DNA of 64,000 bases. Origin: Pseudobacteriovorax antillogorgiicola (GTDB lineage: Bacteria; Bdellovibrionota_B; Oligoflexia; Oligoflexales; Oligoflexaceae). The stretch spans positions 124,001-188,000 of the forward strand of contig NZ_FWZT01000014.1 in the NCBI RefSeq assembly GCF_900177345.1, read 5' to 3'. Under the pieces are notes generated by a model. That model was not told the DNA's origin. It searched no databases and saw only the letters and a list, made by a program, of their open reading frames with translations. Both the position numbers and the translations under genes were made by a program. Shown in pieces: positions 1 to 64,000 of the stretch (position 1 is its first letter; each line of letters opens with the position of its first letter).

Positions 1-31
1 AAACTAGAAGCGAATGGTAGGAAGGGGGGAA

Positions 32-50
32 GCTGGAGCAGCGCTCCAGC
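32..50 (-). terminator. Hairpin after the EtfD-like gene
   Basis: An 8-bp perfect stem (GCTGGAGC with GCTCCAGC) closes a 3-nt loop just after the stop of the minus-strand gene ending at 60. On that strand it is followed by a pyrimidine run rich in C rather than U, so it is a plausible but not classical intrinsic terminator. Confidence 0.4.
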
Positions 51-59
51 AGTTCGATG

Positions 60-2045
60 CTAGGAGATGGAGTCTGATACCACTTCAGCAATGTCTTTGA
101 CTTCGACTTTATCCCCGGCGCCTTTGGCCTTGATGCCATCGGTCATCATGGTCATACAGAATGGGCAAGCCGTAGCTACAGTTTCTGCGCCTGTTTGGAT
201 CGCCTCTTCGGAGCGATTCTCGTTGACTCTGGTGCCGATGTCTTCCTCCATCCACATTCGGCCACCGCCCGCTCCGCAGCAGAAACCATTGTTCTTGCTG
301 CGAGGCATCTCCTTCAGTTTCAATCCAGGAATCTTTTTAAGGGCTGTGCGAGGCTCTTCGTAGACTTCATTGTGGCGACCTAAGTAGCAAGAGTCGTGAT
401 AGGTCGTTGTCTTGGCCGATTCTGGAACGTTCTTTGCCTCGATACGTCCATCTTTCAAAAGGTCTTGAATCAGTTCACTATGGTGAACAACTTCAGTTTT
501 ATAGCCAAAGTCAGGATACTCGTTTTTAATGGTGTTAAAGCAGTGTGGGCAGCCAGTGACTACTTTTTTCACGCCATACTTCTTGAAGTTATCGACATTC
601 TCCCGAATCTGCATATCTGCAAGGTATTCGTTGCCTAAGCGGCGAGCAGTATCACCATTACACCGTTCTTCGGTGCCAAGGATCGAGAAAGAAATATCGG
701 CTTTGTTGAGAATGTTGACAATCGACTTTGATACTTTCTTGTAGCGCTCATCGTAGCTGCCGGCACAGCCAACCCAGAATAGATATTCGACATCACTTTT
801 TTCAGCCATGGTGGTGACACCAAGGTCCTTGGCCCAGTCTGCGCGTGTCGCAGGAGAGAACGCCCAGGGTGTACTGTTGGTTTCAAGGTTCTTATAAGTA
901 TTGGCTAATTCTTCTGGGAAGTCACCCTCAGTTAAGGTGAGGTAGCGTCGCATATCGACGATGGCTGGAATATGCTCGATATACAGCGGACAGGCTTCCA
1001 TACAGGCACCACAGGTGGTGCAGGACCACAATTCATCGGTTGTGATGAAGTCTCGGATCAAGTTTTTGGGCGACTCAGGATTCTCAGGAGCCTGGGATTC
1101 CTTCATGGAATATTTGATATCGTGAATGATTTTTCGTGGGTCTAGTGGTTTTCCGGTATTGTTCGCCGGGCATACTTCGGTACAGCGGCCACATTCCACG
1201 CAGGTTTGGGAGTCGAGCAATTGCTTCCAGGTGAACTCTTCGGGCTTGCCGACACCGAAAGACTCAGCGTTTTCGTCAAACTCCATGGGGCGAAGACGGC
1301 CGCGAGACTTATGGCTTCTGAAAAAGATATTCGGCCATACCCATATTAGATGCTGGTGCTTTGAAAATGGTAGAAATGTGGTAAAGCCAAACAAGGTGAA
1401 GCAATGAAGCCAAAAAAGAGTTCGTTCAAATCCATGCCACTCGCTTAGGAAGACGGAGAATGGTGCGGTAAAAGCCATTGAAATGGGTAAGTAGCTTGCT
1501 GGTAACTCTTCGATCCGTGCCTTCGCCCCAAGCGTCAGAAGCGAGGTGAATACCAGAGCTAGGATGAATACCAAAACCACCATGGCGTCGTTTTTCGATG
1601 CCTGGCCAAGTGATTGCAACCTTGGAGGGGCGAACCAGAGCCGTCGAGCGATGGCCCATACGATGGCTGCGAACACAGCAAAGTTACCAAAGTCTTGGCT
1701 CAACAAAAAGGTATGGAAGATGATTCCATCACCTAAAATCCAACCGAAATTAAATCCAGTGATCAAACCAGCAATAAGGGTTTCCAGCGTACCTATGGTA
1801 ACAGTCACGAAACCCCAGAATATAAATGCATGCATGATGCCAGAGCTCTTGTCGCGGAACATGCGCTCTTGTAGAAATCCAAACCGTACGACTTCTAACA
1901 GTCGCCTGGGTGTATTGGTCAGTCTATTGTCTTCAGGGCCCTCGGCCTGATGAATATGAGTCCAAGTTCTAAGTAGATTAAATCCGAAAAAACCAAATGT
2001 GCCTATCACCAGGAGTGCAAACACAATATTCGGTAAGTATGCCAC
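60..2045 (-). CDS. EtfD-like membrane iron-sulfur oxidoreductase
   Basis: 661 residues. The first ~230 residues hold several membrane segments resembling the cytochrome b-like NarI domain. Two ferredoxin motifs follow ([12 protein letters not shown] and [12 protein letters not shown]). The C-terminal half has two CCG-type domains ([28 protein letters not shown]) that bind a [4Fe-4S] cluster in heterodisulfide-reductase relatives. This order is that of the EtfD/FadF family, which passes electrons from electron-transfer flavoprotein, reduced by acyl-CoA dehydrogenases, to membrane quinones. A FadE-type dehydrogenase lies at the right edge of this window, which fits, although no etfAB is present. 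The start at 2045 places a hydrophobic segment directly at the N-terminus. It appears monocistronic. The family is clear; the exact electron partner is inferred. Confidence 0.85.
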
Positions 2046-2144
2046 AGTGGTCCCCCAAAGATTCGTTGGCGATGTGTAATCTTCAGACGCTAAAATAAAG
2101 CTTGGTGCTACTAAAGTCGAGCCTTATCCCTAGTTTAATGAGGC

Positions 2145-2465
2145 TTATAGGCTTCGATGGAAGGCCTGCAATGATTGGCGTGCCGCAAGCAACATCTTGT
2201 GGGTTTCCCATTGGATCCGTGATTCGAGCCCTTGCTGGTATATCGTTAGATATTCCTCGATACTAGTTTGATAGTCAGGGTCAGTTAGAGCGAGTCTTTC
2301 GGCTTGAGCTGCGCTGTTACCGGTACGATGGCAAGATTTTAGGGCCTTGAGGCTATCGGGAAGTAGCTTTTTCATTCTTAGAACGACTTGATAAGCCTCA
2401 CGACTATGGCGCGCTTCAGTTCTGATACGCTCTTTAAGAAGAAAGTGTGATTGTCTAATATCCAA
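2145..2465 (-). CDS. Small helical hypothetical protein
   Basis: About 106 residues, predominantly charged and probably all alpha-helical, with no signal peptide or membrane segment. The reading frame continues upstream to a GTG at 2489, but a strong Shine-Dalgarno stretch (AAGGGGAGG) lies inside that longer version and is spaced 7 nt from a TTG at 2465, so I place the start there. It is transcribed divergently from the MATE gene, and the two starts lie about 90 bp apart, so promoters for both must sit in that gap. I do not recognise the family. Length and helical character recall small adaptor or flagellar-chaperone-type proteins, but nothing specific supports that. Confidence 0.5.
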   Translation of the reverse strand: MDIRQSHFLLKERIRTEARHSREAYQVVLRMKKLLPDSLKALKSCHRTGNSAAQAERLALTDPDYQTSIEEYLTIYQQGLESRIQWETHKMLLAARQSLQAFHRSL

Positions 2466-2557
2466 AGGCTCGCCTCCCCTTAGAAGCACCTAACATGTTT
2501 TTTTTCAGGTCACAACTGCTGCTATGGTAAGATGTTTTACAAGCTAGGAGAACCTCT

Positions 2558-3880
2558 TTGGAAAGCCAGCGATTTAAGAAAATTATGGGTCTCTCGCTGC
2601 CTATCATGGGCGGAATGGTATCCCAAAACGTCACAAATCTGGTTGATATCTTCTTTGTCAAAAACTTGGGGAGTGCAGCTCTGGCTGCAGTGGGCTTGGG
2701 AGGTTTTGCGGCATTTGTCTCGATTTCTCTCGTTCTCGGGGTGTCTACTGGAGTTCAAGCAATTGCAGCGCGACGCAAGGGTGAAGGTGAATTTACGAAG
2801 TTAGCCCAGCCGTTGAACACGGGTCTGCTCATTGCCTTGGTTTCAGGGATCGCCTTGGCTGTCCCGCTCTTTATTTTGGTGCCACATTTTTATCCTTACC
2901 TGAATAGCGATCCTGAAGTCATCGATCTGGGTAGCTCCTACTTACAGATCAGGTTGCTAGGCATTGTATTTGTTGGCTTAAACTTTTCCTTTCGTGGTTA
3001 TTGGAACGGGATCAACTTATCCAAGCTCTACATGGGAACACTGGTCTTCATGCACCTTATCAATATCTTCCTCAACTATGCCTTAATTTTTGGAAACTTT
3101 GGATTTCCGCAGCTGGGGCTGGATGGTGCTGCGTGGGGGACCAGTATTTCCTTTGCGTGTGGAACCTTGGTTTATCTCTCCCTAGGGATGCGGCATGCGC
3201 GCCATGCAGGGTTTCTAAGAATCTGGCCCTCATGGGATCAGATCAAGCAGATGCTGACATTATCGTTACCCAGTGGCGTCCAACAGCTGTTTTTTTCTAG
3301 CGGTCTTCTGGCTTTCTTCTGGATCGTAGGCCTTGTTGGTACTACCGAACTAGCAGCTGCGAACATCCTTACTAATGTGATGTTGGTGGCGATACTCCCG
3401 GCTATGGGATTGGGGCTGGCTGCTGCATCACTCGTAGGGCAGGCCTTGGGGCGACAAGACGCTGAAGATGCACGGCTTTGGGCTTGGGATGTCGTCAAAG
3501 TGGGGATTCTAATCATCGGAACGATAGGCTTGCCTATGTGGGCTGTTCCCGACTGGGTGCTGCTGCCATTTGCCCCAGGGCCTGAGGCTATGGCTGCGTC
3601 GCGATTGCCACTCAGAATTACAGGAGCCTACATCGCACTCGATTCTGTCGGGCTTGTCTTGATGAATGCTCTTCTGGGAGCTGGGGCGAGCAAGCAAGTG
3701 ATGGCTGTGTCACTGTCGTTGCAGTGGATTTTGTTTCTTCCTCTAGCTTTGCTCGCAGTAAGTTTGCTGGGAGCAGGCTTTACAACCCTGTGGGTCATGC
3801 AGGGAACTTACCGACTTTTCCAAGCCATAGTATTTATTGTGATTTGGGAGCGAGGTAGCTGGGCGTCAATCAAGCTGTAA
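2558..3880 (+). CDS. MATE family efflux transporter
   Basis: 440 residues with about twelve hydrophobic segments in two similar halves, the layout of MATE (NorM/DinF-like) Na+/H+-coupled exporters of cationic drugs and metabolites in the inner membrane. The N-terminal part carries the family-like PIMGGMVSQNVTNLVDIFFV stretch of the first helix. Start is a TTG preceded by AGGAG at a 7-nt spacing; no ATG in frame is near. The gene stands alone, divergent from the small protein at 2465 and about 220 bp ahead of the SUF operon. Substrate cannot be told from sequence. Confidence 0.9.
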   Translation: MESQRFKKIMGLSLPIMGGMVSQNVTNLVDIFFVKNLGSAALAAVGLGGFAAFVSISLVLGVSTGVQAIAARRKGEGEFTKLAQPLNTGLLIALVSGIALAVPLFILVPHFYPYLNSDPEVIDLGSSYLQIRLLGIVFVGLNFSFRGYWNGINLSKLYMGTLVFMHLINIFLNYALIFGNFGFPQLGLDGAAWGTSISFACGTLVYLSLGMRHARHAGFLRIWPSWDQIKQMLTLSLPSGVQQLFFSSGLLAFFWIVGLVGTTELAAANILTNVMLVAILPAMGLGLAAASLVGQALGRQDAEDARLWAWDVVKVGILIIGTIGLPMWAVPDWVLLPFAPGPEAMAASRLPLRITGAYIALDSVGLVLMNALLGAGASKQVMAVSLSLQWILFLPLALLAVSLLGAGFTTLWVMQGTYRLFQAIVFIVIWERGSWASIKL

Positions 3881-4007
3881 CTCTCCGTAGCAGGTCCTTG
3901 TGGCGATCTTCAAATCTGCCGATAAGAGGGTTGGTAGCAGTTGGGATTCTAGCCAATTATCTCCATTAATTACAGTATTTTAGAGAGATGGGAGCTAGTC
4001 GGCTAGA

Positions 4008-4032
4008 ATACTTGACAAAAACAGTAAACATT
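4008..4032 (+). promoter_or_regulatory. IscR type-1-like operator
   Basis: The 25 nt match about 21 positions of the IscR type-1 consensus as I remember it (ATA-SYYGAC-T-RWWWY-AGT-CRRSTAT). The conserved GAC and AGT half-sites are present at the expected spacing. It overlaps the -35 element of the promoter before the Rrf2/SUF operon, as expected for autorepression by the [2Fe-2S] form of the regulator encoded at 4102. Confidence 0.6.
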
Positions 4033-4040
4033 CTTAATCT
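4012..4040 (+). promoter_or_regulatory. Sigma-70 promoter of the SUF operon
   Basis: Consensus -35 TTGACA at 4012-4017, a 17-nt spacer, and -10 TAATCT at 4035-4040. The ATG of the Rrf2 gene follows about 60 nt downstream. It is the best-formed promoter in the window. Confidence 0.75.
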
Positions 4041-4101
4041 AGGCTTGCTAAATGTATAGCTTTTCGCTAAACATTAGCCCTCAAATGGTGGGGTAGAATC
4101 C

Positions 4102-4578
4102 ATGAATCTAACATCGAGAAGTCGTTACGCTATCAAGATCATGCTCGATCTTGCCAAGCACACAGAAGAGCCTCTGGTCCGTCGCCAGGACATTGTCAAA
4201 CGACAGGGGGTTCCTGCTAAGTATCTCGATCAAATTCTCGTACGCCTGAGAAAGGCTGGGTTGGTCGATTCTATCCGAGGTCGAACGGGTGGTTACCGAG
4301 TGGGGCGCAAGCTAGACAGCATTACACTCTGGGATATTTTTCATGCCGTTGAAGATGGCATCTACCCGGTGGCCTGTGTTGATGAGCACGAGGCCTGTCG
4401 GTACACAGCTTCCTGTGTCGCGAGCGGCCCTTGGCAGCTTATTTTCGATACCTTGAGATCCCAGCTCGAAGGGATGACCCTGATCGATCTTGCTAACCGC
4501 TATGCGGTTCAAGAAAAAATGTGCCCCATGGCGGGGATTCGAGAGTGTAAACAAGGCCGCGAGCCCGTCAGAGTATGA
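4102..4578 (+). CDS. Rrf2/IscR-type Fe-S regulator
   Basis: 158 residues, normal for the family. An N-terminal winged helix-turn-helix (MNLTSRSRYAIKIMLDLA start, RTGGYRVGR wing) is followed by three cysteines at 92, 99 and 105, in the place of the IscR cluster ligands (C-x6-C-x5-C; E. coli IscR is C92, C98, C104). Two further cysteines sit near the C-terminus (about 141 and 148). It is first in the SUF operon and 9 bp ahead of sufB, behind a promoter bearing an IscR type-1-like site. By analogy with IscR/SufR it should sense Fe-S status and repress its own operon when the cluster is loaded. Autoregulation is inferred. Confidence 0.9.
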   Translation: MNLTSRSRYAIKIMLDLAKHTEEPLVRRQDIVKRQGVPAKYLDQILVRLRKAGLVDSIRGRTGGYRVGRKLDSITLWDIFHAVEDGIYPVACVDEHEACRYTASCVASGPWQLIFDTLRSQLEGMTLIDLANRYAVQEKMCPMAGIRECKQGREPVRV

Positions 4579-4587
4579 GGTCGTGTT

Positions 4588-6051
4588 TTGAGTCGTAAAT
4601 TGGAGTCAGAAATGGAAGAAGCTACTTCAGAATTTTCCAACCGAGAGTACAAATATGGGTTTGTCTCAGACGTGGAAACCGAAGACTTCCCAGTTGGTAT
4701 TAACGAAGATATTGTGAATATGATATCTGATATCAAAGATGAGCCCGACTTCGTTCGTCAGTATCGCTTGAAGGCTTTTCGATACTGGCAGAAGATGTCA
4801 GAGCCTGACTGGGCGGAAATCGATTATCCAAAGATCGATTTTCAAGGAGTTCGTTACTACAGCGCTCCTAAGAAAAATACTGATGGACCAAAAAGCCTCG
4901 ACGAAGTCGATCCAGAAATCCTGGAAACGTTCAAAAAGCTTGGCATTCCCCTTGGCGAGCAAGCTCGGCTTGCAGGTGTAGCTGTAGATGCTGTGTTTGA
5001 TAGCGTCTCGGTGGGCACCACTCACCAAGAAGAGCTAGAAAAATACGGCATCATTTTCTGCTCGTTTTCGGAAGCTATCCGCGATCATCCTGAGCTTGTG
5101 CAAAAGTATTTGGGCAAGGTGGTCCCCTATAAAGATAACTTTTACGCGGCTCTCAACGCAGCCGTGTTTTCTGACGGTTCTTTTTGCTACATCCCCAAGG
5201 GGGTGAAGTGCCCGATGGACCTATCCACATATTTCCGTATCAATGCTGCTGGCTCAGGGCAGTTCGAACGAACCCTGGTCATCGCTGATGAAGGTAGCTC
5301 GGTCAGCTATCTTGAAGGTTGCACCGCCCCCCAAAGGGATGAAAATCAGCTTCATGCAGCCGTAGTCGAGCTGATTGCCATGGATGACGCCGAGATCAAG
5401 TATTCAACCGTTCAGAACTGGTATGCTGGAAACGAGAAGGGCGAAGGTGGCATTTATAACTTCGTGACGAAGCGCGGTCTTTGCGCTGGTCGGAACTCTC
5501 ATATTTCATGGACGCAAGTTGAAGCTGGTTCTGCGATCACTTGGAAGTATCCTAGCTGCATTCTCAAGGGCGATAACTCTCGCGGTGAATTCTACTCGGT
5601 AGCGCTCACCAATAATAAGATGCAAGCGGACACCGGCACTAAGATGATCCACATTGGCAAGAATACTCGCAGTAAAATCATTTCAAAGGGTATTTCTGCT
5701 GAGGAATCCTCCAATGTCTATCGGGGCCAGGTGAAAATCATGGCATCGGCGGAAAATGCTCGCAACTACTCCCAGTGTGATTCGATGTTAGTTGGCGATA
5801 AGTGTAGTGCCAATACCTATCCCTACATCGAAGTGCAAAACGACTCTGGTACGGTGGAGCACGAAGCCAGTACCTGTAAACTCAATGCCGATCAGCTCTT
5901 TTATTTACAGTCCCGTGGGCTTGAAGAGGAAGAGGCGATCGGTCTGCTATTAAATGGCTTTTGCAAAGAGGTCTTCAACGAGTTGCCACTCGAATTCTCA
6001 GCCGAGGCCGTAAAATTACTTGAAATGAAATTAGAAGGAAGTGTGGGATAA
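4588..6051 (+). CDS. sufB: Fe-S cluster assembly protein SufB
   Basis: 487 residues, the usual SufB length. Contains the signature stretches [40 protein letters not shown] and [13 protein letters not shown], plus the C-terminal [17 protein letters not shown] and HEASTCKL region that carries the catalytic cysteine and metal ligands. SufB forms the SufBC2D scaffold with the next two genes. Two starts are possible: TTG at 4588 (GAGG 7 nt upstream) or ATG at 4612 (GGAG 6 nt upstream); I keep the longer. The stop overlaps the sufC start by one base, so translation is likely coupled. Confidence 0.97.
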
Positions 6052-6803
6052 TGCTTGATATTAAGGATCTACACGCCAAGGTGGATGAGGTTCCGGTTCT
6101 TAAAGGTTTGAATCTCAAGGTGAATGCAGGTGAAGTTCACGCGATTATGGGGCCAAATGGGGGTGGAAAAAGCACCTTGTCTAAAGTCATCGCAGGGCAC
6201 CCAGATTACGAAGTGACTTCGGGAGAGATGCACTATGAAGTCGACTTTAAAAGCAAGAATATCAATGACCTTGAAGCCGACGAGCGCGCCCGCAACGGTA
6301 TCTTTCTAGCGTTTCAATACCCGGTAGAAATTCCTGGTGTGCCGAATACTGAGTTTTTGCGCAACGCTTTCAATGCTCTCTGCAAGCACCAAGGGATCGC
6401 AGAGATGGACGAGGACAAATTTGCAGCTTTCGTTAGAGAAAAGGCGGCAATGCTCAATATCGACGAGAGCTTCCTGGCTCGCGAACTGAACGTCGATCTT
6501 TCTGGCGGTGAAAAGAAACGAAATGAGATCTTACAGATGGCAGTACTTTCACCCCGTCTCGCAGTGCTTGATGAAATCGACTCCGGTTTGGATGTGGATT
6601 CACTACGAATCGTTTCCGAGGGTGTAAACAAGCTCAAGAGCGAAGACAACGCCATCATCCTGATCACCCATTACCAAAGATTGCTCAATCACATCGAGCC
6701 TGATTTTGTTCACGTACTAAGCGACGGCAAAATCATCAAGTCAGGTGATAAGAGTTTGGCGTTGGATATCGAGGAAAAAGGCTACGACTGGCTTTTAAAT
6801 TAA
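6051..6803 (+). CDS. sufC: SUF ATPase SufC
   Basis: 250 residues, a soluble ABC-type ATPase. Walker A GPNGGGKST at about 35-43, signature LSGGEKKR, Walker B LAVLDEIDSGLD, and the switch histidine in ILITHYQR are all present. SufC binds SufB and SufD and drives cluster assembly by ATP hydrolysis in the cytoplasm. The ATG overlaps the last base of sufB. Confidence 0.97.
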   Translation: MLDIKDLHAKVDEVPVLKGLNLKVNAGEVHAIMGPNGGGKSTLSKVIAGHPDYEVTSGEMHYEVDFKSKNINDLEADERARNGIFLAFQYPVEIPGVPNTEFLRNAFNALCKHQGIAEMDEDKFAAFVREKAAMLNIDESFLARELNVDLSGGEKKRNEILQMAVLSPRLAVLDEIDSGLDVDSLRIVSEGVNKLKSEDNAIILITHYQRLLNHIEPDFVHVLSDGKIIKSGDKSLALDIEEKGYDWLLN

Positions 6804-6821
6804 GGTCGGAAAGGGATACGC

Positions 6822-8102
6822 ATGAATACACTTGTTGAACAGGCCTTTCAAACCCTAAGCCACAGACCAGATTGGTTGCTTAAAAAGGGCGAAGAGTCTC
6901 TTTCAGCGCTTCGGTCTCTAGGTGTGCCGACTCGAAAAGATGAAGAGTGGAAATACACTAGCGCCAAGAAAATGATCGATAAGCCCTACGCTCTAGCTTC
7001 AAATTTAGAGGAAGCTGCTAGTTTGGGTACCTTCTATCATGCTGATGAAAAGTGTCTACGACTGGTCTTTCACAATGGACGCTTTGTCCCGAGTCAATCT
7101 AATATCAAAGATGCTCCATCAGGCCTTGAAATCAAATCTTTAAACGACGCTTGGTCGGAAGCTGAATTTGTAAATAAGCTGAAAAGTGTTTCGGAATTCA
7201 GAAATGCTTTTCAAGCTGCGAATACGGCTTTGCTTAACGAAGGACTGGTTATTTCAGCAAAGCGTAACCAAGCAATCGCCTCGATTGTTGACTTGGTGTT
7301 TATTTATAGCGATCAGGGTCAAGACGAAGAACTTCTTAGTAGCCCTACGATATTCGTCGATGCTGAACCCTCATCAGCTCTGACGGTTCGTGAGCTACAC
7401 GTAGGTGATCGACAGCGACCTCTACTCAATAACATCCAAATTCACGTCACAGCTCAGGCGAATAGCCGGGTGAAGCTCTATAAGTTTCAGAATCTGGGAT
7501 CAAACTCGGTTCATGTGGACCACACCGAAGTTGAGCAGATGCGAGACTCCCGTTTTGAGACCTTTAGTTTCACTTTGGGAGCAAGCCTGGCTCGCAACGA
7601 TCTACAAGTCAAACTCAAAGAGCCTGGTGCTTCGGTACAATTGGATGGGCTCTATGCGACACGGGGTAACCAACATGTCGATAACCAAACTGTTGTGGAC
7701 CACATTAGTCCCAACTGCGAATCAAGTCAGCTCTATAAAGGGGTGCTCAAGGACAAAAGCCGCGCTGTATTTAATGGTAAGGTATTGATTCGAAGAGATG
7801 CGCAGCAAACTAATGCCCAGCAGCTGAATAAAAACTTGCTTCTTAGTGAAGGTGTGGAAGTCGATACGAAACCACAGATGGAGATCGACGCTGATGATGT
7901 TAAATGCGCCCATGGTGCGACTGTGGGGCGAATGGCCGATGATGAATTATTCTACCTGGAGAGTCGCGGTATCAGGCAAGATCTCGCCCGCAAAATGCTG
8001 GCGATAGGCTTTCTGAATGAAACCATTCAAGGCATAACAGACGAGTTTGTGCGGCAAGAGTTTGAGTTAACTCTCAAGAAAGAGTTTACCGATGGTATCT
8101 GA
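6822..8102 (+). CDS. sufD: SufD scaffold protein
   Basis: 426 residues, a SufB paralogue. N-terminal helical region (GVPTRKDEEWKYTS is the typical SufD entry motif), central parallel beta-helix, and the C-terminal KCAHGATVGRMADDELFYL stretch with the conserved His-Gly-Ala. It starts with ATG 18 bp after sufC. With SufB and SufC it makes the SufBC2D complex. The 3' end overlaps the next gene by 11 bp, supporting one transcript. Confidence 0.95.
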   Translation: MNTLVEQAFQTLSHRPDWLLKKGEESLSALRSLGVPTRKDEEWKYTSAKKMIDKPYALASNLEEAASLGTFYHADEKCLRLVFHNGRFVPSQSNIKDAPSGLEIKSLNDAWSEAEFVNKLKSVSEFRNAFQAANTALLNEGLVISAKRNQAIASIVDLVFIYSDQGQDEELLSSPTIFVDAEPSSALTVRELHVGDRQRPLLNNIQIHVTAQANSRVKLYKFQNLGSNSVHVDHTEVEQMRDSRFETFSFTLGASLARNDLQVKLKEPGASVQLDGLYATRGNQHVDNQTVVDHISPNCESSQLYKGVLKDKSRAVFNGKVLIRRDAQQTNAQQLNKNLLLSEGVEVDTKPQMEIDADDVKCAHGATVGRMADDELFYLESRGIRQDLARKMLAIGFLNETIQGITDEFVRQEFELTLKKEFTDGI

Positions 8103-8544
8103 AGAGCACAACAACGACCTCTACCAGAAAGTGCTCCTAGAGCACGCGAGGCAGCCTCGCAACTTCGGTGAAGATGCGGAGGCGCAGTTGCGCGCTGAAG
8201 GTCGCAACAAGTTGTGTGGTGACACAATTCGTGTCTATCTCCGATTGTCGGAGAAAGATAGGGTTGAAAAGGCATCATTTGATGGTGAGTCCTGTGCAAT
8301 CTGCAAGGGCACAGCATCATTGCTAACAACTGAGCTAACAGGCAAGACACGTGATGAAGCAAAGCAGATGATTGAGGATCTCGATCGTTTTGCTAGCGAA
8401 TGGTCTTTACCAGAGCACCTAGGTGCATTTAAGCCATTGCAGGCATTAAAGAAGTTCCCAACTCGGCTGAAGTGTTTAACTTTACCTTGGCGGACCTTTC
8501 AGTCGGCGCTGCTAGGCAATCAAGAAACTGTTTCAACAGAGTGA
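8092..8544 (+). CDS. sufU: SufU/IscU-type sulfur-transfer scaffold
   Basis: 150 residues. Opens with LYQKVLLEHARQPRNFG and holds the three family cysteines in CGDTIRV, SCAICKGTASLLT and RLKCLTLPWRTF. The aspartate after the first cysteine is kept. In Firmicutes SufU is a zinc protein that takes persulfide sulfur from SufS to SufB. Here no sufS lies in the operon, so the donor desulfurase must be encoded elsewhere. It overlaps sufD by 11 bp and is 8 bp from nfu. Confidence 0.9.
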   Translation: MVSEEHNNDLYQKVLLEHARQPRNFGEDAEAQLRAEGRNKLCGDTIRVYLRLSEKDRVEKASFDGESCAICKGTASLLTTELTGKTRDEAKQMIEDLDRFASEWSLPEHLGAFKPLQALKKFPTRLKCLTLPWRTFQSALLGNQETVSTE

Positions 8545-8552
8545 GGTGGGGC

Positions 8553-9116
8553 ATGGATTTAATTAAGACTATGGTTCGGGCAACACCCAATCCTTATGCC
8601 AAGAAAATTATTTGTAACTTTGACGTCAAGGCCCGCGGCAAAGTCAGTTTTAACGGCGTTGATGAATGTACTCATGTGCCCTTAGCTCTAGCCTTGTTTC
8701 AACTGCCTGAGGTGACCCAAATTCACTTCTTTGAGAATGTGGTCACAATCACACAAAGTGGTAACATTGCTTGGGATGATTTAGTGGAACAAGCCAAGAA
8801 AGTGATTATTAATCTTCTACCCCAGCACGATCCTGACTTTGAAAGTGCTGAACACAATAGAAGGAAGGGTCTCCCAACGGAAATTCTTCAGATTGAAGAA
8901 ATCTTGGATCGCACCATCAGACCAGCTCTGCAAGGGGATGGTGGAGACTTAGAGGTTCTCGATCTAGATGGTCACCTGCTTACGATTCGTTACGAGGGTG
9001 CTTGTGGCTCCTGCCCGAGTGCTGCAACGGGCACTCTATCAGCGATCCAGAGTGTATTACGGGACGAGTACGATCCCGAACTTGAAGTGATTCCTATCAT
9101 GCTCGAAACTCACTAG
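8553..9116 (+). CDS. Nfu-type Fe-S carrier
   Basis: About 187 residues. An N-terminal Nfu_N (Scaffold protein Nfu/NifU N) domain (MVRATPNPYAKKI start) precedes a C-terminal NifU-like domain with the cluster-binding CGSCPSAATG motif. This two-domain arrangement is that of A-type-independent [4Fe-4S] carriers that deliver clusters to apoproteins. I start at ATG 8553, preceded by GAGGTGGG right after the sufU stop; a frame extension upstream would overlap sufU by 73 bp and is unlikely. It is the last gene of the SUF operon. Confidence 0.92.
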   Translation: MDLIKTMVRATPNPYAKKIICNFDVKARGKVSFNGVDECTHVPLALALFQLPEVTQIHFFENVVTITQSGNIAWDDLVEQAKKVIINLLPQHDPDFESAEHNRRKGLPTEILQIEEILDRTIRPALQGDGGDLEVLDLDGHLLTIRYEGACGSCPSAATGTLSAIQSVLRDEYDPELEVIPIMLETH

Positions 9117-9142
9117 GTTCAAGCCTGACCAACAACACCGAC

Positions 9143-9172
9143 TCCGCGGCATTCGATAGGCAACGCCGTGGA
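9143..9172 (+). terminator. Hairpin after the SUF operon
   Basis: TCCGCGGC pairs with GCCGTGGA (one G-U) around a 14-nt loop, 26 nt after the nfu stop. There is no U-tract, so it may be a Rho-linked or attenuating hairpin. Confidence 0.35.
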
Positions 9173-9192
9173 ATTTGGCCCCCTCCCATAGC

Positions 9193-9399
9193 TTAGAGAA
9201 GTAAACCATTAATCAAGTTTTGAACTGTAAGTGCCAGTAAAATTGTGGCGCCACCCAAGCCTATGAAGGCAAGTGCGATGAGGCTAGCCTTGATGATCTG
9301 CTTTTTTTGCTGGTGCTTCATAAGCTCTTCAAAGCGAACGAGAACCGTGTAGTCGTGCACGCTTTGGCTGTAATAAGCTAAATTTGTGGTGTTTTTCAT
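9193..9399 (-). CDS. Possible single-span membrane peptide
   Basis: 68 residues: a polar N-terminal half and one strong hydrophobic segment near residues 42-64. An internal ATG at residue 27 has GAAGAG close upstream and would leave a 42-residue peptide made almost entirely of the membrane span. No clear ribosome site precedes the first ATG. It sits convergently after the SUF operon. Not recognised; coding is plausible but unproven. Confidence 0.4.
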   Translation of the reverse strand: MKNTTNLAYYSQSVHDYTVLVRFEELMKHQQKKQIIKASLIALAFIGLGGATILLALTVQNLINGLLL

Positions 9400-9481
9400 A
9401 TATTAAACCATCATTATTACTATCAATTCCTCCCGATCTTATGGAAAAAACGACCATATGTCAAAAAAATATATATAGATG

Positions 9482-9510
9482 TTGACATTCTAGACAGAAA
9501 GTCCTAAAAA
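9482..9510 (+). promoter_or_regulatory. Candidate promoter of the S41 protease gene
   Basis: TTGACA at 9482-9487, 17-nt spacer, then TAAAAA at 9505-9510, about 35 nt ahead of the start. The -35 is perfect and the -10 is weak. Confidence 0.45.
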
Positions 9511-9544
9511 TTCTGTCATCAAGACGTATTATGAGCAGGCCGTG

Positions 9545-11245
9545 ATGACAAGATCCATGACTTTCGCGGTCTTGATTTCATCCCTTTTGCTGACCTTGTT
9601 GACTCTGTCGTTGCTTGACAAACGAAATCAAGTCCGACCCATAGACAACGAAATATTCTTCTATTACAAGCTCGACCAGCGTTTGGATAGTCTTGCTACG
9701 ATCCAAAAAGCGATCGAAACGAAGTACGCTTTGATCGATATTAAGCAAGAGAGGTTAGGTCTCGACATCGAGGGGCTTTTCCGAAAGGCTCGGGACCGAG
9801 AGCGCGATTACCCCAATACGGAAAAGTCGTTCTATCGAGCGGTTAGCAACCTTTGGTTTCTGGACCGAGTGAGACAGGTGGTGGCATCCTTCCAGGATAC
9901 CCACCTCCAAGTCTTGCCCCTATTGGAATTGCCTACGGTGCATCTAGGCTTTCAAATCCATCACGTCGATCAAAAGTACATCATCACAGGCATGGATTCA
10001 GATCTTGAGGAAGTTCTTGAGATTGGCGATCAGATCTTTGCTTTGGATGGCGAGCCGATTGACCTTATAACGAGAGATCTTCAGCAATATATTTCCTCCA
10101 GTTCGCCCTCCTACAGAGAGCAACTAGCCGTTCAAGCTCTCACCAAGAGGAGCTTCCGGTACCCAAAATCTCCAAGAACACGGCTAACGATTCGGTCGCG
10201 AAACGGTGAGATCAAAGACCTAACCCTTGCTTGGCACTATGACTACGAAGTCATCCGCATGGATGCTATGCACTATCTCCAAAATCGCGGGTTTTCGTAT
10301 AAGGAGAGCCCAGCTCTTTTCGATACTGGCTTTTCACCCTACCGATCCCCCATGGGCCTTGTCGATGCTGATGATTGGTATGGGGTGGAAGACAAAGGGC
10401 GGTTGATGTTTCGTACGGGTTTTATGGAGCTAAACAAGCAAACCGCGGGTGTGATTCAAGTCTATTCTTTCTTTGAGCATCAAGTTAGTCGGTATCAGAG
10501 TGGCAAGGCTAAAGACTGGGATGAACCGATTTCCAAATTTTTAAAACAACTCAAAGCCAAAAACTTTCCCCTCATACTTGACCTGAGGCACAATCCGGGA
10601 GGCCATGTGGATCTGCCCATACAGCTGATGAGTTTGATCGCTCGCTCAGGGGAAAGCTACCCAAGCTATATGGAAGGGTTTCGAGTGACGCCCAACATCA
10701 TTCAAACTTGGGAGCGTGCTTCTCCTCTTTCAGCAGCCAGTCGGGATGAGAAGAGGGCGATTAGGCAACTGAGAAGAGCAGTTGCCAACGGTCAGGGCTA
10801 TACCGGAACTTGGGAGAAAACGGATCCAATCAAGGCAGATCAAGATGTGAAAGGCTTCGATCAGCCGATCGTAGCGTTGATTTCCCCACAGTGTATCAGC
10901 GCCTGTGACATCTTTGCCCTGCTTTTGGAATCATCAAAGCGAGCAACTTTAATAGGGTCAACCGCCAACGGAACAGGCGCAGGCTTCTTCGATTGGGCGC
11001 CATTTTCTGGGAGCACGTGGGTGGATATGCATGAGATCTTCCAGATGGAGATCCCAAACATGCTGTTCAGTCATGGCCTACCAGAAGGACCAGCGGAGTA
11101 CTCTTCATCAACTTCAGTCATTCGCTTCAATCGTGAGAACCGGCCGGTAAGCTCGGATATATTCTATCAGACTCGACGGGAGGATGTTCTTTCTGGACAT
11201 CGAGGCTGGTACGGTAAGGCCTTTCAGGTTCTTTTAAGTCCCTAA
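9545..11245 (+). CDS. S41-family (C-terminal-processing type) peptidase
   Basis: 566 residues. An N-terminal hydrophobic helix (AVLISSLLLTLLTLSLL) acts as signal or anchor. A PDZ-like region lies around residues 140-225 (LEIGDQIFALDGEPID). The C-terminal S41 catalytic domain has FPLILDLRHNPGGHVDLPI and the active-site strand VALISPQCISACDIFALLLE, where the Ser of ISACD is the likely nucleophile. The insertion between those motifs is longer than in CtpA, closer to tail-specific-protease relatives. ATG 9545 is preferred over GTG 9542 because AGCAGG is then 5 nt away. It probably works in the periplasm; substrates are unknown. Confidence 0.8.
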   Translation: MTRSMTFAVLISSLLLTLLTLSLLDKRNQVRPIDNEIFFYYKLDQRLDSLATIQKAIETKYALIDIKQERLGLDIEGLFRKARDRERDYPNTEKSFYRAVSNLWFLDRVRQVVASFQDTHLQVLPLLELPTVHLGFQIHHVDQKYIITGMDSDLEEVLEIGDQIFALDGEPIDLITRDLQQYISSSSPSYREQLAVQALTKRSFRYPKSPRTRLTIRSRNGEIKDLTLAWHYDYEVIRMDAMHYLQNRGFSYKESPALFDTGFSPYRSPMGLVDADDWYGVEDKGRLMFRTGFMELNKQTAGVIQVYSFFEHQVSRYQSGKAKDWDEPISKFLKQLKAKNFPLILDLRHNPGGHVDLPIQLMSLIARSGESYPSYMEGFRVTPNIIQTWERASPLSAASRDEKRAIRQLRRAVANGQGYTGTWEKTDPIKADQDVKGFDQPIVALISPQCISACDIFALLLESSKRATLIGSTANGTGAGFFDWAPFSGSTWVDMHEIFQMEIPNMLFSHGLPEGPAEYSSSTSVIRFNRENRPVSSDIFYQTRREDVLSGHRGWYGKAFQVLLSP

Positions 11246-11317
11246 TAATACGATAGAAAAAGTCACCTTGTCGACGGTATGCAGAAAGTCGTCAGCATTA
11301 ACCGCGAATAGCCGATC

Positions 11318-12574
11318 ATGAAAGATGTTAACGGCTTACGGGCGAATATGGGCGCGGACGCACAGAAGAAAAAAGTTACCAGGCGGGTCATTAAGCAGGG
11401 CAGAAACTATATCTGTGGCCTATGCGGACGAGTGCATAAATTCCCTCAGACAGCCGAGGACTGTGTCGAGCGATGCTTTCAAAAATCCATATCCCAAGAT
11501 GGAGTTGCCGAGAAAACGGTCAAATCTAAAAAGAAGTATCGCTGTAGCTTCTGTAAAAGAGTCTATCCGTCTCTCACCGAGGCAAAGGACTGTGTAGAGA
11601 AATGCAAGCAGAAAGCTAAGAAAAAAAGAGAGCGTGAAAAAGCGATCAAAACCCATAGTGACAAGCAAATGGCCGACCGTGCGAAGTTGCTTGCTATGAT
11701 ATCTCAAAATGCAGCTCAGGAAGCGGATGAGCAAGGGCTTACTTCAGATTCGCGGGTTGCTAAACGAGGTCGGTCCTTTGTTTGCCTGCGCTGCCAATCA
11801 ATATACCCTACTACAAGAGAAGCGCGGGAATGTGCGGATCGGCACATGAGTGGGCCTAAACAAAGCTATGCTGAGCGGGTGGCTAAGGCGAAAGAAGCCG
11901 CTCAAGCACGGCGAAATAATTTGGCTCGTGAAGGGCGGGAGGCCGCGCCAGTAGCCAAGCCGAGGCCAACGGTCGTGCATTCCGATCATGGCATTCGTCC
12001 CGAATTTAAGAAACCAAGTCAGCCCACCTCACGTGGTGATAGTGATATTTTTGTTCGTGATGGGGCAAACTATGTTTGTCGTTTATGCAACAAAAGCTAT
12101 TTTACCAAAGCCGATGTTCTGGATTGTTACGAAAGTCACCAGGGGCAGGATTCTAAAAAAGAGAAGCAGGCTGGTATCAAGCTACCTTCAACGAATCCGG
12201 ACTCGACCGATGATTTTGCAAGAGAACGAGCACTCAAGCTTGGCAATGTCAGTGACAAAGATAAATTTATGCGAGATGGCGCTAAATATATCTGTAAGGC
12301 CTGTGGCAAAGGCTACTTCACAAAGATGGAAGTGATCAAGTGCTTTGATAAACATCTCGGTCAAGCTGATGAAGGTGAGACAGATGATACCAAAGAGGAC
12401 GAAGCGGGGCCGCAGCTAGCAGCAGACGCACACTTGCCAGATAAGAAGAAATTTAGCCGTGATGGGGCGAAGTATGTTTGCAAAAAATGCAACCGAAAGT
12501 ACTATACTAGGATTGAAGTGGTGGAATGCTTCAATTACAACTGCCCTGAAGTTTTACCTTCGCAAAGAGGGTAA
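11318..12574 (+). CDS. Six-finger putative zinc-binding protein
   Basis: 418 residues, soluble and very basic, with six copies of one small motif: Y/F-x-C-x2-C-x12-C-x3-C/H. Ligands are C33/C36/C49/C53, C76/C79/C92/C96, C156/C159/C172/H176, C254/C257/C270/H274, C326/C329/C342/H346 and C388/C391/C404/C409. The aromatic residue two before the first Cys, the Y/F after the second Cys in most copies and the hydrophobic residue three before the third ligand match TFIIIA-type C2H2 geometry, with the first His replaced by Cys. Fingers 4-6 are preceded by a repeated RDGA(N/K)Y stretch and are separated by acidic linkers; fingers 1-3 sit in Lys/Arg-rich sequence. The last finger has its fourth ligand shifted by one. 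Nucleic-acid binding is inferred from basicity and finger geometry. I do not recognise a named family. It lies 28 bp ahead of oligopeptidase B. Confidence 0.8.
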   Translation: MKDVNGLRANMGADAQKKKVTRRVIKQGRNYICGLCGRVHKFPQTAEDCVERCFQKSISQDGVAEKTVKSKKKYRCSFCKRVYPSLTEAKDCVEKCKQKAKKKREREKAIKTHSDKQMADRAKLLAMISQNAAQEADEQGLTSDSRVAKRGRSFVCLRCQSIYPTTREARECADRHMSGPKQSYAERVAKAKEAAQARRNNLAREGREAAPVAKPRPTVVHSDHGIRPEFKKPSQPTSRGDSDIFVRDGANYVCRLCNKSYFTKADVLDCYESHQGQDSKKEKQAGIKLPSTNPDSTDDFARERALKLGNVSDKDKFMRDGAKYICKACGKGYFTKMEVIKCFDKHLGQADEGETDDTKEDEAGPQLAADAHLPDKKKFSRDGAKYVCKKCNRKYYTRIEVVECFNYNCPEVLPSQRG

Positions 12575-12602
12575 CAACTAGTAATAACATAAAGGTTAAG
12601 CT

Positions 12603-14639
12603 ATGCCGAAGCCTCCTGTAGCAAAGATCAAAGATCATTGGATCGAAACCCATAACGACAAGCGGCGCGACCCCTATTATTGGATGCACGATGCCAAAAA
12701 CCCCGAGGTCATCAAGTATTTAGAAGACGAAAATGCATTCCTAGAAGAAAGCATGAAGCATACCGAAGAGCTTCAAAATACCATATTCGAGGAACTCAAA
12801 GGACGAATCAAAGAGACTGATTCGAGTTCACCGATGAAGGATGGTAACTACTGGTATTTCTATCGCTATGAGGAAGGGCAGCAGTATCCTATTTACTGCC
12901 GAAATGTAGGGGCGGCTGATGGTCCCGAGGAAATCTTGATCGATCAAAACCAATTGGCGAAGGGTCGATCCTTTTGCGATTTCAGTTTTGTTACCAATAG
13001 CCCCGATCACAAATACCTTGCCTATGGTGTCGATTTTGTGGGGCAGGAAGCTTATGAGATCTATATTAAAGATCTTGAAACAGGAAATGTTTTTGAACTT
13101 GGCATCGACTCTGCCTCCAGTTCTTTCGAATGGCTGTCTGATTCTCAATCCTTTCTCTTTACAGCACTAGACGATAAGATGCGGCCTGTTTTCGTTTACA
13201 AAGGAAAAGTAGGCGAACGTTTCAACAAGAATAATTTAGTATATGAAGAGCAAGACGCAGGGTTTTTTGTTTGGCTTGATGAGTCTGAGGATAAGCAATA
13301 CAAGTTTATCTGTCTCCATGGCAATAACTCTTCAGAAGTACTCTTTGCACCTAATACGGCACAAGATATAACATTTACCTTGTTTCAAGCCAGGGAGCCA
13401 GACCATGAATATGAAGTTACTCATAACGAAGGGCAATTTCTTGTTTTGTCAAATTGGAAAGCAGAAAACTATGCTCTCTACGCCTGTACAAATAAAGATA
13501 CGAAGCGAGATACTTGGCATCTATGGCGTCCTTACGAGCCAGCTATCCTAACGGAATCAATTACGATCTACGACAAGTACATTGTTATTCAGGAAAAGGA
13601 AAGAGCATTACCTCGTATTAGAATCATTGAGAAGGAGAGTGAAGAGGAGTTCTTTATTGATTATGGCTTAGAGCCATGTGAGCTTGAAACCATATCTCCA
13701 AGAGAGTATCAAAGCGATACGTTACGCTATGTTCATTCATCCATGTCGTCGCCAGCCTGCACCTATGATTACAATATGAAAGAACAGTCCAAACGGTTGG
13801 TGAAGATTCAGGAGATCCCTGATCCAAACTTTGATCCCAGTCATTATAAGACTGAACGTATCTATTTTGAAGCCAGCGATGGAACCGCAATTCCGGTATC
13901 ATTGCTATATCGTAAGGGCTTAAAGCTTGATGGCTCTCATCGACTTTATCTTTATGGCTATGGATCTTATGGTTCAAGCATGGAACCCAGCTTCTCGTCG
14001 TCGCGATTTAGCTATGTGGATCGTGGAATCGTCTATGCCATTGCTCATGTCCGAGGGGGAATGGAGCTGGGACGCAAGTGGTATCTGGATGGCAAACTTC
14101 TAAGTAAGAAAGCTAGTTTTTCAGATTTTATTGCTGTTGCTGAAGGCTTGATTGAGAAAGGTTATACCGCTGCGGGTAAACTTATTGCAAAGGGAGGTTC
14201 CGCTGGTGGACTGCTAATCGGTGCGGTTGCCAATCAGAGGCCCGATCTATTCGGTGCGATGATCGCAGAGGTGCCATTCGTAGATGTACTCACCACTATG
14301 TTAGATGACTCCCTACCTCTCACAACCATTGAGTACAATGAATGGGGCAACCCCCAAGAGTCCGAATACTACCAGTATATCAAGTCTTATAGCCCCTACG
14401 ACAATGTTAAGCAACAAGCCTACCCAGCGATGCTTGTGATTTCGGGTTTGCACGATATTCGAGTGACTTATTGGGAGCCTACTAAATGGGTGGCTAAGTT
14501 GCGATCTTACAATACCAGTAGCAATAGGATCTTTTTGAAAACCCACATGGAGGCAGGGCATGGGGGAGCGTCTGGTCGATATGACTATTGGAAAGACTAT
14601 GCTCTTGAAGTGGTTTTTGTCTTGGAGAATATCAAATAG
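12603..14639 (+). CDS. Oligopeptidase B-like S9 peptidase
   Basis: 678 residues, normal for oligopeptidase B (PtrB). An N-terminal beta-propeller (entry motif DPYYWMHDAKNPEVIKYLE) and C-terminal alpha/beta-hydrolase domain with nucleophile elbow GGSAGG, catalytic Asp in LHDIRV and His in AGHGG. It lacks a signal peptide, so it is cytoplasmic, cleaving short peptides after basic residues. The start follows a weak AAGG. It is 28 bp after the six-finger gene and could share its transcript. Confidence 0.92.
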   Translation: MPKPPVAKIKDHWIETHNDKRRDPYYWMHDAKNPEVIKYLEDENAFLEESMKHTEELQNTIFEELKGRIKETDSSSPMKDGNYWYFYRYEEGQQYPIYCRNVGAADGPEEILIDQNQLAKGRSFCDFSFVTNSPDHKYLAYGVDFVGQEAYEIYIKDLETGNVFELGIDSASSSFEWLSDSQSFLFTALDDKMRPVFVYKGKVGERFNKNNLVYEEQDAGFFVWLDESEDKQYKFICLHGNNSSEVLFAPNTAQDITFTLFQAREPDHEYEVTHNEGQFLVLSNWKAENYALYACTNKDTKRDTWHLWRPYEPAILTESITIYDKYIVIQEKERALPRIRIIEKESEEEFFIDYGLEPCELETISPREYQSDTLRYVHSSMSSPACTYDYNMKEQSKRLVKIQEIPDPNFDPSHYKTERIYFEASDGTAIPVSLLYRKGLKLDGSHRLYLYGYGSYGSSMEPSFSSSRFSYVDRGIVYAIAHVRGGMELGRKWYLDGKLLSKKASFSDFIAVAEGLIEKGYTAAGKLIAKGGSAGGLLIGAVANQRPDLFGAMIAEVPFVDVLTTMLDDSLPLTTIEYNEWGNPQESEYYQYIKSYSPYDNVKQQAYPAMLVISGLHDIRVTYWEPTKWVAKLRSYNTSSNRIFLKTHMEAGHGGASGRYDYWKDYALEVVFVLENIK

Positions 14640-14645
14640 TTAGCT

Positions 14646-14666
14646 AAGGCATCGCAAGGATGCCTT
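14646..14666. terminator. Hairpin between convergent genes
   Basis: AAGGCATC and GATGCCTT form a perfect 8-bp stem around GCAAG, 7 nt after the oligopeptidase stop and 12 nt from the stop of the converging gene. It probably serves both strands; the U-tract is weak. Confidence 0.5.
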
Positions 14667-14677
14667 ACAAGTCCATT

Positions 14678-15040
14678 TTATTTAACGATGTCTAGCTGTG
14701 AAACGAAAAGTATTTTATCGAAGGTACGGTTGAGTGTTTTGCTTTTGAAGTCTGTCATCGGAAAAGACTTCATGAGTACGACCTGGTCACCTTCCTTTAA
14801 ATCCATCACGCTTGTCGCTGCCCAGACCAATTCTCCCTTCTGAGAAAATTGAAAGTATGTGTAGCCGCTTACGTTCATCGTCTTGACAACCTTGCCTTTG
14901 GGATAGGTGTCTGTGTTATGCCCGACAGCCTGGTTGCTTAGCATTCGGGTGGTATCGAACCCTTGTTTGTTTTGGGGGTTCTCGGCCCAAAGCGCCTGGG
15001 AAAGAAGCCCGCCCAATGTGATAGCGATAAATTTTTGCAT
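14678..15040 (-). CDS. Small secreted NrfJ-like protein
   Basis: 120 residues with a signal peptide (MQKFIAITLGGLLSQALWA, cut before ENPQ). The mature part resembles small NrfJ-like/OB-like periplasmic domains: GKVVKTMNVSGYTYFQF, then a Trp-Ala strand, DLKEGDQVVL, and the hallmark F-x-SKTLNRTFDKILFV ending. Known relatives occur near cytochrome c nitrite reductases and metal-handling genes, but none is here. Function is unknown; localisation is well supported. Confidence 0.6.
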   Translation of the reverse strand: MQKFIAITLGGLLSQALWAENPQNKQGFDTTRMLSNQAVGHNTDTYPKGKVVKTMNVSGYTYFQFSQKGELVWAATSVMDLKEGDQVVLMKSFPMTDFKSKTLNRTFDKILFVSQLDIVK

Positions 15041-15285
15041 CCTAGAACCTCCAGTTTGAACCTCAAACCTAGTCCATTACTGCACATTTCGCAACGAATC
15101 AATTGTTGTCGGAAGCAACCCCATCATTCTGTCAGTGAATGAATTTATTAAGATATATCGAATTGATTTTTTGAGCAAAACTGGGCCAAGCTGACTACAA
15201 ACGCCCAATGTCAACGTTCAGATACGGAGGAACCGCAAGTTACGGGGATGTAATAACGACGAATTCTATGGAAGGAGCAATGCCA

Positions 15286-16896
15286 ATGCGATCTACCGCA
15301 TTATGGTTATCATCTGCTATTGTCTATTTGGCAATCTCTGCGTGTGGCAGGGAAGAGCAGGCCAGTTCGGAACTGGATTGGTGGTGGCCAGAAAAAACCT
15401 ACGAAACAACATCTAATCTTTATCTTGAAACCTTCGACGGCACCCAATTGGTGAGTCAGATTCATGAACCCAAGGAAAAGTTCTTTCCTGGGGATCGGCC
15501 GGCCTTGATTTTTGCCAACTCTTGGACACTAAATGAGTACGAATACATCCTTCAGGCGAAGAAATTTGCTGAAAAGGGCTATATCGTTCTAAGCTATGCG
15601 ACACGAGGCTTCGGGCGCTCAGGCGGCGTTGCCTCAGCTGCTGGTCCTGACGATATCCGTGATGTGTCATCAATTATCGATTGGATGGAAGCAAATACTA
15701 GAGTCGACATTAGTCGCATCGGTATGGTCGGCGTATCCTATGGTGGTGGGATTGGGCTCCTAGCCTTAGCCCAAGACGAGCGAATTTTTACCACAGCAGC
15801 CTTAAGCGGTTGGGCTGACTTGGAAAAGGCGCTTTATGGCAATGATACCACTCGAAAAGTCTGGATTGATCTTCTTATCGGTTCTGGAAAACTTACAGGT
15901 CGCCTAGATCCAGAATTTCAGGTGGTCTATAATAACCTGAAAGTTCAGGAAAATGTCGAGTACACGAGGGAGTGGGCACGGGCTCGATCAGTCGTTCGTA
16001 TGATTGAGTCGATCAACAAGCGGAAAGCTCCTGTGTTTATGGCCAATAGCTACCGAGATAATCTGTTTCCGCCGAATCAGGCCCTGGAGTTTTTCTCGAA
16101 ACTTGAGACGACTAAGAAGATCTATCTTAACAAGGGAATTCATGCATCAGCAGAAGTACCGGGGATTTTCGGGTTGGAAAGCGAAATCTGGAGTGATGTT
16201 CACAACTGGTTTGATCATTGGTTCGAAAACCCATCTTTCACAGTGAGTGAAGATCTTCCCTATACACTACAAGTGGAAGATGGGAGAGAGTCTTATGCTC
16301 GTCTACCAGATGCTAGAGCAAAGAAAGGCGAATGGCATCTGGAGCCTGTCAACCAAATCAGGGCAGGTCTCGGCTATGAAGATGATGCTCTCCCAGGGGT
16401 AGTCGTCGAGTCTGGTTGGGATTCCGGAGCTTCTACGGGCATCCCTCTACTAAGCTCTGTGCTCGATTCTCACACGCCGATAAAAGTCAAAAAGTGGTTG
16501 CCATTGATCAATCAAAAGCATGGTGCGGTTTACTATAGCCAAGCTGTGAATCGATCCGTAGCAATTCGTGGTGTGCCTCGGGTTGATATGCTTCTAACGC
16601 CAATGAGCGAGAGTCTTCAGCTTGTCACTTATCTCTATGAAGTCGATCCGTGGGGTGTGGGGACGTTGATTACCCATGGTGTGACAACGTTAAGAGATCT
16701 GCAGCTAGGCCAGACCATGGCCATTGATCTGGAATTGTCAGCGATTAGCTATGATGTGAAGCCGAACCGAAAGCTTGGAGTTGTTATAGATACTTATGAC
16801 CCGCTCTATGGTCGTCCCGGAGGAGGTCAGTTCAGCTTTCAGATTGCTCATAGCGATATGGCATCATTACAAGTTCACCTTCCAGAACCAAATTGA
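15286..16896 (+). CDS. CocE/NonD-family lipoprotein hydrolase
   Basis: About 536 residues. Start ATG 15286 is chosen because AAGGAG lies 8 nt upstream and the protein then opens with a lipoprotein signal ending in the lipobox ISAC. The body is an alpha/beta hydrolase of the X-Pro dipeptidyl-peptidase/CocE class: ATRGFGRSGG strand, nucleophile GVSYGGG, acid in DNLFPPNQ and His in KGIHASAE. A C-terminal jelly-roll like domain follows (about 360-530). It is probably membrane-tethered in the periplasm. Family members cleave acyl or amide bonds; the substrate here is unknown. Confidence 0.85.
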   Translation: MRSTALWLSSAIVYLAISACGREEQASSELDWWWPEKTYETTSNLYLETFDGTQLVSQIHEPKEKFFPGDRPALIFANSWTLNEYEYILQAKKFAEKGYIVLSYATRGFGRSGGVASAAGPDDIRDVSSIIDWMEANTRVDISRIGMVGVSYGGGIGLLALAQDERIFTTAALSGWADLEKALYGNDTTRKVWIDLLIGSGKLTGRLDPEFQVVYNNLKVQENVEYTREWARARSVVRMIESINKRKAPVFMANSYRDNLFPPNQALEFFSKLETTKKIYLNKGIHASAEVPGIFGLESEIWSDVHNWFDHWFENPSFTVSEDLPYTLQVEDGRESYARLPDARAKKGEWHLEPVNQIRAGLGYEDDALPGVVVESGWDSGASTGIPLLSSVLDSHTPIKVKKWLPLINQKHGAVYYSQAVNRSVAIRGVPRVDMLLTPMSESLQLVTYLYEVDPWGVGTLITHGVTTLRDLQLGQTMAIDLELSAISYDVKPNRKLGVVIDTYDPLYGRPGGGQFSFQIAHSDMASLQVHLPEPN

Positions 16897-16901
16897 GACC
16901 A

Positions 16902-16931
16902 AACAGGTGTGACCTAATGGTCGCACCTGTT
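16902..16931 (+). terminator. Terminator-like hairpin after the CocE gene
   Basis: AACAGGTGTGACC pairs with GGTCGCACCTGTT (one G-U) around a TAAT loop, 6 nt after the stop codon. The 13-bp stem is strong; there is no U-tract. Confidence 0.55.
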
Positions 16932-17026
16932 CCCGGAACTGAATCATAACTATCTAATATTTAGTAATATAATAGTGGCCTGGGACTTGCTCTAATCCTG
17001 ATGAGACTATTTAGGAGGATCAAAGG

Positions 17027-17194
17027 ATGAAAGCAGTTATCATTATTTTAGCTTCGGCCACTCTTTTTACAGGCTGTGTGACCCACATTCCTGTAGGCCA
17101 CCATCACGGACATTCGGTGATAGTCAAAAAGAAACATGGTCATCACCGCCACCATCACCGTGGGCATCGCAAGCATATTCGAATCATTCGTTAG
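17027..17194 (+). CDS. Histidine-rich mini-lipoprotein
   Basis: 55 residues. A clear AGGAGG lies upstream and a hydrophobic signal ends in the lipobox FTGC. The mature 39-residue tail carries 13 histidines, in clusters such as GHHHGH and HGHHRHHHRGH, with many Lys and Arg. This suggests a membrane-anchored Ni/Zn/Cu-binding or metal-buffering peptide; that function is inferred from composition. A TATAAT at 16968-16973 may be its -10 box. The last 11 bp overlap the end of the converging radical-SAM gene. Confidence 0.7.
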   Translation: MKAVIIILASATLFTGCVTHIPVGHHHGHSVIVKKKHGHHRHHHRGHRKHIRIIR

Positions 17195-18182
17195 TGATGC
17201 TAAAACCAATTTTCACTAAATGAATGGCTAAGGGTCGCGTCACTCCTTGGATATACGACTGATAGTCTTTGTCATTTGGCCTCTGTTGTTGCAAGCAACA
17301 ATAGAGGCTTTTCATTTTCTCCTTTGACAAATGGAGAAGAGACGAGGATTGAGAGGGGTCATAGAATGCAAACTGCAGCTCTGCTGTAAACCCGTGCAAC
17401 TGGCAAAAATCATAGAAAGCTTCGAGTTCGTGGACGTTGGTTTGGAGAACGCACATGGATGCTGTGATATCAAATCCTTTTTGATCTCGGAGCGATTTGA
17501 AATTTTCAAGATTCTGTAGGAGCAGTTCAAAATCACCACCTTTTCGGATCGCCTCGTAGGTTGTTTTGCTGCAAGCATCGACACTAATATGAATTTTGTC
17601 GATGGGAATGCCTTCAAGGCTTTTCCTCACACGAATCCAGTTTTTAAATTGACTGTTGGTCACAAATGAAAATCGACATTGTTCATTTACCGATCGAATC
17701 TCCTGAATCAAACGAAAGGTATCTGCTTGGATAAAGGGCTCACCACCCAGAACTTCGATTTCACTTAAAAAAGGAAATATTTTCTGGGGGCCTTCTTGCC
17801 ATAAAAAAGACTCATTATACAGGCCGTTTGGCTGTTGCCAGACATCGCACATCACGCATTTCAGATTACACATTCCATTAAGCCTGAGATCGAGTCTTTT
17901 CGGGGGAGACTCTTGAATTTCTGATAGTTGGCTTTGTCCCTGATATCTTGCAAAATTCTCATGGCACTTTAAGTTTGCTATGCGCGATCGACAAATTCGT
18001 GGATTGCCAGCCAGGAACTCCCGGCGAAGTTTGCGAATTTTTGGTCCGTTCCAGACTTGTTCAAACGAGTCTGAATGTTGGCCTATGCGATAGCCGAAAT
18101 GGTAGCAGCATGGGTGCAACTGACCCGTTGGAGAAAGCATCATTTGGTTGAATGGGGCGTGACAGAAATTTTCTTCGCTCAT
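17184..18182 (-). CDS. Radical SAM protein with N-terminal twitch/SPASM segment
   Basis: 332 residues. The SAM-cluster motif is CNLKCVMC (C-x3-C-x2-C), near residue 105, followed by the GGEPF glycine-rich strand. Before the barrel is a SPASM-like half-motif (CHAPFNQMMLSPTGQLHPCC, plus C64 and C74 region cysteines), the arrangement of twitch-domain radical-SAM proteins. Such enzymes modify peptides or small molecules; the substrate here is unknown. ATG 18182 follows a GGAGAT-type site. It overlaps the converging His-rich peptide gene by 11 bp; whether the two are linked is open. Confidence 0.85.
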   Translation of the reverse strand: MSEENFCHAPFNQMMLSPTGQLHPCCYHFGYRIGQHSDSFEQVWNGPKIRKLRREFLAGNPRICRSRIANLKCHENFARYQGQSQLSEIQESPPKRLDLRLNGMCNLKCVMCDVWQQPNGLYNESFLWQEGPQKIFPFLSEIEVLGGEPFIQADTFRLIQEIRSVNEQCRFSFVTNSQFKNWIRVRKSLEGIPIDKIHISVDACSKTTYEAIRKGGDFELLLQNLENFKSLRDQKGFDITASMCVLQTNVHELEAFYDFCQLHGFTAELQFAFYDPSQSSSLLHLSKEKMKSLYCCLQQQRPNDKDYQSYIQGVTRPLAIHLVKIGFSITNE

Positions 18183-18278
18183 GGCTTGATCTCCTTTCCA
18201 TTAGGAGTTAGCACTTAGCTGGTGAATTAGCAAAGCTCTTAACAAATTCCAGTTGTGACGAGTGGCGTGCGAGATTGG

Positions 18279-20390
18279 CTAAGCTGTCTTCTGATTGGAG
18301 ATGGAGCCATAGGTGCGAAACCGAGGGAGACCAGTAATGGTAAAGCGTTTACCCACTTCAGGAGAGGAGTCGAAAAATATCAGGTGGCAGCAAACGTCCC
18401 CTGGATCAGGAGGTAGAATCTTGAATGACGATAACCTCTCTTCTACATGGTCTTGCATATCAACCGATTTTTCTTCAGAGTCGTCTTTCGTTGAGTCGAG
18501 GCTAATCTCTTGGCCCTTCTTCAATGCGTCTTCAATTCTTTCCAGCATTCTTTTAGCTTTGACTGCAATTCTTTTTTGGGTAGCGTTCTTGAGAGACCTG
18601 AGAATTTTTTGAGCGTCTTTGTATTTCTTTTGTCGAACATGGGCCAATGCCAAATTGTATTGGATAGCCTCAGTGATATCTGTTCGTTCCTCGGGTAAGG
18701 CGAGTATCGCTTTTTCATAGAACTCAATCGATTCGTTTACTTTCCCACGCTTAGCTAATGCGACGCCGCGGTTATTCATAAACGTGAAGACCTCACTTAG
18801 ATTTTCCATACTTGCCATGATCCGCTTAGCTTTTTTTATAGCGCCCCGGGTTAAAGAGAAATTTGCCTCGGTTATCATGACCTGATGATTTCTAGGGTCA
18901 AGGCTCTTGATCATGGATAATGTTTGATTCGCCAGTCCGGACTCGCCAATGCTATCTTGGGCATCGGCAATGGCACAGAGTCGAACGATGTTGTAGGGAG
19001 CGAGGCTATCTGCCTTTTCGTAGCATTTGAGTGCTGTACTGATGTCATCCAACTGGATCAGTGTTTTTCCGGTGAGATTATAGACTCTTGTGGTATGGTT
19101 ACCCTGCTGAACTGCCTTGATTAAATGATTCTTGGCTTTGCGATAGTCTTTCTGGGCATAGGCTAGTTCTGCTCTCATATAGTGAATCGCACCTTCCTTA
19201 ACATTCTGGTTGCTACTCGCTTCTTGAATCACATGACGAGCATCATTAAACTTTCGATTGTGACACAATACTGCAACCTTGTATTCGATTACCGATGAGT
19301 CGGTAGGCTTTTGCTCCTGCTGGATCACCCAAGAAAGCGCCTTGAGGAAATCGGTTTCAATCATAGGTTTGGGAATGACATTGCTGATTCCCATTTCCAA
19401 CATAAGATTACGATCACTGTCATTCACCAAGGACGATACGATTAGGATGGGGGTATTGTGAAGACCCTTGTCCCGGATTCTCTGTACAAAGAAAGGTCCA
19501 TTTAGCTTAGGAAGTTTCCATTCGGAGACAATAATGTCTGGTGTGAATCCTATAATCTTATCGAGAGCTTCTTCTCCATCATAGCAATGAATAATTCTTT
19601 CACAGCCGATTTTATGAAATATTCTATCTAGACTGTTGTGATTAACTTCATCAGAATCTACGATCATAGCTGTGTTGATATTAAATAAATTTATTGTCTC
19701 CGAACTATCTCCTAGAGATCGACCCCTAAGGTATTTTTCATAGACTGGGTCTGCTATAGCTTCCAATGAGGGATCGATCAACTTCGCCTGATTTAGGGCT
19801 CTGGCACAGTCGTCGAAAGATTCTTGAAGAGCAAAAGCTTCTGCAAGATGAATTAACAGCTCGGGGTGATTTGGGTTTACTTTAATAAGTCGTCGCTCGA
19901 AACTGACAAGAGACTGATAGTCTTCCATGGAAGTGAGATAGTCACGAATATACTCTGCCGAAGTAAACATGGTATCCCACTTATGTTGCGACAGTCTTCT
20001 GTTGAGAGGGGTTAGATTTTTAGCAAGCTCGTCCTTACTAAATCCAAAGTTGTGATAGGATAGCAAACCCATTTCAAAGGCTTGCTTCAAATATAGAATG
20101 TCTTGATCTTTTACGAAAGCCGAAACTTTCAGGTGGCGCAGCTCTGGATAATGATTCACCATCTCTAAGATATGAAATAGATTCGGGTTATCGGCTGGAT
20201 TTAGAGTTAGAAAGATCCAGCCAAAGGGCTCGTTCTCCATTCGGTCGAGTGCGTCCCGAATGCTAGCAACCCCCTCCACCATACGGTAGCCAAGATTGCG
20301 AATGCCATTGTGAATATTATAGCGCCACTCGCTGGTCTCTTCGACAACGAGGACCTTCGACTTTGTCAGTAGCTTTCGTTGGTCGCTCAT
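18279..20390 (-). CDS. Degenerate double-receiver TPR protein
   Basis: 703 residues. A degenerate receiver occupies about 10-125 (no aspartate at the acceptor site). A helical/TPR section follows, then a second receiver at about 240-360. This second one keeps the acidic pair (D245, D247) and the Lys (K341), but has Glu290 where the phosphorylated Asp should be (DIIVSEWKLPKLNG). TPR-like repeats fill about 380-620 and a polar tail ends it. No output DNA-binding domain is seen, so it may scaffold proteins. Glu at the acceptor could mimic phosphorylation. The gene starts 3 bp after the preceding gene in an operon with ackA. Confidence 0.8.
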   Translation of the reverse strand: MSDQRKLLTKSKVLVVEETSEWRYNIHNGIRNLGYRMVEGVASIRDALDRMENEPFGWIFLTLNPADNPNLFHILEMVNHYPELRHLKVSAFVKDQDILYLKQAFEMGLLSYHNFGFSKDELAKNLTPLNRRLSQHKWDTMFTSAEYIRDYLTSMEDYQSLVSFERRLIKVNPNHPELLIHLAEAFALQESFDDCARALNQAKLIDPSLEAIADPVYEKYLRGRSLGDSSETINLFNINTAMIVDSDEVNHNSLDRIFHKIGCERIIHCYDGEEALDKIIGFTPDIIVSEWKLPKLNGPFFVQRIRDKGLHNTPILIVSSLVNDSDRNLMLEMGISNVIPKPMIETDFLKALSWVIQQEQKPTDSSVIEYKVAVLCHNRKFNDARHVIQEASSNQNVKEGAIHYMRAELAYAQKDYRKAKNHLIKAVQQGNHTTRVYNLTGKTLIQLDDISTALKCYEKADSLAPYNIVRLCAIADAQDSIGESGLANQTLSMIKSLDPRNHQVMITEANFSLTRGAIKKAKRIMASMENLSEVFTFMNNRGVALAKRGKVNESIEFYEKAILALPEERTDITEAIQYNLALAHVRQKKYKDAQKILRSLKNATQKRIAVKAKRMLERIEDALKKGQEISLDSTKDDSEEKSVDMQDHVEERLSSFKILPPDPGDVCCHLIFFDSSPEVGKRFTITGLPRFRTYGSISNQKTA

Positions 20391-20393
20391 AGA

Positions 20394-20867
20394 TTAAGAT
20401 GCTACACCGACAAAAAGCTTTACGGTGCCCTTCTGATTTTGGTCGCCAATTTCATAAGATTCGAAGTCCGTTTCAAACTTTCGCTTTTCCCGTAGCTTGT
20501 CGTTTTTCCACACCTTTTTCCACACCTTGGGGACAACTTCTCGAAACGGTCCATCTTCTGATTGAATCATTTCGTAGTTATCCTGTTTGATGGTCTTGCC
20601 GATCATACCCTCGGGAATGTTTCTGAACTCTGAAACTTCTGTACCCAAAATAAAAGTATATTCCCCGTATTCATCAGAATCATACTCCGTATAAACGGCG
20701 AATACTTTCTGTGGGTTTACCCGATTAGGAATCTTTTCTAGAATCCTTTCTGCAAAAAATCTTTTCCAGAGATGAGGGATCTTGGCTTTGCTGGAGTTTT
20801 CAGTTCTATGGCTCGTGCGGGCAGCAATTCCCACAACTCTGAATTTTTCTACGTCTAGCTTTGTCAT
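20394..20867 (-). CDS. Effector-binding (GyrI-like) domain protein
   Basis: About 157 residues. The pattern VVGIAARTS ... LWKRFFAERI ... NPQKVFAVYTEYDSDEYGEY ... TFILGTEV ... P-x-GM resembles the AraC-effector/GyrI-like small-molecule-binding fold, here without a DNA-binding domain. ATG 20867 is chosen because GAGGGGG precedes it by 4-5 nt; an in-frame ATG 15 nt upstream is less likely. It lies 21 bp after ackA and 3 bp before the receiver-TPR gene, so the three are probably co-transcribed. Confidence 0.7.
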   Translation of the reverse strand: MTKLDVEKFRVVGIAARTSHRTENSSKAKIPHLWKRFFAERILEKIPNRVNPQKVFAVYTEYDSDEYGEYTFILGTEVSEFRNIPEGMIGKTIKQDNYEMIQSEDGPFREVVPKVWKKVWKNDKLREKRKFETDFESYEIGDQNQKGTVKLFVGVAS

Positions 20868-20888
20868 AGATCCCCCTCTCATTGAGTA

Positions 20889-22127
20889 TCAGATAATGCC
20901 TTCCACACATCGGTATGTGTCTCTAGCAATTAATAGTTCCTCGTTAGTCGGAATAACAACGAGCTTAACTTTTGAGTCCGATGTCGAGATAATGCCTTCA
21001 TTGCCACCTGACATCGATTGGTTGCGTTCCTCGTCAATGGCAACTCCAAACCAAGAAAGGTTTTGGCAAATGCGAGATCGAATCGTGGCTGAATTCTCAC
21101 CAATGCCACCAGAGAAGATGATTGCATCAGCACCATTCATGTTTGCAAGATAGGCTCCAATATATTTGCGCACTCGACGGCAGAATATATCAATTGCTAA
21201 GCTTGCCCGACGATCCTGATTCTCTTCCTCCTCTTCGAGAAGCTCACGCATGTCGTTGGTCAATCCAGATATTCCTAGCAACCCAGACTGCTTGTTCAGC
21301 ATATTGAATAGATGGGAGTAGGTGATGCCCTCCTTTAAATGGAGGTATTCAAGGATAGCTGGGTCGATATCTCCGGTGCGAGTGCCCATGGTGAGACCTT
21401 CGAGAGGAGTCATTCCCATGGAGGTATCCGCTGATTTGCCCTCACGGATTGCACAGGCAGAGCAACCATTGCCAAGATGTAGGGTAATGATATTGGTTTC
21501 AGATTTTGGTGTATTAGTAAGGAATCTATAACGATAGCTGATGTACCTGTGAGAGGTGCCGTGAAAACCATAACGGCGAATTTTATAGCGGCGATAGAAT
21601 TGATAGGGAATCGGATACAAATAACTGTCTTGGGGCATTTCGGAATGAAAGGCTGTGTCGAAAACAGCAGCCTGGGGCACCCCTTTGCCCAGAATCTGCT
21701 CGATTGCAGCTATACCATCCAAATTTGCTGGGTTGTGAAGTGGAGCGAGGTCGATGCAATCTTCGATTCCCTCGATGACCTCATCATTGATTAAAACTGA
21801 CTTGGAAAATTTTTCGCCGCCATGCACAACACGGTGACCCACCGACTGGATATCGCTTAGTTTTGAAATAGCAGTTACGTCACTATCTTCGCTTACGAGC
21901 CACTTGAGGACGAAGTCGATTGCTTGGGCATGATTTCGAAAAGGCAGGGCTTTTTTCTGTGTTTTTCTACCGGTAGGCTTAAGAGTGATGAGCGATTGGC
22001 TCCCAATTCTTTCAATTACCCCCTTGGCGAGTAAGTCTTCAGCATTTTGGTCAATGGTTTCCTGGGTTACGTTAATCACCTGAAATTTTAGCGATGAGCT
22101 TCCGCAGTTCAAAACCAAGATATTCAT
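20889..22127 (-). CDS. ackA: Acetate kinase
   Basis: 412 residues, as expected. Starts MNILVLNCGSSSLKFQVI (phosphate-binding Asn and Ser), with VGHRVVHGG, FDTAFH, YGFHGTSH, HLGNGCSA and FSGGIGENS all present. It interconverts acetate and acetyl phosphate in the cytoplasm. No phosphotransacetylase gene is adjacent; instead it leads a three-gene operon with an effector-binding protein and a receiver-TPR protein. That context may tie acetyl phosphate or acetate status to signalling, which is inference. Confidence 0.96.
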   Translation of the reverse strand: MNILVLNCGSSSLKFQVINVTQETIDQNAEDLLAKGVIERIGSQSLITLKPTGRKTQKKALPFRNHAQAIDFVLKWLVSEDSDVTAISKLSDIQSVGHRVVHGGEKFSKSVLINDEVIEGIEDCIDLAPLHNPANLDGIAAIEQILGKGVPQAAVFDTAFHSEMPQDSYLYPIPYQFYRRYKIRRYGFHGTSHRYISYRYRFLTNTPKSETNIITLHLGNGCSACAIREGKSADTSMGMTPLEGLTMGTRTGDIDPAILEYLHLKEGITYSHLFNMLNKQSGLLGISGLTNDMRELLEEEEENQDRRASLAIDIFCRRVRKYIGAYLANMNGADAIIFSGGIGENSATIRSRICQNLSWFGVAIDEERNQSMSGGNEGIISTSDSKVKLVVIPTNEELLIARDTYRCVEGII

Positions 22128-22321
22128 GTTCGCTCCTCACATGTCTGTACCATCCATCCTAGCACTATAGTCTAGGCAAATTAGTTTCCACCGTTCTGAT
22201 ATACCAGCTGGAAGGGGACTTGACTAAAATATCTTCGAATTCCTCGGTGTTTTTGCCTAGAAGCAAAAAACTCTAGAGCTCGGCTATACCTAGGCCGATA
22301 CTGAATACCAAGGGGGTACAA

Positions 22322-22486
22322 ATGAAAGTAATATGCTTAGAGTCAAAGCGCGAAGCGCTTGTGAAGGTGGATAGTTCTACCTTAAGTAATGATCAAACAA
22401 ATGTAAAGCTTAGTACTCACGAAAGCCTATCGCTACACGACACGCTACGAGATGTTGGCCGTGACTCGTTTCTTTGGACCATCTAA
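22322..22486 (+). CDS. Small soluble protein, 54 residues
   Basis: ATG preceded by AAGGGGG at a 5-nt spacing. The product is hydrophilic with one cysteine and no signal or membrane segment. It lies alone between the divergent ackA operon and a lipoprotein gene. A hairpin (GTTTTTGC with GCAAAAA, 22249-22269) sits about 50 nt upstream. Not recognised; the good ribosome site is the main evidence. Confidence 0.45.
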   Translation: MKVICLESKREALVKVDSSTLSNDQTNVKLSTHESLSLHDTLRDVGRDSFLWTI

Positions 22487-22642
22487 TTCTTTGTGAAAAG
22501 GATTATTTGAAGCCGTCAATCCTACAAAACCCAGCGATCTATATCTATGAAATTATTTCAAAAAATTAATTTGTTTTGATTTCGTACGATTTCCACCGAT
22601 CGGGCTAAAAGTTTTTGAGGAAAAAATTGATGGAGAGCTTAG

Positions 22643-23377
22643 ATGAAATTTCCAGAAGCGGCACGTTTGCAGAAAATTGTCTTACCAGTAAGTTTCCTTT
22701 TGCTTTTGAGTGGCTGTGTAGAGTCCAAGGTGGAGCAGAGGGAAGCAATCGTACCTGATCTAAGTCAGGAAAAATCTTCCAGCAAAATCGATTTTGAAGC
22801 CTTTGAGAAGGGTTTAGAAGGAACCTGGATGCTGGATTGCGGGCTTACCGATTCTCAGAAGGTTATTTGGACTTTCGATGGTGAGCGCTTCCAGCAGCAT
22901 ATCAAGATATATTTAGAGAAAGGTTGTCCTGAAAGCTCCATAGCAGCTGAGTATAAAGCTGGGGGCTATTACCACTTCGGCAAGATGATGGTTAACCAAT
23001 CGGATGCCGTAGAATTTGACTATGTTCAAGAATCCTACTCTCTTACCATACGTCACTCTGTTTATTTGAACGCCTATAATGGAACTCGCGAGTATGGCCA
23101 TCTTCAGGCATACTGTAAGGGGTTTAAATTTGAGCGCAATGTAGAAACTAGCCTCGTCGGGAAACACTGTCTGGAAGGCGACAATGACTATCAAAAAATC
23201 CATGCCAATAGTGTTTTCTATTCTGCGTTGAGGCTGGAGCAAGGAACTATGTATGAGGCTCGCTATACGGCACTCAACGACGGTACCGCTCCGAATAAAC
23301 GTCCCCTTGGTTTTAATCTTTCAGTCGGCTACCAAAAACAATCTGAACCTGGCCAACTGACTCTTTCGCGACTGTAG
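22643..23377 (+). CDS. Lipoprotein of unknown function
   Basis: 244 residues. Signal peptide with lipobox LSGC at about residue 25. The mature part has a lipocalin-like look (LEGTWMLDC near 58-66, alternating strands with several Trp/Tyr) and paired cysteines (C66, C95, about C157 and C170) that could form disulfides. No specific family recognised. It is followed by its own terminator-like hairpin. Confidence 0.65.
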   Translation: MKFPEAARLQKIVLPVSFLLLLSGCVESKVEQREAIVPDLSQEKSSSKIDFEAFEKGLEGTWMLDCGLTDSQKVIWTFDGERFQQHIKIYLEKGCPESSIAAEYKAGGYYHFGKMMVNQSDAVEFDYVQESYSLTIRHSVYLNAYNGTREYGHLQAYCKGFKFERNVETSLVGKHCLEGDNDYQKIHANSVFYSALRLEQGTMYEARYTALNDGTAPNKRPLGFNLSVGYQKQSEPGQLTLSRL

Positions 23378-23414
23378 ATATTCCTTGTCAAGGTTTCGGC
23401 TGAACCGATGTTTT

Positions 23415-23437
23415 TGGGCCAACGGGCCCATTATTTT
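23415..23437 (+). terminator. Intrinsic terminator of the lipoprotein gene
   Basis: TGGGCC pairs with GGCCCA around AACG and is followed by TTATTTT, 37 nt after the stop at 23377. Confidence 0.55.
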
Positions 23438-23564
23438 GCCTTCAGACCTCTGTTTGTAAAAAAGAATGATCGTTCGAAATAGTCTTAGAAATCTTAGCTT
23501 AAGGCCTGACCTTAATTGAGAGGCTTCCCTGGCCGTTCCCTTACGTAGCCACTGGGAGGTCACT

Positions 23565-23939
23565 ATGCTGGATTCGAAATCGTTCTCATTGAGATCATGG
23601 CTCTTATCATATTATCTCGAAATCATCGTCATCTCGGTATGTGTTGCTGGGGTGGCTCCGTCACAAACTCTATCTGAGAAGCTTTTGGTTTTCATTGCCA
23701 CTATTGGTGCCAGCACTCTTTGCTTTCTGGTCTACCATCTTTGGATTACTGCGCAGTCCCTAGAAACCGAGTTAGAACGACTCCGAGAGCGACTCCGAAT
23801 TGAGGTATTGGAAAACGAGAGAAGGAAGGATGAACTCCGAGAGTCGATGCGACTCATTCCAGCATCCGAACTGGAAAAGTATGAAAACGTCATTCCAATC
23901 TATTCCAAACAGTCTGACTTAAAACGTCGAGCACCGTGA
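23565..23939 (+). CDS. Small membrane protein with coiled coil
   Basis: 124 residues: two hydrophobic spans (about 13-33 and 40-62) followed by a heptad-like charged helix (about 65-100, LETELERLRERLRIEVLENE) that should form a cytoplasmic coiled coil. GGGAGG lies 7 nt before the ATG. Not recognised; the layout resembles small membrane scaffolds that oligomerise. Confidence 0.6.
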   Translation: MLDSKSFSLRSWLLSYYLEIIVISVCVAGVAPSQTLSEKLLVFIATIGASTLCFLVYHLWITAQSLETELERLRERLRIEVLENERRKDELRESMRLIPASELEKYENVIPIYSKQSDLKRRAP

Positions 23940-23960
23940 GTAGCCTCTTGAGAGGTACTC
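23938..23960 (+). terminator. Hairpin overlapping the stop codon
   Basis: GAGTA and CCTCT pair with AGAGG and TACTC around a TG loop, with one bulged G. It begins at the stop of the 23565 gene. There is no U-tract. Confidence 0.4.
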
Positions 23961-24041
23961 TAGGCAAGATTTCTCCACTAACAAGCTCACATATCTTTCT
24001 ATAATAAGCTTTATGGGAAAAACTGCTTTAATTGGGAGACT

Positions 24042-24545
24042 ATGATGGCGATACGAATCTTAGCGCTGCTGGCGTTAGGAAGTTTGCTTGGGGCCTGTGA
24101 AGATAAAGAGAAGGGATATTATCAGCATCTATCTTCGATTAATAGCTCCATTCAAGAAGGGTCTGTAGAGAAAATTGATAATACTGTTGGAACCTTCTCA
24201 AATTATGTAGAGAAAAATAAGCTCTATGATGAAAAGAGTTTTCTTAGCAAAGATGGAATAAGTGAAACGGTTAGCTTCATGAACTGTGTCGAAGACTACA
24301 AAAAAGTTCTAGAAAGAAAAGTGAAGCAGGAATCTGAACTTCTTCGCTGGAACACTAACCTCAAGGAAGTTAAAAACCCTCTCACTCTGCGAAGCCTTCC
24401 AGAACCAGAAAAAGCTTTTGCGTCTATCGAGCAGAAAATTGAAGCAACCAATTTGAAAATTCAAGAAATCGATGTGGAGTTGCGAGAGCTAAAGATCTTA
24501 TGCGACAGCAACTATAGTAAGTTGGTCAGCCTTTATAACCGTTGA
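24042..24545 (+). CDS. Helical lipoprotein of unknown function
   Basis: 167 residues. Lipobox LLGAC after a short hydrophobic signal. The mature protein is almost wholly charged helix, likely coiled coil, with two cysteines at about 86 and 156. GGGAG is upstream of tandem ATGs (24042/24045). It converges on the YitT-like gene with 17 bp between stops. Not recognised. Confidence 0.65.
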   Translation: MMAIRILALLALGSLLGACEDKEKGYYQHLSSINSSIQEGSVEKIDNTVGTFSNYVEKNKLYDEKSFLSKDGISETVSFMNCVEDYKKVLERKVKQESELLRWNTNLKEVKNPLTLRSLPEPEKAFASIEQKIEATNLKIQEIDVELRELKILCDSNYSKLVSLYNR

Positions 24546-24562
24546 GCCCTCCAATTGGGAAT

Positions 24563-25177
24563 TTACCCTTGACTGCCTTGTACGAGTCTCAAGGTTCCCA
24601 CCAGTAACAAGATCCCCAAAAGTGAGACGAGGGCTTGGGTCCAGCCAAGTAGGATGCCGCCACATGCTATAATAAGGCCATCACACAGCAACATTCCTAA
24701 AGGGATGGGAGCCTTGGTAAAGTAATGGATCATTTGTGCAAGGCTTACCGTTCCAATAATAGAGTTTCCTGAATCCAATATGAGGTGCACAGACAGGCCA
24801 AGGAGTATGGCACTGAGTGGCAAGGCAATCCACATAGAATCGGATATAGGAGCCGGCTTCAAATAAGACGCTGCACTAATGGCAAGACTCATAGCTACTG
24901 TACCTATAGCGCTTTTGATACTACTTTTAAAACCCATGACAAGGCCTTGTATCAAAGCCAGAATTAAAGCGATAACAAATGTCGTCAAGCCTAAGTGATC
25001 TGCAACAAAGTTTGAAAGCTCACTAAGTACTACTGTTGCTGCGGGCAGGCCACCAACGAAAAGCTTATGTGGCACAAGGCCAGCGTTTACAACGTAACCA
25101 ATGATGCTGGCTCCAACGATGAGCTTAAAAAACTGATATAGCTGTACTTTTAGTGCGGACCTGACAGTCAGGAGCAT
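24563..25177 (-). CDS. YitT-like multi-span membrane protein
   Basis: 204 residues with about six hydrophobic spans. The GASIIGYVVNAGLVPHKLFVGG region matches YitT/DUF161 proteins, in which the usual motif is FIxPxxLxxGGxxG. It is shorter than typical YitT (about 280), lacking the C-terminal DUF2179 domain. It is divergent from the DUF692 operon, and a perfect 16-bp palindrome lies between the two. Function of the family is poorly known. Confidence 0.7.
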   Translation of the reverse strand: MLLTVRSALKVQLYQFFKLIVGASIIGYVVNAGLVPHKLFVGGLPAATVVLSELSNFVADHLGLTTFVIALILALIQGLVMGFKSSIKSAIGTVAMSLAISAASYLKPAPISDSMWIALPLSAILLGLSVHLILDSGNSIIGTVSLAQMIHYFTKAPIPLGMLLCDGLIIACGGILLGWTQALVSLLGILLLVGTLRLVQGSQG

Positions 25178-25252
25178 AGGGACTCTCCTTTAGAATGCAA
25201 CAGATCTCGGTTATATAGCTTTTCTAGCGCGTGAAATTAATAAGAAATCGTA

Positions 25253-25268
25253 GGTTGGTCGACCAACC
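25253..25268. promoter_or_regulatory. Operator-like perfect palindrome
   Basis: GGTTGGTCGACCAACC is a perfect 16-bp palindrome located between the divergent YitT-like and DUF692 genes (76 and 137 bp from their starts). Size and symmetry fit a TetR/MarR-type operator. No regulator gene is adjacent, so the protein that binds it must be encoded elsewhere. Confidence 0.55.
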
Positions 25269-25404
25269 AATTGTTGTTTTGCATATTGAACTCACATTCA
25301 GGTTTGATTCCATAGCCTTAGAGCAAGCTTAACATTAACTGTGATTGATTGGCTTACTCCTTCACGATAGAGTAGTTTTAGCCACTTCAAATAAGGGAGT
25401 TCGT

Positions 25405-26217
25405 GTGAGCTTTCAAGATTTTCTTGAGGACTACTGGGGGGCAGGATTACGGCCACAGCATTACGATGATTGGAGCAAGAAAAAACTAGGTTGCTTTCTG
25501 GAAATTCTCACAGACAATTATCTCTTTCATCAGGGAGGGCCAGCATTGGATCATCTTGAAAGCCTCAAAGAGATCTACCCACTGCTTGCCCATGGAGTTG
25601 GCTTAAATATTGGGAGTGTAGAGCCCTTCGATGATGCCTATCTAAAGCGTTTAAAGGGGTTCTTACAAAGGTTCCAGCCGAAGATTATATCGGACCATTG
25701 CTGCTTCATTGGGGTTGGGCAGCGTTATGCGTTTGATCTTCTACCGCTTCCTAGGAATCAATCATCCTTAGCAATTATGAAAAAGAAATTAGACTATCTA
25801 CAAGACTATTTGGATAGACGCTTCTCTATAGAAAATGTCTCCCGTTATATTAGTTACGAATCTGATGAAATGGGTGAAATAGAGTTTCTCGTAGAGGTCA
25901 GCCGATCAACTGGTTGTGGGATACTTCTTGATGTCAATAACCTCTATGTATCGTCACGGAATGAGGGATTTTCATGGCAGGACGAACTGAAGCAACTTGA
26001 GCCCTCCATGGTTACCCAATATCATATCGCAGGGCATCAAGACTTCACGGACTATCTGTTTGACTCCCACGATCAGATCATCAAAACTGATGTTTGGCAG
26101 GTTTTGAAGGAAGCTTGGAGAGCTGTTGGTAGTCATCCGGTTATCCTTGAGAGAGATGATGATGCACCTTGGTCAGAGCTTGCTGAAAATTGGAGGCCAT
26201 ATGTTCAGCTTGGATGA
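25405..26217 (+). CDS. DUF692 (MbnB/TglH/BufB-type) iron enzyme
   Basis: About 270 residues. Start GTG 25405, with AGGGAG 5 nt upstream, gives VSFQDFLEDYWGAGLRPQHY, the normal DUF692 entry. Metal-ligand stretches are present: HGVGLNIGS, SDHCCFI, ENVSRYIS, LLDVNNLYVS, YHIAGHQD and FDSHDQ. Characterised members use two or three iron ions to rearrange cysteines in short peptides (methanobactin MbnB, TglH, bufferin BufB), with a partner protein. Here the partner-type DUF2063 gene overlaps the 3' end by 17 bp, but no precursor-peptide gene was found nearby. Substrate unknown. Confidence 0.9.
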   Translation: MSFQDFLEDYWGAGLRPQHYDDWSKKKLGCFLEILTDNYLFHQGGPALDHLESLKEIYPLLAHGVGLNIGSVEPFDDAYLKRLKGFLQRFQPKIISDHCCFIGVGQRYAFDLLPLPRNQSSLAIMKKKLDYLQDYLDRRFSIENVSRYISYESDEMGEIEFLVEVSRSTGCGILLDVNNLYVSSRNEGFSWQDELKQLEPSMVTQYHIAGHQDFTDYLFDSHDQIIKTDVWQVLKEAWRAVGSHPVILERDDDAPWSELAENWRPYVQLG

Positions 26218-26971
26218 TAGCCTAAAGCAACTGAAGAGGCAGCAAGAAGCTCTTGTGGCTGCAATTCAGTCAGATCCCAGTGAGCCAAACCACGTGATAG
26301 AGCAAGGCCTGAAAGATGCTGGGATCTCGCTGACCTCACAGCCTCATCGACTCGATATTTATCGCAGTGACTACTACGCAAGGCTTGTAAGCGTCGCCAA
26401 GGAAGGAATACTTGCTCCCTTGGTGAGGGTTGTGGAAGGTGATGAGCTGTGGCTTTTGCTGCGGGATTACTTGATTCAGTACCCTTGCGAAAATTCCCAG
26501 CTGGACTATGTATATGACAACTTCCCTAACTATATAAGAAGTTTAGGAGAAAATTCTGGTTTAAGTCAACTCGCTGACTGGGTTTCGGTCACCATTCGCT
26601 ACTGGCACCTCACATGGGCACTCAATGGTCATGACACAAGGCCTCTGTACAGGAATCAGGAAGACTTGGATCATGTCTTCCTGCGGTCAGGTTGCGCGCT
26701 CCTTGAGGCCGGCCATCCCTTGCCATGGGCAAAGCTATTCGGAGTTAGTGATCAAGAAACTTGCCTCGGGTTAGCATTTGCTAGAGTTAAGGATCAACCA
26801 GGGGTTTTGCCTCTGTCTATTGAATTTAATGACTTCGCCGAATCTCTTTTGCAGCGTGCCTCAGTGCAAGTAGCCCTAGAGACTTTGGAAGATCAGAAAT
26901 GTTCCGCCGATGAAGTGACCAGAGTTCTCTCGGCGATGGTTAGCCACAATCTAATTGTGGAGTCGCCATGA
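26201..26971 (+). CDS. DUF2063 (BufC/HvfC-type) partner protein
   Basis: About 256 residues. ATG 26201 has GGAGG 4 nt upstream and overlaps the DUF692 gene by 17 bp. The N-terminal helical domain (LDIYRSDYYARLV, then EGILAPLVRVVEGDELW) is the DUF2063 signature, with an alpha-helical C-terminal half. In known systems this protein recruits the precursor peptide for the DUF692 enzyme. Its stop overlaps the next start by 4 bp. Confidence 0.85.
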   Translation: MFSLDDSLKQLKRQQEALVAAIQSDPSEPNHVIEQGLKDAGISLTSQPHRLDIYRSDYYARLVSVAKEGILAPLVRVVEGDELWLLLRDYLIQYPCENSQLDYVYDNFPNYIRSLGENSGLSQLADWVSVTIRYWHLTWALNGHDTRPLYRNQEDLDHVFLRSGCALLEAGHPLPWAKLFGVSDQETCLGLAFARVKDQPGVLPLSIEFNDFAESLLQRASVQVALETLEDQKCSADEVTRVLSAMVSHNLIVESP

Positions 26972-27312
26972 AGAATCTTGTCGCGCGAACAGTTCGTGCT
27001 TACTTAGGTCATCGCTGTTTGGCTGACTCTACCGAGACGGTTAAACTAGGGGGACAAGTCTATTTTCCTCCAGGTGATGTTGCCATGAGGTTTTTTACAG
27101 AAAAACATCAGGAGCATCTCTGCATATGGAAAGGAATGTCACACTACTTTGATGTTGTCATAGACGGCGAGTCTTACCCTGAGCTGGCTTGGAAGTACAT
27201 AGAAACGAAACACGAAGCGAAGCAGATCCAAGACTTAATCTGTTTCTCTAGCAAGGTTAAAGTTCGAGCTGGATGGCGATGGCTGGGACGTTCCAAACTC
27301 TCCCGGCGTTGA
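26968..27312 (+). CDS. DUF427-like protein
   Basis: 114 residues. The pattern of VYFPPGDVAMRFF, then a cysteine-lysine-glycine stretch (IWKGMSHYFDVV) and PELAWKYIE matches DUF427, small beta-rich proteins of unknown function. The canonical C-x-x-KG here reads CIWKG. The start overlaps the DUF2063 stop (ATGA). A DUF427 gene as third member of a DUF692/DUF2063 operon is not an arrangement I know. No signal peptide. A long inverted repeat follows the stop. Confidence 0.75.
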   Translation: MKNLVARTVRAYLGHRCLADSTETVKLGGQVYFPPGDVAMRFFTEKHQEHLCIWKGMSHYFDVVIDGESYPELAWKYIETKHEAKQIQDLICFSSKVKVRAGWRWLGRSKLSRR

Positions 27313-27324
27313 TGCGGAATCTAT

Positions 27325-27394
27325 TGCCTAGTCAAGTTGAATTCTCGGCTAGGTGACAAAGTTAACAACGCCGAGGCTTCAACTTGACTAGGCA
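27325..27394. repeat. Long two-tier inverted repeat between convergent genes
   Basis: Outer arms TGCCTAGTCAAGTTGAA and TTCAACTTGACTAGGCA pair perfectly over 17 bp. After a 2x2 mismatch, CTCGGC and GCCGAG add 6 bp, leaving a 20-nt loop. The right arm abuts the stop codon of the minus gene at 27395. It may be a bidirectional terminator, but the arms are longer than needed, and a REP-like or miniature mobile element is possible. Confidence 0.7.
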
Positions 27395-27679
27395 CTAGTC
27401 TTGATTAAGGCTTATTGCTCTGAGTTGCTCGCAAATCTTATCATCTTTCAAACAAGCAAAGATATGTATATGTTCAGCGGGGGCACTCTTGGCCCTTAAG
27501 GTTGCTATCCTCTGGTCTAGGAACACGTTTCGATTAGTGCTCGGTAGGTTGACGACTTGCTCGATAGTTGCTCGGAACGAGGGGTCATCTCTCGTCATTT
27601 GAACCAATCTAATAAAGTCTGGGTTTTGACCAGGATTGCTTTGGTCTGAAGTAAATAGTCTTTTAATAAACTGAAGCAT
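27395..27679 (-). CDS. Small hypothetical protein
   Basis: 94 residues, soluble, with two late cysteines (about C76 and C84) and helical character. No ribosome site is obvious beyond AGGTACC near the start. Not recognised. Its stop touches the inverted repeat. Confidence 0.45.
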   Translation of the reverse strand: MLQFIKRLFTSDQSNPGQNPDFIRLVQMTRDDPSFRATIEQVVNLPSTNRNVFLDQRIATLRAKSAPAEHIHIFACLKDDKICEQLRAISLNQD

Positions 27680-27889
27680 AGGTACCTACTAGGCGCGTAA
27701 ATACGAAATATCGGCAGTCCTAGGCTGGAGCTTGAAGCTGAATCAAAAGTCTAATATTTTCAGTAATATGAAGCTGGATGCTTGCGACGTCTAACTTCTG
27801 AGGAAGCAGTATATCACGAGCAGACACAGACAGACTAATGCAGTCAAAACATGGTTTGCTGATTAAGTCTAGATTTAAATAGGGGGCAT

Positions 27890-27921
27890 ATATAAAAAAA
27901 CCAGCACCTTAATGCTGGTTT
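27890..27921 (-). terminator. Intrinsic terminator of the RRM gene
   Basis: On the minus strand AAACCAGCA pairs with TGCTGGTTT around TTAAGG and is followed directly by a run of Ts: a textbook terminator 7 nt after the stop of the RRM gene. Confidence 0.85.
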
Positions 27922-27928
27922 AGTATGC

Positions 27929-28225
27929 TTACCAACGGTTTCCGCCGCCGCGAGGGCCTCCACCTCGGTTGTCACGAGGCTTGTCCTGGGCTTCGTTCAC
28001 CTTGACTGTTCTGCCATCAAGGCTCTGACCATCCATCTCAGCAATGGCTTGTGATGCGGCATCAGCTTCTGCGAACGTTACGAAACCGAATCCACGAGAT
28101 CGGCCTGTTTCCCGGTCAGTGATGACTTTTGCATCCACGACTTCACCGAATCTCTCGAATGCCTCACGTAGACCTTCGTTATCAGTGTTCCAACTAATTC
28201 CACCAACGAAAACTTTCTTACTCAT
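27929..28225 (-). CDS. RRM RNA-binding protein (first paralogue)
   Basis: 98 residues: one RNA-recognition motif with RNP2 VFVGGI and RNP1 RGFGFVTF, then a Gly/Arg-rich tail ending GGGNRW. Such small RRM proteins in bacteria are RNA chaperones, often cold-inducible. A second copy at 41531 is nearly the same over the RRM. The 5' leader contains an imperfect repeat but no recognised thermosensor. Confidence 0.93.
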   Translation of the reverse strand: MSKKVFVGGISWNTDNEGLREAFERFGEVVDAKVITDRETGRSRGFGFVTFAEADAASQAIAEMDGQSLDGRTVKVNEAQDKPRDNRGGGPRGGGNRW

Positions 28226-28696
28226 AAAAAAACTCTTAACTTAGCGCACCATGATGATGCTCGATAACCTCTGCACAAACGGGGAAATCCACTGTTTGCG
28301 CCCCAAATGGGTTTTTCTATAATATAGAGACCCTAAAGGACCGTTACATGATATAACGTTTGAGAGCAACTAAAAAGCATTCCTTGAGCGGTAGCCTGGT
28401 TTCAATGACATGGTTATTGGCCTTCCAAGGGCCCCAGAGGGTACTTCTAAGCTAAGGAAACCCCTCCCTAATTAGCGAGTCTTTTGTTTGAATTTAAAAT
28501 CGATGTAGGAAAAATTTTTTTTGCGATTACGGCTTCTTTTTGTCATCGAGGCTGGGTAGTTATGCCGGGCTTCTGAGTGCGACTGCTTCACCCCGGATCG
28601 TTTCACTTCTTCTAGTCGCCTATTTTCCTATTTAAAATTCGACCGCTAAGGCTTACCATCTAAGTCAATACGACAACTAGGTTGATAGGTGACGAG
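28226..28696. other. Intergenic region without a gene
   Basis: About 470 bp between the divergent RRM and TonB-receptor genes. A possible minus-strand -10 (TATTAT near 28318) could drive the RRM gene with a leader of about 90 nt. I see no small gene or RNA gene. Confidence 0.4.
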
Positions 28697-31432
28697 ATGG
28701 TGGTTCGCACGTTAGTCCGCTATGGGATTGGTCTTATCGTCTCTATTCCAAGTTCTGCCACCAATGCTAAGCCACCAGAGGAGTCTGCCCCTCGTCTTGA
28801 GGAACCAGAATTTATTGAGCAACTCGATCCTGAAAGGCTCCATGTTTTGGGCAGCCGGATCAAAAGAATTGACCAAGAGCAGAGCTCCCCTTTGATGGTG
28901 CTGGATCGGGATATGTTGGAGTCATCAGGGGTGATCAGTTTGGGAGAAATATTCCGAAAATCGGCACTACTTAGCCCACGCGGAAATTTTAGTGGGGACT
29001 CCACGAGGATTGCTGCCGGAGCATCACGGTTGGACATCCTAGGTCTAGGTGCATCGCGAACCCTGGTTCTTTTGAATGGTAAACGGCTCCCTCAAGTTCC
29101 CGGAGAGGAAAGTGTGAACGTGGATAACATACCTCTTGCCTTAGTGGAGAGAGTGGAAATTCTCTCTGGAGGAGCTTCCGCAGTCTACGGTGCCGATGCG
29201 ATAGCTGGAGTTGTAAACGTAGTCTTAAAAAAAGACTTCACGGGAACCGAAGTGACAGGATTTCTCAGCCAAACGGAAGATGGCGGGGGTGATGAATTGG
29301 AGTTGGCATTAAGTCAGGGTCTAGCGTGGGGAGGATCGTCTCGGTTGGTGCTCAGTCTGGGAATTCGGCGACGTAGCTCTATATCAAAGCGTGATCGAGA
29401 CCTAGCGTTTGCAGACGATAGCCGGCAATACACCGTTTACAACCCACCTCCGGGCACTTGGAGCTATCAGCCTGTAATTGATGGTTCCGAAGGGCTTGAG
29501 TATGGCAATTGGCAAACAAGTGCGAACTGCCCGAACTCTAATCGAGTAGCCACAGTTCCATCGCAACCAAACGATGTTTACTGTGCTGGCCTGAGGCGCG
29601 ACATTGATATCGAATTGATCCCAGAAAAAGACGAAAAGTTCCTGACAGCTCAGTTCGAAACAAGTGTAAGCGACTCACTAAGCCTTCGAGCATGGGCGAG
29701 CTATCACGACTCTCAAAACCAAACTGAGCAGGGTCAATTCATGGTGATTTCAGAAGATCCGATTTACGCTCTTCCTGTGCTAGTTAGTCGAGAGCGGGCA
29801 CTGGAGCAGAGTATTATAACAGCGGATCAGCCAGGGGATTACTTCTATATTTATGCCCCTCTGACAGAAGAACCGGAGCGGAGTTACACAAATCGTAGTC
29901 AACGAGCATCATTAGCAGTGACCTTGGAGGGGTTCTACGATGATTGGGAGTTTAACACGACGATTGGATATCAACGATTCGATGGTAGTCGCGAGGGAAA
30001 GAATATCTTTGCAAACGAGACCATTGCCAACCTGTTTTATAATGAAAGTAATAGCTTAGGTCAGGATCCGCTCTACAACCCATTGGATCCAAACCGTGAT
30101 TCTGTTGCTTTTTTAGCTGCCTTTCGGGATCTGGAAAGCTCCATGGAGAGTAGCGCAAGCACCTGGGATTTCTTTGCCCATTCCCTGTTTCAAAGTCCTT
30201 GGGGGCAGCCTTTATCTGTCGGGGCGGGTGCTTTCTTCGGGATAGAGGGTTTTAGGCAAACTCCAGATGACAATGACAAAGAGTTCAACACTCTGGATCA
30301 ACCGCTTTATACTGGGACATTTACTGAAGAAGGCGAGGGAGATCGAGAAAATCAAGCAGTCTTCGCTGAACTCCTTTGGGGGGCTAGTCAATCCATTGAG
30401 GTGGATAGCTCATTCCGCTGGGATCGATATTCTGACATCGGTTCGACATTCAACTATGGAATGGGATCAAAGTGGAGTGTGTTGCCTTTCTTGGGGATCA
30501 GGGCGCGCTATGGAACAAGTTTTAGAGCCCCTCCATTACCCTTTATCCATCAAAAGGGAGTTGGTCAGTTTATTACCATTAACGACGATTACTGGTGCCA
30601 GGTGGAGCAGCAAAACAATCGCTTTTGCGATCCGGAAGCCCCAAGCAAGACTTTGAAAGTGAATATTCCTCGAAATAAAAATCTAAAACCAGAAACAGGT
30701 AGAAACTATATTGCTGGTCTACTTGTTGAACCAACCAAGAGTATCGCTTTACTTGTCGATTACTACCTTTTGAGACTTCAAGATACCTACCAGCAAGATA
30801 GCGTACAAAGTATCGTCAACCGTTGGTATGAAGAGAATCCAGGCAGCACCGATGGTGGTGTCATCGATGAAAATGAAATCCTTGTTGATGAAAATGGCGT
30901 TATTTCGTCGATCAGCTTGCCCTATCGAAACCTGGGGGAACGTCGTGTTCAAGCTATTGCCGGACGCTTGACTTTTGAAGAACGGTGGGGGCCTTGGGGC
31001 ATCCGATGGCTCTCAGACTACTTTAGAACCTTAAGTCATAAAATCCGGGAATCTGATGATGGGGACCTCAGAGAGCAAGTGGGCTACTATGATTTTCCAG
31101 CTTGGCGAATGAATCATAGATTTACTGGTAATTGGGGCAGACATTCCTTATATCTAGGCGTTCAGGTGATTGCGGCTCAGTCGCAAGACCCTTTATTGGC
31201 AAGTGATACATCCCTTGGCACAAGTGTCGGTGACTACAAGGAGTATGATGTTTCCTACCGGCTTGAGTTTCCAGATAGTGGTCACCTTCAGATTGGTGTC
31301 AATAACCTCCTCAACACCATAGGAGGCACCAATACTGCCTTTAGTAGTATCGGTGAAGAAGATACCATCTCGACGAGTCTCTACTCTTATGCGGGAAGAA
31401 GCGTTTTCTTAAGGTTAACCCAACGTTTTTAA
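28697..31432 (+). CDS. TonB-dependent outer-membrane receptor
   Basis: About 911 residues from ATG 28697, with a TTG six codons earlier possible; AGGTGACGAG precedes. Plug domain at about 50-200 (LHVLGSRIKR, LGASRTLVLLNGKRL, VERVEILSGGASAVYGADAI), then a barrel ending in the aromatic LRLTQRF. The LDILGLGASRTLVLLNGK form is typical of receptors of Xanthomonas/Caulobacter type, which import sugars, peptides or cofactors. Signal peptide is weak. It converges on a TonB-C-like lipoprotein. Ligand unknown. Confidence 0.92.
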   Translation: MVVRTLVRYGIGLIVSIPSSATNAKPPEESAPRLEEPEFIEQLDPERLHVLGSRIKRIDQEQSSPLMVLDRDMLESSGVISLGEIFRKSALLSPRGNFSGDSTRIAAGASRLDILGLGASRTLVLLNGKRLPQVPGEESVNVDNIPLALVERVEILSGGASAVYGADAIAGVVNVVLKKDFTGTEVTGFLSQTEDGGGDELELALSQGLAWGGSSRLVLSLGIRRRSSISKRDRDLAFADDSRQYTVYNPPPGTWSYQPVIDGSEGLEYGNWQTSANCPNSNRVATVPSQPNDVYCAGLRRDIDIELIPEKDEKFLTAQFETSVSDSLSLRAWASYHDSQNQTEQGQFMVISEDPIYALPVLVSRERALEQSIITADQPGDYFYIYAPLTEEPERSYTNRSQRASLAVTLEGFYDDWEFNTTIGYQRFDGSREGKNIFANETIANLFYNESNSLGQDPLYNPLDPNRDSVAFLAAFRDLESSMESSASTWDFFAHSLFQSPWGQPLSVGAGAFFGIEGFRQTPDDNDKEFNTLDQPLYTGTFTEEGEGDRENQAVFAELLWGASQSIEVDSSFRWDRYSDIGSTFNYGMGSKWSVLPFLGIRARYGTSFRAPPLPFIHQKGVGQFITINDDYWCQVEQQNNRFCDPEAPSKTLKVNIPRNKNLKPETGRNYIAGLLVEPTKSIALLVDYYLLRLQDTYQQDSVQSIVNRWYEENPGSTDGGVIDENEILVDENGVISSISLPYRNLGERRVQAIAGRLTFEERWGPWGIRWLSDYFRTLSHKIRESDDGDLREQVGYYDFPAWRMNHRFTGNWGRHSLYLGVQVIAAQSQDPLLASDTSLGTSVGDYKEYDVSYRLEFPDSGHLQIGVNNLLNTIGGTNTAFSSIGEEDTISTSLYSYAGRSVFLRLTQRF

Positions 31433-32127
31433 TAAGTGCAAGAGTTGGGGCCATCGATCAGGTATGAAATTCTCACGATACCGCTTTGCTGCTTTTGTAG
31501 GGCAGGGAAAGTCCAATGACTCACGGTTGCTAGTCCAGCCTCGTCATAGAGACCTGGGGGAAATGCATTGATGATTTTAGGTTGATCAACACGGCCATCG
31601 TTGTTGATGGTGAAGCTTACATCAACGAAGCCACTCAATTGATCCTGGACTTCTCCATCGTGAAAGTTGGTCTGCCAATTGAGTGGTCGAATGCTTTCCA
31701 ATGGTGCAGTTGGACTAGCGCTGCCATGATAGATCGGGCTTTGGCGATTGAACATGAATGCAGTCACTTGATTGTGGTGATTGTAGATAAAGCCTGCCCG
31801 TGCTTGTCTGATGGGCATGTCGCTCTGTGGGAATTGCCATTTTTTCAGCGCCGCCTGACTTTGTGTCTGGAGGGTGTCACTTGACCATGCAACAGGAGAA
31901 ATATTAAAAGGGAGCCCATCTGGACTAATGTTGAAGTCGAAGACATGATAGACGCAGCTGCGATCCGTGCGAACTTGAAAATTTGATTCAAAATCAGGCC
32001 ATGAAAAATTGACAGAATAGACTCGTTTTGGGGTCAGGTGAGTATCAATTGCATAGTAGTAGAAGTTCTTCTTATGCATGCAAGACGAAAACAGCATGGG
32101 CATCAGGGCAAGCCAAATAGTGCGCAT
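31429..32127 (-). CDS. Lipoprotein with two TonB-C-like domains
   Basis: 232 residues, lipobox FSSC. The C-terminal half (GFVDVSFTINNDGRVDQPKI ... FDEAGL-like ... VSHWTFPA) matches TonB C-terminal domains. The N-terminal half (VFDFNISPDGLPFNI ... QSQAALKKWQFPQ) looks like a second, degenerate copy. It lacks the proline-rich stalk and the N-terminal anchor of real TonB, so it is probably an outer-membrane- or periplasm-facing accessory. Its stop overlaps the end of the receptor gene by 4 bp. Confidence 0.65.
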   Translation of the reverse strand: MRTIWLALMPMLFSSCMHKKNFYYYAIDTHLTPKRVYSVNFSWPDFESNFQVRTDRSCVYHVFDFNISPDGLPFNISPVAWSSDTLQTQSQAALKKWQFPQSDMPIRQARAGFIYNHHNQVTAFMFNRQSPIYHGSASPTAPLESIRPLNWQTNFHDGEVQDQLSGFVDVSFTINNDGRVDQPKIINAFPPGLYDEAGLATVSHWTFPALQKQQSGIVRISYLIDGPNSCTY

Positions 32128-32220
32128 TGAGGGCTCCGCTAAGATCTAAGTTTTGTCCTTAGACACGGAGCCGATGCAGATATTGCAAGCGGCTTTAAAT
32201 TAGGGAGAAGAGCCCGCGTC

Positions 32221-32580
32221 TCATGGGCTCAAGATATAGTGCTGGCCGTTTTGATCCACCCCGTGAAATAGCTCGTACCCGGGCTCCCATGTAAAGCAAA
32301 GGTCTTCACCGTTTCCAAGAGTAACCCCCACTTTGGAGTCCGTCGTGTTGAGAAGCTCCAAAGCCGTCTGATAATCTTCCATGCTGACTTTTACCACTAG
32401 AATCTCGGTGACCTGCTCGGCTTCCACAAATTGGCTAATAGTTGGATGGCTTAGAGCCTGGGTCATATCTGCGCTGACATAGTAATTTTGGAACTTCGCG
32501 AATACGGTATCTGATCCGCTACCAGAGGCTGATAGCGGCAATATGGCAACTAGTAGCGAAAATAAAAAAGGTTTGAACAC
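32221..32580 (-). CDS. Small secreted protein
   Basis: 119 residues with a clear signal peptide (LFSLLVAILPLSASG) and a short beta/alpha mature domain with one cysteine. It lies about 90 bp downstream of the lipoprotein gene start on the same strand. Not recognised. Confidence 0.55.
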   Translation of the reverse strand: MFKPFLFSLLVAILPLSASGSGSDTVFAKFQNYYVSADMTQALSHPTISQFVEAEQVTEILVVKVSMEDYQTALELLNTTDSKVGVTLGNGEDLCFTWEPGYELFHGVDQNGQHYILSP

Positions 32581-32686
32581 ACGACCTCCAACTAAAACGA
32601 TTCAAGTGCCGGCACTTGCTATTGAACCTGGAAATAGTTTTGTCAATATAAATTGGGAATAAATTTTCTTATCCTACCCTATTTAT

Positions 32687-32890
32687 ATGGCTCGAACCAG
32701 TGTGATGAGAGCTAGCTGCAAGAATTATTGTCTTGATTCAAAGGATAGGCGATGCAAGGTTGAATGCGGCAAGTATATCGAAATGAAGTCCCAAAAAAGA
32801 TGTTGTATAAACCCAGAATCCTTGGAGATTTATGTTGCAGCCATTATCAGAACTGTTGGACCAAAAGCTTTGGTCAATCCCTGTCTCTGA
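32687..32890 (+). CDS. Doubtful Cys-rich small reading frame
   Basis: 67 codons, seven cysteines and many basic residues. It lacks a ribosome site and overlaps the start of mscS by 59 bp in another frame. It may be coding or chance; kept only as a low-confidence candidate. Confidence 0.2.
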   Translation: MARTSVMRASCKNYCLDSKDRRCKVECGKYIEMKSQKRCCINPESLEIYVAAIIRTVGPKALVNPCL

Positions 32891-33941
32891 CTATCTCATA
32901 TCAGCAAGCCTTTTTCTCTCGATTGTAATTCTAGCGCCGATGATCATACGTGCTCTGCTGAATCTGCTGCAGAAGATTGTTCCGGACGAGAGCTTTAAAG
33001 ATCTCATTCGCAATCGCTCGATTCGATTTTATCGCTGGTTCTACTTTGTGCTCGCAGCAATGCTAGCTACCAATAGCTTTCCATTGCCAGAGCGGGTGCA
33101 ATTTGTCATTAACTTGGTGTCGACCTCGTTGATATTGATACAGATACTGATTATTAGCTCGAAACTTATACGGTTTTCTGTGTCCAAAAGTTCTCTTGGG
33201 CGTGATAGCGATGGCCACATGACAGCTATCAACCAAAACCTTGCATCTATTATGGTCATTTTCGTCTGGGCCCTGGCGTTTCTGATTCTTTTTGACAATT
33301 TTGGGTTTAATGTTGCGACTCTCATCGCTGGTTTAGGGGTTGGTGGTATTGCCATTGGTCTCGCTCTGCAAACTGTTTTAGGAGATGTTTTCGCCTCATT
33401 TGCAATCGGTTTGGACAAGCCTTTCGAAATCGGAGACTTCGTTATCCTGGGTGACTTTCTTGGGACAGTAGAACGGGTTGGGCTCAAGACGACTCGCATC
33501 AGAAGTTTAGGGGGAGAGCTTCTGATCTTTTCAAATAGCGACCTTATCAACTCCAGGATTCGAAATTACAAGAAGATGCGAGAGCGTCGCATCGTATTTA
33601 AGTTTGGAGTCACCTATGACACCGATCAATCTCAACTTGAAGATATTCCATCCACTGTGAAGTCGATCATTGATGAAGTTGAGGGGACTCGTTTCGATCG
33701 AGCGCACTTTCAACAGTTTGGCGACTTTTCGTTGGATTTTGAAGTGGTCTATTATGTCTTGAATCCCGACTATAACACTTATATGGATACTCAGCAGAAA
33801 ATCAATTTCGAACTGAGACGACGCTTCATTGATGCTGGTATAAGTTTTGCTTTCCCGACTCGAACCATAGATTTTCCTGCTTGGGAAAAGTCGCTTAACG
33901 CCCCGGATAGAAACCCATCTGAGATGCAAGATAGGACATAA
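32832..33941 (+). CDS. MscS-family mechanosensitive channel
   Basis: 369 residues. Four or so membrane spans end in the pore helix: FNVATLIAGLGVGGIAIGLA and LQTVLGDVFASFAIGLDKPF, then the MscS beta domain (EIGDFVILGDFLGTVERVGL, RIRSLGGELLIFSNSDLI) and a C-terminal alpha/beta domain. It releases ions and osmolytes on membrane tension. TTGGAG is 4 nt before the ATG. The last 47 bp overlap the end of the convergent DUF4112 gene. Confidence 0.95.
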   Translation: MLQPLSELLDQKLWSIPVSDYLISASLFLSIVILAPMIIRALLNLLQKIVPDESFKDLIRNRSIRFYRWFYFVLAAMLATNSFPLPERVQFVINLVSTSLILIQILIISSKLIRFSVSKSSLGRDSDGHMTAINQNLASIMVIFVWALAFLILFDNFGFNVATLIAGLGVGGIAIGLALQTVLGDVFASFAIGLDKPFEIGDFVILGDFLGTVERVGLKTTRIRSLGGELLIFSNSDLINSRIRNYKKMRERRIVFKFGVTYDTDQSQLEDIPSTVKSIIDEVEGTRFDRAHFQQFGDFSLDFEVVYYVLNPDYNTYMDTQQKINFELRRRFIDAGISFAFPTRTIDFPAWEKSLNAPDRNPSEMQDRT

Positions 33942-34356
33942 CTTTGGTGGTCAGATAAGCGCAAAGAATACTGAATGCCAAAATGCTAATGAGGAGAGCA
34001 GCGAGAAAAATAATATCGCCTGTTCCTCTAGTATGATCCTCCTTGGCACGACGCCAAAGCTCAATATTTTTGGTGTTTGCTTTCCAGAATATATCTCCTA
34101 AGTCACCTATAATGGGTATGGTGCCAAGGGCGGTATCGAACATGACATTTAAGATCATCCTAGTGAGAGTCGATCGAGGAACTCCTCGTTGATAAGCCCT
34201 AACAATAATGTAAGTCGAAAGAAAGCCGCTGGATAAGTCCCCGATTCCAGGTACAAGGCCCAAAACTGAGTCGAGTCCAAAGTATATTTGAGTGCCGGGA
34301 ACTCTCACGCTAGCGTCTAGGATGCGGGCAAGGCTGCGAGCTTCAGATTCAGGCAT
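33895..34356 (-). CDS. DUF4112 membrane protein
   Basis: About 153 residues. ATG 34356 is preferred: GAAGGA is 7 nt upstream and overlap with the upstream channel gene is avoided. Motifs ILDASVRVPGTQIYFGLDSV and GLVPGIGDL, then MFDTALGTIPIIGDLGDIFW, are those of DUF4112, a small membrane protein family of unknown function. A C-terminal hydrophobic span follows. It is co-directional with and 32 bp from the GluR0-like gene, and overlaps the mscS 3' end. Confidence 0.8.
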   Translation of the reverse strand: MPESEARSLARILDASVRVPGTQIYFGLDSVLGLVPGIGDLSSGFLSTYIIVRAYQRGVPRSTLTRMILNVMFDTALGTIPIIGDLGDIFWKANTKNIELWRRAKEDHTRGTGDIIFLAALLISILAFSILCAYLTTKVMSYLASQMGFYPGR

Positions 34357-34388
34357 ATCGAGTTCCTTCTGCATATTACTGTTTATGA

Positions 34389-35468
34389 TCAATGTTGTTC
34401 TGCTGGAATATACTGTCTGATAGTTTGCTGCCATGCATCACCATGGAGGATGGTGAGCATTTCACGATTGACTCTCTCCCGTAGCTCATCGCCTGCTCTT
34501 ACGGCAAACGCATACTGTTGTTTTAGTTCCTCACTAGGAATGATTGTCATGTCTTGAGTTAGGTTGAGTTTTTCTAAATAGAATCGCAAGATGGGCTCGT
34601 CATAGAGCATGGCCTTGACATCTTGGGTTTGGATGGCCTGTAGACCTTGAGTGACGCTATCAACATAAACGAGTTTGGTATTGCCAGCTTTTTTCAGAAG
34701 AATTTCGCTTGTTGAGTCGGAAATGGTAGCCACCTTATGTTGCTTGAGGTCGTCAAGCTTAGCAATTTGATTTGAAAGTGTGTCAATCGTCAAGCTGGCG
34801 GCAATAGTTGCTGTAAAGCCGCTGATGATGATGATGCTGGCAAACATCCAGACCATGGCGACGAGTCGGCCGCCAAATGTTATAGGTGTGCGATCGCCAT
34901 AACCGACTGTTGTCATCGTTACAGCCGACCACCAGAGAGCATTACCTAAGCCTTTTACCACCCCTCCACCGAATTGCTCGGTATTGTGCTTTCTTTCAAA
35001 GAGCCATAGGCCTGCACCGGCGAGCAACAAAACTGAGAGTAAGGCTAAGACTGCTCCCAAGAATTCAAGCGATAGCACGCTATAGAAAAGACTCAAGATG
35101 ATTGACTGATCAGATTTATCGATTGCAATAGCATATCCAGAGCTATAGATGGGATGAGTGAAATCAATACGGCTTTCCCTTTTCTCAGTCATAGTAAGGG
35201 CGGCGACGGCGATATCGATATTCTGGTTTTCTAGATCTGATACCAGTTCTTCTAAGGTTTTTTCTCTAATTTCGTATTCCAGATCGAGGTTTCTTGCGAT
35301 TTTTTTCCAAAGGTCGATACTTAGCCCCGACCAATTGCCATTCTCATTTTTAACAACAAACGGTGGGGATACTTTTGTCCCAACAACGAGCACCGGCTTG
35401 TTTTCTCCAGCCGCATGAGTACTTAGGCATGTCGTTAGTAGAAAGAAGGCTAGAATCAGATGAATCAT
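34389..35468 (-). CDS. GluR0-like ligand-gated potassium channel
   Basis: 359 residues. Signal peptide, then lobe S1 of a type-3 solute-binding domain (about 25-118, with AALTMTEKRESRIDFTHPIY), a membrane span (about 133-156), the pore loop with filter TTVGYGD (186-192), a second span (about 203-225), and lobe S2 (about 235-350). The order S1-TM-P-TM-S2 and the potassium filter are those of prokaryotic glutamate receptor GluR0. It should be an amino-acid-gated K+ channel with its ligand site in the periplasm. Arg97 is where the ligand-carboxylate Arg sits in the family. The ligand is not predictable with confidence. Confidence 0.88.
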   Translation of the reverse strand: MIHLILAFFLLTTCLSTHAAGENKPVLVVGTKVSPPFVVKNENGNWSGLSIDLWKKIARNLDLEYEIREKTLEELVSDLENQNIDIAVAALTMTEKRESRIDFTHPIYSSGYAIAIDKSDQSIILSLFYSVLSLEFLGAVLALLSVLLLAGAGLWLFERKHNTEQFGGGVVKGLGNALWWSAVTMTTVGYGDRTPITFGGRLVAMVWMFASIIIISGFTATIAASLTIDTLSNQIAKLDDLKQHKVATISDSTSEILLKKAGNTKLVYVDSVTQGLQAIQTQDVKAMLYDEPILRFYLEKLNLTQDMTIIPSEELKQQYAFAVRAGDELRERVNREMLTILHGDAWQQTIRQYIPAEQH

Positions 35469-35469
35469 G

Positions 35470-35640
35470 GTTATTCCCTAGTATCATTGAACTTGGTACA
35501 GGCCGCACCCAGAACTTTAACACGGCTTGCAAAAATTCTGTATCGTCCATGTATTCGGAATAGGTTGTGCCCGTGCTGTAGCAACCCATTGTTTCATGTC
35601 AAATTGTTGGATTTGAATGTGAGCTGTGGTTAGAGAACTA
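35470..35640. other. Short non-coding stretch
   Basis: About 170 bp ahead of the GluR0-like gene with only overlapping short open frames in other phases. No convincing gene; the promoter of the channel gene probably lies here. Confidence 0.3.
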
Positions 35641-35869
35641 TCAGATAAGCAGTCTCATTGGATAATAGGTTTGGGCTTCTAGGAGTTTCCCTTGAGCTAG
35701 AGCGGAAGCACCAAGGTAATTTAGTAGTTTGGGTTTTGGGCATATATCTCCGACCAAAGAGACAAATTCAAAAGTAGTGCAGTTCGCCAAGGATCTTGCA
35801 TAGAATGAGCATGATTTCAAGATCATCATCGACGACTAGGCAATGCTTCGACGGAAGTGTGTCTCCCAA
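35641..35869 (-). pseudogene. Decayed response-regulator receiver
   Basis: The minus strand reads a receiver N-terminus (SKHCLVVDDDLEIMLILCKI ... LGELHYF) that stops at a TGA. A neighbouring frame then continues FEFVSLVGD and KLLNYLGASALAQGKLLEA before a stop. The acidic DDD cluster is typical of receivers. It follows the hybrid kinase gene in the same direction. I read it as a frameshifted, truncated CheY-like gene. Confidence 0.5.
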
Positions 35870-35924
35870 AAAATTAGTGCTCGCAAGCTAGCCTGACTGG
35901 CGCCTTTTCATAGTGACAAAACTA

Positions 35925-37577
35925 TTAAGCTGCCATACTTTTTACATCTTCTATTGCTTGCTTCAAGGTCTCGTAGGAAAACGGTTTTGCTAAGACTTTT
36001 AGGTTAAGTGCATCTTTTATCGCACGATCTACCATCTGAGGAATTCCCGTAGAAAAAATACAAACAGCTTTTGGGGAGAGATTTTGCGCTCTGATCTTTT
36101 GTAAAAGCTCCCAACCATTCATATCTGGCATCTGATAGTCGATAATAATAATGTCAAAGTCTCTGATTTTTAGAAGGTCAATGGCATCAAGACCACTCCT
36201 AGCAGTCTGAACTGCATATATTCCATCATCGACTAGATACTCACTGAGCAGGTCTAAGACGTCGGTGTCGTCATCTACTAGCAAGACCGTGGGCTTACTA
36301 TCTGAAAGAGTGATCGGAGCTCCCAGGAACTCAGGAAGTTCAATAGTGAATTGGCTACCAATACTCAGTTCACTCTTTACTGTAATCCTGCCATTCATTG
36401 CTTCAATCATGGTTTTTACCAGAGGGAGGCCAAGTCCCGCACTCATATGATTTAGCTTTCCATTGTTTTGCTTGAATGCATCGAATATTTTAGTCTGTTC
36501 ATCGTCAGAGATCCCTATCCCATTATCTTGAACTGTACATTTGAGCATTCTTGGATGGGAGTTGGATAGCGTTGCGGTTACTACTACAAGTCCGTGGTCA
36601 GTGAACTTCATAGCATTACTGATTAGGTTTGTAATCAGTTGCTTAAGTCTTAATTGAGGTGCATAGAATATTCCATTGACGTTGATATCCATCCTGAGTG
36701 TATTGTGATGATCTGGATATATGGCCGTACATGTCTGATTCAAATCCTGAAAAAACTCTTGGAGGTCAAACGTGCTCGGGGAGAATTGCATTTGACCAGC
36801 CTGAGTCTTGGTAAGGTCAAGAAGGTCATTTACCAAGGCAAGCATGTGCTTTCCAGATTGATGAATGGAGTGAAGATCCTTGTGAATATTGCCATATGAA
36901 CCAGACTTGAGATCCTCGTCAATCAACTCGCTGTAGCCAATGATGGAGTTGATAGGGGTTCGTAGGTCATGACTCATCAATGAGAAAAACCTCACTTTGT
37001 CTTCTAGTGTTTCTGAAAGTTTGCGATTCAGTTCATTGAGTTTGCGTTCGTGTTTAGCTCGGGTGGTTTCAAAAGCGTAGAAGAAGATGAGTATAGCAAT
37101 TGTCGTCGATGCCAAAGAAAGAATAAAGATTGGAACCCAGTTTTCTGGTCGGACGCCGTATAGATGTTGATTGAAATCGTGCGGCCTGGTGAAGTAGAGT
37201 ACAACGATCGATCCAATTGATCCGATGGTAAAGATAAAGCCTTGTTTCCAGCCTAGAAGCAAAGTTGCGAGAATAGGTATTCCTACAATAGCGACAAGCA
37301 CAGGGGATTGTAAACCTCGACCTAGATAGCCAAGGCTAAAAATGGTTAAAAGAAGAGTTGTAATTGTAATGTATGATGCCACTGCTGTGGGGATTTTTTT
37401 AGTGTAGTTCAGCCCGAACATTGAAAGGAAGATGAGGTCCGCGAGGAAGGTAATAGCTAAAGCATTATGATTTTCCGGGTCAATAGCACTACCAATCAGC
37501 AGAACGAAGGCTAGCAAAATTCCAAGACTGGCAGAAACTAGGTTAAATACGCTTGTTCGCAAGTTGGAGTCTATCAT
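35925..37577 (-). CDS. Hybrid histidine kinase
   Basis: About 550 residues from ATG 37577 (GAGGA 6 nt upstream; a GTG 4 codons earlier is possible). N-terminus has five or six membrane spans with short loops (no periplasmic domain), a short coiled linker, HisKA with FFSLMSHDLRTPINSIIGYS, HATPase (NLISNAMKF, DNGIGISDDE, SAGLGLPLVK) and a C-terminal receiver (LLVDDDTDVLDLL, IIIDYQMPDMNG, AKPFSYE) with all key residues. It senses something in or at the membrane. A decayed receiver gene follows. Confidence 0.92.
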   Translation of the reverse strand: MIDSNLRTSVFNLVSASLGILLAFVLLIGSAIDPENHNALAITFLADLIFLSMFGLNYTKKIPTAVASYITITTLLLTIFSLGYLGRGLQSPVLVAIVGIPILATLLLGWKQGFIFTIGSIGSIVVLYFTRPHDFNQHLYGVRPENWVPIFILSLASTTIAILIFFYAFETTRAKHERKLNELNRKLSETLEDKVRFFSLMSHDLRTPINSIIGYSELIDEDLKSGSYGNIHKDLHSIHQSGKHMLALVNDLLDLTKTQAGQMQFSPSTFDLQEFFQDLNQTCTAIYPDHHNTLRMDINVNGIFYAPQLRLKQLITNLISNAMKFTDHGLVVVTATLSNSHPRMLKCTVQDNGIGISDDEQTKIFDAFKQNNGKLNHMSAGLGLPLVKTMIEAMNGRITVKSELSIGSQFTIELPEFLGAPITLSDSKPTVLLVDDDTDVLDLLSEYLVDDGIYAVQTARSGLDAIDLLKIRDFDIIIIDYQMPDMNGWELLQKIRAQNLSPKAVCIFSTGIPQMVDRAIKDALNLKVLAKPFSYETLKQAIEDVKSMAA

Positions 37578-37738
37578 TTTTTTCCTCACACGCTTCAGAT
37601 CTCGTATCGGATTGCAAATGATTTAGATGAAAAATAAAACATAGAGGTTACAGCAAGGTAATGCTGCCATCAAAGGCATATTTTGGTGTAGGTAAGGAAT
37701 CATTCGAATATTTTTATGAAAAATGGAAAAGGTGGGAG

Positions 37739-38572
37739 TCAATCAAAAAGGTCCGGCTTAAAACTCCAGTGCTGATCAAGCCAGTCACAAGTCCATTTGC
37801 TGTAATTTTTGAATTCCGAGTCATTCAAAATATCTTCGAATTCACTATCCTTGCGAAGTTTATCGAGGCCTCGATTGAGAGCCTTGACAAGCTCGACACT
37901 CTTTTGATTCTTCTTGGGAAAAATTCCATGTAGGTGTGATACTTTAAGTGGTCTCTTGTGATGAGTAATCAGCGGTTGCTTCTCCGTTGTGAGGATTGTT
38001 TTGACATAGCAGTAGCCAACCTCATGGGCCACTGGAAAAAGATCGACTCTTTTTTCAGATAGTTTCCTCATATTATTTTGGTCGGAAGCGATAAACTCAC
38101 CTTTGAGCTTTCCACTTCTGACCATGGAAAGTAGCTCTTCTGTATAGGCAAAGGACCTAGTAAGGCCTATGCTATATGGCTTTAAATCCAGTAAACGCTT
38201 CCAGTCGAAACGAGTGGCTTTTAGATGAAAGAAAACCTGCTCTTGATCTAAAATTGGATCGGAGAAGTGGAAAATCTTCTCTCGGTTTGGTGTTCTAGTC
38301 CAGCCTAGTGAGCCATCATAAGAGCCGTTCTTGACTTCATGGTAGACCCTAGTCCAGGGCTTAAATTCGATTTGCGCTTGATACCCTTCTTTCTTAAATG
38401 CTTGAACGACGATTCTAGAAAAAACCCCATTCTCTTTAAAACTACTTGAGAAGTAGGGGCACCATTCGCCAGTGACAAGGCGAACTTTTTTTGATTGATC
38501 AGGCTTGGTGGACGTAGCTTGAAGCTCGGGTGCCGACAAGAAGGCCATAAAAATAATATAATACCTTAACAT
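37739..38572 (-). CDS. Periplasmic amino-acid-type solute-binding protein
   Basis: About 277 residues from ATG 38572, where GGGG is 5 nt upstream and a signal peptide (LRYYIIFMAFLSAPELQA) begins. A longer frame to 38671 would bury that signal. The mature part is a type-3 (SBP_bac_3) fold: WCPYFSSSFKENGVFSRIVV, ARVYHEVKNGSYDG-like, then ILDQEQVFFH. No transporter genes adjoin it. It may be a stand-alone sensor, or relate to the kinase and channel nearby. Confidence 0.75.
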   Translation of the reverse strand: MLRYYIIFMAFLSAPELQATSTKPDQSKKVRLVTGEWCPYFSSSFKENGVFSRIVVQAFKKEGYQAQIEFKPWTRVYHEVKNGSYDGSLGWTRTPNREKIFHFSDPILDQEQVFFHLKATRFDWKRLLDLKPYSIGLTRSFAYTEELLSMVRSGKLKGEFIASDQNNMRKLSEKRVDLFPVAHEVGYCYVKTILTTEKQPLITHHKRPLKVSHLHGIFPKKNQKSVELVKALNRGLDKLRKDSEFEDILNDSEFKNYSKWTCDWLDQHWSFKPDLFD

Positions 38573-38721
38573 ATCAACCCCATTGGAAAGAGATCTAGCA
38601 GAAAATATCTGCAACAATCTATATTGTTTTAGGAAAGCTTGCAATTCATCTGTTTTAGCATCTCGTCCCATAGAGATTCTTTCTCAATGTAATAATTACT
38701 AGTCGTTAAAAATAAGGCAGG

Positions 38722-38779
38722 TGTAGCGGCTCTCTACATCTGATCTCCAGTATTATCAGGTTCAATTACTGGCACCAGT
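38722..38779 (+). other. Three consecutive small hairpins in a leader
   Basis: TGTAG/CTACA (38722-38738), CTGAT/ATCAG (38740-38759) and ACTGG/CCAGT (38768-38779, followed by TTTT) lie in the divergent gap, 60-115 nt before the ATG at 38838. They may structure the leader or act as an attenuator. Fit to any known riboswitch was not found. Confidence 0.35.
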
Positions 38780-38837
38780 TTTGCTCATCTATTTGATGAT
38801 AATCCGTAATGATTTAAATTCGTTTTTGAGGCGCATC

Positions 38838-39497
38838 ATGAACAAACTGTCAATTTTAGTTGCTATTCTCGCGCTAAGCTCACTTGGTATTTCTAAGCCT
38901 AAAAGTAAGAAAACAATATTTATCGATGGATTGGATACTGCATCCTATTCAACGATTGTAGTCGATCGAGGGCAAGTTAACGATCGAGATTTTTCAACCC
39001 TAAAAGTGAACTTCGGTTTTCAATTTATTCGGTACGATGATCTTGCTTATCTTACGATTGGTTTTGGCAAGTCGGGATTCTACGATGCTGTCAAAGATTG
39101 GTCTAGCAAAAGGCCGTTTCAATTTAATTACCAGGGTGCAACTGTTGGCTTGGGCTTGTTCCCAAGCTATCTGTTGGATGTAGAGGTGATGCATTGGTTC
39201 TATGCTGCTGGAAAATCCACTGAAACCATAACGGGTCGAGAGAACCCCGTAGCAGCCGTCGAAGATTATATTAAGAAATACGATTATGATGTTAAAGACA
39301 CATCGATCTATATTGGGTATCGGTTTCGCCCTCAAGTGCGCTTTATCATTGGGGCAGGTTTCCGATCACTTTCTTGGGATGCGAAGACTTATCGTCAGGA
39401 TCAAGAGATTAGCGTCCCTGGCGATGAGGTGACGACGGGATCAGATTCAGACATGTATCTTCTTATAGGTGTTAAAGGGTCCTCCTTAATGGAATAG
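38838..39497 (+). CDS. Predicted outer-membrane beta-barrel protein
   Basis: About 219 residues from ATG 38838 (GAGGCGC upstream). Signal peptide ILVAILALSSLGIS, then many alternating strands with aromatic ends (VNFGFQFIRY, YLTIGFGKSGF, SIYIGYRFRPQV, FIIGAGFRSLSW). Typical of small barrels; last residues are not the usual Phe terminus, so assembly is uncertain. Family not recognised. Confidence 0.6.
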   Translation: MNKLSILVAILALSSLGISKPKSKKTIFIDGLDTASYSTIVVDRGQVNDRDFSTLKVNFGFQFIRYDDLAYLTIGFGKSGFYDAVKDWSSKRPFQFNYQGATVGLGLFPSYLLDVEVMHWFYAAGKSTETITGRENPVAAVEDYIKKYDYDVKDTSIYIGYRFRPQVRFIIGAGFRSLSWDAKTYRQDQEISVPGDEVTTGSDSDMYLLIGVKGSSLME

Positions 39498-39504
39498 GTT
39501 TGTT

Positions 39505-39535
39505 CTCTGCATCAAGATCAAGTTCTGGTGCAGAG
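39505..39535 (+). terminator. Weak hairpin after the barrel gene
   Basis: CTCTGCA pairs with TGCAGAG around a 17-nt loop, 8 nt after the stop. No U-tract. The following 220 bp up to 39755 hold no gene I can support. Confidence 0.3.
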
Positions 39536-39755
39536 TGCAGTCGATAAGATTATAAAGCCGCAAAGAACTGCAAGGAAATGCCTATCTAAACGATTCGTTT
39601 ATCAGTCGGTATTTATACATCGAATTATGATGGATCGTTTCATTAATGTTTGAGATTCAGCAAATCTTTTTCTTAATCTTCTATTATCTACATTGAAATC
39701 CCCTATGTAAACGAGTACTAGTTTCGTTAGTAATGACTTTCAAGAGGGAATAGTT

Positions 39756-40523
39756 ATGATCAGATTCTTTGGTCAATTGGTATCGACTGTGGCATTAATT
39801 TCAGGGTCTAGCTTGTTTGCTGGTAATTTAGTAAGCAATGGCGACTTTTCTCAAGGTAGCAACCATTGGCAAACCTATGTATTTGAAAGCGAAGCGTCCG
39901 CAACTTTTAGTATTGGTGCTTTTTACGATGACGGTCGTGTTACCATAAGCGATGGTGGTTCCGAAGCTTGGCATATCCAGCTTACCCAGAGCGGTATTAG
40001 CCTAGAAAAAGGTAAGTCTTACCGTTTACGATTCGATTACACAACGTCGAGCCACAGTTCCGATGGCGATATTGATGTCGCTATTGAGGAAGCAGGAAAT
40101 GACTACACCCAGTACTTTCCTGCAGTAAACTTGCAGGCAAATCCGGGCCCTGGCCGGTTTGATCGAACGTTTACCATGTCTCATGAAAGTGATGATGATG
40201 CAAGAATCGCGTTTAACTTTGGTAACAACGAAACACCATTAAATAGATCAGCGGTCATATGGGTCGACAATGTAACCCTAGAAGAAGTGAACCAGGACCA
40301 CAAAGCGGTCAAGTCTATCACTTATAAACATTACTTTGATTATGCGGGTGATCCAAAGCCAGAGTGTGAGAGTGCTAATATTGGTCAGACAGTTGTGGAG
40401 CGCCAGGGTCATTATTCAACTACGTTTAAAATGTATGTTTGTCTTAGTTACTACGATCCAAGCCTATCACAGCCCATCTATGGTTGGGTTGTTGTTGCTG
40501 ACTCTACTTCGTTGCGACCCTAA
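39756..40523 (+). CDS. Secreted protein with CBM4/9-like domain
   Basis: 255 residues, GAGGGA upstream of the ATG. Signal peptide ends at SSLFA. Residues about 24-175 match the carbohydrate-binding CBM4_9 jelly roll (LVSNGDFSQGSNHWQTY ... VWVDNVTLEE-like ending). The C-terminal 80 residues form a small domain with two cysteines (about C202 and C228). No catalytic domain. It may be a secreted sugar-binding protein. Confidence 0.7.
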   Translation: MIRFFGQLVSTVALISGSSLFAGNLVSNGDFSQGSNHWQTYVFESEASATFSIGAFYDDGRVTISDGGSEAWHIQLTQSGISLEKGKSYRLRFDYTTSSHSSDGDIDVAIEEAGNDYTQYFPAVNLQANPGPGRFDRTFTMSHESDDDARIAFNFGNNETPLNRSAVIWVDNVTLEEVNQDHKAVKSITYKHYFDYAGDPKPECESANIGQTVVERQGHYSTTFKMYVCLSYYDPSLSQPIYGWVVVADSTSLRP

Positions 40524-40568
40524 TGATTGAACTTTGAGTAAAGATTTGGATCAACTCAAATTTCAACA

Positions 40569-40603
40569 AGGACGCACCAGTCTTAGCTTGAACGGTGCGT
40601 CCT
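40569..40603 (+). terminator. Terminator after the CBM gene
   Basis: AGGACGCACC pairs perfectly with GGTGCGTCCT around a 15-nt loop, about 46 nt after the stop. The U-tract is weak. Confidence 0.5.
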
Positions 40604-40731
40604 AATCATAGCTCAGACCCACGAAAGCAGTTGATCATCGCTTGGATGCTAGCGATTTTCTTAAACAGCTCATGAATATCTCCTTTTGATTTGCTAGAAA
40701 CGCTTTGAGAAGCTTTCAGACAGAGCCTATT

Positions 40732-41124
40732 CTATAGCACATCAAGGAGTTCAAACTCACCATCACAATCATCTTGTGCGGATTCAACAACGGATTTGCT
40801 ATCAACCACTGACTGAGGGGCATAGTAGTTATACTTGATCATTCCCATACTTGGATAGTAGCAGGAAGCAACTTTCTGACCAGAGCCAGAAACGCCGTCA
40901 ACATTATAATCTCGCTCAGAAGGGCAAGAGCCTTCTTCGTAGTCATTTAGCATCGTGGTATAGGAGTCGTTGAATTCGAGACATTCGCGACCCACTATAG
41001 AAAAGTGTTTAAAACTTGGAGCTTGAGTGACTTTGGGCCCTTCATCGCTCTTAGAGTCTTTCCCACAACCGACAACAAGTACAATTAATGTTAAATTGAT
41101 GAGTAAACTTAGTAGTATCTTCAT
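40732..41124 (-). CDS. Small cysteine-containing lipoprotein
   Basis: 130 residues. Long signal with lipobox VVGC. The mature domain has four further cysteines (about C48, C67, C88, C119) that could make two disulfides, and ends with an acidic segment. Not recognised. Convergent with the CBM gene. Confidence 0.65.
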   Translation of the reverse strand: MKILLSLLINLTLIVLVVGCGKDSKSDEGPKVTQAPSFKHFSIVGRECLEFNDSYTTMLNDYEEGSCPSERDYNVDGVSGSGQKVASCYYPSMGMIKYNYYAPQSVVDSKSVVESAQDDCDGEFELLDVL

Positions 41125-41530
41125 TTTGAGTTATCCGTTTAAAATTAGTTGACTTTACTAAGACATCGCAGGTGGGTCTTTATTGCATGTTTGGCTGGTA
41201 AATTTATACTAGTAATATCAAACGGGTGTAGAGTTATTCGCAAGTCAGCTCCATTCATCTTGGAGGTCATGAACTCTCATCGATCATAGATCTTCTCCTC
41301 AGAAACGCGAAGAGCTTGCTGTGCGATGCCATTTCATCAGATGAGGGTATTTGTGGAAGCGAGTTGGAAAAAAATCATACTTTTTTTCAACCGTCTAATA
41401 TCATTGAAACGATCGCAGTAGTAGATTTTATAATCTTATGGTATACTGAGGCGAAATCTGCACCCATTGGGATCGAGGAAAAGCCTCGTTTCCCGAAAAG
41501 TGGTTGCGTGTTTAAGAAAAAAGAGAGTTT
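41125..41530. other. Intergenic region with promoter and leader of the second RRM gene
   Basis: 406 bp between divergent genes. TATAAT at 41429-41434 is the best -10 toward the RRM gene (TTGAAA at 41404 is 19 nt away, a poor spacing). A TATACT lies 10 nt further down. The leader includes the hairpin at 41469-41494. No small gene seen. Confidence 0.4.
41469..41494 (+). promoter_or_regulatory. Leader hairpin of the RRM gene
   Basis: CGAGG/CCTCG (41474-41488) around AAAAG, extended by GGGA/TCCC, lies 37 nt before the start. It could modulate translation at low temperature, as in cold-shock leaders; this is speculation. Confidence 0.35.
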
Positions 41531-41818
41531 ATGAGTAACAAAGTTTTTGTTGGTGGATTGAGTTGGAATACTGGTGACGAAGAGCTTCGTGAAGCTTTTG
41601 GTCAATTTGGTGATGTGTCTGATGCCAAAGTAATCACAGACCGTGAAACTGGACGGTCACGTGGCTTTGGATTTGTCACTTTCGGTGACAACGAGTCTGT
41701 TCAAAAAGCGATTTCTGAAATGGACGGTCGTGAGCTAGACGGTCGCACCATTAAGGTCAACGAAGCGGAAGATAAGCCCCGTGGTGGTGGTAATCACGGT
41801 GGCGGACGCCGCTGGTAG
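41531..41818 (+). CDS. RRM RNA-binding protein (second paralogue)
   Basis: 95 residues, RNP2 VFVGGL, RNP1 RGFGFVTF, Gly/Arg-rich tail ending GGGRRW. Close to the copy at 27929 across the whole RRM (both carry DAKVITDRETGRSRGFGFVT). AAGAGAG is 3 nt upstream of the ATG. Followed by a strong terminator. Confidence 0.93.
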   Translation: MSNKVFVGGLSWNTGDEELREAFGQFGDVSDAKVITDRETGRSRGFGFVTFGDNESVQKAISEMDGRELDGRTIKVNEAEDKPRGGGNHGGGRRW

Positions 41819-41827
41819 ACATGCCGC

Positions 41828-41853
41828 AGAGCCTGCTTTTGCAGGCTCTTCTT
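41828..41853 (+). terminator. Intrinsic terminator of the second RRM gene
   Basis: AGAGCCTGC pairs with GCAGGCTCT around TTTT, then TCTT. 9-bp perfect stem 9 nt after the stop. Confidence 0.75.
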
Positions 41854-42080
41854 CCAAGCATCTTCATCGATATCCTTTCCTGGTTTCTCCAGCATTAGTT
41901 TCCTTATTTTTAAAATGCCAATTAGTAGCTCCACACTCGCGGATCTACCCCGATGTAGTCTTGCCCGCATAAGGTCCAGTTTTCAAGTGAGTCTGTTCTA
42001 GATCGATGCAATAACATACGAGTTTCTGAGTCATTTCTCACTACTGATGAGATTCCAATTTCTTGATTAAGGACGACAAT

Positions 42081-45000
42081 ATGAACCGGATAATGATTCT
42101 CGCACCTATAGTGCTGTTGGCTTTCTCATGCGGGGGTAAGTCTTCTTCTGGTAACTCTCCTGGCAATCCACCTCCAACTCCAGATTCATTGTGCGCTGGG
42201 CGAACGGCAGGCGAGAAGTGGAACCAAGCAGTCGATTCGGGTGTCGCGACCTATACCTGTGATGAGAATTTGCAGGGAATCAGAATCTCGCTAAGCTGCA
42301 ATACAGGCTTTACTTTAGAGGGTGATCGTTGCGTGGAAGCACCGAAAACTTGCGATGGAAAGTCTGTAGGTGAGCAGTGGCAAGAACCTATCGACAATGG
42401 CACCGGGGCCTTCACTTGCAACGCTAGTCAACAAGAAGAGCTTGTATCAGTAGTGAGCTGCGAACCAGGATACGAAGTGGTTGGTCTACAGTGCACTGAA
42501 TCTCTTGTTAAAAAAAATTGCGGTAGCCATGAAGATGGAAGCACATGGACACAAAAAATTCCCAATGGAACGGGGCATTTCAAATGTGATAAAGGCGAAG
42601 AAGTTTTTGTAAGCATCGAATCTTGTAACAATGCCTTTGAAGCAGTTGATCAGCAATGTGTAGCTATTCAACCGAAAATTTTGACTTTTTCGAGCGAGTT
42701 GTCGAATGTGAAGCCTACTGAAAAAACCAAGGTCACGTGGACAACTCAAAACGTGCAGAGCTGCACCTTAAAGAATACCGATCCCAGGAAGGATTTAGGT
42801 TATGTTGATCCTTCTGGGGAACTTGATTTGCCCTACGGCGAGTACCTTCTTAAATGTACTGGAGACTATGGGGAGCCTGTAGTTAAAACCATAACAATAA
42901 CGAACTCGTACAAAGATCTACCGTACAAAGTGAATTTTTTCACTGCGACACCCGATGGAGTCAACTACACTGGCGCCCAAAAGTACAAGACGACACTCAA
43001 GTGGGATATCATCGCAGATGGGGGGTGCCGACTACGCTATGCTGACTCATGGTTAGAGGCTAGCGAAGTAGAGATAGAGTTTACGGTGTACTCATTTCAG
43101 GAAGACGAGACTATTGAGCTCCAGTGCAAACATGGTGGCAGCATCTATACGGAAGCCGTTACGATAAATATTGCTTCCTTAAAACGGGTTTCTTTCCAAC
43201 CAAGGAGCAACAATGACAAGATTACCCTTGCCAATCCTGGGATGATTGTCCAAGTCGGGGCTGTTGGTCAATATCTAGGCTCTTGCCAAACAATTGATCC
43301 CGATGGCAATCCCACCGGTAAAGAACTCATTCAGGATCAGCAGGGCAAGTCCCATACAGGATTTTTTCGCCCTCAGAAAAGTGGGACGTACCAGCTTCAA
43401 TGCCAGGGTTTTGACAATCACTTGTTTACCAAAGATGTTGAAATTTTTATCGAGGAATCGACATTAATCGAAATCGCGGAGTTTTCACTGGAGAAAGACT
43501 GGGTCTCTCCCGGAGAACTTAAGAATGTTGAGCTAACTATTGACGTTACAGGAGCCGAAAGTTGCAACTTGCAGAGTAGTAAAAGCCTAAGTCAGCAAGT
43601 TGATATGAGCAAGATCGGTCAGTCGATGGAATTCGATCTATCTGAATGGTCGGAAAATGAAGTCGAGATTAACTTACTTTGCCAAGATAAAAACGGAAGT
43701 ACAAAAACACTTTCACAGCCCTTGATTCTAAATGTCGCACATCTTGCAATCACAGCAAGCAATCAATTTGTTGAGCCAGGTACAGAGGTGAAGCCTTTCA
43801 TTGCGGCACATCTTCCCGGAGATACCCACTGCGAATTGCGGAATAGCGTTACCGGTTACGAGGGAAGTATTGAGGAGCTGAAAGTCAAATCATTTAGTAT
43901 CGATCAAGCAGAGACCTTAAAAATCAGATGCCAGAAAGATGGGTTGGCTGTGAGCCATCAAATGGGTATTTGGCTTACATCTGAAGAATATGAGCTATGC
44001 AACAGTGAAACCAATGTCTTTGAAGGTAATGCTTCACTGGACTATGAGAAGGTGAGAGCTAGTCTTTCGCAATGCAAAACACTTGCGGGCAATTATACTC
44101 TAGGAAATCAAGAACTACTCGATAATCAAATAGAAATTGAACTACCGCATGTAGAAGTGATAAGCGGAGAGCTCTCTATCGGCACATCATTCTTAAAAGC
44201 GGCCTCTTTCCCCGCGCTATCACGAGTGGGATCGCTGACATTAAAAAGCAACAATGTTGATGGTAATACTAAACCTACACTCTTCACATTGAATGCCGAC
44301 AAGCTTGTCGCCTCTCGCAAGATTAGCTTAGAAGGTGCAAATATCGATCAGCTCAAGCTACCGTCGCTATCTAGGTCTAGGATTGAGATACAAAATATCA
44401 CAAGTACATGTTTGCCCGATTCTCTTTATGACATTAATTTGCCTAGTATGACCTCTGGTAGTCTCACTATCTTAAACAGCTGTGTTGAAAATATTGTACT
44501 TGGTGAGGATACTGATAAGAATGACGCTGAAAATACAATTCTGACGATAGACTTGACAGTGAATGAGAATGACTTCTTAGAGACTATTTCGATAAAAAGT
44601 TCTGTGTCACATTTAGCATTCTTCTATGCTTACCAGAATGATTTGCTCAAGAAGATTGAACTCGGAGCCACTGAAGTACTCTCTGATATTTTTATTTGGA
44701 GCAATCCTAGCTTAGCAGACGTTAGCCTTCGTTCTGTGAACTCCATCAAAGATAGTCTCACAATAAGAAATAATGGTGCTCGGGCTCAGGAACGGGGAGT
44801 ACTTGATTTAAGTGGGGTTGAGATGTTTAGCGGCATAGAAATTAACCAAAATCAAAGTTTTAAGACGGTAACTTTCAACAATGAGCCTTTCAAGAATCGT
44901 AGATCTAGCATCAAAATTACGTCGAACCACAACCTTACTGGGGTAAACAACTTAGAGCATTTATCAGAAATGGAATATCCCTATCGAAGATTAGATATAA

Positions 45001-45131
45001 TCGTAAAGAAAAATCCAGATCTTTGTTTCGAAGATGAAGACAGCCTGATTATGAAACTAATAAGTATTCCAAGACTCAATAACATCGACATCAGCAGTAA
45101 CAACTCTCAATGTGCTAATTCAAACAACTGA
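42081..45131 (+). CDS. Large lipoprotein: Cys repeats, Ig-like and L-domain-like parts
   Basis: 1016 residues from ATG 42081 (AAGGA 7 nt upstream). Lipobox FSCG after the signal, then a Ser/Gly/Pro-rich tether. Three ~50-residue Cys repeats follow (C-x3-AGEKW/GEQW/GSTW ... G-x-FTC/FKC ... SC-x-x-G/F ... C), resembling short sushi-like modules. Four or five Ig-like beta sandwiches come next (about 205-640; Cys residues recur as W/S-C-x-L). The C-terminus (about 650-1010) has a ladder of beta-strands with repeated L-x-I/L motifs like the receptor L-domain/LRR fold. It is outward-facing and probably binds proteins or glycans. Function unknown. Confidence 0.65.
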   Translation: MNRIMILAPIVLLAFSCGGKSSSGNSPGNPPPTPDSLCAGRTAGEKWNQAVDSGVATYTCDENLQGIRISLSCNTGFTLEGDRCVEAPKTCDGKSVGEQWQEPIDNGTGAFTCNASQQEELVSVVSCEPGYEVVGLQCTESLVKKNCGSHEDGSTWTQKIPNGTGHFKCDKGEEVFVSIESCNNAFEAVDQQCVAIQPKILTFSSELSNVKPTEKTKVTWTTQNVQSCTLKNTDPRKDLGYVDPSGELDLPYGEYLLKCTGDYGEPVVKTITITNSYKDLPYKVNFFTATPDGVNYTGAQKYKTTLKWDIIADGGCRLRYADSWLEASEVEIEFTVYSFQEDETIELQCKHGGSIYTEAVTINIASLKRVSFQPRSNNDKITLANPGMIVQVGAVGQYLGSCQTIDPDGNPTGKELIQDQQGKSHTGFFRPQKSGTYQLQCQGFDNHLFTKDVEIFIEESTLIEIAEFSLEKDWVSPGELKNVELTIDVTGAESCNLQSSKSLSQQVDMSKIGQSMEFDLSEWSENEVEINLLCQDKNGSTKTLSQPLILNVAHLAITASNQFVEPGTEVKPFIAAHLPGDTHCELRNSVTGYEGSIEELKVKSFSIDQAETLKIRCQKDGLAVSHQMGIWLTSEEYELCNSETNVFEGNASLDYEKVRASLSQCKTLAGNYTLGNQELLDNQIEIELPHVEVISGELSIGTSFLKAASFPALSRVGSLTLKSNNVDGNTKPTLFTLNADKLVASRKISLEGANIDQLKLPSLSRSRIEIQNITSTCLPDSLYDINLPSMTSGSLTILNSCVENIVLGEDTDKNDAENTILTIDLTVNENDFLETISIKSSVSHLAFFYAYQNDLLKKIELGATEVLSDIFIWSNPSLADVSLRSVNSIKDSLTIRNNGARAQERGVLDLSGVEMFSGIEINQNQSFKTVTFNNEPFKNRRSSIKITSNHNLTGVNNLEHLSEMEYPYRRLDIIVKKNPDLCFEDEDSLIMKLISIPRLNNIDISSNNSQCANSNN

Positions 45132-45136
45132 TTGAT

Positions 45137-45170
45137 TCCTGACCAGGCCGGGCCATTTGCCTGGTCAGGA
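45137..45170 (+). terminator. Terminator of the large lipoprotein gene
   Basis: TCCTGACCAGGC pairs perfectly with GCCTGGTCAGGA around a 10-nt loop 5 nt after the stop. A 12-bp stem; no strong U-run. Confidence 0.6.
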
Positions 45171-45535
45171 TAAGCGAATATTCTTGGATATATCGTCTCG
45201 TTCGGTGGTGTATTTGTGCGGCCCTGCCACTTGTCGGGGGCGAGTTTCGTAAGATCATCCACTATTGTGTGAGCAGAGCCTTTTGCTATGGCGGCTGTTT
45301 GTGTTTATGCAGTAAATCTTTTTCTTGACAGCTTTTAGCTTGGAGGGTAGAGATTGCTGTGAGAGGCAACAAATTGCAGATCTCATCTGCATAATACCAA
45401 AATCGCCAGCCGACTAGCCTTGTTCATACACGAAAGTTTTTACACCCTCATTTGTTTCCCTCGATACTGTTCCCTTTTTGTTCCCTCAGCCCAGAAAGTG
45501 AATAGGAACTTTTCTTCCGAGTAAACGATTACTTA
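45171..45535. other. Intergenic region before the HigBA-like module
   Basis: 365 bp with no supported gene. It contains the left copy of a 17-bp direct repeat (45468-45484) that recurs at 46179 on the other side of the toxin-antitoxin module. Confidence 0.4.
45468..45484. repeat. Direct repeat, left copy
   Basis: TGTTCCCTTTTTGTTCC occurs here and again at 46179-46195, bracketing the toxin-antitoxin genes. The flank (CTCAGC..AGAAAG) is also similar after the second copy. It may be a recombination scar. Confidence 0.5.
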
Positions 45536-45850
45536 CTAGGCAGCGTCTATAACCTTCAGCTTCAACCCGGCTTTTTTTATTTGTTCTTCTATTATTAGCT
45601 TCGCGAAGCTCTCAGGATGATACCCCAAAATTTTCGCATACTCGACAGCCTTTTCAGGGCTGGGAAGCCTTCTTCCCTTCTCAATATCGCACACTTTTTG
45701 TCGAGAAAGGCCTAGTAGCTTACCATATTCTTCTTGCGTCCACTCTTCCCCTTCTCGGATCGAGCGAAACAGGTCTGCAAAGGTTAATGGACCGCCTGTT
45801 AATTTTTCCAGGAACTTCATCGCTTTTGATTTTTTCTTTTTAGTAGTCAT
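45536..45850 (-). CDS. HTH (XRE/HigA-like) antitoxin
   Basis: 104 residues. Helix-turn-helix around 38-80 (WTQEEYGKLLGLSRQKVCDI EKGRR and following), a fold of HigA-type antitoxins. Lys-rich N-terminus. The upstream toxin frame ends overlapping its start (ATG ACT ACT AA), the usual toxin-first HigBA arrangement. The antitoxin looks intact while the toxin is frameshifted. Confidence 0.8.
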   Translation of the reverse strand: MTTKKKKSKAMKFLEKLTGGPLTFADLFRSIREGEEWTQEEYGKLLGLSRQKVCDIEKGRRLPSPEKAVEYAKILGYHPESFAKLIIEEQIKKAGLKLKVIDAA

Positions 45851-46099
45851 GGTTATGCACCTCTATCACAACTATGTTGTCAACGATTTGGTATATAGCC
45901 CTCCAAGACTTAGCAGTCTAATCGATCTTTGACCTTTTCTTTTGCCCTTTAACGGCTCATCATGAAATCCTGGAATTTTCCTAACTTCCTCGATTCCATA
46001 ATCTTGTACCTGACTTACCCAATACATCAACTTAGACTGGACGTAGTTCGGTACTTTTCGGAGCTGCTTCTTGGCATTATTTGAAAACTCGACTTCCAT
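45840..46099 (-). pseudogene. Frameshifted RelE/HigB-type toxin
   Basis: From ATG 46099 (AGGAGG 11 nt upstream) the frame reads a RelE/HigB start (MEVEFSNNAKKQLRKVPNYV) to QRSIRL, then runs to an early stop near 45871. Shifting phase near 45920 restores KSWRAIYQIVDNIVVIEVHN and HDY, the conserved ending, with stop 45840-45842 overlapping the antitoxin start by 11 bp. A one-base loss in an ancestral codon explains it. It is either dead or rescued by frameshifting; I favour dead. Confidence 0.7.
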
Positions 46100-46178
46100 G
46101 TCTTGTAATTCCTCCTGCAAGGAATGTACCCTTAATATGGGTACAAGGCAATCACAAACTCGAGTTTTGCGGGTAGGA

Positions 46179-46195
46179 TGTTCCCTTTTTGTTCC
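46179..46195. repeat. Direct repeat, right copy
   Basis: Same 17-mer as at 45468, direct orientation, about 40 bp before the tmRNA-3'-end copy. Confidence 0.5.
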
Positions 46196-46232
46196 TTAGC
46201 TGAGAAAGACTCTAGTGATTTTAGGTTGTTAG

Positions 46233-46257
46233 TGGTGGAGGCGGCTGCAATCGAACC
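46233..46257. repeat. Partial copy of the tmRNA 3' end (att-like)
   Basis: Matches the last 25 nt of the tmRNA gene (50786-50810) at 23 positions, same orientation: TGGTGGAGGCGGC, three bases, AATCGAACC. It includes CCA end and T-arm. Such fragments mark attachment sites of elements integrated at ssrA. Confidence 0.7.
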
Positions 46258-46493
46258 TGGAAAAAGAAATACCAAACAAGCCAAGGCTTTGTAAACCTTA
46301 AGTTTTTAGAGGTCAGATTGGTTGGAAGAGGTTCAGCTCTGGCAGCTTACGTATATATACCGAATGGGTTGGGAAAAATTTTTCTGAGAATTTCGGGTGA
46401 GGTTTCGTTTGAACCTATTATTTTTGAAAAAGCTTGCTTAGCTATTACTCTCGCTCAATCAATCGCTGATCGAAAAAAGTGTTCATTGCCGAT
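46258..46493. other. Stretch after the att-like site
   Basis: About 235 bp between the att-like site and the end of the LysR gene. A short plus-strand open frame (46318-46503) overlaps LysR and has no ribosome site; I see no gene. Confidence 0.3.
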
Positions 46494-47390
46494 TCATAGA
46501 TGAGTGGCTTCATAAGCTGAAAATTCTTCTGCCGCAAAGTCAATGAAGTTGCGTAGCCGAACTGGCAAAAACTTTTTCTCCACATAAACCAGCGACAAAG
46601 CAACTTTATCCGCAGTCCAATCAGGAAGGATTGGTATGAGAGAGCCTCTTTTAACTTCACTTGAGACATGGAATCCGCCTAGGAATCCCATTCCAAGTCC
46701 TTCCATCACGAGGGCTTTAACGACGTGAGGGTCATCACACCAAATATGGGAATTGATCTTTTGAGAATGGGTGGACTTCCCTTTCTTAAAAGTTGCTTTT
46801 CTGTTCTTAACAGGCTTAAAGCCTATAATGGTATGTTGACTTAACTCCTTGGGGTGGGTTGGTGATCCATGCTTGTCGATATATTCTGGACTGGCGAAGG
46901 CCCCTACTTTGGCTTCGGCCAACTTGCGCAACTTGAGAGAAGAGTCGGCAAGCTTTCCAATTCTTATGGCTATGTCAATGTTGTGCGAGACCAAATCTAA
47001 CCGTTCGTTTGTCAAGATGAGTTCTAACTCGACTTTAGGAAAAGCTGTAGAAAAACGCCTGATCAACGAAGGCAAAACACTTTGGCCGAGATCCACCGTT
47101 GAAGTGACTCGCAGCAGTCCTTGTGACTCTGTATTTGACTGGGTGATTTCATTTTTCGCTAGTTCAATGACTTCCATTGCTTGAAAGCATCCCTCATAGA
47201 ACTTCTGCCCCGCTTCTGTGACGGAAACACGTCTTGTAGTCCGATTGAGGAGAGTCACGCCAAGAGACTCCTCCAGCTGTGAAATGCGAGCACTAACTGT
47301 AGAGTTAGGGATATCAAGAGCCTTCGCTGCGCCAGTGAAGCTCTCGGCTTGTACAACTTTCACGAAAATATCTATTGATTTCAGCTGCAT
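46494..47390 (-). CDS. LysR family transcriptional regulator
   Basis: 298 residues. N-terminal HTH (FVKVVQAESFTGAAKALDIP, SRISQLEESLGVTLLNRTTR-type) and C-terminal effector domain (about 90-290), as in the CrgA-like subgroup. Divergent from the YceI-pirin-reductase operon by 152 bp, so it probably controls it, perhaps in response to oxidants or quinones. Inference from arrangement. Confidence 0.92.
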   Translation of the reverse strand: MQLKSIDIFVKVVQAESFTGAAKALDIPNSTVSARISQLEESLGVTLLNRTTRRVSVTEAGQKFYEGCFQAMEVIELAKNEITQSNTESQGLLRVTSTVDLGQSVLPSLIRRFSTAFPKVELELILTNERLDLVSHNIDIAIRIGKLADSSLKLRKLAEAKVGAFASPEYIDKHGSPTHPKELSQHTIIGFKPVKNRKATFKKGKSTHSQKINSHIWCDDPHVVKALVMEGLGMGFLGGFHVSSEVKRGSLIPILPDWTADKVALSLVYVEKKFLPVRLRNFIDFAAEEFSAYEATHL

Positions 47391-47542
47391 ATATTATCCA
47401 AATATATGTAAAGAGATTTTTAATTATACCCTATAATGTAAAATCAGAAAATACCGTAAAGTCAATTGTGTGTGGGATGAGGAAGCAGCGCATCGCTAAG
47501 CATTGAAAGTCTGAAACACTTTAACCGTAAAAGGGTTCAACG

Positions 47543-48106
47543 ATGAAGAAAAAGACAATTATTCCAGCGATCATCATATTGTTCATGATATCGACCAATC
47601 TATACGGTTCAACCGACGGAAACTGGGTTTCTTGGGGTGCTAAGAAAACGATGTTTTTGTTCAACGACAAGACTGCCATCGGCATGAACAAGAACATTAA
47701 CGCGAAGCTCGACAAGTCTAACGGTACTATAAAGTTAAAGATGTCAATTCCTCTAGACAAATTCGACAGTGGTGAACCCGACCGCGATGCTGAAGTTGTT
47801 AAGATGTTGAAGGGCGACGTTAGTAAAAACTTGATGTATGAATCTGAGACTTTCTCACCCGAAAAGTTTGAACAGTTACGAAACGGTCAAACAGATCAAA
47901 TTTCCGGCAAACTAAAAATCGGCAACAAATGGTTCGATGTCGTCTTCGCTGTCAAAATCGCAAACAACAAATTGTCAGGACAGGTCGAAACAAAACTAAC
48001 TGAATTTGGTATTGAGCCCCCGAGCATGGTGGGCGGAATCATGGTGAGTGTGAAAGACTATATTGCCCTTAAAGTGAACTTGGATTTGTCCACCTTGCCC
48101 CATTAA
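47543..48106 (+). CDS. YceI-like periplasmic protein
   Basis: 187 residues with signal peptide (IIPAIIILFMISTNLYGS). The body is YceI-like: KMSIPLDKFDSGEPDRDAEV followed by YESETFSPEKF, and a lipocalin-like strand set. YceI binds polyisoprenoid or amphiphilic lipids. AAGGG is 8 nt upstream of the ATG. First gene of the likely LysR-controlled operon. Confidence 0.8.
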   Translation: MKKKTIIPAIIILFMISTNLYGSTDGNWVSWGAKKTMFLFNDKTAIGMNKNINAKLDKSNGTIKLKMSIPLDKFDSGEPDRDAEVVKMLKGDVSKNLMYESETFSPEKFEQLRNGQTDQISGKLKIGNKWFDVVFAVKIANNKLSGQVETKLTEFGIEPPSMVGGIMVSVKDYIALKVNLDLSTLPH

Positions 48107-48129
48107 CAACTGATTTGGAGGAAGGACAA

Positions 48130-48180
48130 ATGATGAGCGAATCACAGGTTATTTATACGGGTACATTGATCTTACGTTAA
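48130..48180 (+). CDS. 16-residue micro-ORF with strong ribosome site
   Basis: GGAGGAAGG lies just before tandem ATGs; the frame runs MMSESQVIYTGTLILR and stops, 13 bp before the pirin start. It may be a leader peptide coupling translation, or a truncated gene remnant. Not recognised. Confidence 0.35.
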   Translation: MMSESQVIYTGTLILR

Positions 48181-48193
48181 TTGGAGCGGAATT

Positions 48194-49069
48194 ATGAATC
48201 GAACTGTAGAAACAGTGATAAAAGGAAAGAATGAAACTATCGGCCCTCATCAGATCATTCGCTCTCTTCCTGACCGGCAAAGATTAATGATAGGCCATTT
48301 TATCCTTCTCGACCAATTGCTGAGGGTAAGGTTCGACACGTCGGATCTAGAACATAACTTGGCGGCCATGGGGGATACCTCACATCCTCATCGAGGTATA
48401 GCTACGCTAACCTATCTATACGAAGGAGCGATTCATCACAAAGATAGTTTGGGCAATAGCGAAACTATCGAAGCCGGAGGAGTGCAGTGGATGAACTCTG
48501 GGAATGGTATCATTCACGACGAAGCACCTAGTTATGCTCCCAACCAAGGGTCGATTACGATTAACGGCGTTCAGCTGTGGATCAATTTACCAACGAAAGT
48601 GAAAGCTGAAAGACCGGAATATCTCGCCCTTCACAAGAAAGCTGTCCCAGAGGCAACCCTTTCCAATGGAAAAGGCAAACTCCGTGTTGTGGTGGGACAA
48701 TACGAAGATGTCAGATCAAAGGTTCCGACTTATGCTGAAATGTTTTTGTGGGATGTTCGAATTCAACCAGGTGAAACAGTGCATGTCGCGATTCCACCGA
48801 ATTTGGAGGCCGGAATTGTTATAATGGAAGGACAACTAAAAATAGACAATGCGGTTTTAAGCCAGAACGAAATGGCTGTATTGACCGAAAACGCAGACAC
48901 GGTTGAATTGACCAACATTTCGGACAGCGAAAGCTGGTACCTTATTTTTGGAGGTGAAACCTACAACGAGCCAGTAGCTTTGGGTGGTCCCTTTGTCATG
49001 AATACAAAAGACGAGTTGTATATCGCTAAAAAAGACTATTCTGAGGGGAGATATGGGGTGATCAAATGA
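48194..49069 (+). CDS. Pirin family protein
   Basis: 291 residues, usual length. Motifs HPHRGIATLTYLYEG, HHKDSLGN, GGVQWMNSGNGIIHDE supply the three His and one Glu iron ligands. Bacterial pirins act as quercetinase or redox-sensing regulators. SD GGAGCGG 6 nt before ATG. Overlaps the next gene by 4 bp. Confidence 0.93.
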   Translation: MNRTVETVIKGKNETIGPHQIIRSLPDRQRLMIGHFILLDQLLRVRFDTSDLEHNLAAMGDTSHPHRGIATLTYLYEGAIHHKDSLGNSETIEAGGVQWMNSGNGIIHDEAPSYAPNQGSITINGVQLWINLPTKVKAERPEYLALHKKAVPEATLSNGKGKLRVVVGQYEDVRSKVPTYAEMFLWDVRIQPGETVHVAIPPNLEAGIVIMEGQLKIDNAVLSQNEMAVLTENADTVELTNISDSESWYLIFGGETYNEPVALGGPFVMNTKDELYIAKKDYSEGRYGVIK

Positions 49070-49620
49070 AATTTCTACTTATTGCAGCTACTAATCACAA
49101 GAATTCAATCAACAAGAAACTATTGTACTTCACTAAAGGAATCGTTAGCGAGTTGATTCCAAACTCTGAGGTTAACACTATCGATCTTGTTGACTACGAA
49201 CTCCCGCTTTACCGTCAGGACCGCGAACAAGAGAATGGTATTCCGGAAAAGGCAAAACGGTTCTACCAAATGATTGGAGAAGCAGACGCAGTCGTGATTG
49301 CATTTGCCGAACATAACGGTTCCTACACGGCGGTTTATAAAAATTTGTTCGACTGGACCTCTCGCTTAAATCAGAAAGTTTATCAGGACAAACCTACAAT
49401 TCTGATGGCCGCGACCCCTGGGCCGCGTGGAGGAGCAGGGGTCTTAGGAGCAGCAGAGATGGCAGGACCATTCTTCGGAATGGACATCAAAGGCAAGGTG
49501 TCAGTGGGAAAATTCAAAGACAACTATGATTTAGTTACCAATGAAATCATCAATAGAGAAATCGTTGATCAGATTCGTTCAACCGTTGTTGCTCTAAAGA
49601 AGGAGTTCGAAAATGATTAG
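49066..49620 (+). CDS. NADPH-dependent FMN reductase
   Basis: 184 residues, flavodoxin-like: AATNHKNSINKKL start, AFAEHNGSYTAVYKNLFDW (FMN phosphate region), ATPGPRGGAGVLGAAE. It probably reduces quinones or azo/FMN substrates. Start overlaps pirin (ATGA) and its end overlaps the next gene by 8 bp. Confidence 0.92.
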   Translation: MKFLLIAATNHKNSINKKLLYFTKGIVSELIPNSEVNTIDLVDYELPLYRQDREQENGIPEKAKRFYQMIGEADAVVIAFAEHNGSYTAVYKNLFDWTSRLNQKVYQDKPTILMAATPGPRGGAGVLGAAEMAGPFFGMDIKGKVSVGKFKDNYDLVTNEIINREIVDQIRSTVVALKKEFEND

Positions 49621-50047
49621 CCACAAATCTCTAATTCGCACATCAACTGTTTTATGGGTAATTTGGGGTCTTGTTCATGCTTTTGCTGGAATCATGACGA
49701 TTACACAGGACATACCAAACGCAATTGCTGGGATAGCAGATGGCGTAGACCCATCTATTCTTCAAATGTCATACCCAGATGCTGTGGGTGGGATTCTCGG
49801 ACAGCATGGATGGAATCTGCTCTGGTTTGGCGTCGCAACCACGATAGGTGGTGTTTTTATGTGGCGCGGTTCTGTCACGTCCATTTTCGTAACGGCGATG
49901 ATTGGCGGACTTGCGGATATTGGATATTTTCTTTTTATGGACTTAGGCGGTTTTGTCAATTTTGTTCCTGGTACGGTCATGACCCTTATCTGCGCCAGTG
50001 CCATTGTTCTCAGTTTTGTTGCTCACTATAGATTCCGAGATGAGTAG
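49613..50047 (+). CDS. Four-span membrane protein
   Basis: 144 residues with four hydrophobic spans (about 10-30, 55-75, 82-102, 110-135) and short loops. Overlaps the reductase gene by 8 bp, so it is in the same operon. Family not recognised; looks like DoxX/DUF-type small membrane proteins that accompany redox enzymes. Confidence 0.75.
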   Translation: MISHKSLIRTSTVLWVIWGLVHAFAGIMTITQDIPNAIAGIADGVDPSILQMSYPDAVGGILGQHGWNLLWFGVATTIGGVFMWRGSVTSIFVTAMIGGLADIGYFLFMDLGGFVNFVPGTVMTLICASAIVLSFVAHYRFRDE

Positions 50048-50200
50048 TATTCATAAAAATACTTAGGGATTTAGCGATAAGAGTTTCGACACTCAATTTG
50101 CAGCTAAATCGGGGCTTAAGGTCTATAGCTGAAGCCTGTAATAATCAATCGAATGGTTTGGTCGAAGCCCTTGTAATTTATAAAAGAATTTGAAGAACAA

Positions 50201-50572
50201 TTAGGCCCGAGATTTCAACTTGTCTACAGATCTGATAAATGCTGAAAGCATTTTTGAAATTTCAGCAAGCTGGTCATATAGGTTGCCAACAGTCGAATCA
50301 GAAAGCAGACCTCTCCTAGCCATGACTTGCAGAATTGCAAAGCATTCAAACGCGGAACCGCGGGCTATCCAAAAAAATTGACGCTTTTTCCCTTTGTGCC
50401 ATCTACCATTCCCCTCGGCGATATTGAGCGGAATGGATAACGAGGCACGCTCCATCTGATCTCGAAGGGATCTTGAGCAGTTGGAACCCAAACTGTCCAG
50501 TACCTGATTGATGTTGTCATTCCAGTCAATTGCAGCTTTGTAAACTTTTGGATCTTCGAATGAAAAGGCCAT
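50201..50572 (-). CDS. Four-helix-bundle (23S IVS-type) protein
   Basis: 123 residues. Motifs FEDPKVYKAAIDW, RSLRDQMERASLSIPLNIAE, GRGSAFECFAIL-like (ARGSAFECFAILQV) are those of the S23/IVP four-helix-bundle family, known from intervening sequences in 23S rRNA genes but also in accessory DNA. Function unknown. AGATACC is near the ATG. Confidence 0.88.
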   Translation of the reverse strand: MAFSFEDPKVYKAAIDWNDNINQVLDSLGSNCSRSLRDQMERASLSIPLNIAEGNGRWHKGKKRQFFWIARGSAFECFAILQVMARRGLLSDSTVGNLYDQLAEISKMLSAFIRSVDKLKSRA

Positions 50573-50612
50573 AGGTATCTCCTCTATCCACCCTAAACGA
50601 TCATCTTGTGCT

Positions 50613-50630
50613 AACGAGCTTTAGCTCGTT
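50613..50630. terminator. Hairpin upstream of the four-helix-bundle gene
   Basis: AACGAGC pairs with GCTCGTT around TTTA. It may be the tmRNA-side terminator or belong to the mobile boundary. Confidence 0.35.
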
Positions 50631-50699
50631 CGAAGTTTCGTACATAATGTTGTGAGTTGGAAGTGACATCAGATTTCAGAGGAGGACATCTATCAACCC

Positions 50700-50788
50700 C
50701 TCTATCTACTCTCAACAAGCTACTCATGCTCCAGTTTCGCTAAGATGATAGTTGAGAGTAGATAGAGTAGTTTCGCAAGCGAAACTGG
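50700..50788. repeat. Two interlocked inverted repeats at the ssrA 3' end
   Basis: Pair A: CTCTATCTACTCTCAAC (50700-50716) with GTTGAGAGTAGATAGAG (50751-50767). Pair B: CCAGTTTCGCT (50731-50741) with AGCGAAACTGG (50778-50788), which includes the CCA end of tmRNA. A local hairpin GTTTCGC/GCGAAAC (50770-50785) may terminate tmRNA transcription. The A-B-A'-B' order cannot form simultaneously except as a pseudoknot. Confidence 0.65.
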
Positions 50789-51140
50789 TGGAGGCGGCGG
50801 GAATCGAACCCGCGTCCGAATGTGGGCAGACAAAGGCTACTACATGCTTAGATCCTAGATTTATCCTCCTGCTACAGGCGCCCGAGGCAAGCTACTGTAG
50901 CCGCAGCCTGATTGATGTCCCATGAGTTCTACAGGCGGAAGACTCTCAGTGGTAAGCCAACGGATAGTACGTCTAGCTAGGAGTGTTGGCATCTCCTAGG
51001 TCAACGTAGCAGAACTTAAGCTGCTAAAGAGTAATCGTTGCCGATTAACATTTGAAACGCGTTTATAACCGGGTCACGTTACCACCCCGGACATGCTCCT
51101 TAAAATCGGCTTCCACACCCGTCGAAACCAGTGCGCCCCC
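50786..51140 (-). ncRNA. ssrA: tmRNA (ssrA)
   Basis: 355 nt on the minus strand. The 5' end GGGGGCG pairs with CGCCTCC next to A-CCA, giving a 7-bp acceptor stem; GGTTTCGACGGG follows near the 5' end, and CTAAGCATGTAGTA and GGACGCGGGTTCGATTCCCG lie near the 3' end. The tag reading frame (51016-51042) encodes GNDYSLAA and ends at the TAA within TTTAGCAGCTTAA. It rescues stalled ribosomes with SmpB. The encoded CCA is present. Confidence 0.96.
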
Positions 51141-51158
51141 ATAAGGGAGAAAGCCGTA

Positions 51159-51174
51159 ACTGCTCGAAAGCAGT
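51159..51174 (-). other. UUCG-loop hairpin just upstream of tmRNA
   Basis: On the tmRNA strand ACTGCT-TTCG-AGCAGT forms a perfect stem 19 nt before the mature 5' end. It may guide RNase processing of the tmRNA precursor. Confidence 0.45.
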
Positions 51175-51513
51175 GGAACCAATGTTTATAGAAAATCTTC
51201 CTCTAAAAGCAAAGGAAAATCGGAACATCATGTCCCCTGAATTGGTGACATTACCGACAACCCGGTGCAATGGGCAGGTCTTCGGAAGGTTTAATATGTC
51301 TATATGGCTTATTTGTGAGGAGGATCTTCCCGACTCAGATGTAGCTGTTCACCAGTGTTTGTAGGTTGGCGTCTATTTTATCTAGCCTTATGCAATACTC
51401 CTCCAGCTGGCCTGTCCATACCTGGGATATCATGGGCGAACGGCAGGAGTAATCAGAGAAAAAGAAGCTGGATAGATTGAGCAACCTTTATTTTCAATGT
51501 AGGTGAGAGCCCA

Positions 51514-51621
51514 GTGTGCTACTGCCAGCTCTGCCAACAAAATTTTGCCATGTTTAAGCTAGAAGGGGTCGCTGAGTTCTGGTCAAACTGCAATCAATAT
51601 GTTGATTGCTCTGTGACTTAG
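51514..51621 (+). CDS. Possible 35-residue Cys-rich micro-protein
   Basis: GTG start with AGGTGAGAG upstream. The product has CYCQLC near its start and two late cysteines (C-x5-C), a zinc-knuckle-like layout. Very short; may be a chance frame. Confidence 0.25.
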   Translation: MCYCQLCQQNFAMFKLEGVAEFWSNCNQYVDCSVT

Positions 51622-51974
51622 TTTTAACGATAGTTGGATTAAAGGTCACCATCGATAAGGATTTGAAACTAAAATCGTACGTCGAGCCACTCATGCTATT
51701 ACGACAACTCGTCAGCTTTCAGCTGGCCTGATGACAACTGAAGAATGAGTACAAAGTTTTACGACAAAGCCAATGAATCGGCTTGTCGGATCGATGGGAA
51801 TAACCTGTTGCTGATTGAAGGTAATTTAACGCTAACAGAACATATTTATCGCTAGATTAATTCAATGGTTTGTGTAGAGTCCTAGCGAATTTGGGGTATG
51901 GAAGTATGCCTATGAACTATATGCTGTAAACAGATTATTGACTAATATAAAGTCGAAATTTTAGGAGTCCAAAA

Positions 51975-52661
51975 GTGCTGAAAGAAAGTATTGCAATAGC
52001 GTCTATGTTAATGTCTTCAGTCGCCGTATCACAAGCAGATGACGAGGCTAATCGGAGCAAGACATCAGCAGATTGGAGAAGTGAGAAACCTTTTACCGTA
52101 GGGGCTGAACTAGGTTGGTTTGTTTTTCCTATTTCAGGAGCTGGAGCTCGCATTGGTTACAATCTTAATCCAAATTTGAATGTAGGATTTCGGTTTGCTG
52201 CAGGTGAGTGGGATGCTAGCCCCTTAGTTTCAGAAGGGATTTATACCACAATAGATACTTTCACTTTGGATGCGAGCATAGTGGAAGTGGATGCGAAGTG
52301 GTTTGTAGGCAATAGCTTCTATTGGAGAGTTGGTTTAGGTCAAAGGCAAATCAACTCTGACATCTCTGTAACTGATCAATATGATGGAACTAATATTACT
52401 GCGACTCTAGAGTCAACATCGTCTGCGGTCAGTATTGGTCTGGGCAACATATGGACTTTGGATTCAGGTTTATACCTAGGTGGCGAATGGATCGCTGCTA
52501 GCATTCCGCTAGGATCGAGTTTCTCCTCAAGCGTAACTTCTAATGCGATTACTGATGAAGACCTGCGTGATCTTGTAGAGGATATGGAGGAGGTTTCTGA
52601 GGATTTTGGAACTGTGACAACCTTTGGGCTTGCAACTTTCTTGATAGGCTATCAATTCTAG
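51975..52661 (+). CDS. Predicted outer-membrane barrel protein
   Basis: 228 residues. GTG start with AGGAG 7 nt upstream. Signal peptide ends near AVSQA. Repeated amphipathic strands (VGAELGWFVFPISG, ARIGYNLNPNLNVGFRFA, FYWRVGLGQRQI, VSIGLGNIW) and a terminal FLIGYQF with the C-terminal Phe typical of barrels. Similar in kind to, but not clearly homologous with, the protein at 38838. Confidence 0.75.
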   Translation: MLKESIAIASMLMSSVAVSQADDEANRSKTSADWRSEKPFTVGAELGWFVFPISGAGARIGYNLNPNLNVGFRFAAGEWDASPLVSEGIYTTIDTFTLDASIVEVDAKWFVGNSFYWRVGLGQRQINSDISVTDQYDGTNITATLESTSSAVSIGLGNIWTLDSGLYLGGEWIAASIPLGSSFSSSVTSNAITDEDLRDLVEDMEEVSEDFGTVTTFGLATFLIGYQF

Positions 52662-52663
52662 CA

Positions 52664-52699
52664 TTATACTAAAATTTACCCTTATACTAAAATCTACCC
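52664..52699. repeat. Two tandem 18-bp repeats
   Basis: TTATACTAAAATTTACCC followed directly by TTATACTAAAATCTACCC, one base different, starting 3 nt after the stop of the barrel gene. Confidence 0.7.
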
Positions 52700-52869
52700 T
52701 TATGAATTCACCTTCGTTCGAAATTGAGCATTAATTGAATCTTTTTTGTTGGGAAGGTGGATTCAGCTATATGTCCTCTCCACAGCCTATGAGCTGGTGA
52801 CTTGTTGCTATGATCAACTTCCAATAAGTCTATATAAAGGCTCCATCCAAACTCCCCAAGAGGATCATC

Positions 52870-53364
52870 TTGAATAAGAAACTTATAACAATCAACGGAA
52901 CCAGCCTTGCCGGCAAGTCAACGGTGTGCCGGGAACTACTGAAACAAACGAAGTCATCTGCGTGGCTCGATGGGGATTGGTGTTGGATGATCAACCCCTT
53001 TCATGTCACCGAAGAAAATAAACGAATGGTCGATCGCAACGTATCATTTCTTCTTAGGTCTTACTTATTCAATTCAGCGATCGAAACTGTGTTTCTGTCC
53101 TGGATACTGGATAAGGATGAAATATTTGATAACATCCTTGGTCCTCTTAAGGGTATGGACTTTGAGGATCACAGGTTTACGCTACTAGCCCCTCCTGAAA
53201 CGATCCGCGAAAGAGCGAAGTTGAGAGGAGGTTGTAGTGCAGAATGGATCGAACAAACGATTCGTCGTCAAGAAAGCTACTTGAAGCTCTCAAGTATTAA
53301 AATTGACGGAAACCAATCACCAGCCAAGATTGTATCTGAGATAACTGCATATCTGAAAAAATAA
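52870..53364 (+). CDS. P-loop small-molecule kinase-like protein
   Basis: 164 residues. Walker A GTSLAGKST at about 9-17; DGDW and a lid-like REERAKLRGG (RERAKLRGG) stretch follow, as in shikimate/gluconate-kinase or chloramphenicol-phosphotransferase-like proteins. TTG start has GAGGATC upstream. Substrate unknown; no resistance role is established. Confidence 0.75.
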   Translation: MNKKLITINGTSLAGKSTVCRELLKQTKSSAWLDGDWCWMINPFHVTEENKRMVDRNVSFLLRSYLFNSAIETVFLSWILDKDEIFDNILGPLKGMDFEDHRFTLLAPPETIRERAKLRGGCSAEWIEQTIRRQESYLKLSSIKIDGNQSPAKIVSEITAYLKK

Positions 53365-53449
53365 TGGCGTTGCATTAATTGTTGTTGTGATATGTTGTAA
53401 GGTTATAAGAACGACAAAAGAAGAGTTAATCAAGGTAACGGAGAAAATT

Positions 53450-54262
53450 GTGAACTTATCTCAGGCCATTCCACTCATTATGCTGATGGCCATAGCAAAA
53501 ACAGCATTTTCTAAGCAGGAAACTATCAAACTCAAACACAATCTGGAGATCGCAAAAATAGAGAACAACGTCTATGTTGCAACAGATCACGAGTTCTACC
53601 AATCCAACTCGCTAATTATCAAGATGCAAGATCGATCGGTGGTAGTGGTGTCCTCTCCCTTCGAAAATCTTGCAACAGAAGAGCTAGTTAACTGGATCAA
53701 AGGGAATTTAAACCCCAAAAAAATGATTGCTATCAATCCGCACTTTCATCGTGATGGCACTGGTGGCAATTCAGTGTTCGGAAAATACGGAATCGAAACA
53801 TGGTCAAGCGATTTAACGATCGATCTTAGAAAAAAGGCCAACATGGTTGATCCGAAAAAGGCAGCGGCATTCTATAAAGATCCAGATTTAAGACAAAGGA
53901 TTTTGAATTCGCCAGTGAAGTCAGCCAGAAATAGCTTTCCTATCAAAGAGGGAAAAGAGTTTTCTTTCTCTGGTGAAACCGTCAAAGTTTTCTTTCCTGG
54001 TCCAGCACACTCTCCAGATAACGTGGTGGTGTATTTTCCTCGGCAAAAGATCTTGTTTGGTGGTTGTATGATCAAGCCAGCCAGCCTTGGGTATCTAGGT
54101 GATGCTGATGTACGTGCATGGCCTTCTTCTGCAAAGCGACTCAAGCAATTCGATGTGAAACTCGTTGTTCCAGGTCATGGTCGATGGGGAGATGCATCTC
54201 TTATCGACAAAACCATTAGTGTTGCTCTCATGGCGTCAGATGCATCAAAGTTAAATCGCTAA
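53450..54262 (+). CDS. Subclass B1-type metallo-beta-lactamase-fold hydrolase
   Basis: About 270 residues from GTG 53450 (GGAG 6 nt upstream), giving a signal peptide (LSQAIPLIMLMAIAKTAFS). Zinc-ligand set of subclass B1: H98-x-H100-x-D102 (NPHFHRDGTGG), H187 (GPAHSPDN), C206 (LFGGCMIK, with Lys at +3) and H243 (PGHG). This combination separates B1 from other MBL-fold enzymes. Whether it hydrolyses beta-lactams is unproven; B1-like enzymes also occur with other roles. It is periplasmic. No resistance neighbours. Confidence 0.85.
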   Translation: MNLSQAIPLIMLMAIAKTAFSKQETIKLKHNLEIAKIENNVYVATDHEFYQSNSLIIKMQDRSVVVVSSPFENLATEELVNWIKGNLNPKKMIAINPHFHRDGTGGNSVFGKYGIETWSSDLTIDLRKKANMVDPKKAAAFYKDPDLRQRILNSPVKSARNSFPIKEGKEFSFSGETVKVFFPGPAHSPDNVVVYFPRQKILFGGCMIKPASLGYLGDADVRAWPSSAKRLKQFDVKLVVPGHGRWGDASLIDKTISVALMASDASKLNR

Positions 54263-54275
54263 AAGTATAGCGATT
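54254..54275 (+). terminator. Terminator over the MBL stop codon
   Basis: AATCGCTA pairs with TAGCGATT around AAAGTA, followed by TTGGG. The left arm includes the stop codon. Confidence 0.5.
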
Positions 54276-54334
54276 TTGGGTATTGACTAAATTCTAGGTT
54301 AGCCTTTAGCTGCACTTGATAATAATTGAAGGTG

Positions 54335-54928
54335 CTATCGATCCTGCAAGCCCTTACCTTTCAATATCTGGGGCTTACACTTCTCAATACGAGCCTCTCG
54401 CGTCTTAACCTGCTTGGCAGACGAAAAATGAATTTGATATCCCCGTTGCCGACCAGGGGTGAGGCCTTCAAATGCCTTTTTGAATGCTTTGTCTTTCTTA
54501 AAAGCATTAAGAAGCTCTTCAGGGAGGTCAAGCTGTTCAGAGGGTGGGGCGACCTTAAGACCAGCTTCAGAAATTTTTATGGCTTCTTTGATATAGCTTT
54601 TAATCACGGGCTTAAGTTTTTCTACCTCTGTCTCTGAGGTAAAGCGCAGCTGGCGACCCACTCGCGAATTAGCGCCTATATCATGCAAGACTTGCTTGGA
54701 GTCTTTCAGGAGAGAGCCTTTGAAAAACATCAGTGCTAGATATTTTTTGAAGCTTTGTATAATGACGATATTTTTATCATCGTGTGAGTAGCAGGGTTGG
54801 CGCCATTTCAGTTCCTCGGATAGGCCGCAGTCTAAGATAATGTTGCGAAGCTTTTTCGCTTCTTTAAGCCAGTCATTCGGCTCTTTGAAATAGTGGTCGA
54901 GTTCAGGATTTTTTTTAGTAACAGCCAT
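54335..54928 (-). CDS. YdeI/OmpD-associated family protein
   Basis: About 197 residues from ATG 54928 (AGGA 8 nt upstream; a longer frame starts at 54973). A DUF1801-like domain (LKEAKKLRNIILDCGLSEEL, KWRQPCYSHDDKN) and C-terminal YdeI-like tail (LDLPEELLNAFKKDKAFKKA, FEGLTPGRQRGYQIHFSSAK). Relatives are linked to iron or peptide-bacteriocin tolerance. Cytoplasmic. Function unknown here. Confidence 0.85.
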   Translation of the reverse strand: MAVTKKNPELDHYFKEPNDWLKEAKKLRNIILDCGLSEELKWRQPCYSHDDKNIVIIQSFKKYLALMFFKGSLLKDSKQVLHDIGANSRVGRQLRFTSETEVEKLKPVIKSYIKEAIKISEAGLKVAPPSEQLDLPEELLNAFKKDKAFKKAFEGLTPGRQRGYQIHFSSAKQVKTREARIEKCKPQILKGKGLQDR

Positions 54929-55313
54929 ACGGTTTATCCTTGAGTTTGCCCAGGCTTTGAAAGTACCAGTCATTGCATGATATTATACCGAAGCCCTGGC
55001 TTTTAAAACAGAGATATCGCTCTCGAACAAAAGTATTCAAATAAAAATCGCTGCTTAATCCAAATCTGTAGGTCATTGATAGAGCTGGGGAGAGCGATCT
55101 CCAGTCGAGCTGAAAGTGTCAACAACGTAAGATTTGTCCGTCTGGAAATTAAACAGCTTGCTGTGATTGCACTCAAACTCATATCCAAAAAAGGGCGAAA
55201 TAACAACTACTAACACGTTCAGGCGCAGCGCTGATTTCCGCAGATGGTGGTGGAATGATCCGTGCAAAGCTCGCATTAGAAAATTCAATGACCAAACAAC
55301 CAAAGGAAGACGA
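54929..55313. other. Intergenic region
   Basis: About 385 bp between divergent YdeI-like and lipoprotein genes. Several short open frames on both strands have no ribosome site. Promoters presumably lie here; none is strong enough to name. Confidence 0.3.
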
Positions 55314-56291
55314 ATGAAGACTTTGAACGCGGTAGCTGTCCTGCTTTTTATCACTGCTTGTCAAAATGCTCCTGAAGAGACCAATGAGTTCTCCAAAACG
55401 AAACTATCTGTCGAGCTTCAAGAACAAGGCGAAGGCATCCAGCTAACTGATCTTCAAGCGCCTCTCGCGTACGTATCAAAAGCTGAGCTATGGTGCGATG
55501 ATGCTCTTCGGACAGAACTTGAATTTACAAATGATAGCAAGTCTGTAGAGTTATTCTCAGGGCTTGATAATTGTGAGCTACACCTTAAGGAGTTCTACTT
55601 TGGCGGAACTTATAAAATCGGTGAATTACACAGCGAAGGTATTTACCAGTTCGATCTTCGTGATGAAGCTACCAATGACTTGATTGATCGCAAGCTTGTT
55701 CGTTCTGTGCAGCCAATCTATTACGCACTTCCTCAGGATCAGTGCCGTGAGCAGTGTCCAGAAGTTAGAGAAGCACAGGTTACTTTCCCACACAGTGTTT
55801 TAGATATTAAAAAAGAAGTTCTTGTTAATGACGTGAGCTTTAGCAAGCTTGAGGTTGGTCTTGAAGAGGAACCAGCTCCAATGTGTGAATCGGTTCATGC
55901 AAAGTTTGTAGAGTCTACAAATCCATTTGAAGCTCCATTTTTGGAAGTTGAGCTCAACAACTGCCTCAATACCATCAATACCACAGACCTTGAGTTTGCA
56001 GTGGGTCCAACGAGTCTAGATCAGGATGGAAACCTTCCAGTAAATATCACTGTAGTTGATGCGTTGAATGCCGTTGACAACTTCCCAGTTGTTGCAGAGC
56101 AGGATGGTAACAACTATAAGATCACGTTTACCTTTCAAGATCTTAAAGACAACTTTACTGATACCAGCGTTCTAACCTACCTTACTTTTGATTACGCAGT
56201 TGTGATCAAGAACAAAGGCGGTATCTCGGGCCTAGTTTACTTGCTCGAAAATGAGTGTGAGTTAATTGGTGGTCTAACACCTTTACCTTAA
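55314..56291 (+). CDS. Lipoprotein of unknown function
   Basis: About 325 residues from ATG 55314 (AAGGAAG upstream); a longer frame starts at 55167 but lacks a signal. Lipobox ITAC. The mature part is acidic, with paired cysteines (two short C-x3-C-like clusters near DQCREQCPE) and beta-rich segments. Not recognised. Followed by a clear hairpin. Confidence 0.7.
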   Translation: MKTLNAVAVLLFITACQNAPEETNEFSKTKLSVELQEQGEGIQLTDLQAPLAYVSKAELWCDDALRTELEFTNDSKSVELFSGLDNCELHLKEFYFGGTYKIGELHSEGIYQFDLRDEATNDLIDRKLVRSVQPIYYALPQDQCREQCPEVREAQVTFPHSVLDIKKEVLVNDVSFSKLEVGLEEEPAPMCESVHAKFVESTNPFEAPFLEVELNNCLNTINTTDLEFAVGPTSLDQDGNLPVNITVVDALNAVDNFPVVAEQDGNNYKITFTFQDLKDNFTDTSVLTYLTFDYAVVIKNKGGISGLVYLLENECELIGGLTPLP

Positions 56292-56310
56292 GCCTTGAAT
56301 ATAGCAGGAT

Positions 56311-56331
56311 GCAGGGACTCCGATTCCCTGC
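56311..56331 (+). terminator. Terminator of the lipoprotein gene
   Basis: GCAGGGA pairs with TCCCTGC around CTCCGAT, then TCCTCGGCTTTCTT, 20 nt after the stop. Confidence 0.55.
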
Positions 56332-56699
56332 TCCTCGGCTTTCTTAGTCTCTCCAGCCATTCCAATCTCCTTAAATTCAGCAGTAAGTCCGTGTGCATCG
56401 CTCGGGTTTTCAGGTCATTCTCCGTTTTCAGCGATCAAGCTGACTCCCCTACCGTGAGAAATACTTATGGAAGCATTCAATTTCGATGGTACCCTGGTTT
56501 TAGAATCCATAGCACATGATTGTCTCGATGATTTTGGGATGCTGTGGATCGAGACGACTCTGTCGAGACGAAATGACTTATGAAGGCTGTGGGTCTCCAT
56601 GCACAGGTTAAGCCTTGTGTTTGAGTCTATAGAGACCGGCTCGACTTGTGATACCATAATGAATATTGCCGATGTGGCACGTGTGATAAAGGGCTGGAG
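56332..56699. other. Intergenic region before the hydrolase-like gene
   Basis: About 370 bp; a minus-strand frame (56415-56657) has no support. The promoter for the 56700 operon should be here (CATAAT near 56655 is a candidate -10). Confidence 0.3.
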
Positions 56700-57680
56700 A
56701 TGATGGAGACAGAGAAACCGGAAGAGCTACCAGCCGATGGGCAGGAAACCATGTCTCTAGGGCGTGATAGCCACGGCCTTGTGGACGGTCAGATTCCAGC
56801 TAGCCCTGAGGATGAAGACGATAGAGATACCCAAAATTTGGTTTTTACGGTGCCTGTGGACCACTCGGGAACCTCGGTCTATTTGAAAGGTTGGCTCCAA
56901 CCAGAGTCACCCTTCCCTCCGTTGGTTTTGGTTCATGATCTTGGCGAAAATGTTCGTATGTATAAAAACTTCGCCAAGGAGTTGGGAGACAAGGGCTTTC
57001 ATGTTTATGGCTTCGACCTTCGCGGCCATGGGCGATCTGGTCGACTGCTAGGCTACGTTCCCCACTTCGAGTCCCTGGTTGACGATCTCCTACAGGTGGT
57101 TGCATGGATACGTTACAAATCTAACCGCCAACTACCTATCATTGTTGGACAGGGAGTTGGTGGTTTGATAACCATATTCTTTCATAAGAAATACCCTGAG
57201 TATGTCCGCCAATGCGTATTGGTTGCTCCAGTGATTAGCGAGGGGGACACCATGTCTCCATTCTATCGAACATTTATCCGAACCATGGCAGAGATTGCTC
57301 CACGCATGAGGCTGCCACGAGCAATTGTTCCTCAGTTTTTATCCCTAGGTGGAACGGAACCTAGTAAGAAGCAGCAAAAATTTCAAGGCATTACCTTGAA
57401 TTTTGCCAAAGAAGTGATGAATGCTATCGGCGAGGTGCCTCAGGCGATCACAGCGTTCAACAGCCCTGGAATGATCATTGCGCCTCAGCAAGTCGGTCGT
57501 TACGATCTCAAAGCTCTAAAAGAAATGCTCAGCGGCCTGGAAAGTGAGTATGATATTTCTTTGGTTGAAGTGTCTAATATTGGTACCCAGCCCCTGACGA
57601 CCCAAGAGGAGCTTCTTGTGGTCTTGGATTCCATCTATCCCTGGCTGGAAGAACAATTGGGAACTTCGATAGAAAGGTAA
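56700..57680 (+). CDS. Serine-less alpha/beta-hydrolase (pseudoenzyme)
   Basis: 326 residues. After an acidic N-terminal 48 residues the fold is that of monoacylglycerol-lipase/S33 proteins: LVLVHDLGENVRMYKNFAKE, GFDLRGHGRSG. The nucleophile elbow, normally G-x-S-x-G-G, reads GQGVGG with Gly152 in the Ser place. The C-terminal part lacks a clear catalytic His. So it should not hydrolyse esters and probably acts as a binding or regulatory protein. It is 2 bp ahead of the DUF4175-like gene. AAGGG precedes tandem ATGs. Confidence 0.8.
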   Translation: MMETEKPEELPADGQETMSLGRDSHGLVDGQIPASPEDEDDRDTQNLVFTVPVDHSGTSVYLKGWLQPESPFPPLVLVHDLGENVRMYKNFAKELGDKGFHVYGFDLRGHGRSGRLLGYVPHFESLVDDLLQVVAWIRYKSNRQLPIIVGQGVGGLITIFFHKKYPEYVRQCVLVAPVISEGDTMSPFYRTFIRTMAEIAPRMRLPRAIVPQFLSLGGTEPSKKQQKFQGITLNFAKEVMNAIGEVPQAITAFNSPGMIIAPQQVGRYDLKALKEMLSGLESEYDISLVEVSNIGTQPLTTQEELLVVLDSIYPWLEEQLGTSIER

Positions 57681-57682
57681 CT

Positions 57683-60082
57683 ATGGATCCCCTACTGGTT
57701 CGGCACCTTAAACGTATCAATGCTATCCGCTTTTCCCGTGAGTCTATATCATTTTTGATTCGTGCAGTGCGGAGCGTACTATTCTCATTAATTCTAATGA
57801 CGGTATGGGCATCTCTCGATCCAAGAAACCAAGATGCTCAGCTTCTAGTGGGATTTATCAGTCTTGTTACCTTCTTGGGACTGAGCTTGCGTTGGCAGAA
57901 TCAACGCATCGGGGCTGACGAAACATTGAAGTCCCTGGAGATAAATTATCCTAAAGTCGATGTGTCCGCCTTTAGCTTGCGAACAGAACAAAGATGCAAT
58001 GTAGCCTGGACTCAGAACCTAAAGCGCTCTCAAAACGATTTTTTTAGAGAGAATGCCCGCATTCTTGCTTTTAAGGCATCAACATTGATTTTGCCGACCA
58101 TGCTATGGATATTGGTCTCACAAATCTCTCCAGGTGCAGTTAGCACTGCGATCTACAGTATGAAGAAAGTAGTTGCTCAGCTTAATCAAGGCACTAAGCT
58201 TTATGTGATCGAGGGGCAGGCGAAAGAGGCTGACCCGAATGAGTATATTCTGTCAACAAGTCAGGTAGCCGAGTTTGATCTTCTGGAGCAAAATCGAGTG
58301 GAAATTCGCGTGGTCACGAGCCAGGGTGAAAAACCGTATGTTGTTGTCCAGCCAAAGAACTCCGATTTGAAGCAAACCTTCCGACTGACCCCCATTAAAT
58401 CAGAAGATGCTCGTGAAGCTCAATGGGTTCATAGCATCACCTTCAATGTTCAGGATGATTCAGAATTGTTTGTTTCAAGCGTTTCGGGCACGACTCCAGC
58501 AGCTCGTATCAATGTCAAGCGACTCCCTGTGCCGCGGGTGGCATTGAAGCCCACACGACCTCTTCAAGACCCATGGCCAGATGAAAAGCCACTGTCTTTA
58601 GAGATCGATGTTGAGGCAGAAAACCCCTTGCAGTTGGTGCGCTTGCTGATCCGATCTGAAGGGCAAACCCATGAAGAGCTCGTGAGCAATGTTCTTGCTG
58701 ACGATAAGAAGGATCTGAATACTAAGTACAGCCTCTTGCTAGAGAGCTATGTCCAGCGAGATATGGCAACCATAGAAATTGTTGCGGAAGCAATTGATCG
58801 CCATTTACCTAACCCACTTATCGGGCGGAGTCAGCCCCTGATTGTGCGTACAGCATCTGCCTATGGGCGCTACCGGGAAACATTGAATACTCTGCGACAG
58901 GTGAAGGAGGTGATGGACCAGGCTCGTTCAACGGATGCGAAAGAGCTAGACCAGCAGGCGGCAGAACTCATGGCCAAGGCCAATAACCAAGCAGAGGAGT
59001 CGCCCTTTTTTGATGGTTTAGACCGTCATACCCTGCGCATGCTACAGTCGGAGGTCGATAATTTAGCTCAAGAGCTTGACAGCGATCGCCTCCTGCAAAC
59101 CAGTGAAGAACTCAATCGATTCCTGTTTGAGCATGAAACTCTCGATGATCGGGAACGCGATCGTGATTTCTTTGTGGCGGCTCGATCTCTGTCGCGCCTC
59201 GTTGAAAAGCCTAAGGCTGAAAGGCCTCTTGACGTTGGCACAGTTACTGATCGGCTGAAGTCTTTTCTCAAAGAGCGCGAGCAAAGGTGGCAAGTGCGCA
59301 CCAAGTATCTTGATAATCAGGCCATCCCCCCTCAATGGCAAGAGGTCTCCCAAGGTTCATTTCAAAAGGCGATGGATCGCGTAGCGCAGCAGGCTCAAAA
59401 TGATAAAGGGACACAAAAGGCCTTGCAAGAGCTGTCTCAGACAGTTGCCGACTACAGGCAATGGATCGAGGGCCTAGAGAAGGCTGAGGATGCTAGCCGT
59501 CAGAAAGATGAGCGTAAGCGGCAGAAAGGACTTGCCGACGGGCGCAAGATTCTGCGAGAGCTCCAGAAACGCCAATCGAAAATTTCATCGGGGCTAGATC
59601 GTGCTGCCACCAAGAATGAGGGAGAGCTCTCGGATCAGTGGGGTTCGTTGAGGATGGACCAGAACGCCAATATCAAGCAAACTGGCTCATTGGAAGCGCA
59701 GCTAAGGTCTTTATCCCCTCAAGCCTCAGACCGGATTAAAGCTGCGCTGGAGGCCATGAAGCTCACCGTTCAAGCTGGCAATGAGGATGCTTTTATTCAG
59801 GCGGAAACGTCTTCTGATATGGCGGGTCGCCTGTTGAGACAAGCAGACAACGCTGCAAGGAAGTCTCAGAGACAGCAGCAGCGTCGGGGGCGCCGGCGTC
59901 GTGTTACCAGTGACCAGTACTACGGCAGTTCCGTGGCTGGGGGAGACGTGGAGATTAGGCGGGAATATGAAGTCAATCGCCGCTATCGTGAAGATGTTCT
60001 AGAAGAGGTTCGCCGAGCCCGCAATGTTGAAGGGCGGGACAAGCAGCTGCTCGAAAACTATCTGCGCAAGGTCATCCGCTAG
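57683..60082 (+). CDS. DUF4175-like membrane coiled-coil protein
   Basis: 799 residues. Three membrane spans near the N-terminus (about 27-45, 53-70, 130-150), a beta-rich middle (about 170-400) and a long charged helical C-terminal half (about 400-780) ending in an Arg-rich stretch (RRGRRRR) and a tyrosine-rich tail. This resembles DUF4175 proteins in layout; sequence identity with them is not certain. Likely anchored in the inner membrane. The ATG is 2 bp after the hydrolase-like gene, so the two are made together. Confidence 0.6.
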   Translation: MDPLLVRHLKRINAIRFSRESISFLIRAVRSVLFSLILMTVWASLDPRNQDAQLLVGFISLVTFLGLSLRWQNQRIGADETLKSLEINYPKVDVSAFSLRTEQRCNVAWTQNLKRSQNDFFRENARILAFKASTLILPTMLWILVSQISPGAVSTAIYSMKKVVAQLNQGTKLYVIEGQAKEADPNEYILSTSQVAEFDLLEQNRVEIRVVTSQGEKPYVVVQPKNSDLKQTFRLTPIKSEDAREAQWVHSITFNVQDDSELFVSSVSGTTPAARINVKRLPVPRVALKPTRPLQDPWPDEKPLSLEIDVEAENPLQLVRLLIRSEGQTHEELVSNVLADDKKDLNTKYSLLLESYVQRDMATIEIVAEAIDRHLPNPLIGRSQPLIVRTASAYGRYRETLNTLRQVKEVMDQARSTDAKELDQQAAELMAKANNQAEESPFFDGLDRHTLRMLQSEVDNLAQELDSDRLLQTSEELNRFLFEHETLDDRERDRDFFVAARSLSRLVEKPKAERPLDVGTVTDRLKSFLKEREQRWQVRTKYLDNQAIPPQWQEVSQGSFQKAMDRVAQQAQNDKGTQKALQELSQTVADYRQWIEGLEKAEDASRQKDERKRQKGLADGRKILRELQKRQSKISSGLDRAATKNEGELSDQWGSLRMDQNANIKQTGSLEAQLRSLSPQASDRIKAALEAMKLTVQAGNEDAFIQAETSSDMAGRLLRQADNAARKSQRQQQRRGRRRRVTSDQYYGSSVAGGDVEIRREYEVNRRYREDVLEEVRRARNVEGRDKQLLENYLRKVIR

Positions 60083-60146
60083 CCGTGGTCTTATTTTCTC
60101 GGTCTGCGGGGCTCGATGTGCTATAGCTCCCCTCTAAGGGGCATAT

Positions 60147-61367
60147 ATGGAAAAAAAATTTAAGAAATCGATTCTCTCCAAGCCGCAGGCCTTTCTAATC
60201 GAACCACCTGCTGGCTTAAGTCAATTTTGCATGGAAGAGCTGAAGGATCTGCTTCAAAAGCGGCTCTACCCTTCGAAGTATCTTGAAGAGCTAACAGAAA
60301 CTGACAAATATATTCATCTAACAAACACAGATTTTAGAACTGCGATCGAGGTAGTGTTTCGTAGCCGTCTTTGTCGTGACCTATGGTTTGTGTTAGGCGA
60401 TCGGCATGTGGGAAGCTTTGGCGAGCTGGAACGGGTCGTTGCGAAGCTGCCCTGGGAGCTGTTCTCAGATTCGGGTGCAGCCTTTAACGTGGATGTGCAG
60501 TCCTTTCAAAGCAAGCTCTATCATGAGGGTAAAGTTCGTGAGCTGGTTGCACAGACTCTAGGAGCACATGGCATGAAGCTTAGCACAGCTAAGGATGGTT
60601 TGTGTCTTCGTCTGCTCCAGACCAAAAATCGGCTCCAGATCTTATTATCCCTTGCTGGTGAAAAACTATATAAGCGAGGGTTTAAGCCTCACACAGCGAC
60701 TAAAGCCCCTCTCCAAGAAACCTTGGCAGCGGGCTTGCTATGGCCTTTGCGTCATCACAAGTATAATCGAGTCCTGGTGCCCTTTGCTGGTAGCGGCACT
60801 CTAGGTTTCGAAGCGATTATGCAGCTAAAAGGATATTGGCCAGGTTCTTTAGGCCGCACCTTCCATGTGGAAAGCTTCCCCGGAACACCCCAAAGCACGG
60901 TCGATTTTCTGAAAGCCAAGAGTCCGATCACCGATCCTAGCTCATGGGATCTAGCCATGGATTTCATCGAGATGGATCTTGAGCAGGTCAAAGAGCTTCA
61001 ATCAAACTCTTCAGCATTTAGGCAGCAGCTGATGATTGAGCAGGATTTTAACGTGATTTGTGACGACTTTTTCAAACTTGATGTAAGTTTTCAAGCAAGC
61101 GAGCGGGTCCTGATGCCTTTAAATCCGCCATATGGTCTGAGGCTTGGCCACGGCTCAGAGGCAAGCTATGGTTTTTTTGCTCGTCTGGCCAAGCGTGTGC
61201 TCGCACTATCTTCTAAACCACAGGCTCTTCAGGGTTTCTGCATGCTCCCGGATGAAAAGTCTTACAGTCTGTTTCGGCAGATCATCGGCGGAGGCTACGA
61301 ACAAACGGTGCATATTAATCAAGGAGGGCGTCATGTTAGAGTGCTTTATTTTAGCTGGGAGAAATAG
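60147..61367 (+). CDS. RlmL/RlmK-type class I rRNA methyltransferase
   Basis: 406 residues. N-terminal THUMP-like/ferredoxin-like region (about 10-170), linker LAGEKLYKRGF, then Rossmann domain with motif I (PFAGSGTLGFEA) and the base-N2 signature NPPYG. These are features of 23S rRNA (guanine-N2) methyltransferases. Position modified is not known. AAGGGGC precedes the ATG. Confidence 0.85.
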   Translation: MEKKFKKSILSKPQAFLIEPPAGLSQFCMEELKDLLQKRLYPSKYLEELTETDKYIHLTNTDFRTAIEVVFRSRLCRDLWFVLGDRHVGSFGELERVVAKLPWELFSDSGAAFNVDVQSFQSKLYHEGKVRELVAQTLGAHGMKLSTAKDGLCLRLLQTKNRLQILLSLAGEKLYKRGFKPHTATKAPLQETLAAGLLWPLRHHKYNRVLVPFAGSGTLGFEAIMQLKGYWPGSLGRTFHVESFPGTPQSTVDFLKAKSPITDPSSWDLAMDFIEMDLEQVKELQSNSSAFRQQLMIEQDFNVICDDFFKLDVSFQASERVLMPLNPPYGLRLGHGSEASYGFFARLAKRVLALSSKPQALQGFCMLPDEKSYSLFRQIIGGGYEQTVHINQGGRHVRVLYFSWEK

Positions 61368-61439
61368 ACTGGAAATTTGCTTTGGGCTGTCTTAGAATCC
61401 GACGTTCGATTTAATCTACTCTAGATTCGAGAGGAAACC

Positions 61440-61622
61440 ATGGCTGCAAAGAAAGATTATAAGATTACTAAGAAGCGCAACGGTCGTTATGCAGTGCGCG
61501 ATGCTTCCGGTTCCCAGCTAAACGGAACCGATAAAGTAAAGGTTCTGCTTGAAAAAGGGCTGATTAAAACTGGCTTGCCAAAAGAAGCTCCAGCTGAGGA
61601 CGCTGAGGGTGGCGAAGGCTAG
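61440..61622 (+). CDS. Small basic/acidic protein
   Basis: 60 residues. Starts MAAKKDYKITKKRNGRYAVR, then a helix and an acidic tail. The N-terminal half resembles a short beta-sheet module found in conserved proteobacterial small proteins. GAGAGG is 5 nt upstream. Followed by a hairpin. Function unknown. Confidence 0.65.
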   Translation: MAAKKDYKITKKRNGRYAVRDASGSQLNGTDKVKVLLEKGLIKTGLPKEAPAEDAEGGEG

Positions 61623-61629
61623 GTGCTTT

Positions 61630-61645
61630 GTGGGGGCTTCCCCAC
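61630..61645. terminator. Hairpin between small-protein gene and fliG
   Basis: GTGGGG pairs with CCCCAC around GCTT, 7 nt after the stop of the small gene and just before the fliG stop. It probably serves both convergent genes. Confidence 0.5.
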
Positions 61646-61651
61646 ACCAAA

Positions 61652-62647
61652 TTAAACCACTTTTTGCTCGTCCATCCCAACTTCGATTTCCCCCGATTCA
61701 GCCATCGCCAATGCCTTAGCCACAATTGTTTTTTGAGCATCACGAACGTCGCTTAGCTTTTGAGGTCCTCTCGCATCCATGTCATCTTTCAAGTTGTCAG
61801 CAGCGCGACTCGATAGATTGCTGAAGACGAGGTCCAGCAGCTCTTGATTCGCATCTCTTAAAGCTAGTTCCCAAACACTACGATCAACAGCCTTAAAGAG
61901 GCCTTGCATGCTTCGATTATCGAGTTTGCTAAGATCCGCAAATGTGAACATATGCGACCGGATATCTTCGCTTAGATCAGGGTCTCTCTCATCCAGTCGA
62001 TCGAGAATATCGTTGCGAGTATCGTCCATGGCGTTGAGAATAGCAGCGGCTTTTTCTGGTCCACCGATCTTACGGCTTGAGAATCCCATGCGTTCCACCT
62101 CATCTCTAATCATGTCATTAATTTCTTCGATAATTTCGGGTGCGACCTTATCCATGCGAGTCACCCGTTGGATCACCTCTACCTTGAGTGCTTCTGGTAG
62201 CAGTTTCACGATACTGCCTGCTTTTGCCGGGCCAGCATGGGCTAGCACCAAAGCGATGGTCTGTGGATGTTCATTTGCAATCACTCGATAAAGGGTCTGA
62301 GCATCGGCCAACTCCACTGCAGGCATCGTTGGGTTAGCGTGGGCCAGGTCACGAATGATATCTTGCCCGAAATCTGAATTGCCAAAGGCTTTTTCTAGCG
62401 CATTCCTGGCGAATCCAAAGCCGCCTTTAAATAGATCGGGTTCGTTGGACTTTAGAATCTGATGAAATTCGTTGAGTACAATATCCATAGTATCTTGGTT
62501 CACACGACCGACACGGCTCAGCGCAGCACCCACCTTTTTTACATCGTTGGCCTCCATGTGACGAAAGATCTCGGCAGCAATGTCCTCTCCAAGGGCCAGC
62601 ATGAGAATCGCTGTTTTTTCGGTTGCGCTGAGTTGTGTTGCATTCAT
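61652..62647 (-). CDS. fliG: Flagellar motor switch protein FliG
   Basis: 331 residues, normal. N-domain (EKTAILMLALGEDIAAEIFR), middle domain with EHPQTIALVLAH and the C-domain with MFTFADLSKLDNRSMQGLFK. These three domains couple stator torque to the rotor. Good TAGGAGC site before the ATG. It stands alone here, not in a flagellar cluster, so it may be a second copy. Confidence 0.95.
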   Translation of the reverse strand: MNATQLSATEKTAILMLALGEDIAAEIFRHMEANDVKKVGAALSRVGRVNQDTMDIVLNEFHQILKSNEPDLFKGGFGFARNALEKAFGNSDFGQDIIRDLAHANPTMPAVELADAQTLYRVIANEHPQTIALVLAHAGPAKAGSIVKLLPEALKVEVIQRVTRMDKVAPEIIEEINDMIRDEVERMGFSSRKIGGPEKAAAILNAMDDTRNDILDRLDERDPDLSEDIRSHMFTFADLSKLDNRSMQGLFKAVDRSVWELALRDANQELLDLVFSNLSSRAADNLKDDMDARGPQKLSDVRDAQKTIVAKALAMAESGEIEVGMDEQKVV

Positions 62648-62739
62648 CTAAAGCTCCTAAGCTCAATGGATTGTAAGTGATCGGAGGGGCAATAGGTGAA
62701 CTTTAGAAAAAGAGAGGTTTAGATGGGAAAAGACCAAAG

Positions 62740-62769
62740 AAAAACCCCACGAAACGAAGTTCGTGGGGT
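62740..62769 (-). terminator. Intrinsic terminator of fadE
   Basis: On the minus strand ACCCCACGAA pairs with TTCGTGGGGT around a 6-nt loop and is followed by TTTTTC: a perfect 10-bp terminator 22 nt after the fadE stop. Confidence 0.85.
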
Positions 62770-62790
62770 CGATTGATTTGCAGGGTGAAA

Positions 62791-64000
62791 CTACGAGTTG
62801 GCTGCTTCAGCCTTTTCGTTGTGTGGTGTAAGTAGATTCGTGGCAAATTCTTCCAATTTGAAAGAATCTACTTGGATCGCATCGTCTCGAGCAGCTTCAG
62901 CTCGTTGGACGAGATCGAAATCTTCCTTCGTGATCACGTTTGCTTCGAGAGCCTTCTTAGCGAGAGCATCTGGCTTGCCCCGTGGAAGTTTCTTCGCTTT
63001 GATCGCCTTAACGATTTTCTTGTAAACTCCGTTAGCTTCTGTAACCAGCTTGAGAGTGTGCTCGTAACGACCTAAAGCTTCGTTAACGTCGGTGGGAACG
63101 TAAACACCATAGGTAAGCTCATCACGTAGCTGACCAGGTTTGCAAAGACCAGCAGCGACTTTGCGGCCTAAATGGTCATTGGGCATGCCGCCAAAGCTGT
63201 TGAGACGAGACCAGATCTTAATGGGGCCACGGAAGAGTGGACGCAAGACTGGAATCTCGATGTTTTCATAGATACCGTCGAAGGCCTCTTGTATTTGGGC
63301 AAAGGCATACTGAAGAGCCCACTCAGCGTATGGCTGATGATCTTTCTTGCGACCCTCGGCTTCGAAGCGGTGAAGGGTTGCTGTTGCTAAGTACAACCAA
63401 GATAGAACGTCGGCATAGCGGCCTGTGATCTTCTCACGGAGTTTCAAGCCACCACCGTAGCTACCGAGTGCTAGGTCAGACATGAATGAGAAGCTGGCTG
63501 ATGCCCAAGCGATCTTCCGGTAGTACTTCTTCATGGGGCCACCCGGTGTGGAAGCGAGTCGACCACGAGTGAGAGAAAGAAGCAAGGCACGGCATAGGTT
63601 TCGATTGACGAATCCAACGTGTGAGAAGAAGTTGTCGTCGAACCCTTTAACGTCACCGTCAGTTAGAGCCTTAAGCTCTTGGTAGGCATAGGGGTGACAG
63701 CGAATCACACCCTGACCAAAGATGATCATGGAGCGCGTTAGGATGTTTGCCCCTTCTACCGTGATACCGATGGGAGTTGAGATATAGCCGTTGGCTAGCA
63801 AGTTCCGCTTACCGCGAGAAATCGCAGCGCCACCGAGGATATCCATACCATCGTTGATAGCCTTCCGGAATAACTCTGTAGAGTTGTATTTTGCGATGGC
63901 AGAAACAACCGAGGGCTTGATACCGCTGTCCACAGCACCAACCGTAAAGATTCGTGATGCTTCGAGTAGATAGGAGAAGCCACCGATACGTGCCAGTGGC
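62791..64000 (-). CDS. fadE: FadE-type acyl-CoA dehydrogenase, partial
   Basis: The C-terminal ~400 residues; the frame continues off the right edge. Reads GGFSYLLEASRIFTVGAVDS then DSGIKPSVVSAIAKYNSTEL, MDILGGAAISRG, PIGITVEGANILTRSMIIFG, and the DUF1974-type helical C-terminus typical of gammaproteobacterial FadE. It carries the FAD-dependent first step of beta-oxidation and would feed electrons to ETF and the EtfD-like protein at 60-2045. Confidence 0.93.
   Translation of the reverse strand, partial: PLARIGGFSYLLEASRIFTVGAVDSGIKPSVVSAIAKYNSTELFRKAINDGMDILGGAAISRGKRNLLANGYISTPIGITVEGANILTRSMIIFGQGVIRCHPYAYQELKALTDGDVKGFDDNFFSHVGFVNRNLCRALLLSLTRGRLASTPGGPMKKYYRKIAWASASFSFMSDLALGSYGGGLKLREKITGRYADVLSWLYLATATLHRFEAEGRKKDHQPYAEWALQYAFAQIQEAFDGIYENIEIPVLRPLFRGPIKIWSRLNSFGGMPNDHLGRKVAAGLCKPGQLRDELTYGVYVPTDVNEALGRYEHTLKLVTEANGVYKKIVKAIKAKKLPRGKPDALAKKALEANVITKEDFDLVQRAEAARDDAIQVDSFKLEEFATNLLTPHNEKAEAANS

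Follow-up and report, generated by a model that had tools for sequence, protein, structure and literature searches.

In the window, which is a stretch of 64,000 nucleotides from the 7.3 Mb assembly of Pseudobacteriovorax antillogorgiicola, we identified a gene for a protein with six zinc fingers (F1 to F6). The gene begins downstream of a group of iron-sulphur cluster genes and is followed, after 28 bp, by a prolyl oligopeptidase gene. (The window also contains a tmRNA gene at 50786-51140 on the minus strand; Rfam RF00023, 144.9 bits.) The features of this region are:

4102..9116, + strand: Rrf2, sufB/C/D, NifU_N, and Nfu iron-sulphur cluster genes (Pfam), upstream of the six-finger gene
11318..12574, + strand: six-finger zinc-finger protein gene; 418 amino acids, net charge +31, no evident signal peptide
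11408..11476, + strand: finger 1, CCCC, YICGLCGRVHKFPQTAEDCVERC
11477..11536, + strand: F1-F2 linker, 20 residues; the distance is conserved class-wide, so that F1-F2 form one module
11537..11605, + strand: finger 2, CCCC, YRCSFCKRVYPSLTEAKDCVEKC
11573..11734, + strand: long predicted helix continuing from finger 2, residues 86-139 (AlphaFold2)
11672..11710, + strand: non-finger motif ADRAKLLAMISQN inside the post-F2 helix; it matches a [D/E]KLxxLAQ-like stretch of six-finger relatives
11777..11845, + strand: finger 3, CCCH, FVCLRCQSIYPTTREARECADRH, the least conserved of the fingers
12071..12139, + strand: finger 4, CCCH, with the RDGANY lead-in hairpin (predicted) immediately upstream
12287..12355, + strand: finger 5, CCCH, with an RDGAKY lead-in; predicted to fold alone as three strands and a helix (mean pLDDT 86)
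12473..12544, + strand: finger 6, C-x2-C-x12-C-x4-C, with an RDGAKY lead-in
12603..14639, + strand: prolyl oligopeptidase gene (Pfam), 28 bp downstream of the six-finger gene

All six fingers fit the pattern Y/F-x-C-x2-C-x3-[Y/H]-x5-[A/V]-x2-C-x3/4-C/H (residues 31-53, 74-96, 154-176, 252-274, 324-346, and 386-409). These six motifs are beyond chance: no full motif appeared in any of 20,000 composition-preserving shuffles. This confirms the original prediction of six copies with the aromatic and hydrophobic core positions of zinc fingers. The predicted spacing of C-x2-C-x12-C-x3-C/H is exact in F1 to F5, but F6 has C-x4-C at its end. The ligand sets are CCCC in F1 and F2, CCCH in F3 to F5, and all-Cys in F6, and together they account for all 21 cysteines of the protein. 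Five of the six fingers are net basic, and the protein is probably cytosolic.

Predicted fold and comparison with known zinc fingers

Structure prediction had been suggested as a check, and the fold from AlphaFold2 does converge on C2H2 fingers, as compared with Foldseek and VIA-align. In the models of nine relatives, each finger consists of a strand-turn-strand with the CxxC, a short strand, and a helix that carries the last two ligands. The pLDDT of these blocks is mostly 85-95, and they are joined by low-confidence stretches and by the long helix after F2. F5 folded alone gave the same arrangement. In the predicted fold, the RDGA(K/N)Y lead-in is part of the domain, as a hairpin from an extra N-terminal strand, and not a linker. 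Given the superpositions on known C2H2 structures, the four ligands of each finger probably converge on one zinc.

With the whole model as query, the top Foldseek matches are C2H2 arrays, and among the matches for F5 by itself are Kaiso, Tramtrack, ARS2, and PRDM9 (24-25 residues of PRDM9 at 0.7-0.8 A). F1 of Kaiso and F1 of Tramtrack are matched over nearly the whole domain, which fits the extra N-terminal strand of the window fingers. The VIA-align matches include ARS2, Serrate, U2 snRNP chains, an archaeal ribosomal chain, and Kaiso. The archaeal ribosome chain (6skg_Bo, 9qf4_Bk) aligns over 42 residues at 1.9 A with finger 2 and over 38 at 1.9 A with finger 5; it is a single-domain protein, Z is only 3.9-4.5, and we found no sequence relation. 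Judged absolutely, these scores are low, with no Foldseek E under 0.001 and every VIA-align Z below 5, which is common for domains of about 40 residues. Sequence profiles match C2H2 structures mainly at the first knuckle, which is common to zinc ribbons and rubredoxins. We rejected a zinc ribbon or rubredoxin because the second ligand pair (C-x3/4-C/H) sits in a helix and not in a second CxxC knuckle.

The fingers have the same Y/F-x-C-x2-C-x3-aromatic-x5-hydrophobic-x2-ligand-x3-ligand layout and the same predicted fold as classical C2H2 fingers (PF00096; for instance those of PRDM9, Aart, Kaiso F1, Tramtrack F1, and ARS2/Serrate). The 12-residue spacer is evident from the sequence, and the CxxC hairpin and helix from the AlphaFold2 and Foldseek predictions. 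But the third ligand of classical fingers is His, whereas it is Cys in all six window fingers, with Cys or His as the fourth; the linkers are also long and the helix positions uniform. PF00096 had no match to the window protein at E 10, and the zf-C2H2 model had none in the organism's genome at E 0.01.

The C2HC variants, such as the CCHC finger of MOZ (1m36, matched at Z 3.1) and the FOG-type fingers, show that the C2H2 fold tolerates one His-to-Cys change, as here. Those variants alter the fourth ligand, while the window fingers alter the third, and F1, F2, and F6 are all-Cys.

Ros/MucR is the best-studied bacterial zinc finger, and it is unlike C2H2 in spacing and fold. The window fingers resemble it in being bacterial, in having a CxxC knuckle with ligands in the helix, and in having three strands before the helix. 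Ros has the motif C-x2-C-x9-H-x3-H-H, with a 9-residue spacer, three His, a second helix, and a larger core (PMC9779718), whereas the window fingers have a 12-residue spacer, a Cys third ligand, and one helix. The Ros/MucR models in Pfam had no match to the window protein at E 10. The original prediction that the ligand set is distinct from both the eukaryotic and the Ros/MucR type is borne out.

A TFIIIA-like geometry had also been predicted. The spacing within the fingers and the predicted fold are indeed classical, but the fingers do not form a contiguous array. The linkers from F1 to F6 are 20, 57, 75, 49, and 39 residues long, as compared to linkers of about 7 residues, TGEKP-like, in TFIIIA/Kruppel arrays. 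DNA-reading finger arrays use diversified helix positions (-1, 2, 3, and 6), whereas positions -1 and +3 are nearly fixed in the CCCH fingers of the family.

An uncharacterised family across the Oligoflexia

By sequence comparison, the six-finger protein is not an orphan but a member of an uncharacterised, class-wide family of Oligoflexia. We found relatives in 38 of 58 Oligoflexia genomes by protein and in 33 of 58 by finger profile; this includes both orders of the class and all seven genomes of the organism's own family. The relatives come in three sizes: 4-7 fingers, 3 fingers, and one-finger microproteins. The same genome also encodes a three-finger paralogue (212 amino acids) and a 49-amino-acid one-finger gene. 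One-finger CCCH microproteins (about 42-66 amino acids) occur class-wide, this genome included (L004:1453-1602, L021, L037, L045, L048, L049, L066, L069, L072, L073, L075, and L077).

The third ligand is Cys in 108 of 109 family fingers that were matched by regular expression (these include L048 579+, a likely chance ORF). The sole exception, L038, has His at this position and scores 24.4 bits against zf-C2H2, just below the cut-off of 25.2 bits, and so links the family with the C2H2 fold. The extra residue before the last ligand of F6 recurs in relatives, as C-x4-C in L029 and L030 and as C-x4-H in L008 and L010, so F6 is a recurring variant and not a decayed finger.

In all 32 long members, F1 and F2 are 39-45 residues apart from CxxC to CxxC (43 or 44 residues in 26 members), and every later distance is variable (46-460 residues). 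F1-F2 is thus a fixed module, and the CCCH fingers are carried on variable linkers. In the second order, three proteins of 582-623 amino acids (L032, L043, and L044) have the F1-F2 module, then 383-437 residues, and then a last CCCH finger. These three are acidic overall (net charge -19 to -39), and Pfam found no known domain fused to the fingers in L032.

The CCCH and CCCC finger sets are joined by hhalign (E 4.5e-8), and a tree of the fingers, whose 31 columns resolve broad classes only, splits them into F1-like, F2-like, and C-terminal CCCH classes. F5 of the window protein shares 71% identity with finger 5 of G005 and 68% with the final finger of G001, against 52-55% with F4 and F6 beside it in the same protein. 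This implies that the duplications are old. The original prediction took a repeated RDGA(N/K)Y lead-in as a sign of internal duplication; the duplication holds, but the lead-in precedes F4, F5, and F6 only. Of 60 CCCH fingers, 54 have T/S at helix position -1 and 55 have D/E at position +3, and an aromatic F/Y follows the third ligand.

A scan of genome contigs for exact peptide patterns confirmed nine loci, all within the Oligoflexia; because this was a single scan, absence elsewhere is only as strong as the scan itself. We found no relative of the family in phage and plasmid records. A mobile origin was rejected, as the viral contigs that we scanned contained no relative either. Matches to PHROGs and NCBIfam were weak and partial. 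PF25017 (zf-C2HC_3) gave 28.5 bits summed over the whole protein, but the best single stretch reaches 15.3 bits over 19 of 47 positions (threshold 24). The literature library searched contained no papers on Oligoflexus zinc fingers.

The prolyl oligopeptidase gene adjoins the six-finger gene in 6 of the 7 genomes of the family, and the Rrf2-suf-nfu genes lie upstream, syntenic in the same genomes. This placement between suf and prolyl oligopeptidase is confined to one family, and the relatives lie elsewhere in other families. The three-finger gene is beside polA-tatC in three families (f1, f7, and f11), with genes for HPF (ribosome hibernation factor) and recD2 nearby in f1. We rejected functional coupling from synteny; these arrangements suggest vertical descent rather than a functional link.

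Possible functions and origin

Our preferred reading, which we hold at about an even chance, is that this is a zinc-binding protein of the C2H2 fold, with Cys as the third ligand (Cys3His and Cys4), probably cytosolic, that binds nucleic acid. Each finger is predicted to form a hairpin with the CxxC knuckle, a third strand, and a helix whose C-x3/4-C/H would help hold one zinc. The N-terminal F1-F2 unit would dock as a single rigid body on a conserved partner, and the C-terminal CCCH fingers, on their long flexible linkers, would contribute further near-identical contacts. Since the protein is basic overall and its fingers are basic, this partner may be a nucleic acid. RNA or RNP seems somewhat likelier than sequence-specific DNA, because the fingers are non-contiguous and the helix "reading" positions are uniform; binding to nucleic acid in this order of preference is evenly balanced in our view, with protein binding ranked next.

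In that alternative, F1-F2 sits on a conserved machine (such as the ribosome or RNA polymerase), with the CCCH fingers serving as bridges between protein partners. The acidic relatives (L032, L043, and L044) do not suit a general nucleic-acid binder, and the conserved acidic +3 residue could equally fit a protein-binding face. The uniform helix positions, the aromatic residue after the third ligand, and the fixed F1-F2 unit are also consistent with protein binding. Nevertheless, we consider it rather unlikely, since the window protein has a charge of +31 with basic fingers and several of its best fold matches lie in DNA- or RNA-bound proteins.

The classical 12-residue spacing and the C2H2-like predicted fold might instead indicate a sequence-specific DNA-binding regulator, like a TFIIIA/Kruppel array and possibly derived from eukaryotes. 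This is improbable given linkers of 20-75 residues, reading positions that are undiversified between fingers, the lack of zf-C2H2 matches in the genome at E 0.01, and the long-standing presence of the family in both orders. Least probable, and by our estimate very doubtful, is a metal or redox buffer or sensor tied to the neighbouring iron-sulphur cluster genes: the Cys-rich ligand sets are oxidisable and the gene is just past the Rrf2-suf-nfu cluster, but that linkage is confined to one family, and the fixed secondary structure and conserved non-ligand residues indicate a binding domain.

As to origin, we tentatively propose, at somewhat less than even confidence, an endogenous Oligoflexia lineage of Cys3His/Cys4 fingers of the C2H2 fold that diversified within the class to give a fixed two-finger module and expandable chains, independent of both Ros/MucR and the eukaryotic arrays. 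We rejected recent transfer from a eukaryote as the main reading because the family is in both orders and the phage and plasmid records contain no member of it.

Different finger proteins occur in genome G016, from another family of this order. It contains at least 10 ORFs of about 200-350 amino acids (L127 at 7456-9784, L128 at 8642-9694, L129, L130 at 3387-4016, and L132-L135) that encode 2-7 classical C2H2 fingers separated by short linkers; in most of them the N-terminus is hydrophobic and resembles a signal peptide. Bacterial genes (shikimate kinase, EPSP synthase, and thymidylate kinase) are present on some of the G016 contigs. These proteins of an Oligoflexia MAG are true C2H2 arrays and are apparently exported; they could be host-directed proteins of a symbiont. 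Their ligands, linkers, and export signal set them apart from the window family.

Eukaryotes are the best-known source of C2H2-type geometry. A bacterial family that spans a class and combines the classical spacing with a swapped ligand and chains of several fingers provides an independent case for the evolution of the fold and for the role of multi-finger proteins where there is no eukaryotic transcription. The microproteins with one finger (42-66 amino acids) should be easy to make and test.
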